Below, in pieces: positions 1 to 64,000 of a stretch of 64,000 nucleotides of DNA; position 1 is the first letter of the stretch; each line of letters begins with the position of its first letter. Source of the stretch: Martinezella lusitana (GTDB lineage: Bacteria; Pseudomonadota; Alphaproteobacteria; Rhizobiales; Rhizobiaceae); contig NZ_JACHBG010000025.1 in assembly GCF_014207095.1 (NCBI RefSeq), positions 1-64,000 of the forward strand, written 5' to 3'. Made by a program: the position numbers and the translations under genes. The notes under the pieces are model-generated. The model searched no databases. It worked only from the letters and a program-made list of their open reading frames with translations, and was not told the origin of the DNA.

Positions 1-78
1 CCATAGCGGATCGGTTCGAATGTCGTAGCCGCCGACAGTGTTGCTCAGCGTTCCGATCTGATCCCAATCAACGGCCAT
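1..78 (-). CDS. Hypothetical protein, N-terminal fragment cut by the window edge
   Basis: An ATG at 78-76 on the minus strand opens a frame of 26 codons that runs off the left edge without a stop, beginning MAVDWDQIGTL. A weak GGGGA-like ribosome site lies just upstream. The visible residues (acidic and glycine-rich, no signal peptide) do not let me assign a family. It lies downstream of the Imm50-like gene in the same orientation. The start is plausible but only a short part of the protein is visible. Confidence 0.4.
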   Translation of the reverse strand, partial: MAVDWDQIGTLSNTVGGYDIRTDPLW

Positions 79-316
79 ACTTTGATCCCCAGCGCCTCAC
101 ACCATGGTCGACGTTAAACGCAAATTTGTCCACGCCGCCTAGTTTAAGTGGAAACGGCTGTGCCTCATTTGCAGTTCGACGGTCGCGCCCAAATCAAATG
201 CCGAGCGTCGTCGGCTCCTTCCGCAAACGATACTGCCTTGTTCCTGGGGATCGAAGAAGACGGTGTTGGAAAGATGGTCTCGAGCAATAGAAGACGCAGG
301 TTATCTCCGTGCGATT

Positions 317-769
317 CTACACGGGCATTGGCTGGAGCCCAAACGCCAGATCCTTCGTGTATATCAAGCCATGAAGCCCAACCGACGTGTCAAATGTAAC
401 CACGATATCGCCTTTGACAGGCGCGTCACAGGTCTCCCAATTTGATGCGGCCTCGTCGGCGGCAAGACGACGGATTCTAAGATCAAAAATGATTGAGGCT
501 GCGCTTCCATTCAGCTTTATGCCGGATACTGCGTTCATCAGTAGCGTGACCCGGGCGTGACGGTCGCAAATGAAGCGGCGTTGCCGATCAAGTTTGTCGG
601 CCATCCTGAATGCGCGAATGGCCAGGAGGACACTGCCATTTGCAATTTCCAGGCGCTCCAGGGCGGCATCATGGAATCGGGGACAGAAGCCGAACCAATC
701 TAAAACGGCTTGTCCACCAGTGAGAGAGGCAAAGAGATGTTCGTCATTGTCCCAGTCAGGAGATGACAT
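317..769 (-). CDS. Imm50-like small protein (putative immunity protein)
   Basis: The 150-residue product starts at ATG 769, chosen because TTAGGAG lies eight bases upstream; the longer frame to 946 would overlap the preceding gene and has no such site. Near the N-terminus it carries a WFGFCPRFHDAALERLEI-like segment, which resembles the 'wFG.wPsFHDaev' signature I associate with the Imm50 family of polymorphic-toxin immunity proteins. No signal peptide or membrane segment is seen, so it should be cytosolic. It is the second of three minus-strand genes. No toxin is visible in the window, so the immunity role is inference from one motif and may be wrong; a domain of similar fold with another job is possible. 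Confidence 0.55.
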   Translation of the reverse strand: MSSPDWDNDEHLFASLTGGQAVLDWFGFCPRFHDAALERLEIANGSVLLAIRAFRMADKLDRQRRFICDRHARVTLLMNAVSGIKLNGSAASIIFDLRIRRLAADEAASNWETCDAPVKGDIVVTFDTSVGLHGLIYTKDLAFGLQPMPV

Positions 770-857
770 CGCGGTGCTCCTAAGGCAGTTCATCGCTGCG
801 AGCGACGGCAGTTGGCTTGCCAAGACGCACACTCTGAACGTAGCAGGCCCATGCCAG

Positions 858-2867
858 TCAGGCGACGTCCGCATGGCTGAGTGGAATCGTATCGAGCCCA
901 TCAGGAAGGAAGGGCTGCGGGCGACCGAGGAAGTAGCCCTGCGCATGATCTACGCCGATCGTGCGTAGCGCCGCAAGAATTTCGGCGTTCTCGACAAATT
1001 CGGCAATCGTTTGGCGACCAGCGAGATGCGAGATCTGATTGATCATTTCGACGGTCATCCGATCTGCCCTGTCAGTCAGCATGTCGCGGACAAAGCTTCC
1101 GTCAATCTTCACGTAGTCCACCGGCAGGCGTTTCAGATAGGTTAGTGACGACATACCGACGCCGAAGTCATCCAACGCAAAACGGCATCCCATGGCGCGC
1201 ATTGCATTCATGAAGGCTATCGCTTCATCGAGGTTTTCGATGGCGCTGGTCTCGGTGATCTCGAAACACAATGCACTGCCTGGTACATGGCTGCGGCTCA
1301 ACACATCACGCAGAAACGGCAAGAACGTATCGTCCTTCAGGGTCAGGCCGCTCAGATTTATCGAATAGGTACCCGAAGCCATGCCTTTGCGCCGGCCGAT
1401 AATGTCGAGCGCATGACGCACGACCCAGCGATCGAGAGCAGGCATCAGACCGAAACGCTCAGCTGCGGCAATGAAGGAGGCCGGCGCAAGGATCTTGCCG
1501 TTCTCCTCAAGGCGCAGCAGGATCTCGCAATGTTCCACCGCCGCTCCGTTGCTGTCTATCGGCGCGATCTCCTGGGAAAACAATCGGAAACTATCCTCCT
1601 CCAGCGCGCGGTGGAGACGCTGCACCCAATTGAGATTGGCGGTAAACTGCGTCTGTGCCGCGTCCGTTGTCTCGAAGATATGGACGCGGTTGCGACCTTT
1701 TTCCTTTGCCATGTAGCAAGCGATGTCGGCCGCGCGCAGTGCCTCCTGGAGTGTGAAGCTGCTCTCGGCAAGATGCACCACGCCGATGCTGGCGCTGATC
1801 GAATAGCGATGACCATTCCAGACGAAGTCGATCGCTTCGGTGGTCTCGCGCAGCCGCATGCCGATGCGCAATGCGTCCTCCAGAGCGCAGTTCGGAAGCA
1901 CAATACCGAACTCATCGCCACCAAGGCGGGCGAGCAGATCCGTACCACGGATCGCCCTGCCAAGATCCTGCGAGACGCGGCGCAGCAGCGCATCACCCGC
2001 CGCATGGCCACCATTGTCGTTCACCGCTTTGAACTGATCGAGATCGATGAACATCAGCGCATGGCAGGTATCAGGCTGTGCGAGCGCGGTTGCGAGCCGC
2101 TCCTCGAAGAGCCGGCGGTTCGGCAGTCCCGTAAGAGCGTCGTGATTGGCGTTGTGGGAGAGTTGCTCCTCAATATAGCGGCGATGCACGAGGAATGTGT
2201 TCAGCCGCCAGACGGTCAGCAGAATGAATAGCAGCGCCATTGCCGTATTACCGATGAGGAGTACGGTTTGCACCTGACGCGTCCCCTCCCCCAACCGGTC
2301 GGAGAATTGCTTCGTCAGCGGCGTGACGAGCGCGTTGATCTCGTCCAGCTGCCGCGTAAGGTCACGCCGCTCCGCGTCACTCGTTTGCCGGGACGTATCT
2401 ATTGCCTCACTGATCGGCTGCAACTGCATCAGCACATTCTCGGCCGTGCGCCAGTCGCGGATACAGGCATCCATGATCGGGAGCCAACGAAAATAGCGGA
2501 ACAGCCAGATGAGGCTCGGGATATCGTCGGGGTGGTTTCCACCGGCAAGGAAACCTCTAAAGGCGGCATCGACGGAGGGCGGCTGGGCCTCCAGCGCACG
2601 ACGCGCTGCTCGGTCGCCCATCGGAATAGCGATCGCCTCGTGATAGCGCGCAACGAACGAGGGATCGCCGGATGCGACATAGCGGCTGAGGTAGTAAAGC
2701 GCATCGTGCTGCCCCTTCGACCACAGGCTCTCACCTGTCACGAAGGCACGCAAGGAGGAGGTAACCTGCAGGCTGAAGGTGGCAAGCACGGTCTGCAGAA
2801 TAACGATGAGAACGAACGGCCATGCAAGTGTTACTAGACGCAAGCTCGTCCTTGAAGCACCGGTCAT
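858..2867 (-). CDS. Membrane-bound GGDEF-EAL cyclic-di-GMP enzyme
   Basis: This 669-residue protein should make and/or degrade cyclic di-GMP at the inner membrane. An N-terminal membrane helix (about residues 10-30) is followed by a periplasmic sensory region of about 200 residues, a second helix, then a GGDEF domain with intact GGDEF near residue 314 and an RGTD inhibitory site (RxxD) five residues before it. The EAL domain reads EIL at the signature, keeps the glutamate, and has the DDFG segment near residue 566. Both halves therefore look potentially active. ATG 2867 was chosen over an upstream start because GGAG lies about ten bases before it and the first residues lead straight into the helix. 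The sensed ligand is unknown. Confidence 0.9.
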   Translation of the reverse strand: MTGASRTSLRLVTLAWPFVLIVILQTVLATFSLQVTSSLRAFVTGESLWSKGQHDALYYLSRYVASGDPSFVARYHEAIAIPMGDRAARRALEAQPPSVDAAFRGFLAGGNHPDDIPSLIWLFRYFRWLPIMDACIRDWRTAENVLMQLQPISEAIDTSRQTSDAERRDLTRQLDEINALVTPLTKQFSDRLGEGTRQVQTVLLIGNTAMALLFILLTVWRLNTFLVHRRYIEEQLSHNANHDALTGLPNRRLFEERLATALAQPDTCHALMFIDLDQFKAVNDNGGHAAGDALLRRVSQDLGRAIRGTDLLARLGGDEFGIVLPNCALEDALRIGMRLRETTEAIDFVWNGHRYSISASIGVVHLAESSFTLQEALRAADIACYMAKEKGRNRVHIFETTDAAQTQFTANLNWVQRLHRALEEDSFRLFSQEIAPIDSNGAAVEHCEILLRLEENGKILAPASFIAAAERFGLMPALDRWVVRHALDIIGRRKGMASGTYSINLSGLTLKDDTFLPFLRDVLSRSHVPGSALCFEITETSAIENLDEAIAFMNAMRAMGCRFALDDFGVGMSSLTYLKRLPVDYVKIDGSFVRDMLTDRADRMTVEMINQISHLAGRQTIAEFVENAEILAALRTIGVDHAQGYFLGRPQPFLPDGLDTIPLSHADVA

Positions 2868-3410
2868 GCCCCGCTCCGAGCTCGCGGACGGCGGGCTACC
2901 ACCCAACCTCGGTTTCCAACTACTGTCGTCCTGTCCAAAGGCCGCCCCTCTCACAGACCCTTTCCCGCGTCTCTCCTGCAAAAGCCGACGCGCTCATATT
3001 GGCGATTGGACCATAAGAGCGTAATGAAAGTACTAATATAGTTGCTAATATAATTGGCGTCTCGTAGATTAAACCCCAAAGAATGATGTAAAAATCCTCA
3101 CGCGTGTCCCATGCCCTCCCGAGGATTGATCGGAGGCTAAGCGTTGCCGACGGCAGATTGATACCGAGCCGATCTCGCGACCAAATCAGCGCTATCGAAC
3201 AGGATAACGCGTCTCTCTACCTGGCGACGCTGCTCACCAAGGGCGTGATCTGAGCAAGAGCGGCTGGGGCACGAGGAGCGCCAGTTCGTGATCGCGTGCA
3301 CGGCGCATCTTCGTTCATCGGGAGCGGCTGATCAGTCTCACGTCACCTCAGATGCAGCGGAGATATTCCTTAGGCAGCCGTGCTCCTCGCGTGCGGCAGA
3401 GTAACCAGTT
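2868..3410. other. Intergenic stretch with AT-rich promoter area and possible gene relics
   Basis: No convincing gene. Around 3026-3060 the sequence is AT-rich with a repeated CTAATATA element, a plausible promoter zone for the GGDEF-EAL gene. Between about 3165 and 3310 the plus strand has short protein-like stretches broken by stops (one reads ASLYLATLLTKGV before a TGA at 3250), which may be decayed coding sequence; I cannot name a family. Confidence 0.35.
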
Positions 3411-3656
3411 TCAGATCGCAGATGCCGTCTGAACGAGTGGTGGCGTGGAAGTCCATTCTTCGATCCAGCCGCTGGCAACCCAACTGTTGAGGGTGATTGC
3501 TACTCTGGACACACGACCAGATCTTGATACGACAAGGATGAAGGCGGCATCTGTCTCGCTCCCGTCGACCCCTTTGGAAAGAAGGATGCCTTTTAGGTTC
3601 GATAGCTCTGTCGGACGAAGATGAGCTGCAAAGCGGATGCTGAATTCGGTCATCAT
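3411..3656 (-). CDS. Small hypothetical protein
   Basis: An 81-residue frame starting ATGATG at 3656, with AGGAACG immediately upstream as a reasonable ribosome site; the second ATG at 3653 is equally possible. The composition looks like a folded soluble protein, with alternating hydrophobic residues and few low-complexity runs, and no signal peptide or transmembrane segment. It stands alone between two cyclic-di-GMP genes, with no obvious operon partner. I do not recognise the family. A longer overlapping frame (3370-3669) has no comparable start signal and was left out. Confidence 0.45.
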   Translation of the reverse strand: MMTEFSIRFAAHLRPTELSNLKGILLSKGVDGSETDAAFILVVSRSGRVSRVAITLNSWVASGWIEEWTSTPPLVQTASAI

Positions 3657-4011
3657 CGTTCCTGACCACCTAACTATGGTTGGATGCTACTCCGCAGCCT
3701 CCATCCGCGCCAGCGTCTTCTATCGCCAGCCAATCACCTCCGGATCGTTCATGAAGCCTCTCTGCCGACCGGCTTGTGCCAGTTACCCCGGCCGCAGCCA
3801 CTAAGGTTAAGGCAGTGGGGCATCTTTGCCTTCGAGGGTCGGCGCCAATCGCCGGGATTAGGAACGCGCGTTTCATGTCGGAAGCAGCGTGGTGAGCACA
3901 GCACGCCAAGCAGGTAATCGTTAACTCCGTCCGGCGAAATTTTCGCAGCGATAACGACCTCGAAATCGGTCCTCTCTACGCTTCGCCCAAAAAGGAGACA
4001 GGGGCGCCCTC
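3657..4011. other. Intergenic region upstream of the CHASE4-GGDEF gene
   Basis: No gene is supported here. It should hold the promoter of the gene at 4012 and of the small gene at 3656; I see no clear -35/-10 pair. Short frames on both strands lack ribosome sites. Confidence 0.35.
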
Positions 4012-5421
4012 ATGACGACGAACATCAATCAGTTCAAGCTGCTGGGACCAGCTATGATCCTGATTGCGATCCTTATCGTGGGGCTCGCTGCCATTCCTTA
4101 CTACGGCATGGCCCGCCTGGACGCAGAAAGCCGCGAAAGGCAGGAAGCCCTGGTCGAGCGGAACATTGCGATCTGGATTACCGACGTCGAGTTCGCACTG
4201 ACCGCCTGGACGATCTGGGACGAGTCCATCACAAAGATCGACAATGCTTTCGATCAGGAGTGGACCGACCGGAATATTGGCAGCTCGCTCATCGGCACGT
4301 CGAGAACCCGCTTCGTCGCGATCCTCGATCGGGACGACCGCCTGATCTACTCGAAGACGGCAGATGGGGTCCGCGAACGCCCCTTCTTCAAACGTGACCC
4401 ACAGGCAATCTTGAGCGACGCAGGTGCGCTGGTCGAGCGCGTCCGAAAAAGGGAGGTCGCGCGAAAGCCAACTGGTATTCCGGCTCCCGTTGCCTTCAGC
4501 AAGATCGAGGTGATCGGCAGTGACGCAGTGCTCCTGACCGCAAGCCTTTTCCAGCCCGACTTCAAGACGGCAACACTCGTGGGGAGCCACGCTCCGGTGC
4601 TTGTCTCGGCAATACCCATCGCCGGCAGCCTACAGGAATTCCTGGGCGACCGGTTTCTTCTCGACAGCGCAGCCGTCGGACCCCTCGCCTCAGTTGAGCC
4701 CGGCCGCGCCTGGGTAGAGATTGCCGGCGGGCCCGGCGGGCAGTCGGAAGTCCTCTCCTGGCTCCCACCGACGCCGGCCCGAGACCTTCTCCATCAATCA
4801 ATCCCGCTTGCGGCTACGGTAACCTTCGTCCTGATCGCCGGCAGCATTTTCGCGATACGACTGTCGAGGCAGGCGATGACGTCACTGGTGGAATCACAGA
4901 ATAAGATGCGTCATGCCGCCACGCATGACTTTTTAACGGGGCTGCCAAACCGATCGTTGATCACTCCCGAGTTTCTCAGACTTTCGGCAATCGGCAACAT
5001 AACGGTCGGTTGCCTAGACCTTGACGGTTTCAAGGGCGTCAACGACAGGTACGGGCACGCGGCTGGCGATGAGCTGCTCAAACAGGTCGCCGGGCGCCTC
5101 AGAACTTGGTGCCGGGACGATGATGTTGTGTTCCGGCTGGGTGGCGACGAATTCGCGGTCCTGATGCCATCTATCGCGCCGGGTGGCGCCGAATGGCGCT
5201 GCCGCCAGCTTGCCTCGCTGCTGGCAAAACCCTATCCGATTGATGGGATAGAAGTGGCCGTCGGCTCATCTTTCGGAATAGCCGAGGTTTCCGTGCGGAC
5301 CATTGAAGCCTTCGAGGAAGCACTTAAGGCGGCTGACGAAGCGCTCTACGGAGCAAAGGCCAAGGGGCGCAACCATGTCGTGGTGTCATTGGCGCCGGGA
5401 TCAATCCGAACGGTCGGATAG
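4012..5421 (+). CDS. CHASE4-type sensor diguanylate cyclase
   Basis: A 469-residue membrane protein predicted to make cyclic di-GMP in response to an extracytoplasmic signal. A first helix (about residues 10-30) is followed by a periplasmic domain whose WTIWDESI segment and general layout fit CHASE4; a second helix sits near residues 265-287. The GGDEF domain follows, with the motif intact at about residues 377-381 and an RDDD inhibitory site (RxxD) five residues before it, so the enzyme looks active and product-inhibited. No EAL domain is present. The start has AAAGGAGA about 15 bases upstream, a rather long spacing. The gene is monocistronic as far as can be seen. Confidence 0.9.
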   Translation: MTTNINQFKLLGPAMILIAILIVGLAAIPYYGMARLDAESRERQEALVERNIAIWITDVEFALTAWTIWDESITKIDNAFDQEWTDRNIGSSLIGTSRTRFVAILDRDDRLIYSKTADGVRERPFFKRDPQAILSDAGALVERVRKREVARKPTGIPAPVAFSKIEVIGSDAVLLTASLFQPDFKTATLVGSHAPVLVSAIPIAGSLQEFLGDRFLLDSAAVGPLASVEPGRAWVEIAGGPGGQSEVLSWLPPTPARDLLHQSIPLAATVTFVLIAGSIFAIRLSRQAMTSLVESQNKMRHAATHDFLTGLPNRSLITPEFLRLSAIGNITVGCLDLDGFKGVNDRYGHAAGDELLKQVAGRLRTWCRDDDVVFRLGGDEFAVLMPSIAPGGAEWRCRQLASLLAKPYPIDGIEVAVGSSFGIAEVSVRTIEAFEEALKAADEALYGAKAKGRNHVVVSLAPGSIRTVG

Positions 5422-5703
5422 CAGCCTCTCACACCTAGGGTGAAGGCGACAGGCCGGCATATACTGCTCTCGCACTCTGGAGCAAGTGGTTTGCATTGAT
5501 GCAGAGACACAAAGATCTGACCGTGAAACTACGGGAGATCGAAACCAGCTTCTGGCGATGATGGAGAGCACAACCAGATAGGCTAAGGGGAACGGCATTC
5601 TTTTGATACCGGTGTAGGATCGATGGCCGCTTGCACGTCAAGAAGTCATCAAGGGCAAACAAGACAGCTGTGACCTTTTCAGCTTCAAAGGAGAGAAGAC
5701 GCT

Positions 5704-5922
5704 ATGGCAAACGAGAAAATCAAAGGACCTGCTTCCTATTTCCCTTCGATAGAGAAGACATACGGCCGTCCAATCGCCGAATGGCAGGATCTGGTACGGC
5801 TACACTATCCAGCTAGGCATATGGAACTGGTCAATATGCTAAAGAGCGAGCACGGCATGGGCCACGGCCACGCGAATGCGCTGGTGGCCTACATGCTCTC
5901 GGCGGACGAGAAGGCATCCTGA
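5704..5922 (+). CDS. DUF4287 domain protein
   Basis: A 72-residue soluble protein with AAAGGAGAG well placed before the ATG. It contains the SYFPSIEKTYGRP and HGMGHGHANALVAY segments typical of DUF4287, a small helical domain widespread in rhizobia and actinobacteria, often alone or joined to DUF5655. No biochemical function is established to my knowledge. It appears to be transcribed alone, 280 bases after the diguanylate cyclase. Confidence 0.85.
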   Translation: MANEKIKGPASYFPSIEKTYGRPIAEWQDLVRLHYPARHMELVNMLKSEHGMGHGHANALVAYMLSADEKAS

Positions 5923-6106
5923 CGGGATATCGTTACGGGTGAACGTGAACGAGATCGGCTTGACGACATATTCGGCCAGACATGCGCAGTTTCGATGGCG
6001 GCAATTCGGGCTTTTGAGGTCCGCAGCCTATCCCTTCACAGGCGGGGAAGTTCAAAGAGCGTTCGGAGAGAGGCCTGCACCCGCGGGCCTCTCAGCGCCC
6101 GATGCT

Positions 6107-6613
6107 TTATGCCTTTGGCTTGCGCCCACGCTTCGGCTTTTCGACACTCGCCTCGCCCGACACTTGGCTTGTTTCCGTCGCCTTGACGGTCGCCGGTTTC
6201 CGCGTTGCAGCCTTCGCCGCAGGCGCTTTCACCTTTGCCTTGGCGCTATTCAGAAGTGCGGCACGGCGCAAACGGTTTTGCTCGAGCGCCTTCTGAAACG
6301 AAACATCGTTGTCGGCATGCTGTGCAAGGTCGTCGAGGAACTCTGCAACTTGTGCCGTGGTTTCGACGACGACATAGCTTAGTCCCTGCCCGGCATCGAT
6401 CGAATCCCGGCCGATGGTCACGCCAAAGCCGCCGGGGGCGCGCTGAAACCAGGTTGACCGCCATTTGTTGAAGCCGGCGCCGTCGCTCTCAAACTCGGCC
6501 AGATAGGCCTTCTGCTCGGCCACTCTGACGCGGAAGGCGTCAACGGCACTGCGCATACCAGCCTTCGGCTTGTCAGACTTCCTCGCGGACCACTTTTCCA
6601 AAAAACTCGTCAT
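6107..6613 (-). CDS. Hypothetical protein with histone-H1-like Lys/Ala tail
   Basis: A 168-residue protein in two parts. Residues 1-115 look globular, with predicted helices. From about residue 118 the chain is a low-complexity tail rich in lysine, alanine and proline with repeated AK/KAP units, ending KPKRGRKPKA. The RGRKPK end resembles an AT-hook core, so DNA or RNA binding through the tail is a reasonable inference. The start at 6613 has a purine-rich GGGAAGAGACGAG stretch upstream. I do not recognise the globular domain. It is convergent with the DUF4287 gene. Confidence 0.75.
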   Translation of the reverse strand: MTSFLEKWSARKSDKPKAGMRSAVDAFRVRVAEQKAYLAEFESDGAGFNKWRSTWFQRAPGGFGVTIGRDSIDAGQGLSYVVVETTAQVAEFLDDLAQHADNDVSFQKALEQNRLRRAALLNSAKAKVKAPAAKAATRKPATVKATETSQVSGEASVEKPKRGRKPKA

Positions 6614-6991
6614 TATACTCGTCTCTTCCCTTGGTGTTCATCATCAAACGAATTGCGATGTTTCGCGTTGATGAGGCGCCTCCTGCTCCCATCAGCCCGA
6701 AGCTATTATAGAATTGCCGTGCCGTGGCAACATCGGGAGCCGCGGCGAATGGGCATTAGTCAAATATGGATTGTCGACTCATTCCTTGCCGATACCGGCG
6801 GGGGAGCCTATCCACCCTCTCAGCGGTTGACGGGATACGGCCGGTTCATGAGCCGCAATTGGGTTACGCCTCGAATTGCTTGGGTGGAAACGCCCCACGC
6901 GTTGGTGGTATAAAACAACGATGTATCCCATTCGCACCCGCTAGAACATTGCATCATGGATTTGTGTCCGTTGGAATCGGAGGCTAAGCAA
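6614..6991. other. Intergenic region, no gene seen
   Basis: Divergent promoter space for the Lys/Ala-tail protein (minus) and the DUF2945 gene (plus). The short plus-strand frames here have no ribosome sites or family motifs. Confidence 0.35.
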
Positions 6992-7201
6992 ATGACGAGA
7001 CGATTTGCGATCGGCGATCATGTCAGCTGGAATTCCGAAGCCGGCCGGGTGTCGGGGACGATTATCGCCATCCACACCAGCGACTTCGACTATAAGGGCC
7101 ATAGGCATCGCGCCAGCTATGATCAGCCGCAATATGAGATCAAGGGCGACAAGACCGACCATATCGCCGCCCACAAAGGCAGCGCCCTCGACTATGCATG
7201 A
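6992..7201 (+). CDS. DUF2945 / hypervirulence-associated TUDOR-like protein
   Basis: A 69-residue protein starting at ATG 6992, eight bases after GGAGG; the longer frame from 6956 lacks this. The sequence matches the DUF2945 (HVA1) family pattern: a GDHVSWNSEAGRVSGTI first strand pair, then YEIKGDKT and a C-terminal HKGSAL segment, forming a small SH3/TUDOR-like barrel. The function of the family is not established. Its stop overlaps the start of the DUF488 gene (ATGA type), so the two are very likely translationally coupled. Confidence 0.85.
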   Translation: MTRRFAIGDHVSWNSEAGRVSGTIIAIHTSDFDYKGHRHRASYDQPQYEIKGDKTDHIAAHKGSALDYA

Positions 7202-7758
7202 TGCACCCGATGCCATTGCCATTTTTCACCATCGGCCATTCCAACCGGAGCCTCCCAGCTTTCCTTGGCCTTTTGCGTGAGGCGGAAGTGGAGCGCGTCA
7301 TCGATATCCGGAAAATCCCGATGTCCCGGGCCAATCCGCAGTTTAACAAGGACACATTATCGACTGCTCTGGCGGATGTTCAGAGTTCCTACGAGCACGT
7401 CGCGGCTCTCGGCGGCCTTCGCGGCAGCGCCAAGACATTCCCAACGGCAATGAACGGTCTATGGACGAACGAAAGCTTCCACAACTACGCCGATTATGCG
7501 CTGACTGCTCCGTTTCAGGAAGGCCTTCGGCATTTGCTTGAGGAGGGACATAAGCAGCGGTCAGCGATCATGTGTTCGGAGGCCGTCTGGTGGCGATGCC
7601 ATCGGCGTATCGTAGCCGATTATCTCATCGCCCGCGGCGAGACGGTGTTCCACATCATAGGTCCAGACCGAATTGAGCCTGCCCGAATGACGCCTGGCGC
7701 CGTGGCGGAGCCTGATGGAACCGTAACCTATCCTGCCACACCACAAGAGGACATTTGA
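7198..7758 (+). CDS. DUF488 family protein
   Basis: A 186-residue cytosolic protein. It has the family's opening FTIGHSNRS, the VIDIRKIPMSR segment, and the MCSEAVWWRCHR motif with conserved Cys and His residues. DUF488 proteins are widespread and of uncertain biochemical role. The start codon overlaps the stop of the DUF2945 gene (start 7198, upstream stop 7199-7201), so the pair forms an operon. A second ATG immediately follows the first, so the start could shift by one codon. Confidence 0.88.
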   Translation: MMHPMPLPFFTIGHSNRSLPAFLGLLREAEVERVIDIRKIPMSRANPQFNKDTLSTALADVQSSYEHVAALGGLRGSAKTFPTAMNGLWTNESFHNYADYALTAPFQEGLRHLLEEGHKQRSAIMCSEAVWWRCHRRIVADYLIARGETVFHIIGPDRIEPARMTPGAVAEPDGTVTYPATPQEDI

Positions 7759-8088
7759 TCGGCCAAGCGATTTTCTCGCTAGTGTCCCGATGAAACGCAA
7801 GCGCCCTAAACATTATCGATGGCAGCGCGTGGAATCTTGTGGTTGCGGCCAAATGCATGGCTTTGTTGGCGGCTTTTGGTGATATTCTCGCGCTTCTCGA
7901 TGCCCACAAACCGGAATAACGTCACAAATATCGCATTGACTGCAACTTCGTTAGCTTGGGCTTGCAAGGTCCTTGAAGACAGTGAGGGCCGAGAGGTCTC
8001 AGTGCGTGAAGTGAGAAGCCGTATACTTCTTCCTTAAGTGGAAGTCCGCAACGTCCAACCAACCAACGGTGATTTGAGGGTTTCAGAG
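7759..8088. other. Intergenic region with a possible gene fragment
   Basis: No complete gene. Between about 7815 and 7920 a plus-strand frame reads NLVVAAKCMALLAAFGDIL and ends in a stop after 'KPE'. It has protein-like composition but no start codon after the preceding stop, so it may be a relic. The promoter for the gene at 8089 should lie here. Confidence 0.3.
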
Positions 8089-8574
8089 ATGGTCGTCAAA
8101 CGTCAACGCCAGTCCCTTTGGCAATTCCTCCTGCTGCCCCTGCGGCTCGTCATCGCCGTGCTTGTTATCATCAGCGAGATCGCCCGACCCGTTTATCGGC
8201 CGCTGGTGAACTGGTTCGCCTCGCTTTCTATCGTCAAGCATTTCGGCGAGTTTGTCGGCTCGCTGCCGCGAGGTATTATACTCGTTCTCTTCGTCGTGCC
8301 GCTCGCGATTGCCGAGCCGCTAAAGATTTACGCATTGATCATCATTGCCAGAGGCCATGTGATCTCCGGGCTTATCATAATCGCATTGGCATACCTCATG
8401 AGCTTTCTCCTGGTTGAGCGCCTCTTCCACGCAGGCCGCGAGAAACTGCTGACCTATGCGTGGCTTAGATGGATCATGGATCGCGTTGAGATTGTTCGAA
8501 GCTGGGTCGGCGAATTGAAAGAAAGCGTCGTGATGACGATGCGTGCCTGGCTGCAACGAATGGGCGATAGCTGA
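8089..8574 (+). CDS. Small inner-membrane protein
   Basis: A 161-residue protein with three or four hydrophobic segments (roughly residues 10-30, 60-80, 85-115) and a positively charged N-terminus (MVVKRQRQ). ATG 8089 was chosen because GAGGG lies about ten bases upstream; a GTG at 8038 would add 17 residues without a good ribosome site. The C-terminal 40 residues are charged and probably cytoplasmic. I recognise no enzyme or transport motif. Similar small membrane proteins are common in rhizobia with no assigned role. Confidence 0.75.
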   Translation: MVVKRQRQSLWQFLLLPLRLVIAVLVIISEIARPVYRPLVNWFASLSIVKHFGEFVGSLPRGIILVLFVVPLAIAEPLKIYALIIIARGHVISGLIIIALAYLMSFLLVERLFHAGREKLLTYAWLRWIMDRVEIVRSWVGELKESVVMTMRAWLQRMGDS

Positions 8575-8738
8575 CCAACCACAATGATCATGTCGCCTTC
8601 AAAACTGTCCAAATCAATCATCAAGACTGAGGAAGAAACGGCTTTAGGCGTGTTCAGGTCGAACTTGGCGGCGATTGCCGTTCCCGTCCGACAAGACTAT
8701 ATGTTGTGAAGGCACACGAACAGCAAAGGAGGTTGCCT

Positions 8739-9601
8739 ATGTCATCGCGGGACGCCTGATCCAGCAATATCAACAGTTTTGCCTTTCCAAAGGCATCGAC
8801 TTCACACGCATTGAATCCGTACAGCCGCACGATAACACCACGCTCTTCTGCAGCGCCGGGATGCAGCGGTACAAGCCCTTCTTCTCCGATCCATCCTACA
8901 TTGGAACCGTTGCGAATTCTCAGGCCTGCCTGAGAATGGGTGATCTTGAAGAAATCGGGGATGGGACGCATTTCCTCCACTTCACAATGCTTGGGCTCTT
9001 CTCGTTTCGAGAAATGGCTGTCGGCGACGCCATTGATTTCTGGCTCGAGTTTCTCGAAACACTCGGCCTAGTACCTGACCATGTCACGATCCATCCGGAT
9101 CGTCTGGAGGACTGGACGCCGCTTTATCGCGACCGCATTCGCATCGTTCCGGATGAGGAATGCACATGGAGCGACGGCAATGTCAGTGGCTACTGCACCG
9201 AGTTCTACAAGGACGGCATCGAGATCGGAAACATCGTCAATCCGCTCGGAACCTGCATTGATGTCGGCTTCGGCGCCGAACGTCTTGATATGATCGTGAA
9301 CGGGACGCTGCCGGACGATGCTCTGGCCACGCTACGCGATACGGTCTCAAGGATCGTTGCGAGCGGCTATCGGCCGGGAAGCAAGGAGCAAGGCTATGTG
9401 CTGCGAAAGCTTCTCCGTCGAGTCCACGTCATCGGCGGAACGCTGGACCATCCATATTTCGCGCAGGAGGTCGAGCGTCAGATGCGACTGCGTTCCAGGT
9501 ATCGCCGTCTTCGCGACAGACACCCGGATATGAGCCCGGAATGGTGGTTCGACACGCACGGCATCGACGTCGCCGAGATGCGAGAACGCGACGTCGAATG
9601 A
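8739..9601 (+). CDS. Alanyl-tRNA-synthetase-related protein, apparent frameshift at start
   Basis: The body (about 285 residues) matches the catalytic half of class II AlaRS: NTTLFCSAGMQRYKP, the FFSFRE-like LGLFSFREMAVGDAI, the GIEIGNIVNP stretch and DVGFGAERL (motif 3). The C-terminal editing and C-Ala domains are missing, so it is a truncated paralogue, perhaps charging a carrier protein rather than tRNA (inference). A perfect AAAGGAGG at 8725-8732 precedes ATG 8739, but that ATG reads only MSSRDA before a TGA at 8757. One extra C in the CC at 8755-8756 would give MSSRDALIQQYQQF and join the main frame. So there is a one-base deletion, a sequencing error, or start from a non-ATG codon. Confidence 0.7.
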
Positions 9602-9949
9602 CAGGAAATCGAGCCTCCTGATGGCAAGGGCTGCAGTCAATGCGAACAAGAATGCGCCGGACTTTTGATCCGATCCCGGCGCATTTTTCGTTGCCTCAGG
9701 ACACCATGCCGTTTGCACCCATGGAAAGCCGGATCTAACGCACATTGCTTACGCCGCGTCACTGAGCGCGGATTGAAATCTCTCGGCCCCTGATCGCCAC
9801 TGAATGAAGAACGGAGGCGCGTCCGCTTCAAACCCATATTCGGACTGGGCATGGATTATCGGCCACAACACAATCGTCATCGACGCCCGTGATCCCTTGG
9901 CTTATGGTTCCAGACAAAACAGAAGAGCTTGACCGGGTGAGGCATTTTG
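9602..9949. other. Intergenic region with terminator
   Basis: Holds the terminator at 9653-9688 and the promoter of the GlxA-type regulator; no gene is supported. Confidence 0.5.
9653..9688 (+). terminator. Rho-independent terminator after the AlaRS-like gene
   Basis: TGCGCCGG (9653-9660) pairs perfectly with CCGGCGCA (9676-9683) across a 15-base loop, and five T follow (9684-9688). The upstream AA also pairs with the first T bases. It lies about 50 bases after the AlaRS-like stop. Confidence 0.8.
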
Positions 9950-10936
9950 ATGAAATCCGCCAAAGATGAAGCAAGACGCGGTCCCTTGAAAGTCGGGTTC
10001 ATCCTTGCGCGATCATTTACTCTTTCGGCCTTCGCGCTGTTCGTCGATACGTTGAGACTGGCAAGCGACGAGGCTGACAAGTCCGGCCGGGTTCTGGCCG
10101 ACTGGCAGGTGGTGGGCAGCACCCGGCACCTCATCACATCGAGCTGTGGTGTGCAGGTCGCGCCGACCTCGGATTTTCTCGATCCGCACCAGTTCCACTA
10201 CATCGTCGTCGTTGGCGGCCTTTTGAACTCCGATGTCACCATCGACAGCCAAACCGCGGACTATCTGAAGAAAGCTGCCGCTCAAAAGGTCCCGCTGATC
10301 GGGGTCTGCACCGGCACGTTTATTCTGGCGCGGTTGGGTCTTATGAAGTCGCACCAGACCTGTGTCAGCTGGCTGCACTATCAGGCATATCGGGAACAAT
10401 TCCCGGGCCATCCGGTTCGTTCTGATCGATTGTTCAACCTTGACCGGAACCGCGGCTCGTGTGCCGGCGGAAGCACTGCGGCCGACATGGCCGCCTTTCT
10501 GGTCCGGCGGCACATCAGCAGGGACGCGGAACGCAACGCTCTGGAAGTGCTGCAGATCGAGCGGGCGCGATCCGGGCTGGACATACAGCCGCGCAAGCCG
10601 CTCGCCATCCAATGCCAGGACCCGCGCCTCAAGGCCGTTCTGATAGCGATGGAGAGGCATACGGAGGATGTCGTGTCGACCGAGAATCTCGCCGCATCCG
10701 TCGGGCTATCGCGGCGACAGCTCGAACGTTTGTTCACGGAGGAGATGAAAACATCTCCCGGAATTGTCTACAAACGCATTCGCATGGAACGCGCAAGACA
10801 GCTGGTCCTCCAGACCAAGGCGCCGCTGATCGAAATCGCTCTGGAAGTCGGCTTTGATAGCGCCTCCCACTTTGCTCGGCTCTTCCGCAGGCTCTACGGC
10901 CAGTCGCCGACCGAGTTGCGCCGCGCGAATGCGTAA
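9950..10936 (+). CDS. GlxA-type AraC regulator with DJ-1/PfpI domain
   Basis: A 328-residue transcription factor. The N-terminal half is a DJ-1/PfpI (class-I amidotransferase-like) domain with the nucleophile-elbow GVCTGTFIL near residue 120, including the cysteine. The C-terminal 100 residues are a double helix-turn-helix AraC domain (SVGLSRRQLERLF, then IALEVGFDSASHFARLFRR). Members of this family often control catabolism of amines and methylated compounds such as choline, carnitine or arginine derivatives; the target here is not visible. ATG 9950 was chosen over TTG 9947; GTGAGG lies upstream. Confidence 0.88.
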   Translation: MKSAKDEARRGPLKVGFILARSFTLSAFALFVDTLRLASDEADKSGRVLADWQVVGSTRHLITSSCGVQVAPTSDFLDPHQFHYIVVVGGLLNSDVTIDSQTADYLKKAAAQKVPLIGVCTGTFILARLGLMKSHQTCVSWLHYQAYREQFPGHPVRSDRLFNLDRNRGSCAGGSTAADMAAFLVRRHISRDAERNALEVLQIERARSGLDIQPRKPLAIQCQDPRLKAVLIAMERHTEDVVSTENLAASVGLSRRQLERLFTEEMKTSPGIVYKRIRMERARQLVLQTKAPLIEIALEVGFDSASHFARLFRRLYGQSPTELRRANA

Positions 10937-11228
10937 TGGGCCTGGATCGAAAGCTACAACAACAATTTCGATATCTTGACCCGTTGTCTCCCCTAGAGGC
11001 ATCTCTCATTGAGCTGATCAGTATTCTCGGGAACGCCGCAATCGCTGTGCTCTTGATTGGCATTAAACTAGCGTTCCAGCTTTCAGACCTTAAGCCAGAA
11101 CGCAAATTGCAGTGGCGAAAATCCAGTTGTGCCACCTTGCAAGTCCGCTTGAATCCTGGACGCTTGAGACCTAAATTTGCCAAATGCTTGACCAAACGTC
11201 TCGACCGCTGTCGCCGCCGAATATCCCG

Positions 11229-12173
11229 ATGGACGCCTTAAGCGAAGTCCTGCAAGACTTTCGCTTGAGTGGCGTGAACTATGGACGCTGCGAACTCAGG
11301 CATCCATGGAGCATCGCCTTTCCGCAGCAACAGCTACTTCGCTTTCATTTTGTCAGCCAGGGTCCGTGTTGGATTCATACTGAAGCCCAGGGATGGCAGG
11401 AATTGCACAACGGCGATCTGGTTCTGCTGCCGCAAGGCATCGCACATCGGATGGCCAGCGCGCCGGATGTTGAGGGCGACTGTCTCAAGAGTTGCCATAT
11501 CACAAGGCTCGGAAGCAATGTCTGCGACGTGGTGCGGGAGGGAACGGGAGCGACCAGTACCCTCTTCTGTGGCTCCATGGCTTTGGGCGCGCATGCGCTT
11601 AATCCCTTGATCGCCTTGATGCCGCCAATCATCAGGGGCTGCGATGTGGCCGGCAATGATCCGATCGTCGGCCCTTTGCTGGAGGCTATGTCCGCGGAGG
11701 CGACGCAGCCCCAAATGGGGAGCGCGACCGTCTTGTCGCGTATGGCGGATTTGCTTGCAGCGCGGCTCATCCGCTGTTGGGTCAATTGCAACGGGGGCTC
11801 GACCACCGGCTGGCTCTCCGCCATCCGTGATCCCCACGTCGGTCGCGCACTAGCGGCCATGCACCGAGACCCAGGCCACAACTGGACCCTTGAAAGCCTC
11901 GCCGGCGTGGCGGGCCAATCGCGTTCGATCTTCGCCGAGCGTTTCAACGCCATTCTAGGAGAAGGCGCCGCCCACTATCTAGCCCGTTTGCGGATGCAGC
12001 TTGCGCGCGATCTGCTGGGGCAAAACGGCCTGTCCGTTGCCGAAGTCGCGTCTCGTCTGGGCTACGAATCCGAGGCGTCTTTTGCTCGCGCCTTTAAGCG
12101 CATCACCAGTGTCTCGCCGGGCGTTGTGCGCCGCACAAGTTCCGGACGAATAGACATGGATTTCGGATTTTAA
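11229..12173 (+). CDS. AraC family regulator with N-terminal cupin
   Basis: A 314-residue regulator with the cupin_6 (AraC_N) sensing domain that starts MDALSEVLQDFRLSG, and a C-terminal AraC HTH pair ending SEASFARAFKRITSVSPG. ATG 11229 is preferred because family members usually begin at this point; an upstream ATG at 11184 would add 15 residues. Neither start has a clear ribosome site. It is followed after 57 bases by an MFS transporter in the same direction, a pairing often seen where the regulator controls a drug or metabolite exporter, so autoregulation together with the transporter is likely. Confidence 0.88.
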   Translation: MDALSEVLQDFRLSGVNYGRCELRHPWSIAFPQQQLLRFHFVSQGPCWIHTEAQGWQELHNGDLVLLPQGIAHRMASAPDVEGDCLKSCHITRLGSNVCDVVREGTGATSTLFCGSMALGAHALNPLIALMPPIIRGCDVAGNDPIVGPLLEAMSAEATQPQMGSATVLSRMADLLAARLIRCWVNCNGGSTTGWLSAIRDPHVGRALAAMHRDPGHNWTLESLAGVAGQSRSIFAERFNAILGEGAAHYLARLRMQLARDLLGQNGLSVAEVASRLGYESEASFARAFKRITSVSPGVVRRTSSGRIDMDFGF

Positions 12174-12230
12174 GACACATACCGTCCGAAATAGTTCGTC
12201 TATCACGTATCCCAACGCAAGGAGATACAT

Positions 12231-13439
12231 ATGACGGACACAATATCGCAGTTGGACGGGGTAGCCATTGACCCGGATACCCCGGAATTATCCACGTGGA
12301 ATGCAACGACCTGGTTCGCCGTTCTTTCGATGGCGGCCACCAGTTTTGCTCTGGTATCGGCGGAATTCCTGCCAGCAGGACTGCTGACGCCATTGGCGCA
12401 CGATCTCAGGATTACCGAGGGAACAGCCGGACAGGTCGTCACCGCGACCGCTTCCGTCGGCGCGGTGACTGCCCTATTGAGCAATGTTCTAATCGGCAGG
12501 CTGAACCGTAAAACGGTGCTGGTCGGCCTCAGTGCCTTGGCGATCGCTTCCAATATTCTGGCAGCATTAGCGACGGATTTCTGGTTGCTGCTGTTGGGCC
12601 GAGCCGGGCTGGGTATCGCGATTAGCGGCTTCTGGGCACTGTCCGTTGCCGTCGTGGCAAGGCTGGTCGGTGCCAACGCAACAGGCCGGGGTATGGCGAT
12701 CGTCACCCTCGGCGTCTCGCTCGCCACCATAGCGGCGCCTTCGCTCGGCGCCTTGATCAGTGATTGGCTGGGATGGCGCACCGCAATGGCGATGACCGCC
12801 GGCCTTGCCACGCTCGCCATGCTGCTGCAGCTACTCAGCCTGCCAACCCTGCCTGCGAGCACGAGCAACAGTCTCGCCGATGTTTTCCGGCTGACGGGGC
12901 GGCGTGCCATTCAGCTGGGGATGCTTGCTATCCTTTTGCTGATGACGGGCCATTTTGCCGGCTCGGTTTATGTGCGCCCCTTCCTTGAAAAAGTGACGCT
13001 CCTGGAAACCGGATCAATCGCCCTGGCGCTGCTTGGATTTGGTGTCGCCTCCGTGGTCGGCAATATCGCCGGCGGCCGAATGGCCGATGCCAGTATCCGC
13101 CTGGCGCTCGTTGTCACTGCTGCGCTGATGGCATTTGCTGCCCTTGCCTTGGTACTCTGGGGCGCTCAAACCGGCCTCGCGTTCGGCCTGGTCACGCTTT
13201 GGGGCTTCGCCTTCGGCATGGCGCCGGTGGTCCTGCCGACCAATCTTTCCCGCGGGGCACCGGACGCTCTGGAGGCAGCCGGCAGCCTGATGGTCGTTTC
13301 CTTTCAAGTTGCCATCAGTATCGGCGCGGTTTTCGGTGGCTACATCGTCGACCACTACGGCGCGGTCGCACCCTTGACCCTTACCGCCATCCTGGCTGCA
13401 TCGACCGTCGCTTTGTCGCTGGCGCAACCTCGCGGCTGA
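12231..13439 (+). CDS. MFS transporter (DHA1/AraJ-like)
   Basis: A 402-residue protein with twelve predicted membrane helices and a short hydrophilic N-terminus of about 25 residues. It fits the DHA1 sugar/drug efflux group: SAEFLPAGLLTPLAHDL in helix 1-2, an NVLIGRLNRKTVL loop as motif A, and a GFWALSVAVVARL segment in helix 4. AAGGAGA sits seven bases before the ATG. The likely role is proton-driven export of a small organic molecule; the substrate cannot be read from sequence. The preceding AraC gene is its probable regulator, and a strong hairpin follows 24 bases after the stop. Confidence 0.88.
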   Translation: MTDTISQLDGVAIDPDTPELSTWNATTWFAVLSMAATSFALVSAEFLPAGLLTPLAHDLRITEGTAGQVVTATASVGAVTALLSNVLIGRLNRKTVLVGLSALAIASNILAALATDFWLLLLGRAGLGIAISGFWALSVAVVARLVGANATGRGMAIVTLGVSLATIAAPSLGALISDWLGWRTAMAMTAGLATLAMLLQLLSLPTLPASTSNSLADVFRLTGRRAIQLGMLAILLLMTGHFAGSVYVRPFLEKVTLLETGSIALALLGFGVASVVGNIAGGRMADASIRLALVVTAALMAFAALALVLWGAQTGLAFGLVTLWGFAFGMAPVVLPTNLSRGAPDALEAAGSLMVVSFQVAISIGAVFGGYIVDHYGAVAPLTLTAILAASTVALSLAQPRG

Positions 13440-13463
13440 TCTTTGCCTATGGATATGAGATAT

Positions 13464-13491
13464 GACGCCGCCGACCATCGTCGGCGGCGTC
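13464..13491 (+). terminator. Perfect 12-bp hairpin after the MFS gene
   Basis: GACGCCGCCGAC (13464-13475) and GTCGGCGGCGTC (13480-13491) are perfectly complementary with a CATC loop. No T run follows on either strand, so this is a terminator-like or mRNA-stabilising hairpin rather than a textbook intrinsic terminator. It sits between the convergent MFS and oxidoreductase genes. Confidence 0.55.
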
Positions 13492-13594
13492 CCCGAACTC
13501 ATGCAGTCTGAGCTGCTATCCGAGCGATACAGGCGCAGAGCCACGTCGATCTGGTCGTTCACCGAAGCTCGGCCGCCTTCACCGGATGTGCGAC

Positions 13595-14572
13595 CTAGCG
13601 CAGATCAAGAAGCAGTGAGCCTACGGTCTCACCGCTCTCCAATGCGCGATGTCCTTCCGCTGCCGCTTCGAGCGGGAACGTCCGATCGACCTCTACCGAA
13701 AGACCGGATCGCAACAGATCAAACACCTCTGCCGCCGCAGTACGATAGCTTTCCCGATCTGCCATGTAGGCGAATACGCTTGGCCGGGCGAGTATCAGGC
13801 TTCGGCGCGGCCCGATGTCAGCAAGCGGGATGTCGGGCAGTGTGCCGCTTGCCTGACCGATGCTGGCGATCAGGCCAAACGGCCGCACGCAATCTAAAGT
13901 GCGAAGAAGAGTCTCGCCGCCGACACCGTCATAGGCAATATTCACCCCGCGCCCGCCGGTAAGCTCGCCAACCTCGGCGACGAAATCCGCCCGATGCCGA
14001 TCAATAACCACATCCGCACCCGCTGCGCGCGCCAGTTCGGCTTTGCGCTCGCCTCCTACGACACCGATCACCTCGGCGCCCAAACGCTTGGCCCAGCGAG
14101 TGAGAATTTGACCAAGCCCTCCGGCGGCGGCATGGATCAGGAGTGTGTCTCCGCGACGGACGGGCCAGACCCGATGCAGGAGCATGTGTGCGGTTATTCC
14201 CCGCAACATGACGGCGGCTGCAGCCTGCTCCTCTATATCGTCGGGCAGGACGATAAGCCGGTCTGCGTTGATGACGCGAGCCTTTGCATAGCCGCCGGCC
14301 GGCACGCCAGCCCAGGCCACCCTTTGCCCAATGGCGAGATTTGTTACGCCCGCGCCGATTGCATCGATAACGCCGGCCGCCTCTACGCCAAGGCAGGCGG
14401 GAAGCGACGGCAAGGGATACAGTCCGGTGCGGTGATAAATATCGACAAAGTTTATGCCAGCCCAGCTCTGGCGGATGCGCACTTCGCCTGCGCCAGGCTC
14501 CAAACCTTCAACTTCTTCGTAGCGGAGGGCTTCTGGGCCTCCGTGAGAGTACAATCTAACCGCTGCCGGCAT
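13595..14572 (-). CDS. Quinone oxidoreductase-like MDR protein
   Basis: A 325-residue medium-chain dehydrogenase/reductase of the zinc-free quinone oxidoreductase type. The N-terminal GroES-like domain shows GINFVDIYHRTGLYP, diagnostic of QOR, and the nucleotide-binding domain has HAAAGGLGQ. NADPH-dependent one-electron reduction of quinones is the family activity. ATG 14572 has AAGGAGG eight bases upstream, clearly better than the longer frame to 14617. It is divergent from a LysR gene with a large palindrome in the shared promoter region, so it is the probable LysR target. Confidence 0.9.
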   Translation of the reverse strand: MPAAVRLYSHGGPEALRYEEVEGLEPGAGEVRIRQSWAGINFVDIYHRTGLYPLPSLPACLGVEAAGVIDAIGAGVTNLAIGQRVAWAGVPAGGYAKARVINADRLIVLPDDIEEQAAAAVMLRGITAHMLLHRVWPVRRGDTLLIHAAAGGLGQILTRWAKRLGAEVIGVVGGERKAELARAAGADVVIDRHRADFVAEVGELTGGRGVNIAYDGVGGETLLRTLDCVRPFGLIASIGQASGTLPDIPLADIGPRRSLILARPSVFAYMADRESYRTAAAEVFDLLRSGLSVEVDRTFPLEAAAEGHRALESGETVGSLLLDLR

Positions 14573-14600
14573 TTCCGAGACCTCCTTGATGGATAGGTCT

Positions 14601-14626
14601 TGACAATAAATGTGCATTGATTGTCA
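14601..14626. promoter_or_regulatory. 26-bp near-perfect palindrome, probable LysR operator
   Basis: The left half TGACAATAAATG and right half CATTGATTGTCA flank a TG centre; the halves are reverse complements with one mismatch. It lies 28 bases upstream of the oxidoreductase start and 43 bases upstream of the LysR start, overlapping a TTGACA hexamer at 14600-14605. Position and symmetry fit a shared operator for the divergent pair. Confidence 0.7.
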
Positions 14627-14669
14627 GAAAATGCGAGAATATGCGCAGCAACTGTGTATAATAGTTCAG

Positions 14670-15539
14670 ATGGATTGGGATGATTTACGCTACTTCGTCG
14701 CGCTTGTTCGGTGTGGCACCTTGTCTGGTGCAGCGCGCCTGGTCGGCGCCGAACACACGACGGTGGCGCGCCGCATTGCCGCGCTGGAGGCTTCCCTTGG
14801 CGTGCGCCTGTTTGAAAGAGACGCAAAGGGTTATTCCCTGACCGTCGAGGGTGAGCGCATCGTTGAAGCGGCTTACAGCATCGAGGATGAAATTTTCGGC
14901 TTGCAACGGCAATCGGCGTCCGGCCCAAAGGGTATGATTGGGACAGTCCGGATTTCCGCGCCTCCGGTCTTTGCCAGCTCGTTTTTGGTCCCGCGCCTCG
15001 CCCCGCTGCGCACGTCGCACCCGGGTATTATTCTCGAGCTTGCCGGTGAATATCGAGCTGTCAGTCTGTCGCGCCGGGAGGCTGATATTGCTATCCGCAT
15101 GAACCGTCCCGAACCCGCTTCCATCATCGCCCGTCAGATCGGCAAGATCGCCTACGGCCTCTACGGCGCTCGAAACTATCTCGATCACGTCGCCGAGGAA
15201 TTATGGACCTTCATCGGTTATGACGAAAAGCTTGATCACACCCCGCAGCAGCGCTGGTTACTATCGATAGCCAAGGGACGTCCCTTGGTGTTCCGCACCA
15301 ATGATCTGGCAAGTTTACGCACTGCGACCATCGCAGGTATGGGTTTGAGTGCCCTGCCGAGGTTTATGGGCGACTCCGAGCCCACCTTGGAGCGGCTACC
15401 AATCGATGGGTCGGCCGCGTCTCGGGATTTATGGCTGGCTTATCATCCCGACCTGAAACGATCACCCCGTATACGCCTTGTCGTGGATCACCTTGTTGAC
15501 ACCGTTCGGGAATATAAGGGCCTGCTCGATCCTGATTAG
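14670..15539 (+). CDS. LysR family transcriptional regulator
   Basis: A 289-residue LysR regulator. The N-terminal winged helix is clear: MDWDDLRYFVALVRCGTLS, then AARLVGAEHTTVARRI as recognition helix and LEASLGVRLFERDAKGY. The substrate-binding domain starts near residue 90. ATG 14670 was chosen because LysR proteins begin at this point, although an earlier frame exists to 14610 inside the palindrome. It is divergent from the quinone oxidoreductase gene and probably regulates it and itself. Confidence 0.92.
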   Translation: MDWDDLRYFVALVRCGTLSGAARLVGAEHTTVARRIAALEASLGVRLFERDAKGYSLTVEGERIVEAAYSIEDEIFGLQRQSASGPKGMIGTVRISAPPVFASSFLVPRLAPLRTSHPGIILELAGEYRAVSLSRREADIAIRMNRPEPASIIARQIGKIAYGLYGARNYLDHVAEELWTFIGYDEKLDHTPQQRWLLSIAKGRPLVFRTNDLASLRTATIAGMGLSALPRFMGDSEPTLERLPIDGSAASRDLWLAYHPDLKRSPRIRLVVDHLVDTVREYKGLLDPD

Positions 15540-16001
15540 CCGGAGAGTCTCCTATCTCACGACCACTACCCTGTGTCGGCGGGCAATGCTCGGACATGGG
15601 GCTAGAGGCCAATGCCCGCACGGCCAGCTCTTGTATTACCGGACAGGCGTGAGACACACGTCGATACCCTTGCGCGCATACTTGAGGACGGCGAACGGCG
15701 CGAATAGTCAGCAAGAACATAATAGTGATGCGTTCGCGGTGGCAAAAGCAAGCGATTGATCCGCCGCGGTCTGCAGCAAGTGCCCTATGCTCCTGATCAT
15801 ATCTCCATTCGCCTTCCGACCAATCGGAACAATGCAGACGGGCGGACGTTAGCCCTATGAGGTCGCGGATCGTGCCAAGTGGACATGATGGTGCTGAAGA
15901 ATATGGAGATTTTTCCGCTTTCTCTCCATAGCCAACGAAACGGCAGCCGAGCTTCCTATCCATCCGATCTGTGGCCCTTTCAATATTCAAGGAGATGTAA
16001 A
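15540..16001. other. Intergenic region, no gene seen
   Basis: Several short frames exist on both strands but none has a ribosome site, family motif or convincing composition. It presumably contains the promoter of the gene at 16002. Confidence 0.35.
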
Positions 16002-16325
16002 ATGGACGAGCGCCTGAAGCTCTACCGTCTGGTTCCGATCGCGGCTGACGACGATCCCAATTGGCTTGGTGCCAAATCGCATGGAGAAGTCCTCGTTGCG
16101 GCTCGCACTGCTGGCGATGCTCGCATCGTGGCGACCGAGAGGGAGCTGGACTTCATGGACATCGACGCCGCTCCCGCTGAAGACAAGACAACCAAGATGG
16201 CAAGCGTCTTTCGCAACGAGAAACTCTACACCGTTATCGAGGTGAACAATGGCAAGGAATATCACCAACGCGGCGTTATCGATGGTACAATCAGTGTCGA
16301 CACGATCATTTCGACGCAGATTTGA
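16002..16325 (+). CDS. Conserved hypothetical small protein
   Basis: A 107-residue acidic soluble protein starting MDERLKLYRLVPIAADDDP, with AAGGAG nine bases before the ATG; the longer frame from 15879 has no such signal. It reads as one small alpha/beta domain, including an ARTAGDARIVATERELDF segment. I think similar proteins occur in other rhizobia but know no function. The following secreted-protein gene begins 46 bases after its stop, so a bicistronic unit is possible. Confidence 0.7.
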   Translation: MDERLKLYRLVPIAADDDPNWLGAKSHGEVLVAARTAGDARIVATERELDFMDIDAAPAEDKTTKMASVFRNEKLYTVIEVNNGKEYHQRGVIDGTISVDTIISTQI

Positions 16326-16371
16326 CTGGCCGCGGCATCTGACCAGCGGGACCCTTCCCAGATGTCGTTGC

Positions 16372-16698
16372 ATGCTGCTGGCAACAGCAATTGCGGCAGC
16401 CATTACATCGAGCCTCGCAAATGCTCAACAGACACCAAACAATGATCGCTGCAAGGCCACCGACACGACTCAGCAATCGGAAGGCAAGCAGACAGGAAAT
16501 GGTCAGGCAAGTCCCGCACCGGACAGCAATCCCAGCAAGAAGCTGTCGGACTGTGATGGCGTTCTTAAGCCACCAGCCATTGGTGACAGTCAAATGGAAA
16601 AGCCCGCGCCGGATGTCGGCAACACACTCATCATCAAGCCTGACGATAGGCAAAATGGGAAAAATGGTTCAAAGTATAGCCAACAGCCCAGCAAATAG
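16372..16698 (+). CDS. Small secreted low-complexity protein
   Basis: A 108-residue product with a short signal peptide (MLLATAIAAAITSSLANA, probable cleavage before QQ) and a mature part rich in Gln, Asn, Ser, Pro and Lys. Two cysteines (the NDRC and LSDC segments) could form a disulfide. The start is uncertain: ATG 16372 is chosen because it begins the signal peptide, but no good ribosome site precedes it and the open frame extends back to 16249. No family recognised. It ends seven bases from the stop of a convergent small gene. Confidence 0.55.
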   Translation: MLLATAIAAAITSSLANAQQTPNNDRCKATDTTQQSEGKQTGNGQASPAPDSNPSKKLSDCDGVLKPPAIGDSQMEKPAPDVGNTLIIKPDDRQNGKNGSKYSQQPSK

Positions 16699-16704
16699 AG
16701 GCCA

Positions 16705-16848
16705 TCACGGCTTCGGTTCAGGCTGCTCGATCGGCCCTTTGGTAACCGTCGAGTCCCGGCTGTCGCCAGCGGTGAACGGCTTTATGACAAGAATGGCCAG
16801 AACCGATCCGATCATCAGGCAGAGGATGACGATCAGCAGCGTGCGCAT
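16705..16848 (-). CDS. 47-residue single-pass membrane protein
   Basis: A short frame starting ATG 16848 with GAGAAGG five to seven bases upstream. Residues 1-23 form one hydrophobic helix (MRTLLIVILCLMIGSVLAIL), followed by a hydrophilic tail ending EQPEPKP. It could be an uncleaved signal anchor or small lipid-free periplasmic tail protein. It starts 14 bases after the BON-domain stop in the same direction, so it is the third gene of a small operon. No family is recognised. Confidence 0.6.
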   Translation of the reverse strand: MRTLLIVILCLMIGSVLAILVIKPFTAGDSRDSTVTKGPIEQPEPKP

Positions 16849-16862
16849 ATTGACCTTCTCAC

Positions 16863-17081
16863 CTATTGCGACCTGCGGACGGCAAGATTGGCGTCATGTG
16901 CGGTGATGCCGTTTGCCTGACGGGAGATTGCCTCCGCCCGTTGCTTTGCTTCATGATTTTCGACGGTCCCTTCGATGATGACGCGCCCATGGCTCACGAT
17001 TGCGAAGATGTTGGCTGCATCCAATAGATCGTCCTCTTCCAACCTCCGTGCGATCTCCGCGCGAATTGCCGCGTCCGTTAT
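16863..17081 (-). CDS. BON-domain protein with apparent ATA start
   Basis: A 72-residue frame with a clear BON domain: DAAIRAEIARRLEEDD, then IFAIVSHGRVIIEGTVEN and EAKQRAEAISRQANGI. BON domains bind phospholipids or act as small periplasmic/cytosolic modules. No ATG, GTG or TTG precedes the domain after the in-frame TGA upstream. The frame instead begins ATA-ACG-GAC exactly where its neighbour ends GAA-TAA. A G in place of one A would give the usual ATGA overlap and MTDAAIR, so the start has probably mutated to ATA or the gene is poorly expressed. It is the middle gene of a three-gene operon. Confidence 0.65.
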   Translation of the reverse strand: MTDAAIRAEIARRLEEDDLLDAANIFAIVSHGRVIIEGTVENHEAKQRAEAISRQANGITAHDANLAVRRSQ

Positions 17082-17398
17082 TCCTGATCAGATGTATCGC
17101 CATCGTCGAGCGGGTCCTCCCCCGCCTTTTCCGCGCTCGACGTTGTCCCGGCATTAGCAATCTTGCTCATGACGTCCTCGGCGGTACGCTTGCGTTGGCG
17201 GTCGGATTCGCCGGAATCTTCACACCGTGCATCGTCAGTTCCGTGCTGCGGTCGGAAACCAGCGGTATCATCCTGCTCTGTCCGTTCAAGCGCAATGTCG
17301 CCGGAGCCGCCGGCTGCCTGGTCGAGTGCCTGTTGTGTGCGTGTAGGGCTGGTGCCTGGAGGACTTTCCGTCGTCATCTTGTCGTTGATTTCAGTCAT
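17078..17398 (-). CDS. Hydrophilic, probably disordered hypothetical protein
   Basis: A 106-residue protein starting MTEINDKMTTES, with GGGAGAAGG just before the ATG. The composition is strongly polar (Asp, Glu, Thr, Ser, Gly) with no hydrophobic core, suggesting an intrinsically disordered chain; it ends DDGDTSDQE. One RKRTAEDVMSKIANA segment may be helical. It is the first gene of the unit with the BON and small membrane proteins; its TAA stop overlaps the BON start. Function unknown. Confidence 0.6.
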   Translation of the reverse strand: MTEINDKMTTESPPGTSPTRTQQALDQAAGGSGDIALERTEQDDTAGFRPQHGTDDARCEDSGESDRQRKRTAEDVMSKIANAGTTSSAEKAGEDPLDDGDTSDQE

Positions 17399-17828
17399 CG
17401 CCTTCTCCCATATCTGGACGGCCTATTTGTGTCTCATGGGGGACAACCTCGAGCACGCAGGAATGTTCCGAGCTCGAAGTCCTTAGCAGTTACCGGCTGC
17501 GGTCCGATTCCGAGAAAGTGATTTTGCTCCTGATGGGAGTCCGCCGCTGATCCGGTCCATTTTGACGCAATCATTCATCGATAGACCAAGTGATTAGCAA
17601 ACCCTCGTTGCCCGGAATGCCACTCGGCGGATCCCACATTTTGCCAGCATGATCCGCCGCTCATTTGGCGAGTTCCGTCGGGATGCTGACGTTAAAGATC
17701 AAAAGGACGACATGCGGATCTCAAGCGGTTATCGCGCCGAATTGCGTGGAGGAAATATCGTCGACGCTGGCGATTTCGTGTCCGCTGCAAGCTCGCCATA
17801 GTACCATCTGGAAAGCGTTCAGGCTTCA
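17399..17828. other. Intergenic region, no gene seen
   Basis: Between the BON operon and the first leader cassette; no supported frame. It likely holds the minus-strand promoter of the BON operon and, near its right end, the plus-strand promoter of the glycan operon. Confidence 0.35.
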
Positions 17829-18028
17829 TCAGACTAAAGTCCGGCCACAGATAGGACCTAGGTCCTAAGAGATAATCTTTGGTCCTATTGCCATGGATTG
17901 CCCCAACCTTTGCGCCAGTTGTCTGCGGCGATGGAAGCGGCGGGATATCCGGCCGCTAATGCATGCGGAGAAGGTCGATGAACATGAACGACGTCCTTGA
18001 AAGCGGCATCCAAGCCCTGGCACGTACC
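17829..18028 (+). repeat. Leader cassette copy A (200 bp), inverted partner at 27385-27584
   Basis: These 200 bases align without gaps to the reverse complement of 27385-27584, by my count about 170 identities. Shared parts in order: TCAGACTAA, a GACCTAGGTCC palindrome (in this copy AGGACCTAGGTCCT at 17854-17867), AATCTTTGGTCCTA, GCCATGGAT, TTTGCGCCAGTTGT, and two overlapping short frames. The best-conserved part begins at the palindrome. It stands directly before the UDP-xylose synthase gene, reading toward it. Confidence 0.85.
17931..17981 (+). CDS. Candidate 16-residue leader peptide, copy A
   Basis: ATG 17931 reads [16 protein letters not shown] and stops at TGA 17979-17981. The inverted copy encodes a peptide of identical length differing at two residues, and two further codon differences are synonymous (CCG/CCA, GCC/GCT), which hints at selection on the peptide. 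Its stop overlaps the next short frame's ATG. No strong ribosome site is visible upstream. Translation is inferred, not shown. Confidence 0.35.
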   Translation: MEAAGYPAANACGEGR

Positions 18029-18070
18029 GATACCCGGGGCCGTAACATCACGCCTTTGGCTGCGAGATAA
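17978..18070 (+). CDS. Candidate 30-residue leader peptide, copy A
   Basis: ATG 17978 follows GGAGAAGG by three to four bases and overlaps the preceding short frame as ATGA. It begins [16 protein letters not shown] and ends six bases before the UDP-xylose synthase ATG, a spacing that suits translational coupling. The inverted copy encodes MTMNGVLESGIPAMAR at the matching place. The first 16 codons are conserved and the remainder diverges. Confidence 0.4.
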
Positions 18071-18075
18071 TCGGC

Positions 18076-19050
18076 ATGCAGCAAACAAAGCGAATTCTGG
18101 TCACCGGTGGCGCTGGTTTTCTCGGTTCCTTCCTATGCGAAAGGCTTTTGCGGGAGAAACACGAGGTTATCTGTGTCGACAATTTCTTCACAGGACGTAG
18201 GAGCAACATTTCCCATCTGCTCGACAACAGGTCCTTCGAAATTATTCGCCACGACATCACCTTTCCCCTCTATGTCGAGGTCGATGAGATCTACAATCTG
18301 GCTTGTCCGGCAAGCCCTGTTCACTACCAGTTCGACCCGGTACAGACGACTAAAACCAGCGTCCACGGTGCGATCAACATGCTGGGGCTCGCCAAGCGGG
18401 TTGGCGCCAAGATCCTGCAAGCCTCCACCTCCGAGGTCTATGGGGATCCAGAGATCCACCCGCAGCAGGAGAGCTATTTGGGGAGGGTCAACCCTATAGG
18501 ACCGCGCTCCTGCTATGACGAGGGCAAGCGCTGCGCCGAGACCCTGTTCTTCGATTACTGGCGGCAACACAAACTGCAGATCAAGGTGGCGCGCATCTTC
18601 AACACCTATGGCCCAAGGATGCGTCCAGACGATGGCCGCGTCATCTCCAACTTCATCGTGCAGGCGCTGCAGAACAAGCCGATAACAGTTTATGGCAGCG
18701 GCCAGCAGACCCGCTCCTTCTGCTATGTCGATGACCTCATTGACGGACTGATGCGGCTGATGGGGACACAAGACGAAGTCACCGGCCCGATCAACCTCGG
18801 CAATCCGGCGGAGTTTACCATGCTGGAGCTTGCCAATCTCGTCGTGGAGCTGACAGGAAGCCGGTCGGCGACAAAATATCTGCCCCTGCCCGCCGATGAT
18901 CCGCGACAACGCCAGCCGGACATTGCTGTTGCGGCACGCGAGCTCGACTGGACGCCGAAGGTTCAGCTAAGAGCCGGGCTTGGCAAAACGATCGCCTATT
19001 TCGAGGATCTACTGTCCTCTGACCGCTCGCTCGCGATCGCCGCCGAATGA
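18076..19050 (+). CDS. UDP-glucuronate decarboxylase (UDP-xylose synthase)
   Basis: A 324-residue extended short-chain dehydrogenase. It has the NAD-binding GGAGFLGS near the start, [11 protein letters not shown], a TSEVYGDP strand, and the [12 protein letters not shown] catalytic Tyr-Lys motif that is characteristic of UXS enzymes; [10 protein letters not shown] and DGRVISNFI follow. The reaction is oxidation and decarboxylation of UDP-glucuronate to UDP-xylose with internal NAD recycling. It starts six bases after the leader frame and overlaps galE (ATGA), so the two supply nucleotide sugars for the neighbouring glycan genes. Confidence 0.92.
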
Positions 19051-20021
19051 AGACCGTTTTCGTCACAGGCGGCGCCGGCTATATCGGCTCCCATTGCTGC
19101 AAGGCGTTTGCCAAGGCCGGATGGTCGGTCGTGACCTACGACAATCTGTCACGCGGCTGGCATGACGCTGTAAAATGGGGGCCGCTGGTTGAAGGCGACA
19201 TTGCCGACGCTCGTGCGGTCGCAGCTGCGCTTCGCCAATACAAACCGGATGTGGTCGCCCATTTTGCGGCCTACGCCTATGTCGGCGAATCCGTCGAATT
19301 TCCCGAGCTCTACTATCGCAACAACACATTCGGGACGCTGGTTCTCATCGAGGAAATGCTGAAAGCAGGTGTGAACCGGCTGATCTTTTCAAGCACCTGC
19401 GCATCCTATGGCATTCCCTCCCATACGCCGATCGACGAGACACATCCACAATGGCCGATCAATCCGTATGGATGGTCGAAGTTCATGATCGAGCGGATGG
19501 TGGAGGATTTCTCGCGTGCCCGCGGCCTCAACGCTGTGATGCTTCGATACTTCAACGCGGCGGGCTGCGACCCCGATGGCGAGATCGGTGAGCGCCACGA
19601 GCCCGAAACCCATGTCGTTCCACTCGCCATAGAAGCGGCGATCCGATCGGGACGAAGCTTTACCATCAACGGCACCGACTTCGACACGCGCGACGGCACC
19701 GCCGTGCGCGACTACATCCATGTCAGCGATCTCGCGCAGGCTCATGTCCTTGGTGGGGAGAAGCTGCTGCGGGATGAGGGCGTCCATGTCTACAATCTCG
19801 GGACCGGCAACGGGACGACCGTCAAGGAATTGGTTGATGCCGTCGGCCGCATTTCCGGGCAAGAGCTTGCCGTTGCCTATGGCTCCCGCAGGGCCGGCGA
19901 TCCACCGGCCCTCGTCGCCGCAGCCGGCAAGGCTGAGGCAGAGCTTGGATGGGTACCCCGCCATTCCAGCATCGACAGGATTATCGAGACGGCGCTTGCT
20001 TGGTATCGCAGCCGCATGTGA
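19047..20021 (+). CDS. galE: UDP-glucose 4-epimerase
   Basis: A 324-residue epimerase with GGAGYIGSH at the N-terminus, the [12 protein letters not shown] segment, the SSTCASYG strand, and the NPYGWSK catalytic Tyr-xxx-Lys; [12 protein letters not shown] and [12 protein letters not shown] are typical of GalE/ExoB. It interconverts UDP-glucose and UDP-galactose; acting on the product of the preceding gene it could instead give UDP-arabinose from UDP-xylose (inference). The ATG overlaps the upstream stop. It is convergent with a glycosyltransferase whose stop is only three bases away. Confidence 0.93.
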
Positions 20022-20024
20022 TCC

Positions 20025-21254
20025 TTACCTGCCTGTTACTCTCAGAAATGCATGAAGAGCGGCGCCGACCGCCTCAATCGAGAATTTTTCAGTCACCCGC
20101 CTTCGGGCAGCTGCACCGATCTGTGCTCGAAGGGGCTCATCGGCTCTCAACTCCGCCAAGGCCTGCGCAATGTCTTCCGGTCGTTCTTGCCTCACCATCA
20201 GGCCGCCCGAGGCCTCTCCGTCAGCAAAAATATCCGGCAACCCCTGTGCATCCGAAGCGATGACCGGAAGGCCGCAGGCCATGGCTTCCAGTGGCGCAAC
20301 CGGCATGCCCTCGACACGGGAAGCCGTGACATAGACGTCAGCCGCCGATAGCCAGCGCCGGATCAAAGTCCGGTCCGTCGTATAGCTGGAAAGCCAGTGC
20401 ACATTCGACAGGCCGCTTTCGCGAAGAAGCCCTGCGAACGTCGCGCTGTCCTGGCCTGATCCAATGATCACCAGCTGGGTAGAGGGATCGTCGGAGAAGC
20501 GCGTCCAGGCTCCCAAAAGAACGTCGAGCCCCTTGCGGCGGATATCGATGCGCCCGTGATTGACGACAATGAAGCAATCCTGCGGCAGACCGAGATTTGC
20601 TCGCGCCTCGCCGCGATCTATCGCTTGCCATTCCCGCGTATTCAGCGGATTAGGAATATTCGCAATATCTAACGCAATGAGCGGATAGGCCTTGGCAAGC
20701 CGCTCGCGCTCAGCGGCGGACGCGACGATCAGACCCCGGCATGTGCGAAGCGAAAGCTGTCTGGCGGCGGCCTCGATCCAGGACAGGGTACGATCCCCTC
20801 CCTGAAAGGTAGCATAGAGAGGGAGCTTCAAGCCCCGCGCCAGCCATGCCAGCGCATCGAAACGCGTATATTCATATTCCTGGGCAAGCAGCAGATCGCA
20901 TCTGGAGCGGCAAAGGATCTCACGGAAGGCGGAAAGCGGCGTTTGAGACCAGCGCCTGAGGCTATAGGCGGCAGGAGAATGACCTTGCCTTGGCCGCCTT
21001 GCCGGTGCGATCCAGATTGGCGTGCCTGTGCCAGAATGCTCATAGCATTCGATCTTGTTCACACGCTCGGATGCACAGACGATGATCGGCTTGTGACCCG
21101 CGAAACTCAGCGCCGCCGCATAGCCGAATAGCCAACCTCCCGTCATCCGCCCGACGAAATCCTGAAATTCTAGCCCGATCGGTTCGAGGAATTCCTCGAT
21201 CACATCGCCCCATGGAAATAGGGCGATCACTTTGGACGTCTGGTCAACTGTCAT
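20025..21254 (-). CDS. GT4 family glycosyltransferase
   Basis: A 409-residue GT-B glycosyltransferase. The C-terminal half shows the GT4 donor-site pattern: NHGRIDIRRKGLDVLLGAW and VEGMPVAPLEAMACGLPVIAS with its EX7E-type glutamates. The N-terminal half has no membrane helix, so it should be cytoplasmic or peripherally bound. Its ATG overlaps the methyltransferase stop (21251-21254), placing it last in a six-gene minus-strand operon. It probably adds one sugar to a lipid-linked oligosaccharide; donor and acceptor cannot be told. Confidence 0.88.
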   Translation of the reverse strand: MTVDQTSKVIALFPWGDVIEEFLEPIGLEFQDFVGRMTGGWLFGYAAALSFAGHKPIIVCASERVNKIECYEHSGTGTPIWIAPARRPRQGHSPAAYSLRRWSQTPLSAFREILCRSRCDLLLAQEYEYTRFDALAWLARGLKLPLYATFQGGDRTLSWIEAAARQLSLRTCRGLIVASAAERERLAKAYPLIALDIANIPNPLNTREWQAIDRGEARANLGLPQDCFIVVNHGRIDIRRKGLDVLLGAWTRFSDDPSTQLVIIGSGQDSATFAGLLRESGLSNVHWLSSYTTDRTLIRRWLSAADVYVTASRVEGMPVAPLEAMACGLPVIASDAQGLPDIFADGEASGGLMVRQERPEDIAQALAELRADEPLRAQIGAAARRRVTEKFSIEAVGAALHAFLRVTGR

Positions 21255-21991
21255 TTGCGCCAGGCAAAGGCTGTCTCTGTGCCGCGCGTGGAGGGCCGAT
21301 GCATCAAATAGCCAAGGATGGTCACGGGCGCCGCCAGTGCATAAAGTAGCTTGCGACGACGGCGTCCGATGCGGGAAAAAGAGACGTCGTGGAAGAAAGC
21401 CGTGGCAGCGTTGATGAAGGTGGCGCGCCGTTCCGGCCGCCTATCAAACAACGACGCAAGTTCCGGATCCCGGTATCCCCGCCTGACATGACCCCATTCG
21501 CGCATCAGTTCGCTTTCATGGGGGCAATGGCGTTTCATGACGCTGAAATAAGGGTAATGCCAATTGACCTCCGGGGTGGAGATCAGGACATATCCGCCCG
21601 GCCGAACCACCCGCAGCGCCTCCTGCGCAGCGCGGCGATCGTCTTCAATGTGCTCCAGAACGTCGAACATGGTGACGATATCGAAACTGTCGTCATCCAT
21701 TGGCAGCGAGCAGGCATCACCGCAGATGAAAGTCGATTTGGCCCAGGAGGGCTGACGGTCGGCCAGTTCGGGATCGATATCGAGCGTGACGATATCGGCC
21801 TGCGGATAAAGGATGCTGGCAAGGCCACTGCGACCGCCGCCGATTTCCAGCACCCGACCGGTGCCCCCGGTTTCGAGAGGAGCGACCCGATGGATGGCGC
21901 GCATCTTTTCGCGATAGAACAGACCATCCGTTAAGCCGTTCGGATAGGGGTTTCCGGACAGAAACTGGCCAAGCGCTGCTTTCCTAATCAT
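21251..21991 (-). CDS. Class I SAM-dependent methyltransferase
   Basis: A 246-residue protein with the SAM-binding motif I VLEIGGGRSG, an acidic TLDIDPE strand end, and the FDIVTMFDVLEHIEDD and LRVVRPGGYVLISTPE motifs of the class I fold. Lying inside a glycosyltransferase operon with four-base overlaps on both sides, it most likely methylates a sugar of the growing glycan, for instance giving an O-methyl cap. A C-terminal stretch of about 70 residues after the Rossmann core may bind the acceptor. The exact target is unknown. Confidence 0.88.
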   Translation of the reverse strand: MIRKAALGQFLSGNPYPNGLTDGLFYREKMRAIHRVAPLETGGTGRVLEIGGGRSGLASILYPQADIVTLDIDPELADRQPSWAKSTFICGDACSLPMDDDSFDIVTMFDVLEHIEDDRRAAQEALRVVRPGGYVLISTPEVNWHYPYFSVMKRHCPHESELMREWGHVRRGYRDPELASLFDRRPERRATFINAATAFFHDVSFSRIGRRRRKLLYALAAPVTILGYLMHRPSTRGTETAFAWRK

Positions 21992-23304
21992 CGCATTATT
22001 CCTTTCTCAGCGGTTACCGCAATCCCCATCGGGGGTCGCCGCCTTCTCCAGCCGAAGCGCAAGAGAAACTGCAGGCCGGCAAGCCAGCCCTGTATTTCAG
22101 CTGCCAAAATTCCAAGGCGGCCCGGCGGCCCTTCGAAGAGCGCCTTGACGAAGGCCTTCGCAAAATAGACCGGTAGCTGCTTTCCGATGCGCACGATGTT
22201 TCCGCGATCACCGAATTTGTCATATTGCGTCACAAGGGCTGCAACGTGGCCCTTCATATAGGCCTTGATCTGTCGCCTAAGCCCGGACCAGTCGCGGCGA
22301 TGGTGATGAAAAACAACCGCTCGAGGCTCGTAGAGGCATGCGCCGCCTACCGCCAGCAATCGGTACCAAAGCTCCGAGTCCTCCGAACATCCGGCCGCTC
22401 CCGCGCCGAGTCGTTCATCGAACAGGCCAATCCTCTCGAATACCGAGCGGCGAAAAGCCATGTTGGCACCGGCGCCGATCTTCCAGACATGCGCGCCGCT
22501 CGGCCGCGTTTCCTCAAAGAAGCGCCCGTCGAAGGTGAGCGGCACGAAGGTCGAGCCGAAGCCGCCGATCGTGAATTGAAAGGAGCATTGCGCCGCCGTA
22601 TCGAGGCGCGCCGGCAACACAAGACCCGTAAAGGCCTCGACATCGCGTTCGACAAAGGCACGTGCGATTTCTGAGGTCCAGCCCGGATGAGCTTCGACAT
22701 CGTCATCGGTGAACGCGATAATATCAAAGCGGCTTGTTTGAACGCCGGTGTTTCGTGCACGACTTAAACCGGCATGCGGCTCGTGGACATAGCGAAATTC
22801 CGGGAACTGCCGACAGATTTCCCGGGCGTTTCCCGCTGGAGAATTGTCGACGACGACGACTTCACCGGGAGTGCAGCTCTGTGTCGCAAGGCTGCCCAGG
22901 CATTTGCTCAGAGCCGGACCTCGATCGCGGGTGCAGACGACGACGGAAATGTTCTGCGCCGACGTGGAGGATGGAGCCGCGATCGCGTCGAGCACTTCGA
23001 CCAGGTTTTGCGCCTCGAGCGCCGTCTCCAGCAAGAGCGCCGGCTTTGGCTGCCCTTCATAGGTGGCGCGCAACGGTGCGCCGAGCCCGATGCTGCGCGC
23101 CTGCAGTTGCGCAGCAGCATATTCGGCGGCGAGCTGACGCAGTTGCGAGGTCCCGTAGGGTAGCTCGTCCCCCAGCGAGGCCCGTGCTCCGAGCGGCAGA
23201 TCCCTCCACCAGAAGATCGTCAATGCGGGCCCGCGGTCGGCCTCACTGTCGTTGTCGGCATCGGCCAGATCGATATGTCGGACTTCAAATCGTTCTCTCC
23301 TCAT
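21988..23304 (-). CDS. GT2 glycosyltransferase with extra N-terminal domain
   Basis: A 438-residue protein. Residues from about 115 form a GT-A GT2 domain: ISVVVCTRDRGPALSKCLGSL, VVVDNSPAG, ARNTGVQTS, and AFTDDDVEAHPGW with the DDD metal site; a later EDSELWYRLL gives the catalytic acid region. The first 110 residues form a separate domain not part of GT2, also present in divergent form in the next gene. The C-terminal tail contains an amphipathic or membrane-associated segment. Start and stop overlap both neighbours, so the gene is fully embedded in the operon. Confidence 0.88.
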   Translation of the reverse strand: MRRERFEVRHIDLADADNDSEADRGPALTIFWWRDLPLGARASLGDELPYGTSQLRQLAAEYAAAQLQARSIGLGAPLRATYEGQPKPALLLETALEAQNLVEVLDAIAAPSSTSAQNISVVVCTRDRGPALSKCLGSLATQSCTPGEVVVVDNSPAGNAREICRQFPEFRYVHEPHAGLSRARNTGVQTSRFDIIAFTDDDVEAHPGWTSEIARAFVERDVEAFTGLVLPARLDTAAQCSFQFTIGGFGSTFVPLTFDGRFFEETRPSGAHVWKIGAGANMAFRRSVFERIGLFDERLGAGAAGCSEDSELWYRLLAVGGACLYEPRAVVFHHHRRDWSGLRRQIKAYMKGHVAALVTQYDKFGDRGNIVRIGKQLPVYFAKAFVKALFEGPPGRLGILAAEIQGWLAGLQFLLRFGWRRRRPPMGIAVTAEKGIMR

Positions 23305-24524
23305 GGATTGCGCTCCCGGATCGACCTGATACGGGCGCGCGAGCGGTCATATTCGCCTGCAAGACCATAGATCCCACCCCACAGTTCCGCTATGCTGAAG
23401 CGCAGCTCGTGACCGCGCAGCCGCGTCACAGCACGGGCGAGCGCCTTCAACTGGTCAAAGAACCACCAGCGGACCATGGCGCGATGACGGGCTCGCATCT
23501 CGTCGTCGGTGCGATAGCTCTTCACGAGAAAGGCCATCATGCCGAGGCCCCAAGTCCAGTATTGACGCCTCAGTTGCGGAATGGTTTCGCGATGCTCGTG
23601 ATAAACGGCATATTCCGGCTCATAGATCATCGGACGTCCGGAGCGCAGGACACGGTAGAATATATCAAGATCGCCGCCTCCCGGCAGCGGCGCTCCCGTA
23701 TCGAGCGCCTCGTCGAAACCGCCGAGCTCCAGCAGCAAAGACCGGTCGAAGGCCATGTTGCAGCCGGCGCCGAGAATGCCGGCACCGACGGGATGAAGCG
23801 GATTGTCGAAGCGCGCCTTGTGGAACTCCCTGCGTGCAAAACCGCGGCCAAATCCTCCACGCCTCTCGAAGAAGATCTGCGCCTCGGTGTCCAGACGAAA
23901 CGGCAGCACGAGGCCGGTGAAACCACCAACGCCGGGGTTATCGCGGCAAGCCTTGGCAAGACCGGCAAGCCAGTTGCAGTCGACCACGACGTCGTCGTCG
24001 AGATAAGCAATGATATCGCCCCAGGCCGCATGAAGGGCGGCGTTGCGAGCAAAATCCAACCCGGCCTTCGGTTCGAAAACGTAGCGGATATCCTGAAAAC
24101 TCTCTACGGCTTCGCGCGTGGTCGAATCCACCGAGGCATTGTCAACCACGATGATTTCGACGAACCGGAAGGCAGCTTCTGTCCTTGCCCGGTCGAGCGA
24201 GCGCAGCAGTCGGGAAAGGCGCTGTGCCCGATCCTTGGTACAGATGGCGATGCTGAGGCTTGGCAGCGGCGCGTCCTTGACTGGCGACCGCGCCGTCAGC
24301 TCCTCCTCCATCTTGGCAACGAGGATGCGCTGGGCGAAGCGCTCATCGGCAAGAACTCTCAAATTTTCGACCGTCAGTGTCGATCCGGCCGGCTGCTCGA
24401 TCATTTCGAATGCGATCAACCGGCCTTGCCACCGCGCGATCAGACCAACACCGGTCTGTCCGGCCGCAAGTTCGATCGGCTCCAGAGGCTTCGACAATTC
24501 GATATCAATTAGCTTGTAACTCAT
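23301..24524 (-). CDS. GT2 glycosyltransferase with extra N-terminal domain
   Basis: A 407-residue paralogue of its downstream neighbour. After about 95 residues of N-terminal domain comes the GT2 core: LSIAICTKDRAQRLSRLLRSL, VVDNASVDS, ARNAALHAAWGD, IAYLDDDVVVD, and a GGDLDIFYRVLRSG segment. ATG 24524 fits the MSYKLIDIEL start with GGGAG upstream; it overlaps the end of the ABC exporter gene by 20 bases. A cytosolic or membrane-peripheral sugar transferase is expected. The two paralogues may add successive sugars of the same repeat unit. Confidence 0.88.
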   Translation of the reverse strand: MSYKLIDIELSKPLEPIELAAGQTGVGLIARWQGRLIAFEMIEQPAGSTLTVENLRVLADERFAQRILVAKMEEELTARSPVKDAPLPSLSIAICTKDRAQRLSRLLRSLDRARTEAAFRFVEIIVVDNASVDSTTREAVESFQDIRYVFEPKAGLDFARNAALHAAWGDIIAYLDDDVVVDCNWLAGLAKACRDNPGVGGFTGLVLPFRLDTEAQIFFERRGGFGRGFARREFHKARFDNPLHPVGAGILGAGCNMAFDRSLLLELGGFDEALDTGAPLPGGGDLDIFYRVLRSGRPMIYEPEYAVYHEHRETIPQLRRQYWTWGLGMMAFLVKSYRTDDEMRARHRAMVRWWFFDQLKALARAVTRLRGHELRFSIAELWGGIYGLAGEYDRSRARIRSIRERNP

Positions 24525-26328
24525 GACCCAACTCCCGGCCGTCACGACGACCGTGCTGAAATTCGAGGAGCCTCGAAAAATGTCCCTGCCGTTTGAAGAG
24601 CTCGTCCGGCGAACCGGCCTCGACCACGCGCCCCTTCGTCATCACGATGATCTGATCGGCGGCCAGAACGGTCGATAGTCGGTGAGCAATCACGACGACG
24701 GTGCGGTTATGTGAATACTCGTCGAGTGCCAGCTGAAACGCCTGTTCAGTTTCGGCATCGAGCGCGTTCGTCGCCTCGTCCAGGAGCAGAATATCGGGGT
24801 TTCGAAGGATCGTTCGGGCGAGCGCCACGCGCTGTCTTTGTCCGCCCGACAGGCGCATTCCCTGATCGCCGATCCGCGTCTCGTAGCCATCCGGAAGCAA
24901 CCGGATGAAATCGTCAGCCTTAGCGATTTCGGCCGCCTTGCGGATTTCGGCCGGCCCGGCATCCAGATCGCCGTAGGAGATGTTGGCCGATATCGCGTCA
25001 TTGAAGAGATGAACCTCCTGCGACATCAGCGACAGGCGCTTGCGCCAGCTAGCCAGATCGAACTCGGTAAGCGGTATTCCGTCTGCCACGACCTCCCCGG
25101 ATGTCGGATCCAAGAAGCGAAAGAGCAATGCCATCAGTGTGGATTTACCGGCCCCCGACTCGCCGACGATCGCCGTGGTTTTGCCGGCGGGAATGCTGAA
25201 GGAGACATCCTCCAGTGCGAGCGGCTGGCCGGGTGCATAGCGGAAGGAGACATTGCGCAATTCGACGGTCTGTCTGAAGGCTGGGGCCTGCACATGCCCT
25301 TGCGAAAGAAAGGGCCTCTCCGTTGCACGAAGGAAATCATCGACATCGTCGATACTGCCGGCGAGCCCGTCGAGTGCGATCTTCGATTGCAGAAGTTCGC
25401 GGGTCGGACCCTGAAGACGGTATAGAAGCGACAGAAAGGCTGCCAGCGCTGCGATGCCGAGGCCCACCGATTGAGCGACCAAAACGAGCGCGCCGATCAG
25501 GATCGTAATCGAAATTTCCGAGACAGGCCCCGGTGTCGCCCAAAGCATGTCGAGCTTTAGAAGGCGCCGGCGTACATTGTCTGAGGTCTTGCGGAAGCGG
25601 TTGCGCTCATAGTCTTCCTGGGCAAAGGCACGGATCAATTGCAGCGCGTTGATGCTCTCCCACATTCTCAAACCGAACTGCTTGTTTTCCTCGACGACAG
25701 CCTTGCCGGTCTGGTCTGCGCGACGCGTCGCCAGGCGAATGGCCATGGCCCCGAAGAACAGGAACGTCATCGAGAAGAACGTCAGCCTGACGGAAATCAG
25801 CAGCATCAGCAGCATGAAGACGACGAAGGTGCAGAAGCAGATCATCAAACGATAGGCTAGGCTTAGGGCCTGACTGACCTTCCAGGTGTTGTTGGCGATC
25901 GTCGTGATGATATCGGAGCGCTTGTTGTCCACCCGGTAGTCGATGCATGAGCTGATCGTCTGGTCGAAGACCTTTGCTCTTAGCCGATGTGCGACGAGAC
26001 CATCGATATACCGTGTCACCCAGGTATTGATGAGGTGGACGGCATTCTTGAGGAGGATGCTCGCGCACAGAACCCCCACGAGGAATGCCGTCAAATGGCT
26101 CTGCGGAACAGGTGCGAGAAGGCGGTCGAAGATCCGCTGCCATGCTCCCCCTTGCGCCGCCGCAGCACCGAGGCTTTGAATGAGGGGAATGAAGAGAAAA
26201 AGCCCCGCCCCCTCCAGGACCGCAGCGGCAAGGCCGAGCCCGACGATGGTTAGCCCTGCCCAGGCGGGCGCCTCCGCCAGGCGGAAGAGCCGTTGCAGCT
26301 GCGCGAGGAGGGAATTGCCCGAGCTCAC
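24505..26328 (-). CDS. ABC exporter, half-transporter with fused ATPase
   Basis: A 607-residue transporter: six membrane helices (about residues 20-310) followed by an ATPase with GESGAGKST Walker A, LSGGQRQRVALAR, and ILLLDEAT Walker B. This is the MsbA/PglK-like layout used to flip lipid-linked oligosaccharides. GTG 26328 is chosen as start because it overlaps the upstream stop (GTGA) and GGAGACG precedes it; the open frame itself continues to 26424 within the upstream gene. In this operon it most likely moves the glycan unit across the inner membrane. Confidence 0.9.
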   Translation of the reverse strand: MSSGNSLLAQLQRLFRLAEAPAWAGLTIVGLGLAAAVLEGAGLFLFIPLIQSLGAAAAQGGAWQRIFDRLLAPVPQSHLTAFLVGVLCASILLKNAVHLINTWVTRYIDGLVAHRLRAKVFDQTISSCIDYRVDNKRSDIITTIANNTWKVSQALSLAYRLMICFCTFVVFMLLMLLISVRLTFFSMTFLFFGAMAIRLATRRADQTGKAVVEENKQFGLRMWESINALQLIRAFAQEDYERNRFRKTSDNVRRRLLKLDMLWATPGPVSEISITILIGALVLVAQSVGLGIAALAAFLSLLYRLQGPTRELLQSKIALDGLAGSIDDVDDFLRATERPFLSQGHVQAPAFRQTVELRNVSFRYAPGQPLALEDVSFSIPAGKTTAIVGESGAGKSTLMALLFRFLDPTSGEVVADGIPLTEFDLASWRKRLSLMSQEVHLFNDAISANISYGDLDAGPAEIRKAAEIAKADDFIRLLPDGYETRIGDQGMRLSGGQRQRVALARTILRNPDILLLDEATNALDAETEQAFQLALDEYSHNRTVVVIAHRLSTVLAADQIIVMTKGRVVEAGSPDELFKRQGHFSRLLEFQHGRRDGRELGHELQAN

Positions 26329-27326
26329 TGGATCGTCTCCGAGTAGAGAGGCCGCAACTCGGCGTTCCGTTGCAGCCCCCTCAAGCGGGCCTTGAGCCAA
26401 TCGGGAACCAGCCGGGCGCGGCAATAGACATCCAGCATATTCGGCAGGCTTGAAATCGCCAGGCGTGGCTCCAATGCCAGAAATCGCCTCAACAGATCAC
26501 AGCCGTCGAAGAATCGCCCGCTGACAAAAGCTCTAACGACCAGCCAGTGGATCATGTCGACCAAATGCGCGTCGAGGTCGCTGCCATATTGCGGATATTT
26601 TCCACGATACTCGGCAAGGACGATTTCGCACGAAGCGAGCATCCGCTTCACATCGCTCGACATATTTGTATTCGTCATGCGATAGCCGATCAGGTGCTGC
26701 TGTATGACGCGGAATTCGTAGCTCTCCGCAATTCTGAGGCAGATCAGAAGATCCTCACAGCCCTGGGCATTGCGTGCCCTTAGGGACGCGTCGAACTGCC
26801 CGGCTTCTTCGAATGCGGAACGGCGCATAAGCATCGAGCTGCCATTGCCGACAAAATTGTTTCTGCACATGCGCTGAAGCACATACCCTTCATGGCTCGG
26901 CCGGTTATGCAGGGAAAATACGCGGCTATGTTCGTCGATCAATGCATACCAGCAATAGGCCAAGCCAACCGATGGCCCGCCCTCTTCAAGAGCACGCCAT
27001 TGAAGGGCGATCTTTGACGGAGCCCATAGATCGTCGGCATCGATAAATGCGAGAAACTCGGCGGTGGTTGCGGCAGCACCATGGTTCCGCGCTACGGCCA
27101 CGCCGCTATTGGCCTGCTGCAGGATCCGGATTCGCGGATCCTGTTTTGCATATTCGGCCACGATTGACGGGGATCGATCCGATGAACCGTCATCAACAAC
27201 GATGATATCGAGAGCCTGATGCGTCTGGCAGCTGATGCTGGCCAGGGTCGCGCCAATCGTTCGTTCGGCGTTGAACATCGGCACGACGACCGCAACCGTG
27301 GTACTTCGCTTATCGTCCACAATCAT
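26325..27326 (-). CDS. GT2 family glycosyltransferase
   Basis: A 333-residue GT-A enzyme starting MIVDDKRSTTVAVVVPMFN. Standard GT2 motifs follow: IIVVDDGSSDRS, VAVARNHGAAA and FLAFIDADDLWAP with the DAD metal site. The C-terminal third is helical without clear membrane segments. ATG 27326 was chosen as the natural N-terminus; the upstream leader frame overlaps it by 17 bases in another register, so coupling is likely. It is the first enzyme gene of the minus-strand operon, directly after leader cassette copy B. Confidence 0.88.
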   Translation of the reverse strand: MIVDDKRSTTVAVVVPMFNAERTIGATLASISCQTHQALDIIVVDDGSSDRSPSIVAEYAKQDPRIRILQQANSGVAVARNHGAAATTAEFLAFIDADDLWAPSKIALQWRALEEGGPSVGLAYCWYALIDEHSRVFSLHNRPSHEGYVLQRMCRNNFVGNGSSMLMRRSAFEEAGQFDASLRARNAQGCEDLLICLRIAESYEFRVIQQHLIGYRMTNTNMSSDVKRMLASCEIVLAEYRGKYPQYGSDLDAHLVDMIHWLVVRAFVSGRFFDGCDLLRRFLALEPRLAISSLPNMLDVYCRARLVPDWLKARLRGLQRNAELRPLYSETIQ

Positions 27327-27435
27327 TGCCACCGTTGGCGGCCAAGCCAACAAACCCGATAATGCCCTTGCTGCCGGAAGCATTGGCACGTGCCATGGCC
27401 GGGATGCCGCTCTCAAGGACGCCGTTCATCGTCAT
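27310..27435 (-). CDS. Candidate 41-residue leader peptide, copy B
   Basis: Starts ATG 27435, reading MTMNGVLESGIPAMAR, the counterpart of the second frame in copy A. It is longer than the copy A peptide and overlaps the glycosyltransferase start by 17 bases. GGAGAAG lies upstream of the ATG and the ATGA overlap with the shorter frame is kept. Evidence for translation is the conservation between the copies only. Confidence 0.4.
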   Translation of the reverse strand: MTMNGVLESGIPAMARANASGSKGIIGFVGLAANGGNDCGR

Positions 27436-27584
27436 CGATCTTCTCCGCATGCACGAGCAGCTGGATATCCCGCCGCTTCCATCGCCGGAAACAACTGGCG
27501 CAAAGGTCGGGACGATCCATGGCATTAGGACCAAAGATTGTCTCTTCGGACCTAGGTCTGGTCCGGAACGGGACCTTAGTCTGA
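27385..27584 (-). repeat. Leader cassette copy B (200 bp), inverted partner of 17829-18028
   Basis: The reverse complement of this interval aligns to copy A over exactly 200 bases without gaps. It keeps the GACCTAGGTCC core (10-base palindrome), the AATCTTTGGTCCTA box, the GCGCCAGTTGT stretch and both short frames. It stands directly before the minus-strand glycosyltransferase operon. The two copies thus point inward at either end of the polysaccharide locus. Confidence 0.85.
27432..27482 (-). CDS. Candidate 16-residue leader peptide, copy B
   Basis: ATG 27482 reads MEAAGYPAARACGEDR with a stop at 27434-27432. Same length and overlap geometry as copy A; two residue changes and two synonymous codon changes separate them. 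Confidence 0.35.
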   Translation of the reverse strand: MEAAGYPAARACGEDR

Positions 27585-27769
27585 CAAACCGGCTTCTTTG
27601 CTCAAATCAGCGGAACGACTGCCAGCTGCGATCATGTCGAACACCCTATTCGCTTTACCTCAATCCCCATTTGCAAAGTCGCCGAGCTTGGCGGATGCCA
27701 ACAAGATGAACAACGATCAAGCTTCTGAGATACGACCACCTGTCCGGACCACGGGCAGCCGGGAGGTCA

Positions 27770-28456
27770 CTAGCGATCTCCCAATCTCCTGCTCCAATCT
27801 TCGATTGCATTGTTCTCCAGCCGGCGCGTCGCCAGACCTCGCCAACTCTCCGAGAGATGATTGAGAGCGGAAATGCCGGCGAGTTCATCGCGATTGAGCG
27901 TGTCGACGTAAAAGGCCCGCCAAATCCGGCCGATCGTCCATTCCGGCGAAGCGCGATCGACAAGGATCAGGCGATCGGAGGGAGCGACAATGCCGGGCTT
28001 TAGAATGCGATAATACCAGCCGGTACGGCCGGTCGTTTGCACCTCACGCGCCATGGTCTTGCGCCCGAACCGCGCGTTGAGGCGCCAGCAGGGTTGCCTA
28101 CCCTGGCTGACCTCGACGACGGCACTTCCGACCTCGAAGACATCGCCGATCGCTACACTCTCCTCCGTCGGTCCGAGTGTTGAGATGTTCTCACCAAAGG
28201 CCCCCGGCTCCGCAAGGAGGCAATGTGAGCCGAGATCGCTCGACCATGCGGCATAGTGCTCGAATGGATAGTGATGGACCGCCTTCTCCGGGCCACCGTG
28301 CTTTTCACGATCACCCTGCCGGTCCCCGCTCAATCCTGTCGCCGCCAGCGAGAGCGCCGACGTCACCTCGGATTTGGCGATGCCGCTTGGCACCTCGTGC
28401 GGGCCAAGCGGCGCCAGCGCTCCGACACGAAGGCTTCGGATCGGGATCCCGTTCAT
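27770..28456 (-). CDS. MOSC domain protein (YiiM-like)
   Basis: A 228-residue protein with the MOSC fold: TGLSGDRQGD near residue 40, KAVHHYPFEHY, FGENISTLG, and SQGRQPCWRLNARFG containing the conserved cysteine expected to bind molybdenum cofactor or handle sulfur. Stand-alone YiiM-type proteins reduce N-hydroxylated compounds. Its ATG overlaps the stop of the upstream amidotransferase gene, so it is the last gene of the MarR-headed operon. Confidence 0.9.
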   Translation of the reverse strand: MNGIPIRSLRVGALAPLGPHEVPSGIAKSEVTSALSLAATGLSGDRQGDREKHGGPEKAVHHYPFEHYAAWSSDLGSHCLLAEPGAFGENISTLGPTEESVAIGDVFEVGSAVVEVSQGRQPCWRLNARFGRKTMAREVQTTGRTGWYYRILKPGIVAPSDRLILVDRASPEWTIGRIWRAFYVDTLNRDELAGISALNHLSESWRGLATRRLENNAIEDWSRRLGDR

Positions 28457-29163
28457 GTGCGAGGCTCCAGATTCGTCAACCAGTCTTCAAACATCTGCAT
28501 CGCCGCCACGCGGAGGCGTGGGCCGAATTCCTGAGCCTCGCGCCGCAACGCAGAAAGATCTATTCCGGCCACAGTGAGTTCAATTGCATGTCCGACAAGC
28601 CAGCGCTCAAATCTCTCATCGAGTGACGCCTCTGGGTGGAACTGCAAGCCAAGTACGTTCGAGCCGAGTGAAAACGCCTGCTGCTCGACCAGCGCCGATG
28701 ATGCAAGGTTCACTGCCCCGATCGGCAGCCCATAGGTATCGCCGTGCCAGTGCAGCACGGGAGTGTCAGCTAGATGCCTGATCGGGCTCGCCGTCCCCGT
28801 ATCGGTCAAAGAAAGCCTTGAAAACCCGATCTCTTTCAAACCGATCGCGAACACCTTTTCGCCGAGGGCCGCCGCGATCAGCTGCGCGCCAAGGCATATG
28901 CCGAGCGTCGGCAAGTCCGCAGCCAGCCGAGCGCGAATGAATTCGCGCTCCTGTGCCAGAAATGGATAGAGATGATCCTCATAGGCGCCGATCGGCCCTC
29001 CGAGAACCACAAGAAGATCGGGCTCAAGCGGGTCGCCACGCCCGAAATCGGGATCGCCGGCGTCACTGTAGCGTGCCGTATAGTCTGCTCTTTCCAGGAC
29101 ATCGGCGAAACAGCCAAGATCTTCAAAATACACATGGCGCAAAACAAGGGTGGTATTGGGCAT
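28453..29163 (-). CDS. Class I glutamine amidotransferase-like protein
   Basis: A 236-residue protein resembling the GMP-synthase-like amidotransferases. The nucleophile elbow is GICLGAQ with Cys, and the His-Glu pair is in QFHPEAS, so the full catalytic triad is present. ATG 29163 begins MPNTTLVLRHVYFEDLG; the frame extends upstream without a better start. It lies one base after the thioredoxin-like gene stop and overlaps the MOSC start. It probably hydrolyses glutamine or a gamma-glutamyl compound; the substrate is unknown. Confidence 0.85.
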   Translation of the reverse strand: MPNTTLVLRHVYFEDLGCFADVLERADYTARYSDAGDPDFGRGDPLEPDLLVVLGGPIGAYEDHLYPFLAQEREFIRARLAADLPTLGICLGAQLIAAALGEKVFAIGLKEIGFSRLSLTDTGTASPIRHLADTPVLHWHGDTYGLPIGAVNLASSALVEQQAFSLGSNVLGLQFHPEASLDERFERWLVGHAIELTVAGIDLSALRREAQEFGPRLRVAAMQMFEDWLTNLEPRT

Positions 29164-29164
29164 G

Positions 29165-29740
29165 TTAACCTCGTGAACCTTCGAAGCTCGGCGCTGTCGC
29201 CGAGCAGCGGCCACCGCTGCAGTTCTGCTGGTCCTGGTCTTCCGCGACCGTGAGATCTTCAGGAGGCGCTGCTGCGAGTGCCAAAGCGATCCGCGCGCCA
29301 ACCGCCAAATCATCCTCGACGCCGAAAGCATGATGGAGGATTGCACCGTCTCTCCCGATCAACACAGACGACGGCGTGCCGCGCAGCCCATACCGACGCA
29401 TGGTCACCGGAATGTCGGAGCCTTCCTCCGCAAGATCGACACCAACCGGCGACGTCAAACGATACTCGTGCAGGAAGGCTTTGAGGGTCGTCGGCGACAT
29501 GGCCGCATGATGTTCGAAGACGGTATGGATGCCGATCACCTCCAGGTCGGTTTGACCGAACAGGCGCTCGATGCGTTTGACCTGCGGGATCGCCTCGGTC
29601 ACGCAGCCAGGACACAGAAGCTGGAAGGTATGTAAGAAGATCGGTCGGCCGCGCAACCTCGCAGGAGAGAGTGGCTCTGAGACGTTGAACCATTCGCTGA
29701 TGGCGAGTTCGGGCGCAAGTCGATGTGCAGCAGTTGCCAT
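29165..29740 (-). CDS. Thioredoxin-fold (redoxin/TlpA-like) protein with CPGC motif
   Basis: A 191-residue protein with a thioredoxin fold and redox motif CPGC in FQLLCPGCVTE, followed by the cis-proline loop GLRGTPSSVLIG. There is no signal peptide, so it should be cytosolic. Unusually the C-terminus adds a second cysteine pair, NCSGGRC, after a hydrophilic linker, which could serve as a resolving or metal-binding tail. Operon context with an AhpD-like protein and a Cys-rich MarR suggests thiol or peroxide/electrophile stress. Confidence 0.85.
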   Translation of the reverse strand: MATAAHRLAPELAISEWFNVSEPLSPARLRGRPIFLHTFQLLCPGCVTEAIPQVKRIERLFGQTDLEVIGIHTVFEHHAAMSPTTLKAFLHEYRLTSPVGVDLAEEGSDIPVTMRRYGLRGTPSSVLIGRDGAILHHAFGVEDDLAVGARIALALAAAPPEDLTVAEDQDQQNCSGGRCSATAPSFEGSRG

Positions 29741-29801
29741 TGTTTTGATCCTTTTACCGAAAGCCAGGCGGACCAGAAGAGGCCCGCCCAGCGGTGAACG
29801 C

Positions 29802-30350
29802 TTAGCGCGTAGCGCGCATCAGCTTCACGCCCGGAAAATCGACCGGTACATCGAGTGCGACGTTGATGTAGTTGGTGAACAGATTGAGCGCGATGTGGGC
29901 GATGATCTCGACGATTTCCTCGTCGTTGAAACCGGCACTGCGCAGCGCGTCGACATCCGTTGTGGCGAGGTCGGCGCGGTCCTCGACGACTTTGAGAACG
30001 AACTGAAGCACGGCGGCGGTCCCGGGATCACCCGAACGTCCCGCCTGTGCCTCAGCCATATCCTCGGCGGTCGCACCTGCCTTGCGGCCCAAAGCCGTGT
30101 GAGCAGCGAGGCAATAGTTACAATTGTTGCGGTCGGCAATCGCAACGGCGATCTGCTCGCCAAGCTTGGCGCTGATCTTGCCGCCGCCAAGCGCTCCGAA
30201 GGAGCCCCACATGCTGGCAAGAGCCGCTGGCGAGTTCGCGACAGCCTTGAACATGTTGGGAACGACGCCAAAGGCGCCATTGATTTGTTGGAGCTGATCG
30301 CCAACCATACCTGTTGCGCTTGCGGGATCAATAAGAGTAATTCTGCTCAT
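29802..30350 (-). CDS. Carboxymuconolactone decarboxylase / AhpD-like protein
   Basis: A 182-residue helical protein of the AhpD superfamily. The active site is NNCNYCLAAHT with the CxxC pair and downstream His, typical of alkylhydroperoxidase-type members rather than true decarboxylases. It likely reduces a peroxide or acts as a disulfide relay, possibly fed by the thioredoxin-like protein encoded next. It is the second gene of the operon, 224 bases after the MarR gene and 61 bases before the thioredoxin-like gene. Confidence 0.9.
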   Translation of the reverse strand: MSRITLIDPASATGMVGDQLQQINGAFGVVPNMFKAVANSPAALASMWGSFGALGGGKISAKLGEQIAVAIADRNNCNYCLAAHTALGRKAGATAEDMAEAQAGRSGDPGTAAVLQFVLKVVEDRADLATTDVDALRSAGFNDEEIVEIIAHIALNLFTNYINVALDVPVDFPGVKLMRATR

Positions 30351-30574
30351 GTTCTTTCTCTCTATTGGTCTGGAGGGGAGAATAAGCCGGTTCGTCGATT
30401 GCAGTCGGCGGACCGGCGCGACAAGGATCGCATGGCAAGGCTCAGACCTACCTATGGGTTTGAGCCTGATGGCAACGACCTTGAAGAGGTTGAAATCGGT
30501 TGATGGCAGATGAGCGGGCCACAGTTGGCCCGGGAGCGATAAAGAGATCGGTCGGCGATAGTCGGAGCACGATA

Positions 30575-31255
30575 CTATTCCTTACCGCTTTGGGAATGGG
30601 GGTCGGTTAATCCCGCTTTAAAGGCAGTCCAGGCGGCAGCCCGGGCAGCAGGATCGGCTTCATGATGATCCTGACAATCAACACGGAGTTCTGACTGTCC
30701 GAAAGGCGCGTCCACGAAATGACAGTGATGCGGGCGCTCACTATCAGAATGTGCGTATGGTGAAAAAAATCGACAGGTCACGCACATGCGCTGGACCGGA
30801 ATGGCGTCGCGCTCCTGCAGATGTCGGATCATTTTGATCAGGCAAAGGAGCAAATCCTCCTGCTCACCGCCATCAAGCGCCTCGACTGCCTGCGCAGCAA
30901 GACCGTCCTCAGCTTTGCCTGCCAAGAGCGCTTCGCTCCCCTCTGGCGTCAATCCAATACTCACCGCTCGCCCGTCTCTCGGATCTGGCGTCTTTCTCAG
31001 ATAGCCTTTGCGCTCGAGGGCATTGATCGAGTCCGTTGCAGTGGGCTGCGAGACGCCGAGATGCGCGGCGATCTCTTTAACGGCGAGGCCGGTCCGCGCT
31101 CGCGCGGCAAGCAATGAGAGGATCGCAAACTGAGTCGGGTTGAGGGCGGTCGTCTTGGCGGCATTCCAATCGTCGACCCGCATCACCATGGCGATGCGGG
31201 AGAGGCCATCGCGGATGCGCAGATGAAGCGAGAGTGGGTTCTTCGATGGTTCCAT
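30575..31255 (-). CDS. MarR regulator with Cys/His-rich C-terminal tail
   Basis: A 226-residue protein. Residues 1-150 are a MarR winged helix domain (LNPTQFAILSLLA, AAHLGVSQPTATDSINALERKGYL, DPRDGRAVSIGLTPEG). After it comes an extension not found in ordinary MarR proteins, with MCVTCRFF, HHCHF and DCQDH, four cysteines and several histidines that could bind zinc or an iron-sulfur cluster, or act as thiol sensors. It heads the redox-flavoured operon and has a 13-base palindrome in its own promoter, so autoregulated redox control is a reasonable inference. Confidence 0.85.
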   Translation of the reverse strand: MEPSKNPLSLHLRIRDGLSRIAMVMRVDDWNAAKTTALNPTQFAILSLLAARARTGLAVKEIAAHLGVSQPTATDSINALERKGYLRKTPDPRDGRAVSIGLTPEGSEALLAGKAEDGLAAQAVEALDGGEQEDLLLCLIKMIRHLQERDAIPVQRMCVTCRFFSPYAHSDSERPHHCHFVDAPFGQSELRVDCQDHHEADPAARAAAWTAFKAGLTDPHSQSGKE

Positions 31256-31640
31256 ACCTTCATTAATATAGGACTCCTATTTAAATGCAACTCTATTTTT
31301 GGAGTCCTTGGGCGTCTGCCATCGCTTGCAGATCGCACATGGAAGCGACCTCTGATGCTGTTAGGCAAAAATGCTCCGCTTGCGCTTTGCGCGATGACAG
31401 ATCGCTGTCTGCACCGAAAGAGGCTGCCGCCAAGCCGCAGCACCTCACCATCCCGTTTCATATCACCTGCGTCCTATTCGCCCGCACATTGCGAACACGA
31501 TGAACGTTCAGTACGAAACATGGAAACCGCCTTCATTGAAAGCCCAGGTTCTTCGCCTTGAGGGTATCAACTGGTGATCGGGAATTTATGCCGAGGCCGT
31601 TCCGTAAAGCCTGATATTAGGAAACCTGCAAACCTGCCGC
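31256..31640. other. Intergenic region upstream of the MarR operon
   Basis: Contains the MarR operator and promoter at its left end. The plus-strand frames here (for example from 31285) lack ribosome sites; no gene is supported. Confidence 0.35.
31268..31280. promoter_or_regulatory. 13-bp perfect palindrome, probable MarR operator
   Basis: ATAGGACTCCTAT is symmetric about its central base and lies 13-25 bases upstream of the MarR ATG. A related GGAGTCC recurs at 31301-31307. Size, symmetry and position suit an autoregulatory MarR site. Confidence 0.6.
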
Positions 31641-31922
31641 TCAAAAACTGATGCGTGGACCGAAAGAGCCATAATAGCCGGGTGTCGATCCGCTTGGAGC
31701 CAGGTCATTATCTCGTTGGACTCTCTCTTCCCACCGCCGACGGTTTGCTGCCTTGTCTTTGGCATTAGCGGGATCCGTCGATCTGCTGGCGGCTACTGTA
31801 GCAGTTTGGCGACCGGTTCCGCCGCCTGTCGAGCAAGACGCAGCGAAAAGAGCGGGAAAAACTATCACAATGCCAAGGGCAATTGCCTTTGTGAGACTGT
31901 ATTGGACCTGCGGCATAGACAT
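31641..31922 (-). CDS. Small putative lipoprotein
   Basis: A 93-residue product with a basic-then-hydrophobic signal (ALGIVIVFPALFAASC) whose cysteine lies in a lipobox-like AASC context, so lipid attachment at this Cys is likely. The mature part is hydrophilic, rich in Ala, Arg, Asp and Asn, ending GYYGSFGPRISF. ATG 31922 is chosen over a TTG two codons upstream. No family is recognised. It stands alone next to a decayed region. Confidence 0.6.
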   Translation of the reverse strand: MSMPQVQYSLTKAIALGIVIVFPALFAASCSTGGGTGRQTATVAASRSTDPANAKDKAANRRRWEERVQRDNDLAPSGSTPGYYGSFGPRISF

Positions 31923-31995
31923 CCCCAATGCTCTCTTTGACTATCTACTATGAAGCGAGATGCTATTTGATCTTACGTCGAGTGGAAACCGAAGG

Positions 31996-32238
31996 CTAGT
32001 CGGATTCCCATCCGATGGACAGTGAGGCGAGCTGCTGCCCCCTTGTCCTGTGAGCCTGGTCCATCGTCATGCTTTCGTGGAGTGTCGGTCTACGAACTCG
32101 CTCCGCGGCCAAATTTCGCCGACTGCGCCATTTCGCACCCATGGACAGAAAAAGCTCGTTGGACAGTTCACCCAGATAGCGTGCGAGATCAACTCTGACA
32201 TAATTGTCCGAATAGCGCCGCCGGTGAACCAAAGCCAC
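31996..32238 (-). pseudogene. Remnant of a HisKA_2/HWE-type sensor histidine kinase
   Basis: An 80-codon frame reads HRRRYSDNYVRVDLARYLG and then LSNELFLSMGAKW, which fits the dimerisation-to-ATPase junction of HisKA_2/HWE kinases (usually 'HrrLY..d.v..vdl..yL..L...l..s.g..w'). The N-box and G-boxes that should follow are absent, and sensor or phosphoacceptor regions are not found upstream. I read it as a gene fragment; a free-standing small protein is less likely. Confidence 0.45.
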
Positions 32239-32249
32239 AGCGGAAAATG

Positions 32250-32848
32250 CGGGCGCGCATCCTTTTGGGCGAGGTATTGGCCGCGGGTTCGGCGATACAG
32301 ATCGCCGGTCTTCCCGAGAACTGGCGTTACCTTGCTACGCCCGCTCTGTGGCTGTTCGCCGCGGCGTTCTGGTTTGCGCCGGGCACTCGGCAAAGGAGCC
32401 GTTGCGGCATGGGTATCGTGGCTGGGCGTCGCTGCCGTGACGAGATTGTTCGTCGTGCTTAGTAACATGATGGCTGCATCGGATATGGCCGCATTTCTGG
32501 CGAAGACATTGGCTGGCGCAGGAATGGCCTATCTGGATGCTGCCCCTTTCGTTGGAGCCGTCGGCGGGATCGTGACAGGTTCCATTGCCGGTGCGAATGC
32601 AATATTCGCAACGACGCAGGCGGACATTGCCCGCTCGCTTGGAGTGAATGTCTGTGGTTCACGGCCATTCACAATGTGTCGGCACCTTTCCTGCTTGTGG
32701 CGCCGCCGGAAAAGATCGAAATGGTGGTGCATTTATCCCCGGCAGAGGCCTGCAAGCATCGCCGCGGATCCAGATGACGATTTTGTTCGTGGCCATGGCG
32801 ATTGTTGCAATACCGACAATGATCAATGTCGTGCTCCCTATCATCTGA
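32250..32848 (+). pseudogene. L-lactate permease C-terminal remnant with frameshifts
   Basis: Pieces of one membrane protein appear in successive frames: LLGEVLAAGSAIQIAGLPENW (from about 32259), then VLSNMMAASDMAAFLAKTLAG to GANAIFATTQADIARSLGV (about 32455-32650), then WFTAIHNVSAPFLLVAPPEK (about 32655-32720), and finally an ending LFVAMAIVAIPTMINVVLPII with TGA at 32846-32848. The order and the AGANAIFATTQ segment fit the C-terminal part of LctP-family lactate/glycolate permeases. At least three frame changes make it non-functional. Confidence 0.7.
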
Positions 32849-33077
32849 GGCATAGAGAAGCCACGCATCGGGTGCACAGGAGTGGGCCGAAGCCAATCTG
32901 CGACGCCGAGCGAGATCTACAGCATGGCCTGTTGAATTCCGCCTCGACTTCGCCCTTCGTTTCACCTGACGACGGCACGGCTGGACGAAAGCAGTCCTGA
33001 AACCAGGAGTTCATATTCTGGTATCTTTCTGGCAAGATAGCATGAAGAGTGTCTCGATTGCTCGAGTGAGGTTTTAA

Positions 33078-33578
33078 GTGAGTGACGCGATAGATGTTGC
33101 GCAGCGAGCGTGGAGCCGAGAGCGGCCCGACGTCGACAATTGGCCGGTCGGGGTAATCGGGCGCACCCAGCGCCTCGCCCGCCTTTTCGAAGATGAGCTT
33201 CAGACTTTTTTCCGGCAGTCCGGTTTGGATACGAGCGAGGTGGATATGCTGTTCACGTTGCGACGATCCGGTGCGCCATATGGATTGACGCCGACACAGC
33301 TCGTGAAATCGTTGATGGTTACCTCTGGCGCCGTTACAAAACGCATCAACCGTCTCGAAACCAAAGGGCTTGTCCAACGAATCCCCGCCAGTTTTGACCG
33401 GCGTATCGTCCAGGTCCAATTGACCGAGCATGGTCTTGCAATGGTCGATCAGCTTTTCGCGCCACACATTGAGAATGAGGTGCAACTACTAAAGGGTCTC
33501 GATCGCGATAAGCTCGATCAACTTGCCGATCTCCTGCGGACACTCCTGCAGTCTCTTGGCGACACACAGCGCCTTTGA
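33078..33578 (+). CDS. MarR family transcriptional regulator
   Basis: A 166-residue regulator starting at GTG 33078, with GAGTGAGG a few bases upstream. The winged helix is clear: SEVDMLFTLRRSG, LTPTQLVKSLMVTSGAVTKRINRLETKGL and SFDRRIVQVQLTEHG. It is intact although it follows the decayed lactate-permease remnant in the same direction, so it may once have controlled that transporter. Its present target is not evident. It is convergent with the SnoaL-like gene. Confidence 0.88.
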   Translation: MSDAIDVAQRAWSRERPDVDNWPVGVIGRTQRLARLFEDELQTFFRQSGLDTSEVDMLFTLRRSGAPYGLTPTQLVKSLMVTSGAVTKRINRLETKGLVQRIPASFDRRIVQVQLTEHGLAMVDQLFAPHIENEVQLLKGLDRDKLDQLADLLRTLLQSLGDTQRL

Positions 33579-33636
33579 ATCTAGCGTCACGCTCAAGGCG
33601 TCACCTCGCGGCGCAATCCTGCCGTTGCAAGCGCGG

Positions 33637-34059
33637 CTATTTTCGCAGGACGAGTTTGCCAGTGCGAGGATCCGTCAGCGTGACATTTTCGAGAGCCTTA
33701 ATCAGCCACAGGCCTTCGTTGCAGGTCAACACTGCCTGGATCAAAGTATCCACCAAATGTGGTCCCGCCGGATGCTCAGCGCCGATCGTGAGCCTACTCC
33801 AGAAATGAACGACGGCTGCGTCACTGCCAACCGCAATCACATCGATCACTTCGTTCTCGAGTGTGGAATCCCTGTAAATCGTTTGGTGGATCGGAGCGTG
33901 GAGAGCAACAATTTCATCGGCCCCACGAACGAGGTGTCCGAACCGATTTACAAATGTCGCATCCTCATGAAACAGCCCTCCAAGCACAGTCATGTCATGG
34001 GCGTTCCAAGCGGCTTGGAAAGCTCCAGCCACCATCTCCGGTCGGGTCATCTCGCTCAT
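33637..34059 (-). CDS. SnoaL-like / SgcJ-EcaC-type NTF2-fold protein
   Basis: A 140-residue protein starting MSEMTRPEMVAGAF at ATG 34059. The pattern AFQAAWNAHDMTVLGGLFHEDATFVNRFG is typical of the SgcJ/EcaC oxidoreductase-like branch of the SnoaL (NTF2) superfamily, cone-shaped small-ligand binding folds. No catalytic assignment is safe. The reading frame continues upstream to 34230 but crosses the palindrome at 34152-34169, so the later start is preferred. Confidence 0.8.
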   Translation of the reverse strand: MSEMTRPEMVAGAFQAAWNAHDMTVLGGLFHEDATFVNRFGHLVRGADEIVALHAPIHQTIYRDSTLENEVIDVIAVGSDAAVVHFWSRLTIGAEHPAGPHLVDTLIQAVLTCNEGLWLIKALENVTLTDPRTGKLVLRK

Positions 34060-34151
34060 CTCAGCTCTCACCAGCGTTCCAATCGCACTATCATCTGGCG
34101 GATCTGCGCATGAGGCTCTTCGTCCGCAACAGGATCCAATTATTCTTACAT

Positions 34152-34169
34152 TTATCTTACTAGTAAGAT
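34152..34169. promoter_or_regulatory. 18-bp perfect palindrome, probable operator
   Basis: TATCTTACT and AGTAAGATA form a perfect inverted repeat without spacer, about 95 bases upstream of the SnoaL-like gene start. Such TTACTAGTAA cores are common for MarR/HxlR/TetR-type dimers. The binding protein is not identified; the nearby MarR gene at 33078 is one candidate. Confidence 0.55.
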
Positions 34170-34304
34170 ATAATGCAATAGACTTTTGGAGATGCCCTTG
34201 ACGGCCAGCGTCAGAAGCGCGAGCAGTCAATATCCATTGGAGCTGTTTTCACTATGAGACGTCGCGCCATCCCACCGGCATCGCCTCGCTCACGGCGACA
34301 CCAT

Positions 34305-35033
34305 CTAGCTCGGTGACGCGTCTTCCCCATCAGCAGCTCTGCGAACCAGACGTGCAACCACCTCAGTGCGGTTTTGCGCCTGCAATTTGCGCATGATGTG
34401 CTGCAAATGCATCTTCACCGTATGCCCAGACAGATTGAGTTTTCCTGCAATTACCTTATTTGAGCAACCGCATTGCAACTCCGCGAGAACATCCGCCTCT
34501 CGGGGAGTGAAATCGGCAATCGCCAAATGCTGCGCCCTGACGTCCAGGCTTTTTTCAACCTCATTTCTGGACAGACTGTGATCGCTTGTGACAGCGCCCA
34601 AGAGTTGAGGGCAGAATGTTCCTCCCGCCAGAACGAGACGAAGGCCGGCAAGGGCAATGTCAATCGGAAGCGACGTCGAGAAAAAGCCGCGAATACCCAT
34701 TTTGAGCGCCTGACGGACGATGTCGGCATCATCCGTGCCCAGGAGCAATGTGATGGGAGCCTCGGGAAAATGTGCAACAATAGCTGCAAGATCATCGCGC
34801 AGACTTGCGCTCTCAACACCTCTGCCGGCCAGATCGAGTGCAATCAAACGCACCTCACATCCCAGGGCTTTATCGAGACTCTCAGTCGAGATCATATCGA
34901 TAAAGCTCCAACCGGTGAGTTCACGCTCAAGAAGCCTCACCACAGTCGTCCGTGCCAGTGTGGAGTGCTGAATAACAACAATCGTCGGTGTATTGCGCCG
35001 CATTTGGCGCCTGGATTTGGCACTGTTGGACAC
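34305..35033 (-). CDS. LuxR/NarL-type response regulator
   Basis: A 242-residue protein with an N-terminal receiver-like domain and a C-terminal LuxR HTH (FTPREADVLAELQCGCSNKVIAGKLNLSGHTVKMHLQHIMRKL). The putative phosphoacceptor is the Asp in RLIALDLAG; the usual acidic pair near the N-terminus is poorly matched (TIVVIQHSTL has none), so phosphorylation is doubtful. GTG 35033 is favoured by GGGGGAG upstream; ATG 35003 is the alternative. No kinase is adjacent. It faces an AT-rich gap and the glycine-rich secretion locus, which it may control. Confidence 0.82.
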   Translation of the reverse strand: MSNSAKSRRQMRRNTPTIVVIQHSTLARTTVVRLLERELTGWSFIDMISTESLDKALGCEVRLIALDLAGRGVESASLRDDLAAIVAHFPEAPITLLLGTDDADIVRQALKMGIRGFFSTSLPIDIALAGLRLVLAGGTFCPQLLGAVTSDHSLSRNEVEKSLDVRAQHLAIADFTPREADVLAELQCGCSNKVIAGKLNLSGHTVKMHLQHIMRKLQAQNRTEVVARLVRRAADGEDASPS

Positions 35034-35650
35034 CTGTGTGCTCCCCCGGGGGCTATCTCAGCCCAACAGCAGGACACATTATTCCCGTTATCGTTTCATG
35101 TCATGGCATAAAAAAGAGGTACTATCGATATCAATAGTCTTATCTATCACGATAATTATCAAAACATACAATATGTGATAGAAATGCAACCAAAGACTGC
35201 ATATTGAATGCGGTAGATTATTCATGGGTATATTTATATATGTAAATTGCCACATATGATCGAATTATTCGGATAACTCACGTTTATCAATTGAAGCAGG
35301 AACACTCCGAAACGCATTGAAAGTCATGAGAACTATATCAACTTTACCTTAAACGATCTTCATATCTATCTTGTTTTGATAGTATATATCAACTTAAAGC
35401 AGATACATCGACGAATGAGCACGCTGTATATCGACAGGATATAACGGCCTCCGTAAGTCGAGATCTTCGGCAATATCGATAGGCTAAGGGTTGAATTTTC
35501 GGTATCTCAGGGGATTTGTCCTACGGCACGAGTTCCGCCGAAAAGACGAAGGCATGGTAGAGAAAATGATGTAGCATATGCGTTGAAGAATTGCATGAAA
35601 AGTGGATTCGTGCCAGCTCTCCTGCGCAACGCGAGTGTGGCCGCTATCAA
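35034..35650. other. AT-rich non-coding gap with inverted repeats
   Basis: About 600 bases, clearly more AT-rich than the flanks between 35100 and 35420, with no supported gene. TCTATCAC (35143-35150) and GTGATAGA (35175-35182) form a perfect 8-base inverted repeat, and ACTAT/ATAGT flank CGATATCA at 35121-35138. It lies between the LuxR-type gene and the end of the glycine-rich gene, and may be a regulatory or nucleoid-protein binding region. Confidence 0.4.
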
Positions 35651-36739
35651 TTAAGTATGAATTAGGCCCAGAATGTCATCGACGAGAGCAGAATGGGCAT
35701 CCGTAAGGTTGCCGCCTCCCCCGTGACCACCGATGCCAGCCAATTGAAGCGCATGCTGATCGTAGAGAACATGATCGATTTGTTGAGCGTCCGCCGTCCC
35801 GCCGGCGGGGACGGCGATGTTGATGGGGTGAAAATAGGCGAGATTGACGTCAACCATGCTGCCGGTTGACGATCCAACCCCGCCACCCCCACCCTCATGG
35901 CCGCCGGTAAAAATCGTCCCTGACGATAGGTTGAAGCCACCGCCGTTGCCGCCAATGCCTGCAATCTGCGTTGCGCCCTGATCGAATATTGCATTGTTGG
36001 TCTGATGGGCCTCCGCCGAGCCGCCTGCAGCGCCCACGGCGATGTTGATCGGTGAGAAGATTGCGATGTTCACGTCGACCATGCTGCCAACGAAGTAGCC
36101 ATCGCCACCGTGGCCCGCATAATTATCTCCGGTAAATGTCAGGGAAGTTCCGGGACTTAACGGCGAGTCGTGGCTCGCGATATTATGGTCTCCGCCCGAG
36201 CCACCAATACCGCCAATCTGGGTTGCTCCCTGCAGGAACACCGCGTTGTTCGATTGGTCAGCGTGAGCCACCGAACCAGGCCCGACGGCCACGGCAGCGT
36301 TGACGGGAGCAAACACCGCAACGTCGGAGCTTACAAGGCCACCGTAGAAGATGCCATTGCCTCCGGTGCCGGCATGATTGCCCTCACCGCCGTCGCCGAT
36401 GGCGATATTGCCGTTTCCACCATTCCCACCGATCCCGGCCATTTCGGTGGGGTGCTGATTGATGAGCGCGTCATTGCCCTGGAAGGCGTCAGCACCCGAA
36501 TGGGGGCCTGCAATGGCCGCATTCGACGGCACGAAGGCAGCCAATGCGTTGCTGTTGATGACACCGTCGCTTATCCCGTCGCCACCGCTGCCGGCTGAAT
36601 TGTAGCTCGGACCAGAAGTAACATCCAATGGAAGCCAAGTTGGCACCAGAGCTAGATGCCCCGCCGCCAAACTGGAGGTAAGGTTCTGATCGGTGCCAGT
36701 TTTGGGCAAATCTTCCGATAAGGGACGAATTTCCGTCAT
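35651..36739 (-). CDS. Glycine-rich repeat protein, candidate type I secretion substrate
   Basis: A 362-residue protein built of four degenerate repeats (about residues 48-115, 122-190, 207-272, 280-346). Each unit has GGDG/GGNG, then a VxxxVAxFxPxNxAV strand, an ADAxQxxNAxxxQ stretch and ends AGIGGxGGxxN. There is no signal peptide, which suits signal-less export. ATG 36739 has GGAG nine bases upstream. The final module (DQHALQLAGIGGHGGGGN) closely matches the C-terminal part of the protein encoded at 37329. The repeat pattern suggests a beta-solenoid or adhesin-like fibre; it is not a classical RTX nonapeptide. Neighbouring T1SS genes make export the likely fate. Confidence 0.75.
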   Translation of the reverse strand: MTEIRPLSEDLPKTGTDQNLTSSLAAGHLALVPTWLPLDVTSGPSYNSAGSGGDGISDGVINSNALAAFVPSNAAIAGPHSGADAFQGNDALINQHPTEMAGIGGNGGNGNIAIGDGGEGNHAGTGGNGIFYGGLVSSDVAVFAPVNAAVAVGPGSVAHADQSNNAVFLQGATQIGGIGGSGGDHNIASHDSPLSPGTSLTFTGDNYAGHGGDGYFVGSMVDVNIAIFSPINIAVGAAGGSAEAHQTNNAIFDQGATQIAGIGGNGGGFNLSSGTIFTGGHEGGGGGVGSSTGSMVDVNLAYFHPINIAVPAGGTADAQQIDHVLYDQHALQLAGIGGHGGGGNLTDAHSALVDDILGLIHT

Positions 36740-37328
36740 CACCGTCTCCATTCCGCGGTCAACTGCGCGCCCCACCGAGCGTACAGCTTATGCAGCGTGA
36801 GTTGTCCCATCATTGTGCATCTGAATGTGGGAAAAGCAGAGCCTGCAATTCGTCTACATCCATTTGCCTAATACTCTAACCATTTGGCTGTCATGGATGC
36901 GGGGCCTGCTGCAAGAGTTTGAGGGCGCTAGAATTAGAACTCCTGGTGCGCGCAGCCTCTTTCGCATGATCGGACATACTCGTTTTTCAGCCTAGAGGAA
37001 GATCTCCTTCGCCAAGCAAAGCCTGATCGGAACCCCTCAATTTAGCCCGTTGGCGCGGACGATCGCCGCGCGGAAAAGCGCGTCGCCTCGGACAGAGGGG
37101 GACACGATCATCACCAAGCCATCTTGTGCCAAATCATCAGGTACCACGTCAAAATGACGCTTTGTTGCCTCCAAGCATACGCCCGAAAGAACGTCGCCGA
37201 ATATCTAGATAGCTCGCAGATTAAATCGCGGGTAATATTTACCTGCGGTTGTATTTACGGCGGTGAGATGCTGGACACCCACGCGGTAGAATGAACACGT
37301 ACCAAACGAGTTAGTAGGAGGGATATCG
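36740..37328. other. Divergent intergenic region between two glycine-rich genes
   Basis: About 590 bases without a supported gene; it should contain the divergent promoters for the glycine-rich genes at 36739 (minus) and 37329 (plus). No clear operator was seen by eye. Confidence 0.4.
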
Positions 37329-37901
37329 ATGCCTATTCCACAATTATCTGACACGATTCAACTCAACGACCCACACGCAGGCGACGCGAGCGCCGGCAAT
37401 GGCGCTGGCGGGTATAATAATGGGAACATTGACTACAATCCGGTTGCCTATGTCGCGAATGTGCAATCGGTCGAAGGAGCATCTACCGATCTACACAACG
37501 GCGATCATGTCGGGCTGACGGCAGGCTGGAGCGCCGATGGCGGAGCCGGTGGGTTTACTCAGGCCCAAAACGGATTCCTTGCGTCGCTCTCGAACAGCGG
37601 GGCCGGCGGTGCAGGAGGAGATGCTCACTCCAACGGCAGCCAGGGAAACTCAAGCGGCGGCGATACAGCTGCTGTAGGTGCGGATACGACGGCGACACAA
37701 TATACGCAGCTTTTGGCTGATCAGCATGCCACCATACTTGCCGGCGTCGGCGGCAACGGTGGTAACGGCAACATAGCTCGAGGCGGCGATATCTCGTCGG
37801 CATTGGTTCACACGGATCCCGCAACGACGACGGTGAACAATGCTCTCGATCATTTCACCAACGACTTCGGCCATATCGATCTTAGCCATCTTGGCTCATG
37901 A
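37329..37901 (+). CDS. Glycine-rich protein, second candidate type I secretion substrate
   Basis: A 190-residue protein rich in Gly, Asn, Ala and Asp without a signal peptide; AGGAGGG lies eight bases before the ATG. The middle has GGAGGFTQAQNG and GAGGAGGDAHSNGS stretches. Residues about 130-150 read LLADQHATILAGVGGNGGNGN, matching the repeat end of the neighbouring 362-residue protein. The C-terminal 35 residues (ending FGHIDLSHLGS) are more hydrophobic and could be the export signal. The T1SS ABC gene starts about 100 bases downstream in the same direction, so they are probably one transcript. Confidence 0.72.
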   Translation: MPIPQLSDTIQLNDPHAGDASAGNGAGGYNNGNIDYNPVAYVANVQSVEGASTDLHNGDHVGLTAGWSADGGAGGFTQAQNGFLASLSNSGAGGAGGDAHSNGSQGNSSGGDTAAVGADTTATQYTQLLADQHATILAGVGGNGGNGNIARGGDISSALVHTDPATTTVNNALDHFTNDFGHIDLSHLGS

Positions 37902-38004
37902 AATCAGGCCCTGAGGGTCGCCGGTGTCAGCTGGCGGCCCTCATAGGCTGCGGAGCCGGTCGGCTGCCCCTTCTTGTCAGTATCAAGTGCAGCGAGATCT
38001 GGTA

Positions 38005-39720
38005 ATGACAACGCTTTCTTTAAAGCCATCGACCCCGCAGACACAACTCGTTGTTGCACTCCGCGCTTGTGCCGGAGCCTTCAGTTTGGTCTTCCTTTAT
38101 AGCTGCGGCTACAATCTCTTTCTTCTAGCGCCTTCGGTCTATCTCCTGCAGATCTACGACAGGGTCCTGTCGAGCCGAAGCACCGACACGCTCCTGATGT
38201 TGACAATAATCATCGCCATCGCCGTGGTGGTTGGCTCCGTGTTGGATATCGTTCGCAGGGCAGCTCTTTCCCGCATCGGCAGCTGGCTTGATCACAGATT
38301 GCGGCCGATGGTGCTGACCGCATCGTTCGAATATGCTGCCCGCGCCGATGTTGGAACCGCCACGGAGTGCTACAGGGATCTGGCCACTCTGCGCCAATTT
38401 CTCGATTCACCGGCCAGCGCGCTTTTTTTCGACGTTCCCTGGGCACCGGTCTTCTTGCTTCTGCTCTTTCTCGTTCATCCGCTGCTTGGGGCAATCGGGC
38501 TTTTGAGTGCAGTTGCACTTCTTCTGTTTGCGTTCCTGACGGAACAGGCGACACAAGAGCCGCTTACCCAGGCCAATATTGCCCTTTCGAGGAGCTATCT
38601 GCGATTTGCGAGCGCCCTCAAGAACATTGAGGTCATCCGAGCAATGGGCATGCAATATGGTGCAGCACTGCTCGTCTATCGCGATGCGGAAATGGCAAGA
38701 AGGGCGCAGGACGTCGCGATGCATCGTACGGAGATCATTCTCGGGTTCTCCAAATCGATCCGCACGCTCGCGCAGATCTTGATGATGGGATCTGCGACAT
38801 GGCTGATACTCGCAAGCAACAGCAATCCCGGTATCATCTTCGTTGCCAGCTTACTGCTAGGGCGCGGGCTCGCACCGATCGAGGGCGCAATAGGTGCATG
38901 GCGCTCCTTTACCTTTGCGCGGAGCGCCTTCAATCGGCTGAACAGGATGCTGATCGCCGTTGCATCGGATCGCGATGCCCGAACGGTGCCACAACCGGAA
39001 CCCAATGGCCTCATTCTCGAAAACGTCAGCTATGTTCAGCCATTTGCCAACAGGCAGATATTGGCGGGCATCACATTGCGCCTCGCGCCAGGCGATTGCA
39101 TAGCGATTATCGGCCCCTCGGGATCGGGAAAATCGACACTCGGTCGCATCATGGCAGGCGTTGTGCAAGCGACGGGCGGATGCGCTCTTCTTGGTGGCGT
39201 GGATATCTCGGCTCTGCGCCTGTGCGGTGGCGGTCGGCACGTCGGCTATCTGCCGCAGGACATCGAGCTCTTCGGCGGCGCAATCAAGGATGTGATAGGT
39301 CGGCTGGACGGAGGAGATCCCGGCAAGGCGATTGATGCCGCGAAACTGGTTGGATTGCACGAAGCAATCATGCGGCTGCCAGGGGGCTACGAGACCGATA
39401 TCGGCGAAGGTGGAAACCTACTCCTTCGAGCTCAGCGCCAACAGCTGGGGCTGGCACGGGCGGCCTACGGAAATCCGTCTCTTATCGTGCTCGACGACCC
39501 GAATTCGAGCCAGGATTATGACGGTGAACGCATGCTCTACAGAGCGATTGAGCGCATGAAATCCAGAGGAATGATCGTCGTCATCATCACTCACCGTATG
39601 GGCATCCTGCCAGTCACCAACAAGATTGCTATTATGCGTAACGGGACCGTGGCTGCCTTTGGCGACAGCGAGCGGATTTATGAGACCTATCTTCAACCGC
39701 CATCGCGGACAGGAACATAA
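38005..39720 (+). CDS. Type I secretion ABC protein (PrtD-like) with degenerate ATPase
   Basis: A 571-residue type I secretion transporter, PrtD/AprD-like: membrane domain with LAPSVYLLQIYDRVLSSRS and DVPWAPVFLLLLFLVHP, then an ATPase. Walker A GPSGSGKST (residue ~370), Q-loop YLPQDIELFGG and the H-loop ITHR are intact. The C-loop, normally LSGGQRQR, reads LLLRAQRQQ (residues ~472-480), and Walker B reads IVLDDPNSSQD, with Asp replacing the catalytic Glu and SSQD replacing SNLD. ATPase activity should be weak or altered. ATG 38005 was chosen because it begins the natural N-terminus. It precedes the adaptor gene by 15 bases. Confidence 0.88.
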   Translation: MTTLSLKPSTPQTQLVVALRACAGAFSLVFLYSCGYNLFLLAPSVYLLQIYDRVLSSRSTDTLLMLTIIIAIAVVVGSVLDIVRRAALSRIGSWLDHRLRPMVLTASFEYAARADVGTATECYRDLATLRQFLDSPASALFFDVPWAPVFLLLLFLVHPLLGAIGLLSAVALLLFAFLTEQATQEPLTQANIALSRSYLRFASALKNIEVIRAMGMQYGAALLVYRDAEMARRAQDVAMHRTEIILGFSKSIRTLAQILMMGSATWLILASNSNPGIIFVASLLLGRGLAPIEGAIGAWRSFTFARSAFNRLNRMLIAVASDRDARTVPQPEPNGLILENVSYVQPFANRQILAGITLRLAPGDCIAIIGPSGSGKSTLGRIMAGVVQATGGCALLGGVDISALRLCGGGRHVGYLPQDIELFGGAIKDVIGRLDGGDPGKAIDAAKLVGLHEAIMRLPGGYETDIGEGGNLLLRAQRQQLGLARAAYGNPSLIVLDDPNSSQDYDGERMLYRAIERMKSRGMIVVIITHRMGILPVTNKIAIMRNGTVAAFGDSERIYETYLQPPSRTGT

Positions 39721-39735
39721 GGGAAGGATGCTGCC

Positions 39736-41181
39736 ATGACCCTTGTTCGACTGGACGCGACATCGACGAGATTTCCGAACACACCAAAGCCGGCCCAGCG
39801 GCTTGCTGAACCATCGGCAGCGCCGGCGAGACAGCAGGCCGCCTATGCGCCGGTGATCGAATCCAAACAGCGCGGCCCTGCCCCCCCTTCGCCCATGCCG
39901 GGACTTAGAGGCGTTATCTGGACGGGTAACCTGTTGGTTGGTGTCTTCATAGTCGGATTGGGAGCCTGGTCTGTTCTGGCACCGCTGAAAAGCGCTGCCG
40001 TTGCACCCGGCGTCATTGAGCCGGAGTCCAGCCGTAAGACCATTCAGCACCTGGAAGGCGGCATTGTGCGACGGATACTCGTCAAAAACGGCGACACGGT
40101 CACGGCCGGACAGGTTCTAATAGAACTCGACGATACAAAATCCCGCTCGGAGCGCGACAGTATTCAAGGGCAGCTTTGGGACGCCGAAGGAAGCCGCGCC
40201 CGCATGCTTGCCGAGCAGACGGGCTCCGACCATGTCGCCTATCCACCGGACCTCAGGGCAGCAATGGACAGAGATCCATCTGTCGGAGCGATTCTGGCGG
40301 GACAACGGAAGATCTTCGAAGCGCGTCGCAGCGTCATGCAAGCCGAAATTGGGATCACCAATGAGAAAGTCGCGCAGGTGCAACAGGAAATTGTCGGACT
40401 TGGCGCGCAGAAGACAGCTCTCGCCGAAAGAGCCGCAATCTCGCAGCAAGAGCTGGATCAGGTTACGGCCCTTAACGCCAAAGGATTGGAAAGAAAGAAC
40501 ACAGTTCTCAACCTGCAGCGGGAAAAGGCAGACCTTGCCGGCCAGCAGGGACAGGTAGAAGCGCAGATCTCTCGCGCCTATCAGGTGATCAGCGAATCGC
40601 AGGCCGACCTTGCAAAGCTTGAGAGCAGCCGGTTGAGCGAGGTCGCGCAAGGCATGCGCGACACGGAAAGCCAGATCATGCAATTGCGCGAGCGCCTGTG
40701 GGCAATCGACGACCAACTTTCAAGGACCGATATCCGCGCTCCCGAAGACGGAACGATCATGAACCTGCACATCCACACAGCCGGCGGGGTGATCGGCGCG
40801 GGCGAACCGCTCGTCGATCTTCTGCCGAGCTCCGATCGCCTGATCGTGTCTGTGCACGTCCGACCCGAAGACATCAATCTCGTCCGCCCTGGGCTTGAGG
40901 CACGGGTCCACCTCCTCCCCTACAATCAGCGGCGCGTTCCGCTCCTGAAAGGTCGTGTCGAGTACGTGTCAGCAGACCGTCTCACGGATGCACAGACCGG
41001 CCAGCCCTATTTTGCCGCAACAGTCCGGGTAACGGACGAGCGGTTGGCAAAAATGAGCGATGTCGAACTGGTCGCAGGCATGCCTGCACAGACAATGATC
41101 GAAACGGGCGAAAGCAGCGTGGCATTCTATGCTGTCAGGCCACTCCTCGACAGCTTCAACAGAGCATTTCGTGAGGACTAA
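39736..41181 (+). CDS. HlyD-family membrane fusion protein of the type I system
   Basis: A 481-residue periplasmic adaptor. A cytoplasmic N-terminal extension of about 60 residues is followed by one membrane helix (TGNLLVGVFIVGLGAWSVLA), the lipoyl half-motif GGIVRRILVKNGDTVTAGQ, a long coiled-coil hairpin rich in Gln and Glu (about residues 120-330), and a beta-barrel with IRAPEDGTIMNLHIHTAGG and VHLLPYNQRRVP. It would link the inner-membrane ABC protein to a TolC-type channel, which is not encoded in this window. The spacing of 15 bases from the ABC gene indicates an operon. Confidence 0.92.
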   Translation: MTLVRLDATSTRFPNTPKPAQRLAEPSAAPARQQAAYAPVIESKQRGPAPPSPMPGLRGVIWTGNLLVGVFIVGLGAWSVLAPLKSAAVAPGVIEPESSRKTIQHLEGGIVRRILVKNGDTVTAGQVLIELDDTKSRSERDSIQGQLWDAEGSRARMLAEQTGSDHVAYPPDLRAAMDRDPSVGAILAGQRKIFEARRSVMQAEIGITNEKVAQVQQEIVGLGAQKTALAERAAISQQELDQVTALNAKGLERKNTVLNLQREKADLAGQQGQVEAQISRAYQVISESQADLAKLESSRLSEVAQGMRDTESQIMQLRERLWAIDDQLSRTDIRAPEDGTIMNLHIHTAGGVIGAGEPLVDLLPSSDRLIVSVHVRPEDINLVRPGLEARVHLLPYNQRRVPLLKGRVEYVSADRLTDAQTGQPYFAATVRVTDERLAKMSDVELVAGMPAQTMIETGESSVAFYAVRPLLDSFNRAFRED

Positions 41182-41188
41182 AGCGGTG

Positions 41189-41461
41189 ATGGGCAAGAGA
41201 AGATTCGACAACGACCAGATTACGGGCATTCTGAAAGAGCACCAAGCCGGGGTGACGGTTGCCGATGTTTGCCACAGGCACGGCATCAGCGAGCCGACCT
41301 TCTATCGGTGGCAATCCCTGCAGTTCGGAAATGCCGGTCTCGATACAAAGAGGGTAAGAGCATTGGAGGACGAGAACCAGAAGCTCAAGAAGCTTTTGGC
41401 CGAGGCCATGCTCTCTGCGGCAACACTCAGCGAGATGCTGGCGAAGGCATCAAAAGGATGA
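41189..41461 (+). CDS. Orphan IS3 OrfA-like helix-turn-helix protein
   Basis: A 90-residue protein like the OrfA of IS3-family elements: KRRFDNDQITGILKEHQAG, VTVADVCHRHGISEPTFYRW as HTH, then the EDENQKLKKLLAEAML leucine-zipper segment. The usual OrfB (DDE integrase) does not follow, no slippery frameshift window is used, and terminal inverted repeats were not seen. It starts seven bases after the adaptor stop, as if part of the operon. It is either an IS remnant or an OrfA domesticated as a DNA-binding protein. Confidence 0.8.
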   Translation: MGKRRFDNDQITGILKEHQAGVTVADVCHRHGISEPTFYRWQSLQFGNAGLDTKRVRALEDENQKLKKLLAEAMLSAATLSEMLAKASKG

Positions 41462-41604
41462 AGCCAAGGCTTTAGCAGGGGTTGCGCGGGTCTCGGCCCG
41501 CCAGGGTTCCTCATCCCGCAGCCTGGCGCAAATTCCGTTAAATTCGCGACGCCCCTCCCCTATCCTGGAAAGGCGGACGATGAGAGATGAGCAGCCCTCG
41601 CCCG

Positions 41605-42807
41605 TCAATCGAAAAGCTCAGCCAGGCGCGCCGCGGTTCCCATCGAAAGCGTCCATCCCAACGAGCCGTGGCCGCAGTTCAGGAACAGGCCCTTGACCTT
41701 GCTCGGGCCGACAATCGGCCGGCTATCGGGGGACATTGGTCGGAAGCCGGTCCAGGCAGTCTTGTCCGCAGCATACTCGCCGGCGTCGGGAAAGATCTCT
41801 CTTGCCGTCTCCACCAACCTATTGAAGCGGGACGGATCAAATTGTCCGTTGCTGCGGCCGATGTCGGCCAGGCCAGCGATGCGCAGCCGATCGCCAACCC
41901 GGCAGAAGACGATCTTGCGGGCACTGTCGGTGATGCTGGCGATGGGCGCATGCGCCGTCGCGGGGATCGTCATCGAATAGCCCTGCATCGGCCAGACCGG
42001 AAGCATGATGCCAGCCGTTGCCGCGACGTCCCGGCTCCAAACGCCGAGTGACAGGACCGCCCGATCACAGGCCCGCTCACCCTTTTCGGTTCTTATGGCG
42101 ACGAGCCTGCCTGCCCGTTTCGTCAAGGCCCGAACCTTTGTGCCGAAGCTGAAGGTCACGCCATATTGGTTCTCGAGCAGATGTCGCAGGCCGAGGCAGA
42201 AGCGTTGCGAATCCCCCGACTCGTCAAATGGCGACCACAGAGCACCGGCAAAGGAATGCCCGTAACGCGCAAGGGCAGGTTCGCGTTCGAGCGCCTCTTT
42301 CGGCGACAGCATGACCTGTCCAGCTCCGTGGGCGTTCTTCAACCGACTGAGAGCCCCTGCACTGTGCACGGCCTGCAGGCTGGAATAGAGCGTGAGCTTG
42401 CCTGTCGCACGATGGTCGAAGTCTAGCAAATCACGGATTTTGGCGAAGGCCCGCCGGCTCTCCATGGCCAGTTTCAGCACTTCGATCGTGTTGGCCTCGA
42501 ATTTGGCCCTGGTCGCATTTGCTAGAAAGGCGGCGGCCCACGACCAGAAACCGGGCGAGAGCGTCGGCCGGAACTGGAATGCCGGATCGAGGCCGAGCAT
42601 GTATTTCGGCAGGTTTCGGACCAGAGATGGTGAGGCGAGCGCATCCGTGTAGGAATAGCTGAGCTGCGCCCCGTTCCCGAAGCTCGCTCCTGCTTCAGCC
42701 GGAGCGTTGGCCGCGTCGATGATCGTGACGGCGTGCCCTTTCCGTGCAAGCGCGTAGGCCGATGTCATGCCCACGACACCGGCACCCAATATGACGATCT
42801 CGGACAT
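41605..42807 (-). CDS. D-amino-acid dehydrogenase-like FAD oxidoreductase
   Basis: A 400-residue DadA-type flavoprotein of the DAO family. The N-terminal dinucleotide-binding site is VILGAGVVGMTSAYALARKGH with the acidic TIIDA end of strand 2; GASFGNGAQLSYSY is typical of DadA; the C-terminal GFRPMSPDSRPIVGPS and NCGHGSLGWTLSMGT bind FAD. It should oxidise D-amino acids to 2-oxo acids and ammonia, passing electrons to the membrane chain. RidA is encoded four bases upstream in the same operon, as expected for imine-producing enzymes. Confidence 0.88.
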   Translation of the reverse strand: MSEIVILGAGVVGMTSAYALARKGHAVTIIDAANAPAEAGASFGNGAQLSYSYTDALASPSLVRNLPKYMLGLDPAFQFRPTLSPGFWSWAAAFLANATRAKFEANTIEVLKLAMESRRAFAKIRDLLDFDHRATGKLTLYSSLQAVHSAGALSRLKNAHGAGQVMLSPKEALEREPALARYGHSFAGALWSPFDESGDSQRFCLGLRHLLENQYGVTFSFGTKVRALTKRAGRLVAIRTEKGERACDRAVLSLGVWSRDVAATAGIMLPVWPMQGYSMTIPATAHAPIASITDSARKIVFCRVGDRLRIAGLADIGRSNGQFDPSRFNRLVETAREIFPDAGEYAADKTAWTGFRPMSPDSRPIVGPSKVKGLFLNCGHGSLGWTLSMGTAARLAELFD

Positions 42808-42811
42808 CAGG

Positions 42812-43288
42812 CTATTCCTCGTTGGAGAGGCGGGCGATCACCTCGACTTCGACCGGCACCCCACGCGGCAGTGACTGAACCCCGATCGCGAAGCGTGCAT
42901 GCCGCCCTTGCTCGCCGAATACTGACACAAGCAGGTCGGATGCGCCGTCAACGACGGCGCCAATGTCGACGAAATCCGGCGCGCAGTTCACGAACCCCGA
43001 GAGTTTGACGATCTCGCGCACTCTCGACAAATGGCCGCCGGTCGCCAGCTTAAGCTGAGCGACGACGTTCAATGCCGCCAACGCTGCCGCCTTGTTACCT
43101 TCCTCTGCGGCAACTGATGCGCCCACTTTCCCGACATGGCGCGATTGGCCGTCTTCGAGAGGCAGTTGCCCGGACACGAAGATCAGACCCTGGTCGATCT
43201 TGAAGCCGGGCAGGTTGCCGGCGGGCTTCAAGATCGAAGGAAGTCGCAATCCCATGGCCTGCAGACGATGTTCCGGTGTCTCAACCAT
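42812..43288 (-). CDS. RidA family protein (YjgH-like)
   Basis: A 158-residue protein of the Rid superfamily: PAGNLPGFKIDQGLIFVSGQLPLEDG near the N-terminus, then AALAALNVVAQLKLATGGHLSRV and a C-terminal PVEVEVIARL. The family hydrolyses reactive imine or enamine intermediates; the usual Arg at the active site cannot be assigned with certainty by eye. ATG 43288 overlaps the stop of the C26 gene by eight bases. In this operon it probably deals with the imino acid released by the DadA-like enzyme. Confidence 0.85.
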   Translation of the reverse strand: MVETPEHRLQAMGLRLPSILKPAGNLPGFKIDQGLIFVSGQLPLEDGQSRHVGKVGASVAAEEGNKAAALAALNVVAQLKLATGGHLSRVREIVKLSGFVNCAPDFVDIGAVVDGASDLLVSVFGEQGRHARFAIGVQSLPRGVPVEVEVIARLSNEE

Positions 43289-44027
43289 GGAGCACCGCCG
43301 ATCGGGTGAGACAAAATTCCGTCGCCGCGTCGATGAAACTCCGCCAGATCGGTGCATCCGCTTCGCCTGCCGCATATTCGGGATGCCATTGGACGCCAAC
43401 GGCAAAGCCATGGTCGACGGCCTCGATCGCTTCGATCACACCATCGCACGCGACGGCGATTGGCCGATATGCTGTGGAGGGCTGAACGGCCTGGTGATGA
43501 ACACTGTTGACCCAATATCTTCCCGGCGCAACCGCCCGAAGGCAGCGGGGCTGGCAGGCAATTGTGATTTCGTGCTGCGCACGAAATGCCGGCTGATCCG
43601 GCTTATGTTCCAGCGCGCCTGGCACCTGGCTCGGGATGTCCTGGACGAGTTGGCCGCCGAGGCACACTGCCAAGAGCTGCATCCCATTGCAGATTCCAAG
43701 AAGAGGAATTCCCAACCCGAGTGCTCCTTCGATCAGCGCCTTTTCGAAAGCGGTCCGGAGCGGCTTCATGACACAGCTTAGCGAGGCGCCCTGGCCGTAG
43801 AGAGCGGGGTCGATATCAAACATTCCGCCCGTGACCAGAAGACCATCGATTGTCTCAAGATAGGGCGTGACGTCATCCACATAGGGCAGGATGAGAGGAA
43901 GTCCGCCGTGGCGCAAAAGGGCGTCGGCGTAATTGCGACGAACCACATATTCGGTCTCCGGCGCGTCGAGATCGTTGAGATCGGGCGTGATGCCGACCCT
44001 AGGGCGTGACGGCGTCTTCATCAGCAT
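43281..44027 (-). CDS. Peptidase C26 gamma-glutamyl hydrolase (PuuD-like)
   Basis: A 248-residue class I amidotransferase-fold hydrolase. The nucleophile is in LLGICNGMQLLA, with the HPE pair in GVQWHPEYA; the opening RVGITPDLND and GLLVTGGMFDIDP are typical of gamma-glutamyl-GABA hydrolases. It likely cleaves a gamma-glutamyl amide to release glutamate. GGAGG at 44037-44041 favours ATG 44027 (ten-base spacing) over 44036 or 44021. It overlaps the M20 gene upstream and the RidA gene downstream. Confidence 0.85.
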   Translation of the reverse strand: MLMKTPSRPRVGITPDLNDLDAPETEYVVRRNYADALLRHGGLPLILPYVDDVTPYLETIDGLLVTGGMFDIDPALYGQGASLSCVMKPLRTAFEKALIEGALGLGIPLLGICNGMQLLAVCLGGQLVQDIPSQVPGALEHKPDQPAFRAQHEITIACQPRCLRAVAPGRYWVNSVHHQAVQPSTAYRPIAVACDGVIEAIEAVDHGFAVGVQWHPEYAAGEADAPIWRSFIDAATEFCLTRSAVLHG

Positions 44028-45178
44028 GAGAGCCATACCTCCGCGATATCAGCATAGATCTGCGCGGCCTTCAGCACGTTGTCGACGGATACCGACTCGT
44101 CCGGCTGGCCGCTGAGACCGAGATCCCCAGGCCCGACAATCGCAAAGGGCACATCGAGCCCCTCAAGAAGAACGGTCGCGTCACTGTAGTAGGACACGCC
44201 CTTGAGCGCTGGCTCGCGGCCGATGTGCCGAGTGCAGACCTCACTGCAGAGTCGCACGAATGGCTCGTTGGACCCGCTTTCCACAGCCGGCTTGAAGTCC
44301 AGAACACTGATTGAGACCGTCTCCGGCGCAATCTCTTCGACTTGTCGAATGACCGCGAGATGATCGGCACCCGGAGGCAGTCGGATGTCGAAATCCGCAA
44401 AGCAGCGATCAGGCGTCAGGTTAACGGCCGAGCCCCCTTCGATGCGACCGACACGAATGGTCGGTCCGTCGAGAAGCGGGTGAGCCACGCAGTTCAATTC
44501 AAGCTCAGCAAGGCGCGCCAAAAATCCATTAATGGTGGTGATGGCGTTGATACCCGCGTCGCCGGACACATGGCCGAGACGCCCCGTGGCGGTTGCCCGA
44601 AGCCAGAGTGCTGCCTTTTCGACGATAACAATGTCGAGACCACTTGGCTCGCCACACAGGAAGGCTCCTATCTCGTTCTTCAGTCCGCGCTCGATGAAGC
44701 GTCGGGCGCCGAGAAGGTTTGCGCTTTCCCCCGCCGTGAACGCCAGGATCACGTCGCCTTTCAGCAGGCTCTTGCGCGCTGCAAGACTTGCCGCCGCGGA
44801 GATCATTGCGACCAGAGCACTCTTCATGTCAGATGAGCCACGACCGTAGAGACGTCCGTTCGAAATCGTGGCAGAGAACGGATCGTGCCGCCATGGCATG
44901 GTGCCGGCCGGCACGGTATCCATATGGGCGGACAGCACGAGGCCTTGCTTCTCGCCCAATCCACGGACCCTTCCGAGTACGTTCGCCCGACCCGGCAAGA
45001 ATTCCTCAAGTTCCGATTCGATGCCCAGAGCCAGAAGTTGTTGGTGAACCTCTCTGGCGACATCCAGCTCGCCTCCCGGCGGATCGCAGCTGTCAATCGC
45101 GACGATCGCCTGCAGAAATGTAATCGGATCGAATTGTCCGGCCGCGCCGGCGTCCTGTCGTAAATTTGTTGCGTGCAT
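44021..45178 (-). CDS. M20 family deacylase (ArgE/DapE-like), copy 1
   Basis: A 385-residue metallohydrolase. Zinc ligands are visible as SAHMDTVP (His, Asp), YGRGSSDMKS (Asp), the catalytic Glu in FTAGES, and CGEPSG. It should remove an acyl group from an N-acyl amino acid or a similar amide. ATG 45178 has AGAGGA eight bases upstream. It is the first gene of a four-gene minus-strand operon with C26, RidA and DadA-like enzymes, and diverges from a LysR gene. It is a clear paralogue of the protein at 51884, sharing the opening SCDPPG, the DEF/EEF-LPGRAN and the YYSDAT segments. Confidence 0.88.
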   Translation of the reverse strand: MHATNLRQDAGAAGQFDPITFLQAIVAIDSCDPPGGELDVAREVHQQLLALGIESELEEFLPGRANVLGRVRGLGEKQGLVLSAHMDTVPAGTMPWRHDPFSATISNGRLYGRGSSDMKSALVAMISAAASLAARKSLLKGDVILAFTAGESANLLGARRFIERGLKNEIGAFLCGEPSGLDIVIVEKAALWLRATATGRLGHVSGDAGINAITTINGFLARLAELELNCVAHPLLDGPTIRVGRIEGGSAVNLTPDRCFADFDIRLPPGADHLAVIRQVEEIAPETVSISVLDFKPAVESGSNEPFVRLCSEVCTRHIGREPALKGVSYYSDATVLLEGLDVPFAIVGPGDLGLSGQPDESVSVDNVLKAAQIYADIAEVWLSC

Positions 45179-45284
45179 GAGCCATCCTCTGGTGATCATT
45201 GAAGAATGGCCGTTCCGTTTCATTCAAAGAAGCGATAATCTGTCATGGAATAATCGACAACGGCAATAAATACAGTCGAGCGCC

Positions 45285-46130
45285 ATGGACACATCCCTAC
45301 TTCGTTGCTTCCTGACCGTTTCCGACACCAAGAGCTTCTCGGCGGCGGCCGCGCGGCTCAACATCACCCAATCCACGGTCAGCCATCAGATCGCGCGGCT
45401 CGAAGAACATCTGGGAAAACAGCTCTTCGAGCGAACGACGCGTAATTGCCGGCTGACCGCGGATGGCCGCGATCTTGTTCCCCATGCCGCGCGGGTACTG
45501 CAGTCCGTCGACGAGTTGGAGCAGAGCTTCAAGCCGCAGCTCTTGAGCGGAACCGTCGTTATCGGCGTTCCGGACGACTATTATCTCTTCGGGTTGATTA
45601 CCGAGGCCCTCGGCGGCTTTATGGCCGACAAGCCCGGCGTCGCGGTGGAAATGCGCGCCGGCCTCGGCGCCAACCATCTGCGTGACCTGCAAGACCGCAA
45701 TCTCGATCTCGCGCTGGTGCGGGAAGTCGGCGGCAGCACAGGCGAGATCTTGAGGACCGAGCGGATCGTCTGGATTGCCGGGCCGACCTGGTCGCCGCCG
45801 GTCGATGGGGTGGTGTCGCTCGCCGCGGTGAATGGTGGTTGCGCCTATCGCAGAACCGCGACTGCCGTACTGGATGCCCAGAACATTCCGTGGAAATGCA
45901 AGTTTTCCTGCACGAGCCTCGAAGGGGTTCTCTCAGTGGTGCGAGCCGGTCTTGCAATCTCGGTCGTGACGGAGGGCGATGCGACCAACGGTGTACGGAT
46001 ACTGGACGACACGGCGATGCTGCCGCTCCTGCCGCATACCACGCTCAGCATCAAATATTCCCGAAAGCAGCCAAGCCTTGCCGCCAAGGCTCTTGCGCGT
46101 GTCATGGCGGATGCGCTGATGAATGCGTAG
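45285..46130 (+). CDS. LysR family transcriptional regulator
   Basis: A 281-residue LysR protein: MDTSLLRCFLTVSDTKSFS, AARLNITQSTVSHQI and LEEHLGKQLFERTTR form the winged helix, followed by a co-inducer domain of ordinary length. It diverges from the M20/C26/RidA/DadA operon across 106 bases, so it is the probable regulator of that operon. The intergenic region contains two ATAAT-centred repeats near 45235-45255 that could be part of a LysR site. A bidirectional terminator follows its stop. Confidence 0.9.
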   Translation: MDTSLLRCFLTVSDTKSFSAAAARLNITQSTVSHQIARLEEHLGKQLFERTTRNCRLTADGRDLVPHAARVLQSVDELEQSFKPQLLSGTVVIGVPDDYYLFGLITEALGGFMADKPGVAVEMRAGLGANHLRDLQDRNLDLALVREVGGSTGEILRTERIVWIAGPTWSPPVDGVVSLAAVNGGCAYRRTATAVLDAQNIPWKCKFSCTSLEGVLSVVRAGLAISVVTEGDATNGVRILDDTAMLPLLPHTTLSIKYSRKQPSLAAKALARVMADALMNA

Positions 46131-46136
46131 TGTGAT

Positions 46137-46184
46137 CAAAGCGGGTTGGCGGAAATCTCTCATAGCTTCCGCCATCCCGCTTTG
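46137..46184. terminator. Bidirectional terminator between LysR and ABC genes
   Basis: CAAAGCGGG plus GGCGGAA (46137-46154) pair with TTCCGCC plus CCCGCTTTG (46167-46184), with only a two-by-two internal loop. AAA at the base of one arm and TTT on the other give short U tracts in both directions. It separates two convergent genes. Confidence 0.75.
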
Positions 46185-46242
46185 AATTCTTGGATAGGCA
46201 CTGCTCAGGGTGAAGGTCGAATAGCGTTCAAATCGCCCTGAT

Positions 46243-47016
46243 TTAGGCCGCGCTTTTCGCCATGGAGAACAGCAGGTGCCTGAGCCTATGCCGCAGCTGC
46301 GTGAAATCTGGACGCTCGGTTTGCTCAATGGTGCGTGGATGCGGAATATCCACCTCAATGATCTCGGCGACACGACCGGGATGCGGAGAGAACACCACGA
46401 TCCGGTCGGCCAAGAGCATTGCTTCATCGATGTCGTGCGTAACGAATACGACCGTCTTTCGATCCTGGGATCGGAGATCCAGCAGGAAGGTCTGCATCTC
46501 GACGCGTGTCAGCGCATCAAGCGCCCCAAACGGCTCATCCATCAACAGGATCTTAGGCTCCATCGCCAATGCTCTTGCAATGGCGACACGCTGCTGCATA
46601 CCGCCGGACAATTGCGATGGGTAGGACGCGGCGAATTTCGTCAGCGATACCCGCTCAAGGATACGGCTCACCTTTTCACGGCATGTATGACGGTCCGTTC
46701 GCGCGAGATTGAGGCCGAAAGCAATATTGTCTTCGACAGTCAGCCAGGGAAAGGAGGTATAGGATTGGAAGACCATGCCGACCGACGGATCGCGTCCGTC
46801 GACGGGCCGGCCATCAATGAAGATGTTGCCGGCCGACAGGGTGCTCAAACCAGCGATCATCCGTAGTAGCGTGGACTTTCCGCAGCCCGAAGGCCCGAGG
46901 AAGACGACGAACTCGCCGTCTCGGATAGTCAGGGACACGTCTTCGAGGGCCGTGACCCTGCTTTTACCGTCTCCGAAAGTCTTGGTGACGCGATGGATTC
47001 CGATAATGTCAGACAT
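46243..47016 (-). CDS. NitT/TauT-type ABC transporter ATPase
   Basis: A 257-residue ATPase with GPSGCGKST Walker A, LSGGMQQRVAIARAL C-loop, and ILLMDEPFGALD Walker B, matching SsuB/TauB/NrtD-type importers. It energises the permease encoded nine bases upstream. The FGALDALTR segment after Walker B is typical of this subfamily. Substrate class: nitrate, sulfonates, taurine or other small anions, but members also carry pyrimidine precursors and riboflavin, so the substrate remains open. Confidence 0.9.
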   Translation of the reverse strand: MSDIIGIHRVTKTFGDGKSRVTALEDVSLTIRDGEFVVFLGPSGCGKSTLLRMIAGLSTLSAGNIFIDGRPVDGRDPSVGMVFQSYTSFPWLTVEDNIAFGLNLARTDRHTCREKVSRILERVSLTKFAASYPSQLSGGMQQRVAIARALAMEPKILLMDEPFGALDALTRVEMQTFLLDLRSQDRKTVVFVTHDIDEAMLLADRIVVFSPHPGRVAEIIEVDIPHPRTIEQTERPDFTQLRHRLRHLLFSMAKSAA

Positions 47017-47025
47017 GATTTTTCC

Positions 47026-47910
47026 TCAGGACCGCCCGCGCTGGAGATAGGGAAAGAAATAACGCCCCGCGACATTGAAGATCATGTCGCTGATGAGACC
47101 GATGAGGCCGATCGAGATGATGCCGACGAAGATCGTAGCCGTGTCCATGAAACGCGAGGCGCTCAGGATGATGTAGCCGACGCCACTCGACGCTGCGACA
47201 ATCTCGGCTATGACGATGTAAGTCCAGGCCCAGCCGAGGACGATCCGAAGATCGTTGAAGATTGCCGGCTTCGCCGCCGGCAGGATCACCTTGAAGATGA
47301 TCTGCATGGGGGTGGCCCCCAGCATGATCGCCGCCTCGATCAGCGCAACGGAAACCGCCAGCGTGCTGACCATCACCATCAGCGTCAACGTAAAGAAGGT
47401 GCCGACGAAGATGACGGAGAACTTCTGCCCGTCGTCGATCCCGAGCCACAGCACCAGCAATGGGATGAAAGCGGTGGCGGGCATGTAGCGCGTAAAGGCA
47501 AGACAGGGTTCGAGAAGCGATCGGAAGAACTGGACCGATCCCATCATCAGGCCGAGAGGTACGGCGACGATCGCGGCGAGGCCGAAGCCGACGAGCACGC
47601 GATATATGCTGACAGCGATATCGCCAAGGAAGCCCTTGTCGATATAGAGGCTCCAGGCCGCGCCTATAACCTGGACAGGGCCGGGAAGGAAAAAGTCGCT
47701 GACCAGGCCAGTGGCCGAGACGAATGCCCACACGGCCAGAAGGACGAGGAAAAATGCGACCGAAAGCGCCAGGGATACGGGCCTGGAAAGCGGATTGCGG
47801 ATTGCAAACAGGCCACGAGCCCTCGAATTCCTGACCGAACGGCCATCATGGGGGCCGCTCATGACCCCAATCTGTTCCTTTATTGAATCGACGGTCATTC
47901 GACGCCTCAC
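47026..47910 (-). CDS. NitT/TauT-type ABC transporter permease
   Basis: A 294-residue inner-membrane permease with about six helices and the SsuC/TauC-like pattern TRYMPATAFIPLLVLWLGI, followed by the EAA-type loop EAAIMLGATPMQIIFKVILPAAKP. A cytoplasmic N-terminal extension of about 50 residues precedes the first helix. ATG 47910 overlaps the binding-protein stop (ATGA), so translation is coupled. Works with the ATPase at 46243 and the binding protein at 47907. Confidence 0.9.
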   Translation of the reverse strand: MRRRMTVDSIKEQIGVMSGPHDGRSVRNSRARGLFAIRNPLSRPVSLALSVAFFLVLLAVWAFVSATGLVSDFFLPGPVQVIGAAWSLYIDKGFLGDIAVSIYRVLVGFGLAAIVAVPLGLMMGSVQFFRSLLEPCLAFTRYMPATAFIPLLVLWLGIDDGQKFSVIFVGTFFTLTLMVMVSTLAVSVALIEAAIMLGATPMQIIFKVILPAAKPAIFNDLRIVLGWAWTYIVIAEIVAASSGVGYIILSASRFMDTATIFVGIISIGLIGLISDMIFNVAGRYFFPYLQRGRS

Positions 47911-48884
47911 TTTCCGAGTGCTGCGGCCAGCGGTTTGGCATCGACGACCTTGCCGGCATCGAGGGCTTCCTTCAGGAGCCCAGCCTTCGTATAGAAGCCG
48001 ACACCACGCTGGGTGACATTCTTGATCTCGCCCAAAGAAGTGCCGGAGCCGATATACTTTTCGTTCGCCTCCCGCGAGACGAATTCGAGCCCGGCAAGTG
48101 ACGATTTGAATTCCTCGTCCTTGACGCCCAGCGCCTTGGCCATGATGGCGTTGGCTTCGTCGGGCGACGACTTCCAGTAGTCATAAGCCTGGAAATAGGC
48201 CTTGATGAAATTCTTGATATCGTCAGGGCGTTTTTCGATCACATCTGTGCGAAACGCGACAGTGTCGACGATCAGGCCCGGTTTGTCGGCGGAGCTTGCC
48301 AGGATATGCCCGCCACGCTCCTTGGCTTTCGAGAGCCAGGGATCCCATGTCGCCGCAGCATCCAGGCGACCGGCCGCAAATGCCGCCCCCGCATCTCCGG
48401 CCCGCATCGACTGCAGTTTCACGTCCTTCGTCGTCATCTGGTTGTCGGCAAGCAGATTCAAGAGAAAGAAGTAGGTGCTCGAACCTTCCTCGGCGCCAAG
48501 CGTCTTTCCCTTGAGATCCTGAACGGACTTCACCTCATTCGTGGCAACGATACCTTCACCACCCTTGGAGAAGTCGACGGCCAGCACCTGCTTGATGCCG
48601 AGTTTCTGCGCATTATAGAAAATGAAGGTGTCGACCGTCGTCGACCAGCCGTCGAGGCGACCGGTGGCGATCGCGGCGGAGGTGGATGGTTTATCCTGAA
48701 CCGTCACGAGCGAAACCTCGACATCATTCTTTTTGAAGAAGCCTTTCTGGTCGGCAAGATGCAGGAGGCCGTAGCCGACCCACGTCGTCATGCCGACGGT
48801 CAGCGGCTTGTTTTCTGAAGCGGATGCGGTTGTCACAAGGAATGAGGCCGCAATTATTGCACTTGTAATGACTTTCGACAGCAT
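47907..48884 (-). CDS. ABC transporter substrate-binding protein (SsuA/TauA-like)
   Basis: A 325-residue periplasmic protein. MLSKVITSAIIAASFLVTTASASE is a standard Sec signal peptide, probably cleaved after ASA. The mature protein opens KPLTVGMTTWVGYGLLHLADQKGF, typical of the NMT1/SsuA-like cluster, with GKTLGAEEGSS in the middle. GGGG lies upstream of ATG 48884; the longer frame to 48959 is rejected because it buries the signal. It is the first gene of a three-gene importer operon, behind a long AT-rich promoter region. Confidence 0.9.
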   Translation of the reverse strand: MLSKVITSAIIAASFLVTTASASENKPLTVGMTTWVGYGLLHLADQKGFFKKNDVEVSLVTVQDKPSTSAAIATGRLDGWSTTVDTFIFYNAQKLGIKQVLAVDFSKGGEGIVATNEVKSVQDLKGKTLGAEEGSSTYFFLLNLLADNQMTTKDVKLQSMRAGDAGAAFAAGRLDAAATWDPWLSKAKERGGHILASSADKPGLIVDTVAFRTDVIEKRPDDIKNFIKAYFQAYDYWKSSPDEANAIMAKALGVKDEEFKSSLAGLEFVSREANEKYIGSGTSLGEIKNVTQRGVGFYTKAGLLKEALDAGKVVDAKPLAAALGK

Positions 48885-49650
48885 ATTTTGATCCCCTTTA
48901 TTCTTGCTGGCGTGCCTGATCCGACAGGATGTCGCTGGATACACCTTTGATCGGACCACAAGTGGCGGGAAATATTTAACGAAAATTCATTATCGATTGA
49001 TGCGCGAATTCGTTTAATCGGGTTAGATCTTCCACAGCCTGTCGATAGCCGAAGGCATAACGACCGAGGTTTATAAGCCCCTGTCTTGTCTCTACATTCC
49101 GAATGTATGTGACCAAACAATAGGCAACTAAAGAAATTGCCTCGACCCTTATTTGTAGGAAACACAACCAGGATTTGTCAGATTCCGAGGCCATCAAAGG
49201 CGATCGCATCGAAATCCCGCAACAAAAAACGCGCCTATAGTCATATTTCCGATACAAACGACTCAATTAAATTATATAATAAACAATATCAGGCACATAT
49301 ATAGAATTATTAATGTATATATTGCTATGACTCACGCAACTTTAGGAAGTATCATCGAAAAATGTAGAATAAACGACATATTGATATTATAATTCATCAA
49401 TTTGTAAATCATTGATATTCAAAATTTCGCCGCGCGCCTGACATAAAACGTTCAATGTAGAGATGCATAAATTACGTGCAAATGCTTAGCTCCGTTGTCG
49501 AGCATGGGGTTTGCAAAGCGCCTGAAAAACAATCTCAAAAGGGGATTCAAGGGCACTATAACGCTTGGAAACAGCGCCGGTCGTTCACCGGCGTGGCCAC
49601 GACTTGGGAGGGTCGAACCAAACCCGCTGCGATTTCACAGGATGGAAAAC
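48885..49650. other. Long AT-rich intergenic region
   Basis: About 765 bases between divergent genes with no supported frame. From about 49260 to 49430 the sequence is markedly AT-rich with many TATA/AATT runs (for example ATTATATAATAAAC near 49272), suggestive of curved DNA, nucleoid-protein binding or transferred DNA. Promoters for the binding protein (minus) and alanine racemase (plus) must lie here. Confidence 0.45.
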
Positions 49651-50811
49651 ATGTCGATCATCCCCAGTGCAGTCTTTCAAGTCGATCTGGCCGCCGTAGA
49701 ATTCAACTACAGGCATGCGCACACCATAGCCGGCAAGGCCACCGAGATTGCCGCCGTCGTGAAAAGCGACGCATATGGTCTCGGTCTGACCAGCGTCGCC
49801 AAAGCACTTAGCCATGCCGGCTGCAATCTGTTTTTCGTTGCCAATCTGGATGAAGCGCTATCGCTGAGATCAGCGGGTCTGAACGCCCGAATTGTCGTTT
49901 TCTCAGGCGACGTGGTGAAGTCTCGAGATGTTTACCGTGAGGCAAATCTTGTTGCCGTCGTCAACAGCAGGGAAGATCTGGTGGGGATCGCGGACGCGAC
50001 CGCTCCGGCTCCCTATTTCCTCAATGTCGAGACGGGCTTTTCCCGCTTTGGCCTCAACATTGATGGTTTGCAGGATCTCAAGGCATCGGGGGTTTTCCAG
50101 AACAATCCACCATCCTGTATCTTCAGCCATCTCGCGTGCAGCGACAATGCCCACGATCTCACGAACAAGCAGCAACGGGATCGCTTCATCGCTGCGGCGA
50201 AGATGTTTCCCGAAGCAAGCAGGAGCCTCAGCGCGTCGGCGGGCTTATGGCTCGGCCGAGCCTATCATTTCGATATCGCGCGGATCGGATCGGCCCTCTA
50301 CGGCCTGAACAATGCCCGCATCTATCCGAACCCGTTGCGATCGGTTGCTCGGCTCCGGGCACCTCTTGTCGACATCCGAAACGTGCCCCACCGCCAGGCT
50401 GTCGGATATGGAGCAACCTTCCGTACCAGGCGGGACACATGTCTGGGAATTGTCGGCATCGGGTACAAGCACGGACTTCCGTGGGCCTGCGCAAACAAGC
50501 TCAACGTCAAGATCGGACAATACATCGCTCCTGTCGTCGGTCGCATTTCGATGGAATACACCACGGTAGACTTGACGGATGTGCCCGAATTCGCCCGCGA
50601 GCGCGGTGGCGCAGTTGATTTCCTCTATGATGATTTCGGGATTGACGAACTCGCGGCTGCGGCGGGCGTGAACAGCCAGGAAGTTGCCATTCGGCTTGGT
50701 GCCTCCTGCCCGCGCGACTATCCCGAGCGTGCCATCGAATGGGGTGCTGTCGCCAGCATGGTCGGCCGCCGCGGCAGCGACACGGGCTCCGTGATCGAAA
50801 AGGTCGCATGA
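49651..50811 (+). CDS. Alanine racemase
   Basis: A 386-residue PLP enzyme interconverting L- and D-alanine. The PLP lysine is in AAVVKSDAYGLG near residue 40; VGYGATFRT carries the catalytic tyrosine of the partner active site; GRISMEYTTVDLTD and GIGYKHGLP are family motifs. ATG 49651 is chosen with AGGATGG about ten bases upstream; ATG 49642 is a possible alternative, and the long frame to 49495 is not credible. Its position near a D-amino-acid dehydrogenase and two deacylases suggests a catabolic rather than cell-wall role, by analogy with dadX (inference). Confidence 0.9.
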   Translation: MSIIPSAVFQVDLAAVEFNYRHAHTIAGKATEIAAVVKSDAYGLGLTSVAKALSHAGCNLFFVANLDEALSLRSAGLNARIVVFSGDVVKSRDVYREANLVAVVNSREDLVGIADATAPAPYFLNVETGFSRFGLNIDGLQDLKASGVFQNNPPSCIFSHLACSDNAHDLTNKQQRDRFIAAAKMFPEASRSLSASAGLWLGRAYHFDIARIGSALYGLNNARIYPNPLRSVARLRAPLVDIRNVPHRQAVGYGATFRTRRDTCLGIVGIGYKHGLPWACANKLNVKIGQYIAPVVGRISMEYTTVDLTDVPEFARERGGAVDFLYDDFGIDELAAAAGVNSQEVAIRLGASCPRDYPERAIEWGAVASMVGRRGSDTGSVIEKVA

Positions 50812-50908
50812 TGCTTGCGGGCGGCCTTTAGCCCTCGCGGCAAATCCATCCACCATTCCACACGATCGGCCTTCTGACCGGAAGGCTCGAAAGGAGAAAT
50901 GCGTCATC

Positions 50909-51829
50909 ATGCCTCCACATCTCTCAAACCATCTGAAAGGCGTTCTTTTCGTTGGCGCCGCAGCCGTCGCATGGAGTCTGGGCGGTCTGTTTTTCCGCGC
51001 GATCGCCCTCGATCCATGGACGACTTCGTTCTGGCGAAGCATTTTTGCCGCAATGTTCTTGGCAGGTTATGCGTTCATCGCGCATCAGCGCCAAGGATTT
51101 GCAGCGCCGCGAGGAGATGTCCGTCACGGGCTCGTTGTATCGCTCGGCATTGCGGCCAGCATGGCGACATTTCTGCCGGCCCTCGCGCTCACATCAGTTG
51201 CAAATGTCGCCTTGATCTACGCCACTGCACCCATTCTTACCGCATTGCTCGCCTATTTCTGGCTCCGCGAGCGGCTCGACAGCGTCACGGTCCTTTGCGC
51301 GCTAGCAGTCGTTCTCGGAGCCGCTCTCTTGCTGTCGTCCTCAAGCCAAGGCCATGGAATTGGCGGAGATCTCCTCGCGTTTGCCTCGACGGCGGCACTG
51401 GTTTTTGTGGCTCTGGCCATACGAGCCCGGCCGGGATATTCGCTCCTCCCCTATGTTTGTCTGGCCAACGTCTTCGTAGCGGCCATCGCGCTGCCATTGG
51501 CTCCTTCACTGGCCATTTCCTGGCACGATGCGGCGCTTCTCGCACTATTCGCCTTCCTGCAGGTCGCTTTGAGCTTCACATTATTCACCATCGGCGCCCG
51601 CATGCTGCCGGCAAAGGAAACGGCATTGATCAATGCGCTGGAGGGTCCGCTTTCTCCCTTGTGGGTGTGGCTGGCTTTCGGCGAACAGCCGACGCCAACA
51701 ACGATGGTAAGCGGCGTGATCATCATGACCGCGGTTTTTGCTTATATCGCGATCGCCGCGAGGCGGCAGGAGCGCGACCGTTCCGCATATCTCCGGCCGT
51801 CTCTTCAACTTACCGCGCAGGAGCGGTGA
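50909..51829 (+). CDS. EamA/DMT family transporter
   Basis: A 306-residue membrane protein with ten predicted helices in two EamA repeats: LKGVLFVGAAAVAWSLGGLFFR begins the first, and SFTLFTIGARMLPAKETALINALEGPLSPLWVW, the typical second-repeat signature, lies near residue 235. Such proteins export or import amino acids and other metabolites. The ATG follows AAAGGAGA within 20 bases. It lies between the racemase and an M20 deacylase in the same direction, so it may export or take up the pathway's amino acid. Confidence 0.88.
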   Translation: MPPHLSNHLKGVLFVGAAAVAWSLGGLFFRAIALDPWTTSFWRSIFAAMFLAGYAFIAHQRQGFAAPRGDVRHGLVVSLGIAASMATFLPALALTSVANVALIYATAPILTALLAYFWLRERLDSVTVLCALAVVLGAALLLSSSSQGHGIGGDLLAFASTAALVFVALAIRARPGYSLLPYVCLANVFVAAIALPLAPSLAISWHDAALLALFAFLQVALSFTLFTIGARMLPAKETALINALEGPLSPLWVWLAFGEQPTPTTMVSGVIIMTAVFAYIAIAARRQERDRSAYLRPSLQLTAQER

Positions 51830-51883
51830 AGTCGCCCACCTCCGTTTTTTAGATCGATCGAACAAGTTCAAAGGTGAATTGCG

Positions 51884-53020
51884 ATGTATATCGAAGACAA
51901 GCTAACCTCCGGAACATGCGACACGCCACTCGATCTCCTGTGCAAACTTGTGAGGATTGAAAGCTGCGATCCACCAGGCCGGGAAATCGAGGTGGCGCGC
52001 AGCCTCGAGGCGGAATTGATCCGCGCCGGAGTCCAAGTGGAACTGGATGAGTTTGCGCCGGGACGGGCCAATCTCCTGGCGCGCCTGCCCGGCGCCGGCA
52101 CAAAGCCTCCGCTCGTCTTCTCCGCTCATCTCGATACGGTCCCGGTCGGAACCACCGGATGGACCGAGGAGCCGTTCGGTGGTCATATCAGGGACGGCCG
52201 TCTATATGGTCGGGGCGCATCGGATATGAAAAGCGGCGTTGTCGCAATGACGGCCGCGCTTCTTGAGATCGCGGCCACGGGAACGCCGCTGACCGGTGAC
52301 CTGCTGCTCGCTTTCTCCGCTGGTGAGAGTTCCAACTGTCTCGGTGCGAAGCGCTTTGTGGAGCGGCGGACATTCGCCGAGGCGGGAGCCATTTTGGTCA
52401 GCGAGCCCTCATCCCTTGAGCTCATCATTGCCGAAATGGGCGTCCTGTGGTTACGCGCAACGGCTTTCGGCCGTGTCGGGCATGTTTCGGGTGATGGCGG
52501 CGACAATGCGATCATGAAGATGGTATCCATTCTTCCGCAGATTCAGTCCGTCCCACTGCCTTGCACGGATCATCCGCTTCTACCGGAGCCGACAATCCGG
52601 ATCGGAACGATCCATGGGGGCGCGGCGGTGAACGTGACGCCTGATCGCTGCTTCGTCGACATCGACGTCAGGATCCACCCCGGAACCGCTCCCTCGGAAA
52701 TACTCGATCTGCTGGAACCGTTAGGACTGGATCTGGAGATCCTCGACTTCAAGCCGTCCGTCGAGACAGCCATCGATCATCCATTCACGCAAACCTGCCT
52801 GCAGGCCTGCGCCGCAAACCGATCGCAGGCTCCTCGGATATCGGGTGTAGCCTACTATTCCGATGCGACGATCTACACCTCGGCCTTCGAAACGCCATTT
52901 GTGATCATCGGACCGGGAGAGCTTGGCATGAGCGGTCAGACGGACGAGTTTGTCGAGATCGAGAAATTCAATCAGGCTATTGCGATCTACAGAGCCATCG
53001 CAGAATCCTACTTGAAGTAG
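51884..53020 (+). CDS. M20 family deacylase (ArgE/DapE-like), copy 2
   Basis: A 378-residue metallohydrolase with the ligand motifs SAHLDTVP, YGRGASDMKSG, AFSAGESSN and SEPSSLE, and C-terminal YYSDATIYTSAF. It is clearly paralogous to the gene at 44021 (shared SCDPPGRE/SCDPPGGE opening, FAPGRAN/FLPGRAN and VGTIHGGAAVNVTPDRCF-like segments). It should act on an N-acyl amino acid or related amide. It is the last gene of a plus-strand unit with alanine racemase and the EamA transporter. Confidence 0.88.
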   Translation: MYIEDKLTSGTCDTPLDLLCKLVRIESCDPPGREIEVARSLEAELIRAGVQVELDEFAPGRANLLARLPGAGTKPPLVFSAHLDTVPVGTTGWTEEPFGGHIRDGRLYGRGASDMKSGVVAMTAALLEIAATGTPLTGDLLLAFSAGESSNCLGAKRFVERRTFAEAGAILVSEPSSLELIIAEMGVLWLRATAFGRVGHVSGDGGDNAIMKMVSILPQIQSVPLPCTDHPLLPEPTIRIGTIHGGAAVNVTPDRCFVDIDVRIHPGTAPSEILDLLEPLGLDLEILDFKPSVETAIDHPFTQTCLQACAANRSQAPRISGVAYYSDATIYTSAFETPFVIIGPGELGMSGQTDEFVEIEKFNQAIAIYRAIAESYLK

Positions 53021-53444
53021 GCTGCTTGACCGTTTGGCCGCTCTGGGAAGGATTTCAACTCCCGGTGCGGGTTCACTGCTTCCGACATGATACAGAATGA
53101 TCGCAGATTGGCATCCTTTCGCGGGAAGCATGTTGAGACAGCAGGTATTCATGGCCGCATCACTGTCTGCAGATGCTGATCGTGGCTCATTGAATTCGGC
53201 CATTCCAGCCACAGTAGATGCGAGTACGGGCACCGCCGCGCAAGGTACCACCTGGCGCGGCGGTCTGTCAGCGAGGAACCGCCGACAAGGGCGTGATTCA
53301 ACCTGAAAGCAGGATGCCCTCCTGCGAATGGATGAATTGAAATGTCACGGGGTTAGGTCGCTTTATATGTGTCGGGCCTGTGATGGGAGACACCAATATC
53401 TTTCAGCCGGACCAGAGACATAAGGGGGGCAAGTTTCGAATCTC
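53021..53444. other. Intergenic region with a large hairpin
   Basis: No supported gene. Contains the hairpin at 53232-53264. The rest is probably the terminator region of the M20 operon and the promoter of the glycosyltransferase gene at 53445. Confidence 0.4.
53232..53264. terminator. Strong hairpin without T run
   Basis: ACCGCCGCGC (53232-53241) pairs perfectly with GCGCGGCGGT (53255-53264), and inside the loop AGGT pairs with ACCT. No T tract follows, so it may be a terminator-like hairpin, an mRNA-stabilising structure or a palindromic repeat element. Confidence 0.4.
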
Positions 53445-54656
53445 ATGCGTCTCATACTCGTCAATGATGTTTCAACCGTTCGCGGTGGTGCGACCAAGGT
53501 GGCGTTGCAATGTCTTGAGGCAAGCAGGGATGCTGGTCTGACTTGCGCCGTGCTGGTCGGCGATGACGGTGAAGGCCTCAAGCCGCGGTTTTCCGGCATC
53601 CGGACAGTTGCGCTTGGCGAGCGTCCTCTTCGGGAAGGCCCGACCCTCACCGATGTTTTCACAAAGAACTACAACCGGCGCGCCTACGAGGCGATGGAGG
53701 GATTGCTTCAGGAATCGGCGGAGGAGACCGTCGTGCATGTCCATGGCTGGTCGCAGATCCTGTCGCCATCGATCTTTTATGCGCTTGCCAAACATGAGGC
53801 CAGGGTCATTGTCACCGCGCATGACTTCTTCCTGAATTGTCCGAACGGAGGACTTATCGATTTTCGCAGCGGTGATGTCTGCCATGTCAAGCCGCTGTCC
53901 GCCGCATGTCTCACGAGCAATTGCGACAAGCGCAACTACTTCCACAAGCTCTGGCGTTTCCGCCGTACTTTGACGCAGCGGAATGTCGGCGAGGATTTCT
54001 GGGGCCGCATCGGCATCGTGCTGGCGCATGAAAACATGGAGGCGCATTTGCGCTCCGGCCCTCTCCAGCATTTCACGACGCTGCGCACACCGACTGAACC
54101 GTTGACGCGAGGACCGGTAGAAGCATGGCGCAACCACCGCACGATCTTTCTCGGCCGCATGTGCTGGGAGAAAGGAGTGCGGACACTGGCGGATGCGCTC
54201 AACAAGACCGGAAGGACGGCGACACTCATCGGCCGCGGACCGTTGCTTGGGGAGATGCAGCGCGCTCTGCCGCATTGCTTCGTGCCCGGCTGGCTAAGTG
54301 ATGAGGAGGTAACGAGGCTTGCTGGCGAAGCGCGCGTCTTCGTCATGCCGTCGCGTATGCCTGAGCCTTACGGTCTGGTCGCAGCCGAGGCGCTGATGTC
54401 CGGCATCCCGGTGATTGTCAGCAGCAATGCACTGATTGCGGCGGAGGTCGAAAACAACAGCGCCGGTCTGGTCTTCGAAAGCGGCGATGCGGATTCACTG
54501 GCCGAGAAATTGGCAGCGACGGATGACGACCACCTGATGCGAAGACTGAGCAAGGGTGCGTTTGCCCTTGGCCAACGCATCGCGCCGAGCAGGGCGGAAT
54601 GGGGGCGGCGAATGGTAGACATTTATACGGGGCGCAGCGGTTTTCTTGCGCATTAG
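53445..54656 (+). CDS. GT4 family glycosyltransferase
   Basis: A 403-residue GT-B enzyme. The N-terminal RLILVNDVSTVRGGATKVALQ is the glycine-rich acceptor-side loop, the centre has IVTAHDFFLNCPNGG, and the C-terminal half shows IFLGRMCWEKGVRTLADAL and SRMPEPYGLVAAEALMSGIPVIVS, the GT4 donor site with its two glutamates. No membrane helix is apparent. It is followed after 14 bases by an NAD-dependent epimerase, forming a small glycan unit separate from the 18-27 kb locus. Confidence 0.88.
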   Translation: MRLILVNDVSTVRGGATKVALQCLEASRDAGLTCAVLVGDDGEGLKPRFSGIRTVALGERPLREGPTLTDVFTKNYNRRAYEAMEGLLQESAEETVVHVHGWSQILSPSIFYALAKHEARVIVTAHDFFLNCPNGGLIDFRSGDVCHVKPLSAACLTSNCDKRNYFHKLWRFRRTLTQRNVGEDFWGRIGIVLAHENMEAHLRSGPLQHFTTLRTPTEPLTRGPVEAWRNHRTIFLGRMCWEKGVRTLADALNKTGRTATLIGRGPLLGEMQRALPHCFVPGWLSDEEVTRLAGEARVFVMPSRMPEPYGLVAAEALMSGIPVIVSSNALIAAEVENNSAGLVFESGDADSLAEKLAATDDDHLMRRLSKGAFALGQRIAPSRAEWGRRMVDIYTGRSGFLAH

Positions 54657-54670
54657 TTGGGGGATGGACA

Positions 54671-55669
54671 ATGGCACGTGCTTTGGTGACGGGCGGTTGC
54701 GGCTTCGTTGGTCGACATCTTATCCGACGGCTTGTCGCGGAAGGACTGGATGTCGTCTGCGTCGATCCCCTGGTCATGGGGACGGGCGCGCTTCATCCTG
54801 ATCTGTGGCGGTCATTTGCGGGTTCCCACTTGGTCTTTCTCCAGGAAGACTGCCGCACATTCTTCGCTCGCCCGCCGGAGTATTTTGACTATGTCTTCCA
54901 TCTGGCCGCGCTGGTCGGCGGTCGCGTGACGCTCGAGACGCAGGCGCTCGACGTCGCCGAGGATCTGGCTGTCGATGCGAAGCTATGGCAGTGGGCCGTA
55001 CGCGCCAAACCGGGTTCGGTGATATTCTTCAGCTCTAGTGCGGCCTATCCTGTATCACTGCAGACCGTCGACAATCATCGGCTGCTGTCGGAGGAGATGA
55101 TCAATTTCGACGCGGCCATCGGCATGCCGGACCTCAGCTACGGCTGGGCGAAACTGACCGGCGAATATCTGATGAAGCTCTATGTCGAGCGCTATGGCCA
55201 GCGCGCCATCGCCTACAGGCCGTTCAGCGGCTACGGCGAGGATCAGGATTTGGCTTACCCTTTCCCGGCGATATGTCGCCGTCTGCTTGCAGAGCAAGGC
55301 GCGGCGGAAGTCTTTGTTTGGGGTTCAGGCCGTCAGTGCCGTGATTTCATCCATATTTCCGACTGCATCGAATTCATCTGGCAAACGAAGGAGTTGCTTC
55401 CCGACGGTGCCAGCCTCAATCTGTCGACCGGAATTGCAATATCCTTCATCGAATTGGCCGAGGCCATCAGTCAGCAGATCGGCTGGCAACCGACAGTCAC
55501 GGGTCGGTCGAACCATCCCGAAGGTGTCTTCTACCGCTGCGGTGATACGGCCCTGCAACGCTCCTACGGGCTGGCGCCGTTGGTCCATCTGCACGAGGGG
55601 ATCGCGCGGATGCTGGAGTATCTGCGAGCACAACAGCCGCCATATGGGCAGCAGCGCCTTGGCATATAG
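54671..55669 (+). CDS. NAD-dependent epimerase/dehydratase
   Basis: A 332-residue extended SDR protein: ALVTGGCGFVGRHLIRRL binds NAD, FHLAALVGGR follows, and the SSSAAYP serine region with SYGWAKLTGE gives the Tyr-xxx-Lys pair. The FSGYGEDQDLAYPFPAICRR and CRDFIHISDCIEFI segments fit nucleotide-sugar epimerases. ATG 54671 has GGGGGATGG upstream, and the longer frame from 54599 overlaps the preceding gene. It likely provides the donor sugar for the adjacent GT4 enzyme; the exact sugar is not evident. Confidence 0.87.
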   Translation: MARALVTGGCGFVGRHLIRRLVAEGLDVVCVDPLVMGTGALHPDLWRSFAGSHLVFLQEDCRTFFARPPEYFDYVFHLAALVGGRVTLETQALDVAEDLAVDAKLWQWAVRAKPGSVIFFSSSAAYPVSLQTVDNHRLLSEEMINFDAAIGMPDLSYGWAKLTGEYLMKLYVERYGQRAIAYRPFSGYGEDQDLAYPFPAICRRLLAEQGAAEVFVWGSGRQCRDFIHISDCIEFIWQTKELLPDGASLNLSTGIAISFIELAEAISQQIGWQPTVTGRSNHPEGVFYRCGDTALQRSYGLAPLVHLHEGIARMLEYLRAQQPPYGQQRLGI

Positions 55670-55935
55670 GGTGGATTTGCCGATATAAGTTCGAGCTTAC
55701 ACACCGATGTTGCGGCCCGCCGCCGTGAGCCTCACCCTTTTCCGGCCAGTCAAGGACTTCGTGGTAGACTGGCCCCGCACGGTGTTCGACATGATAGAAG
55801 GACGCAATCTTCTCGGCCTTTGATGATCTCCGCAAACGAGTTAATGCCGGATTTGCGGCAAGTAGAGATCGGTCAGAACCTATTGTGCCTGCGGGAGAAA
55901 GAGGATTTCCCACGTCATCACTTCAGCGACAACAC

Positions 55936-56982
55936 TCACCTATCCGGTGGCACCGGGGCAGTAGAACCACGGACCCGCAGTTCCGGCTCAAGCAGAATTT
56001 CACCAACACCATAGGATCTGTTGGCGATGATGTCATTTAGGGTGGACGTGATGCTTCTAACAATATCATCCACCGGCTGCCGCACACTGGTAAGCGGAGG
56101 ATCCGTAAAATCCAGCCAACGTGAATCGTTGTAGCCGACCACCGAAATATCGCTCGGGACATGCAAGCCTTCCCGCGTGATATGCCTGATGGCGCCAAGT
56201 GCCATCTCGTCACTGGCCGCAACGATCCCTGTGACACCCTCGGCGAGCAGCATCTCCGCTCCGCGCCGACCTCCTTCAGTCCCGTAGGGCTGCCTTACCC
56301 AAAGCTTCTCGACGCCGGCGATATTCCGGCGCCTCATTGCCGTCAGGAAGCCCTCAAGCCTTCGGTCGGCGGGCATATTGCCTTCGGGACCGGTGCAGAT
56401 ACCGATTCTGCGGTGGCCGAGATCATAGAGATGTCCGACTGCCAGTTCCGCCGCACGCCAGTCGTCTGTAGAGAAGACTGGCGCTTCAACTCCGGCAAAC
56501 GCCCCATTGAAGGTGACGAAAGGTACACCACGTTCGTGCAGCAACTGATGCGCGACAGGATCGGAATTCACGAGCGTATTGCTTGCCGAAAGGAACACCA
56601 CCGCAGCGATGCCGCGGTGAACCAGGGACTCGACATAATCACGCTCCTGAACGGTTCCGGGATAGACCGGCCCGACGATGGTGTTTAATCCGGCGCGACC
56701 CAGCTCGACGGCGAACGCGTCGCACAAATCGGAAAAAAAGAAGCTCGCCAAGCCCGGCACCAGGATGAGAACAATGTTGCCGCGCGTGCTCCGTTCGTAG
56801 CCGGACTTGCGCAAAGCGTCCTCAACTGCTTGCCGCGTAGCACTCGCTATCCCATAGCGCCTGTTGAGCACACGACTAACGGTTGCTTCGCTGACGCCAG
56901 CCATTTCGGCAACCGTCGCCAATGCTACATTGCTGGCGCTGGGGCGCCCTTTCCGTGGTTTTGGGGTCGGCTTTTCCTTCAT
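55936..56982 (-). CDS. LacI family transcriptional regulator
   Basis: A 348-residue repressor with the LacI HTH (NVALATVAEMAGVSEATVSRVLNRR) and hinge helix after a basic N-terminal tail, then a periplasmic-binding-protein-like sensor domain (ISVVGYNDSRWLDFTDPPLTSVRQP near the end). ATG 56982 starts MKEKPTPKPRKGRPS. It is the last gene of the alpha-galactoside operon, 29 bases after the glycosidase stop, and probably represses that operon through the palindrome at 62055-62068. Confidence 0.9.
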   Translation of the reverse strand: MKEKPTPKPRKGRPSASNVALATVAEMAGVSEATVSRVLNRRYGIASATRQAVEDALRKSGYERSTRGNIVLILVPGLASFFFSDLCDAFAVELGRAGLNTIVGPVYPGTVQERDYVESLVHRGIAAVVFLSASNTLVNSDPVAHQLLHERGVPFVTFNGAFAGVEAPVFSTDDWRAAELAVGHLYDLGHRRIGICTGPEGNMPADRRLEGFLTAMRRRNIAGVEKLWVRQPYGTEGGRRGAEMLLAEGVTGIVAASDEMALGAIRHITREGLHVPSDISVVGYNDSRWLDFTDPPLTSVRQPVDDIVRSITSTLNDIIANRSYGVGEILLEPELRVRGSTAPVPPDR

Positions 56983-57011
56983 TCCAGCGGTCAGACTTCC
57001 TCTGAGCTCAT

Positions 57012-58778
57012 CTATTCGTCCACCCTCCGTATATCGAGCACGGCAATCCCGCAAGGCGGAACATCAACGAGCCAGAACCCCTGATCGAGCCGGTGGCTCG
57101 CTATCCGAACGCGAGCCCCGACCATATCGCTCACGTCGACGATCACCTCCGCCGGTGCTCCGCTCAAACGGAGGACAAGCTTGCTTTTGGTGGTCGCGTT
57201 GAGCAAGGTCAGTTGCCTGAATACCGAGCAATCCAGATCCACGATTGTGTCGCTATAGACACCGATAACGCCATTTCCCGCGCCGTCGACACATTGGACG
57301 ACGGGGTAGCCAGCAGAAGGAAGTCCGCCATCCAGTTTCCCATGAATGACGATATCCCGTGTTCGCTCCCAATGAGCAAGAACATGATTGATCACCGCGC
57401 GCTGGTCCGAGGGAAGCTCGGTCAGCCGCATGGATATTTGCGGCACCGAAAAATATCCCGCCAGGATCTGGCGTGCCGCTGCTTGGGCACCTCCTGAACG
57501 ATCCCAGACCAACGGGTCGGAATGAACCACGGCGCTGGACGTCATGCGCGTATCGATAATCGCACGACGCCCCACCACCACATCGGTGGGGCAATCGAAA
57601 GCGCGAACCACATTCGCATAAGCCGCCACAGCTGTATTCACATAGGGCTGACGGAATTCAATGATCGCGTCGGCGCGCCCTCGCTCTTCAAGCGAGCAGC
57701 GAAGCTGCTCGAGCGTCTGTTGCATCGCTTCGCCAACGTCATTGATGTCGCCGCGACCTGGAGTGCCGACGTAGACGGTCGCATCATTCAGAAAGTCTAT
57801 TTTCAGTCCGTCGAGATCATAATCCTCGATCACCCGCAGACAGCTCGACACGAAGAAGTCGCGCACCTCGCGAAAACGCACATCGAGTATGTTTGCGCGC
57901 AGACGAGGCGCGTGATGCGGAGCATAGACAGCCATATGAGAAAATGCATCGCTTTTATTGCCCAGCAACAGCGGAGCTACCCAGACGACGACCGACATGC
58001 CAAGAGCTTTCAGCCGAGCCACATGCGCCCTGAAATCGGGAAACTTGCCGACATCGGGCAGCCAATCGCCGCATCCCGCATACCAGCGACCATTGGCCAT
58101 CTTCTGCCAGCCGTCATCGATGAAAACGGCACGACATCCGATGTCGCGCGCAACCAGAGCGTCAGCCTCGATAAGACTTGCATCGATTGCCTGGGAATAG
58201 GCGTACCAGGTGGAGTAAACCGGTGCCTTGGCGGCTTCGGGCAGATTGCGACCCACTTTGCCAACACGCTTTGTCTGCCATTGGCGCAAACCGGCGACGG
58301 TCCTGGAAAGCGTATCGCCTCGATCGGCCAAAGCGAGTTGTAGAGGCTCCCCAGCGACTGCGCGCTTGCGCTGGATGAGGATGACAAAGGCCATCTCCTC
58401 TTCCGAGACGCCAAACTGCAGCTGGCAGTCCTTCACCAGCCAATCTGTCGCGTAACCAAGCATTGCTCGACCGTCGCCGTCGTAGAGACAACCGAGCGGT
58501 GAGGATGACACGATGCCGATCGTATCTGTCCCCTTCCAGTCCGGCATCAACGGCCGCTCGTGCAGCCCGGCCGGATACCAGTATCCTTCCGCACATTCGA
58601 GGGGAATCCGGATGGCGACACGAAACACATCACTTTCACCGGGAATAATCTTCAAGACGTTGAGATCGTTCGACCTGCCTTCTTCGGCCAGGTGCGCATC
58701 CTTGGAGATGTCGACCGATGCGCCGGCCCAGGTTCCGTTAAGGCGCACCAAATCCGATGCGAATTCTTCGAGTATCAA
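57012..58778 (-). CDS. Alpha-galactosidase-like glycoside hydrolase (GH36/clan D)
   Basis: A 588-residue cytoplasmic hydrolase. The N-terminal 180 residues form a beta-rich domain; the barrel begins near YSTWYAYSQAIDASLIEADA, and the nucleophile is the Asp in LDGLKIDFLND, the KxD motif of melibiase-type enzymes. VFIDDGWQ is also typical. The start is not an ATG: TTG 58778 is preferred since TTAGGAG lies seven bases before it and the preceding gene ends 17 bases upstream; the open frame runs to 59009 inside that gene. Expected substrate: an alpha-galactoside brought in by the adjacent ABC system. Confidence 0.85.
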   Translation of the reverse strand: MILEEFASDLVRLNGTWAGASVDISKDAHLAEEGRSNDLNVLKIIPGESDVFRVAIRIPLECAEGYWYPAGLHERPLMPDWKGTDTIGIVSSSPLGCLYDGDGRAMLGYATDWLVKDCQLQFGVSEEEMAFVILIQRKRAVAGEPLQLALADRGDTLSRTVAGLRQWQTKRVGKVGRNLPEAAKAPVYSTWYAYSQAIDASLIEADALVARDIGCRAVFIDDGWQKMANGRWYAGCGDWLPDVGKFPDFRAHVARLKALGMSVVVWVAPLLLGNKSDAFSHMAVYAPHHAPRLRANILDVRFREVRDFFVSSCLRVIEDYDLDGLKIDFLNDATVYVGTPGRGDINDVGEAMQQTLEQLRCSLEERGRADAIIEFRQPYVNTAVAAYANVVRAFDCPTDVVVGRRAIIDTRMTSSAVVHSDPLVWDRSGGAQAAARQILAGYFSVPQISMRLTELPSDQRAVINHVLAHWERTRDIVIHGKLDGGLPSAGYPVVQCVDGAGNGVIGVYSDTIVDLDCSVFRQLTLLNATTKSKLVLRLSGAPAEVIVDVSDMVGARVRIASHRLDQGFWLVDVPPCGIAVLDIRRVDE

Positions 58779-58795
58779 GGACAAGCTCCTAAGTT

Positions 58796-59638
58796 TTACT
58801 GTTTGACGGCACCGGCAAGCATGCCGGCCACGAAATGTCTTTGGAGAAGGAGGAAAACCCCGAGGACCGGGAGAACCGAAAGCATGGTTCCTGTCAGTAA
58901 CGCGCCGTAATCGGTTCCGCGGGAATCCAGCATGGATGCCAGTGCGACTGGAATCGTATACGCATGCTTTTCGCGCAACACGATCAGCGCGTAGACGAAC
59001 TCGTTCCACTGAGCCAGAAACAGAAAGATCGCGAGCGCCGCCAGTGCCGGTCGCACGACAGGAATTACGATCTGCGCAAAGATTCGAACTTCACCGGCAC
59101 CGTCCATGCGAGCTGCCTCTATGAGTTCGTCCGGAATCGATGTCATCGACTGCCGCATGAGGAAAATTCCGAATGGCAGGGCCAGGTTCGGCAGGATCAG
59201 GGCCTGATAGGTGTTCAGCCATTTGAGCGCTACCATGATCTGAAACAGCGGCACGAGGGTCACCTGCGACGGCAATGCCAATGCCAGGAGAACGACGCCA
59301 AACAAAAAACTCTGTCCGACGAAACGAAATTTGGCGAAAGCGTAGCCTGCCATGGAACAGACGATCATGCCGAAGAATGTGTAGAGCGCAGCGACAACCG
59401 TTGAATTGACAATCGCCATGGCAAATTCAGTCTCGCTGAAGAGCCGTGACAAGTTCGCCCAAAGGCTCGTTCCGGGCAGCAATATGGGCCGACCGCTGAA
59501 GAATGACGTGCCTGGTTGGGTACTGGCGATCAGCAACCAATAAAATGGCGCGACCATAAAAAGACCGCCCAATGCTATGACCAAATTGAGGGCGATCGAG
59601 CGCGTAGGGCCAAAGTTGGATTGAGAACCGACCATCAT
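58796..59638 (-). CDS. Carbohydrate ABC transporter permease (MalG-like)
   Basis: A 280-residue permease with six helices and the EAA loop ELIEAARMDGAGEVRIFAQIVIPVVRP, in the pattern of CUT1 sugar importers. The N-terminus overlaps the stop of the partner permease (ATGATG at 59638/59635), so either ATG could serve. It forms the membrane channel with the MalF-like protein. No ATPase is encoded in the operon, so a shared MsmK/UgpC-type ATPase from elsewhere is needed (inference from CUT1 systems). Confidence 0.9.
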   Translation of the reverse strand: MMVGSQSNFGPTRSIALNLVIALGGLFMVAPFYWLLIASTQPGTSFFSGRPILLPGTSLWANLSRLFSETEFAMAIVNSTVVAALYTFFGMIVCSMAGYAFAKFRFVGQSFLFGVVLLALALPSQVTLVPLFQIMVALKWLNTYQALILPNLALPFGIFLMRQSMTSIPDELIEAARMDGAGEVRIFAQIVIPVVRPALAALAIFLFLAQWNEFVYALIVLREKHAYTIPVALASMLDSRGTDYGALLTGTMLSVLPVLGVFLLLQRHFVAGMLAGAVKQ

Positions 59639-60567
59639 GAGCGAGCATCTCCGAGCAAGCGAAACTGGATGAACGAGACAACACCAATGATAATGGTCAG
59701 CGCATAGCCGATCGTGGATGCATAGCCAAAATCAAAATACTTGAACCCGTTCAGATAGAGATACATGCCGATGGTAAGTGTCGCATTGTCAGGTCCGCCA
59801 TTGGTAAGGACATAGGGTTCGTCAAAAAGCTGCAAGGTACCGATACTGGACAGCACGGTCGTTAGGATGATGGCCGGCTTAAGTCCCGGAAGGGTTACAT
59901 GCCGGAACTGCTGAAAGCCGCTGGCACCATCAATTGCCGCAGCCTCGTAGAGATCCGACGGGATAGTCTGCAGCTGTGCGAGATAGATGATGGCGTTCTG
60001 GCCGGTATAATGCCAGGTCAGTGCCAGCATGATCGATATTTGCGCCCAGAACGGATCCGCCAACCAGGGAATACGCGGCAATCCCGCGGCATTGAGTGCA
60101 TAGTTTACGAGGCCGTACTGATTGTTCAGCAGCATCGAGAATAGGATACCGTAGGCAACCAATCCCATGACGATCGGCACAAAATATGTCATGCGCCACA
60201 AGCTGCGAAGCTTCAGCAGGATAGAATTGAATGCAACGGCCAGCGCAATGGCGAGCACGAGCATGATCGGCACCTGAATGGCAAGAATCGTCGCGGTATT
60301 GGAGAGGGCCTTGCGAAACAGCGGATCGCCAAGTAGCCGGAGATAATTGTCTACCCCTACAAAAGTGACTTTTCCCCCACGTCTGCTCGTGAAGCTCAGC
60401 CAGAATGCATAGCCGTATGGGTAGAGTTTGAACGCAATAAAGAGAATGAAGACCGGACTTAGAAAGAGATATGGGGTCAATCGCCGGAAAAATTGACCTT
60501 TTGGTTTAACCATCGCGCGGCTGACCACAAATCTCTTATCCCTTGCGAATGTTCTGTCGATGGTCAT
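59635..60567 (-). CDS. Carbohydrate ABC transporter permease (MalF-like)
   Basis: A 310-residue permease of the CUT1 type: LTPYLFLSPVFILFIAFKLYPYGYAFWLSF at the N-terminus, six helices, and the EAA loop DLYEAAAIDGASGFQQFRHVTLPGLKP. ATG 60567 has no good ribosome site; ATG 60513 (MVKPKGQFF) is an alternative that keeps the whole membrane domain. It pairs with the MalG-like permease downstream and the Tat-exported binding protein upstream. Confidence 0.88.
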   Translation of the reverse strand: MTIDRTFARDKRFVVSRAMVKPKGQFFRRLTPYLFLSPVFILFIAFKLYPYGYAFWLSFTSRRGGKVTFVGVDNYLRLLGDPLFRKALSNTATILAIQVPIMLVLAIALAVAFNSILLKLRSLWRMTYFVPIVMGLVAYGILFSMLLNNQYGLVNYALNAAGLPRIPWLADPFWAQISIMLALTWHYTGQNAIIYLAQLQTIPSDLYEAAAIDGASGFQQFRHVTLPGLKPAIILTTVLSSIGTLQLFDEPYVLTNGGPDNATLTIGMYLYLNGFKYFDFGYASTIGYALTIIIGVVSFIQFRLLGDARS

Positions 60568-60639
60568 GACGAGGGTACCGGTGCCTGAGAGGTGCGGTGG
60601 AACGGGCGCCCGCCGGGTGGGTACGGGCGCCGGAAGACA

Positions 60640-61968
60640 TTATTGCTTGATTTTACGGCCAGTCTGGCCGGCAACTAGCGTTGCTGCCGCATCGAGCGCC
60701 TGTTTCGGATCGGCGCCCTTCAGCAATACCTGGGTCTGCGCATCCATGTAGGCCTTCAGCGCCTGCGCATAATCTCCCGTGAAATTGATGGCAGGCGTCT
60801 TTTGCGCCAGTTCGTCCACGAACAGCTGGTTGACCTTCTCGCCATCGTAATATGGATCGGGAGCGACGAAATCGGCGCTTTCGATCAACGGCTTATAACC
60901 CGGGAACAGACCGCCACCGCCGTAGACGAGCTTCTGACCTTCAAGCGTGCCGAGGGCGAAGTTGATGAAGGCCCATGCAGCGTCCTTGTTGGCGCTCTGT
61001 GCGTTGATGGAAAGATAAGTGGCGCCGGTGACGGCCGCGGTCAACCCACCGGACTCAACCGCCGGCGGGCGGCGGACGGCCCACTTACCCTTCATGTCGG
61101 GTGCCTGAGCTCGAATGACGCCCGCCATCCATGAGGCGACGGGCAACACCGCCACCCCGATCTCACCCTTTACCTGCTTGATCGTCGAATCCCAGCCACC
61201 GGGGATGTCGGCCATGATCCCGGCGTCATTGGCCTGCTTCATGATCGTCAACGCACGCACACCTGCAGCATCATTCATGGCGATATCGCCCTTGGCATCG
61301 AAGAAGAAGCTACCCTGCTGGGCCGCCAGCAATTGCCACAGATTCGACGCCTCCTGCCTGGTCGCCGCCTTGTCCGTGCCGAACATCGGCACGCCGGTCT
61401 GCTGCTTGAGCGTCACGCCGGCCTTGAGCATGTCATCCCAGGTCTCGATCTTGGAAATGTCGATGCCGGCCTTGTCGAACAGGTCCTTTCGATAGAAAAA
61501 ACCAGCCGTGTTCGCTTCGTAGGGAATGCCGTACACTTTGCCATCCGCGCCGGAGCCGCTCGCCCAGACGCCAGTTGGAAACTTGCCGGCCAGATCCTTG
61601 GCGCCGAGCGCATTTAAATCGACAAGGCCATCGGGAAACGTCTCAACATAGTTTCCCATGTAGTCGATACCAATGTTCATGATATCGGGCAAACCAATGC
61701 CGCCAGCCGCCATACCGGTTGTGATTTTGTCCCATATCGCCGGGTTGCCGACGTCTTCGATGGTGACTTTCACATTCGGATATTTCTTGTTGAACGCTGG
61801 CACTGCGGCCTTGAGGCCCTCGCCCGGCGTTTTCCAGGTCCAGACTGATATTTCCCCGGATAGATCTTGCGCCCAGCCAATGCTGGTCCAGGTCATTGTC
61901 GCTGCCAGTGCAATCGCTGCCTTGCCGAAGGTTCGGCGTGTAACTTTCCCCTGCAAACTCATGGCCAT
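60640..61968 (-). CDS. Sugar ABC substrate-binding protein with Tat-type signal
   Basis: A 442-residue extracellular solute-binding protein of the family 1 (CUT1) type. The signal contains VTRRTFGKAAIALAATM, a twin-arginine motif followed by a weakly hydrophobic helix and a WAQ cleavage region, so export by the Tat system is likely, unusual but known for sugar-binding proteins in rhizobia. The mature part has SVWTWKTPGEGLKAAVPAFNKKYP and later a GVASWMAG-like segment. GGAGGAGG lies just before ATG 61968. It is the first gene of the alpha-galactoside operon. Confidence 0.9.
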   Translation of the reverse strand: MAMSLQGKVTRRTFGKAAIALAATMTWTSIGWAQDLSGEISVWTWKTPGEGLKAAVPAFNKKYPNVKVTIEDVGNPAIWDKITTGMAAGGIGLPDIMNIGIDYMGNYVETFPDGLVDLNALGAKDLAGKFPTGVWASGSGADGKVYGIPYEANTAGFFYRKDLFDKAGIDISKIETWDDMLKAGVTLKQQTGVPMFGTDKAATRQEASNLWQLLAAQQGSFFFDAKGDIAMNDAAGVRALTIMKQANDAGIMADIPGGWDSTIKQVKGEIGVAVLPVASWMAGVIRAQAPDMKGKWAVRRPPAVESGGLTAAVTGATYLSINAQSANKDAAWAFINFALGTLEGQKLVYGGGGLFPGYKPLIESADFVAPDPYYDGEKVNQLFVDELAQKTPAINFTGDYAQALKAYMDAQTQVLLKGADPKQALDAAATLVAGQTGRKIKQ

Positions 61969-62054
61969 GGTCCTCCTCCCGACCGCAAGCGCCGTTGCAA
62001 TGTTCGGCGCTGACGATATTCGATAGCACATTTCAATTTTCTTGCAATTTATTT

Positions 62055-62068
62055 TTGCAAATTTGCAA
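62055..62068. promoter_or_regulatory. 14-bp palindrome, probable LacI operator
   Basis: TTGCAAATTTGCAA is a perfect palindrome 87 bases upstream of the binding-protein start, with a further TTGCAA half site at 62042-62047. LacI-family operators are typically even palindromes of this size, and the operon ends with a LacI gene. Confidence 0.65.
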
Positions 62069-62141
62069 CGCCGAAAATGTTTGAAATGCGGCTCGATCAA
62101 GCGAGTTTATCGAGCAGTCGAGAATTCGATGGCCGAGACTT

Positions 62142-62340
62142 ATGTCTGACCAGAAAATGATGGTGAAGGTGATAGGGCGATACGACCCTCGCTGGTCGAA
62201 GATGAGACGGAGCTCGCTGTCAGGCTATCAGCGGCACCGCGCAAGCAGCGAGACATCTGTCATTGTGCTGACGGCGAGAAACGCGCCGCTGGCGCGAGCT
62301 GAGGACCTGGATCTTGGCGCAGACGACTATCCGGATGGCC
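62142..62340 (+). pseudogene. Remnant of an OmpR-type response regulator receiver
   Basis: A plus-strand stretch around 62250-62337 reads SVIVLTARNAPLARAEDLDLGADDYPDG, which is the alpha3-beta5 part of receiver domains (normally 'PVIVLTAR...R..GLD.GADDYL.KP'). The invariant Lys-Pro is lost, the phosphoacceptor region is not recognisable upstream, and no DNA-binding domain follows, so this is a decayed fragment. Confidence 0.55.
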
Positions 62341-62441
62341 CCCTCTTGTCAGGGGAGCGGAGGACAAGGGGGTACGACCAGGGCTTTCAGTTCGAGAGGG
62401 CAGCAGTTGCCCTGCTACCCGGAAGTCGACAACGATTTTTG

Positions 62442-63857
62442 CTACTCAGCGGACCGTCGAGCCGATAGCGCGACGACAAGCGCAACGCATATGCCGATAG
62501 CTGCCCCATAGATGGCATTTCGCGTTCCTTCAACGATACCAAGGTGTGACATGCCCTCAGCGGAGGCATCAAAAGAAGAACCCGCGATCGCAACCAACAC
62601 CGCCAGACCGACGGCGCCACCAACCTGAAGGCTGGTCGATGCCATACCGGATGCAACACCCTGTTCCTTCGCGTCGACACCGGCCGCGGCGGCAATCCAC
62701 ATGCCCGTCCACGTCATACCCTGGCCTATACCGGCAACGATCAGCCCGGGGACGAGTACAAGGTAACCGCCACCCGGATAGATGCAACGACCAAGGATGG
62801 CGGTACCGGCAGCACCGATGATGAGACCGATCATGAGAGTGTATTGCGTCCCGCGTTTTGTCGCCAACCGCTCACCGATCTGGGTACCAAGTGCAATCGA
62901 CAAAGACGGAACGAGAAAGGCAAGCCCGGTCTGAAGCGCGTCGTAACCCATGACCCTCTGAAAGAGTACAGTCAGAAAATAAGGCAGTGCGCTGAAAGTG
63001 CCCATGAAGATGAAGGTGATCAGCATGGCCGTGACGAGGCTGCGATTGGCGAACAATCGAAGCGGCATGAGCGGTTCTCGACTACGGCTCTCAACGGCAA
63101 TGAACGCCAAAAGCAGGAGGGCAGCACAAACATCGGAGGCCAGAACCAGAGGCGCGCTCCAACCATATGAGGGTCCCTGAATGAGGGAGAAAACGAGAAG
63201 GGTGACACCACCTGTCACGGTGACGGCTCCGGCAATATCAAATCGCCCGCTTAGGCTTCCGGCAGCATCTTTTGGAATTGCGACGATCGCACCGAGGACA
63301 ACGATCAGCGCCAGCGGTACATTGACGAAAAATACCGAGGACCAGCCGAACGACTGAGTGAGAAAACCGCCGAGAAGCGACCCGAGCGTAAGCCCGCTGG
63401 CGCCGGCTCCACCCCACACGGCAAGCGCTCTGTTGCGCGCCGTCCCCTCCTCGAAGATCGTGTTGATCAGAGAGAGCGTGGCCGGAAATAGAAGCGCTCC
63501 GCCCATACCCTGGAGCGCGCGAGCAGCGATAATGAGAGTTGAGTTTGTTGCTAGTCCGCCGAGCAGCGACGACAGGGCATAAATCAGCAATGCGCCGATG
63601 AACATGGTGCGTCGACCAAGAAGATCGGCTGCCCGACCGCCCAGGAGCAGAAAACCGCCAAAGGTCAATGCGTAAGCACTGACGACCCATTGCAGGGACT
63701 GATTGGTGAATCCGAGCCTGGCACCTAACTCCGGCAGCGCAACATAGACGATATTGAAATCGAGAGAGGTAATGAGCTGGGCGAAGGCAAGAAGCACCAA
63801 GCTCCAGCCAAGGCCAGTTTGACCGTGATGAGATCGCGTTTGATTATAAGCATCCAT
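62442..63857 (-). CDS. DHA2 family MFS exporter (EmrB/QacA-like)
   Basis: A 471-residue multidrug-type exporter with about fourteen helices. LDFNIVYVALPEL in helix 1 matches the DHA2 'LDxTIVNVALP' signature; FGGFLLLGGRAADLLGRR is motif A; GGALLFPATLSLI is motif B/C territory. It starts MDAYNQTRSHHG at 63857 and is preceded by a GTAC-rich region suggestive of TetR control. Likely exports a toxic or signalling compound with proton exchange. No periplasmic adaptor (EmrA) is adjacent, so it probably acts alone. Confidence 0.9.
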   Translation of the reverse strand: MDAYNQTRSHHGQTGLGWSLVLLAFAQLITSLDFNIVYVALPELGARLGFTNQSLQWVVSAYALTFGGFLLLGGRAADLLGRRTMFIGALLIYALSSLLGGLATNSTLIIAARALQGMGGALLFPATLSLINTIFEEGTARNRALAVWGGAGASGLTLGSLLGGFLTQSFGWSSVFFVNVPLALIVVLGAIVAIPKDAAGSLSGRFDIAGAVTVTGGVTLLVFSLIQGPSYGWSAPLVLASDVCAALLLLAFIAVESRSREPLMPLRLFANRSLVTAMLITFIFMGTFSALPYFLTVLFQRVMGYDALQTGLAFLVPSLSIALGTQIGERLATKRGTQYTLMIGLIIGAAGTAILGRCIYPGGGYLVLVPGLIVAGIGQGMTWTGMWIAAAAGVDAKEQGVASGMASTSLQVGGAVGLAVLVAIAGSSFDASAEGMSHLGIVEGTRNAIYGAAIGICVALVVALSARRSAE

Positions 63858-63900
63858 TGAAATCCCCAGACAGGTTTAACACGCCGGCTTCAGAGCAGCG

Positions 63901-63960
63901 CGTACGATTGTACGCGTATATACGTACCATTAAAAAATAGTTTGACAATACACGTACATT
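63901..63960. promoter_or_regulatory. GTAC-rich inverted repeats and promoter area
   Basis: CGTACGATTGTACG (63901-63914) is a perfect inverted repeat with a four-base spacer; GTACG and CGTAC recur around 63910-63927, and ACGTAC again at 63953-63958. A TTGACA lies on the plus strand at 63942-63947. This looks like a divergent promoter with operator sites for a regulator, possibly TetR type, encoded beyond the right edge. Confidence 0.45.
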
Positions 63961-64000
63961 TGGACAATTATATCTCATGTTGCCCTTTCACCCATCTCGC

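Follow-up and report, generated by a model that had tools for sequence, protein, structure and literature searches.

Twin inverted leaders with a candidate translationally coupled upstream frame at the ends of a glycan cluster in Martinezella lusitana

The glycan cluster and its leaders

The analyzed window comprises 64,000 nucleotides (positions 1 to 64,000, forward strand) of contig NZ_JACHBG010000025.1 from Martinezella lusitana (Rhizobiaceae; assembly GCF_014207095.1). It contains a glycan cluster of about 9.5 kb, which is composed of two convergent operons and bounded by two inverted leaders, referred to as copy A and copy B. The plus-strand operon behind copy A begins with a uxs-like gene of the UDP-glucuronate decarboxylase family (18076–19050), assigned by a phmmer match of 415.7 bits to 4gll_A, a solved structure of UDP-glucuronic acid decarboxylase 1, as well as by a Pfam epimerase match. 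It is followed on the same strand by a gene for a sugar-nucleotide 4-epimerase of the GalE family (19047–20021; NCBIfam TIGR01179 galE, 397.7 bits with a cut-off of 262.3). The operon behind copy B is encoded on the minus strand and starts with a family 2 glycosyltransferase (26325–27326; Pfam PF00535), whose start was placed by homology. An ABC transporter, two further GT2 enzymes, a methyltransferase and a GT4 enzyme follow in this order (20025–26424, minus strand; Pfam). A match to the Rhizobiales sRNA Atu_At1 (RF02496, 103.5 bits) is located outside the glycan cluster at 15863–15970 on the plus strand.

The two leaders share 84.7% identity over 203 bp (E = 3e-61), and a degenerate DNA pattern for MEAAGYP occurs exactly twice in the window, compared with 0.01 occurrences expected by chance. 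Each leader contains a promoter-like block, located at 17829–17899 on the plus strand in copy A, where 28 columns are invariant across 36 copies, and at 27514–27584 on the minus strand in copy B, where it is recognized by its similarity to copy A, the invariant columns and a genome scan. In copy A, GACTAAAGTC (17832–17841), the palindrome GGACCTAGGTCC (17854–17865) and TCTTTGGTCC (17876–17885), all on the plus strand, are putative motifs that probably serve as regulator sites. Downstream of the block, two short frames overlap as ATGA in each window copy, as described in the initial annotation: ORF1 with 16 codons (17931–17981, plus strand, in copy A; 27432–27482, minus strand, in copy B) and ORF2, the proposed translationally coupled upstream ORF, with 30 codons in copy A (17978–18070, plus strand) and 41 codons in copy B (27310–27435, minus strand). 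That annotation had the coordinates right, along with the overlaps and the two missense and two synonymous codon differences between the 16-codon peptides. In copy A, 5 nt separate the end of ORF2 from the uxs ATG at 18076, and in copy B, ORF2 overlaps the glycosyltransferase start at 27326. ORF2 is preceded by a Shine-Dalgarno (SD) sequence, GGAGAAGG at 17967–17974 (plus strand) in copy A and GGAGAAGA at 27439–27446 (minus strand) in copy B, each with a duplex energy of -6.6 kcal/mol.

Distribution and within-genome likeness of the leaders

A search of 148 genomes of the genus, in which few candidates were scored per genome so that diverged leader copies may have been missed, returned leader matches in 21 genomes, the own genome counted. 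Two leaders each are present in 18 of these (the own genome and 17 others), which yields the 36 copies compared below, and the other three contain a 35-bp match only. The three loci with this short match, L053–L055, were left out of every 36-copy count; their likeness to ORF1 is limited to a 35-bp, 91% match to the DNA encoding MEAAGYPAA and was taken as chance, and in L053, for which this was checked, the match lies inside a long CobN-type gene. Also outside these counts are six further copies from three plasmids, four of which are near-duplicates of L039, while two (L100) are 94–97% identical to L046. All six keep ORF2 open, with its start at the second Met in L098_A and L099_A, and ORF1 is broken in both copies of L100. 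Among 61 relatives searched, seven match, and no leader match was obtained in the 24 genera other than the own one. A literature search of partial coverage found nothing on the leader or its motif.

In all 18 leader-bearing genomes, uxs and the first glycosyltransferase adjoin the leaders (in L039, the uxs alignment begins only at residue 3), and the arrangement of the uxs, uxe, GT4, methyltransferase, two GT2 and ABC genes is unchanged in the 17 relatives. With one genome per species, the exact promoter pattern was found in 22 stretches, i.e. two in each of 11 genomes, from species that include R. hainanense, R. freirei, R. miluonense, R. multihospitium, R. calliandrae, R. mayense and R. rhizogenes 17-2069-2c. 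A search of 394 family genomes detected a relative of one cluster gene in 9 of them, from four genera. In other genera, the cluster is found at L065 and L066, and L067 harbors uxs-uxe in a different setting; at all three loci, the leader motif is absent from the 400 nt before uxs when up to one mismatch is allowed. L066, which lacks the leader, carries GACTTAAGTC at about -392 of the glycosyltransferase, resembling the palindromic sites of the window, and one weak upstream site similar to TTTGGTCC or TTTAGTCC is seen in L066 and in L067. By their flanking DNA, the loci compared (L036–L052, L098, L100 and the window) form several groups unrelated to one another despite the conserved cluster, which indicates that the leader-bounded unit sits at several genomic places.

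In a scan of the own genome for the promoter-like block, only the two leader copies score strongly (E about 7e-20). A wider regulon was considered and rejected, as the next site reaches only E = 0.125. This weak third match is located on contig C27 (L072, about 1480–1545) and displays AGTCC/GGTCC half-sites upstream of a gene for a small predicted secreted protein.

Copies A and B resemble each other more within a genome than between genomes. Their difference amounts to 0.145 within versus 0.231 between genomes for the promoter and 5′ region and to 0.151 versus 0.235 for the first 48 nt of ORF2 (none of 5000 permutations gave so low a value in either case), with a slight effect in the later part of ORF2 (0.432 versus 0.456; 37 of 5000). 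The B copy of the same genome is the closest or tied-closest one in 8 of 18 cases for the promoter and 5′ region, in 2 of 18 for the first 48 nt of ORF2 and in 3 of 18 for its later part. Gene conversion would be the simplest reading of this likeness, with shared selection as the alternative. Inversion of the cluster through the inverted leaders was also considered; in a comparison that omitted short flanks and some loci, no A-flank matched a B-flank apart from one 73-bp piece shared by L052_B and L098_A, and this scenario was dismissed.

Conservation of the two leader frames

ORF1 is not conserved as a gene: 5 of the 36 copies lack its ATG, and the frame is 24 codons long in 13 copies, 16 codons in three and between 5 and more than 50 codons in the others; in several copies it runs into the ORF2 frame, and the longest versions pass the end of the extracted stretch. 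The SD energy ranges from +1.2 to -1.1 kcal/mol in 35 of 36 copies (-3.2 in L040_A), pN/pS in this frame is 0.78, and the ATGA overlap with ORF2 occurs in five copies. The 16-codon form results from a 5-nt deletion that is common to both window copies and missing from the aligned relatives, and its ATGA version is nearly private to the own genome. Across the 36 copies, frame, start and stop are not conserved as they would be in a coding gene. Hence, the two-ORF device proposed in the initial annotation is unsupported, since ORF1 loses its ATG, contains frameshifts and in-frame stops and lacks an SD. Disruption at neutral rates, which had been named there as the observation that would speak against both frames, is indeed seen for ORF1, whereas the ORF2 frame is uninterrupted in all 36 copies, including all 18 A copies.

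ORF2 has its own ribosome binding site and start, as would a coupled upstream ORF. An ATG is present at the aligned start in 34 of 36 copies, the exceptions being L039_A, which begins at the second Met, and L051_B, which has ATA at this position and GTG at codon 3. SD energies lie between -6.0 and -6.9 kcal/mol in all of the 36 copies except L050_B (-2.9). The calculation behind the SD energies given here for ORF1, ORF2 and the enzyme genes set the start one base off in L039_A and used a later TTG for L037_B and L048_B. The stop of ORF2 likewise overlaps or closely precedes the downstream start throughout (36/36). In copy A, it lies 8 or 9 nt before the uxs ATG, counted from first base to first base (18/18), and in copy B inside the glycosyltransferase start, by 14 nt in 14 copies and by 1 nt in four (18/18; the aligned downstream codon of L037_B is ACG, so that this start position is given by homology). 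In the four latter copies, the C-terminal end runs in another frame up to the glycosyltransferase start, which argues that the position of the stop is kept and the C-terminal peptide is not.

The openness of ORF2 on its own is weak evidence, because neutral simulations that consider internal stops alone leave every copy open in 301 (A) and 98 (B) of 2000 runs, and because the same DNA has one antisense frame that likewise lacks stops in all 18 A copies and in 17 of the 18 B copies. Both observations, together with the greater likeness of the first 48 nt of ORF2 within than between genomes, would fit a scenario in which only the promoter is functional and ORF2 is open by chance in GC-rich DNA and through homogenization between copies. 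However, this scenario is unlikely in view of the position of the stop, the indel pattern, the strong SD in 35 of 36 copies and the later part of ORF2, which diverges most and yet holds its frame in all 18 A copies. When openness and stop position are considered jointly, no failing copy is obtained in 3 of 2000 (A) and 229 of 2000 (B) runs with substitutions only, and in 0 of 2000 runs on each side with indels at the upstream rate, given the uxs tree, a hand-set list of indel sizes and a fixed kappa that these simulations assume, with L039_A and L051_B left out as roots. Upstream of ORF2, 8 of 9 (A) and 15 of 16 (B) distinct gap runs are not multiples of three; within ORF2, this applies to 1 of 3 (A) and 3 of 7 (B). 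The sole non-triplet A gap is located at the start codon of L039_A, and the three B gaps lie in the last third of ORF2, in copies where termination at the start codon is retained. Four of the 18 A copies have a strong uxs SD that overlaps the ORF2 stop, and conservation of the stop could in part reflect its use as an SD. Taken together, the comparisons show, at the level of DNA sequence, that ORF2 is maintained as an open frame, along with its SD and the position of its stop, and that its peptide drifts.

This drift is apparent from pN/pS values of 0.72 (A) and 0.75 (B), compared with 0.058 for codons 1–31 of uxs in the same genomes. Column shuffles give 0.83 (sd 0.14) for A and 0.83 (sd 0.11) for B, and 13 of 60 (A) and 18 of 60 (B) shuffles are at or below the observed value, so that amino-acid constraint in ORF2 is not separable from shuffles, although the roughly 30 codons limit the power and the data are compatible with weak constraint. 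For the first 17 codons, the values are 0.61 and 0.66. Being near the shuffles and far above uxs, these ratios suggest that translation or the frame, and not the peptide, is kept. The comparison of substitutions in more copies that the initial annotation had envisaged finds the frame still open and no detectable constraint on the peptide (0.72–0.75). A functional small protein made together with the glycan enzymes could account for the open frame in all copies, the strong SD in 35 of them and the similarity of the first 15 or so residues between A and B, but it is improbable, as purifying selection on amino acids, the hallmark of such a protein, was not detected for ORF2, which moreover displays no third-position excess, has different C-termini in A and B and gives no NCBIfam match.

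Two candidate hairpins were considered in the leader RNA. One in the ORF1 region (17937–17956 in copy A) is pairable in 90.5% of cells, and another, which would pair the ORF2 SD with ORF2 codons 6–8, in 88.9%; covariation in both is not above shuffles, and RNA hairpins were therefore discarded as a conserved element. That ORF2 encodes a regulatory leader peptide, which senses a signal via attenuation or stalling, is very unlikely: its location in a 5′ leader and the potential pairing of its SD would be in line with such a role, but there is no terminator-like site in 17500–18300, no run of one amino-acid codon was seen in the ORF2 translations, the peptide appears unconstrained, the hairpins lack covariation beyond shuffles and the sole Rfam gathering-level match in the window is located elsewhere, and for these reasons the attenuation suggested in the initial annotation is not supported.

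A coupled upstream frame for two convergent operons

The probable function of ORF2 is that of a translationally coupled upstream ORF, which would be used for its translation and not for its peptide, behind a promoter cassette that is homogenized within genomes. Each leader would thus combine the promoter cassette with the short frame. Ribosomes may load at the strong ORF2 SD, translate about 30 codons in copy A or 36–41 codons in copy B, terminate close to where the first enzyme gene starts and reinitiate there. From the aligned leaders, we infer that ORF2 is translated, that this translation is coupled to the gene behind it and that both convergent operons are co-regulated through the two leaders. 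Of the 18 leader genomes, 14 have a weak uxs SD (-2.9 to -4.1) and four a strong one; at the three loci from other genera, which gave no leader match, its energy is -6.2 to -7.4. Most B copies have a glycosyltransferase SD of moderate strength, and the values for two outgroups (-5.9 and -0.5) give no clear picture of an SD replacement. Predicted folding reveals no consistent occlusion of the uxs start, which would favor reinitiation over unfolding. The original proposal of a coupled leader for surface-glycan genes is hence supported for ORF2, which appears to be coupled, with its open frame, SD, fixed stop and adjoining glycan-synthesis genes, but not for ORF1.

Conceivably, although this may well prove wrong, the leaders represent a portable promoter-plus-start module that would combine regulator sites with a ribosome-loading frame of irrelevant peptide sequence. 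Placed at both cluster ends and matched by gene conversion, it could allow the two arms to be switched on and translated in step, with selection acting on openness and stop position alone.

Coupled frames of this kind have precedents. Coupling of Escherichia coli iraD to a short upstream ORF was established experimentally (PMC5574718). Like ORF2, this leader ORF stops at the downstream start, and two of the three iraD leader ORFs have no effect on iraD, as is proposed here for ORF1. Unlike in the present case, in which no regulator was identified and no clear occlusion is predicted, experiments on iraD revealed that CsrA represses the upstream ORF and that RNA structure hides the iraD SD (PMC5574718). 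According to a review on translational coupling, a short upstream ORF may solely deliver ribosomes to the next gene, and such frames are possibly widespread (PMC12548453); compared with these, the present case is comparative only, and the leader occurs twice per genome in front of two convergent operons. Short ORFs in rhizobial 5′ leaders are also known from Sinorhizobium meliloti, where the 14-aa peTrpL is a functional leader peptide in the trp attenuator (PMC10117765), whereas the peptide of ORF2 drifts and an attenuator was not detected here. In a known Sinorhizobium polysaccharide system (CuxR), uxs-uxe-like genes likewise come first, and the product is a surface polysaccharide as well; unlike there, uxs-uxe is convergent here with a six-gene operon, and both operons are headed by the duplicated leader. 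The leaders are therefore best filed, as judged from their sequences, as a comparatively well-supported candidate for the known coupled upstream ORF type with an unusual twin arrangement.

The 36 copies provide a natural comparative case in which frame and stop are kept while the peptide drifts, and this combination of open frame, fixed stop and drifting peptide is the signature expected of ribosome-delivery upstream ORFs. If this interpretation is right, ORF2 frames should not be labeled as small proteins in genome annotation. The twin homogenized leaders suggest a way in which these bacteria may keep two convergent operons for one polymer in step.
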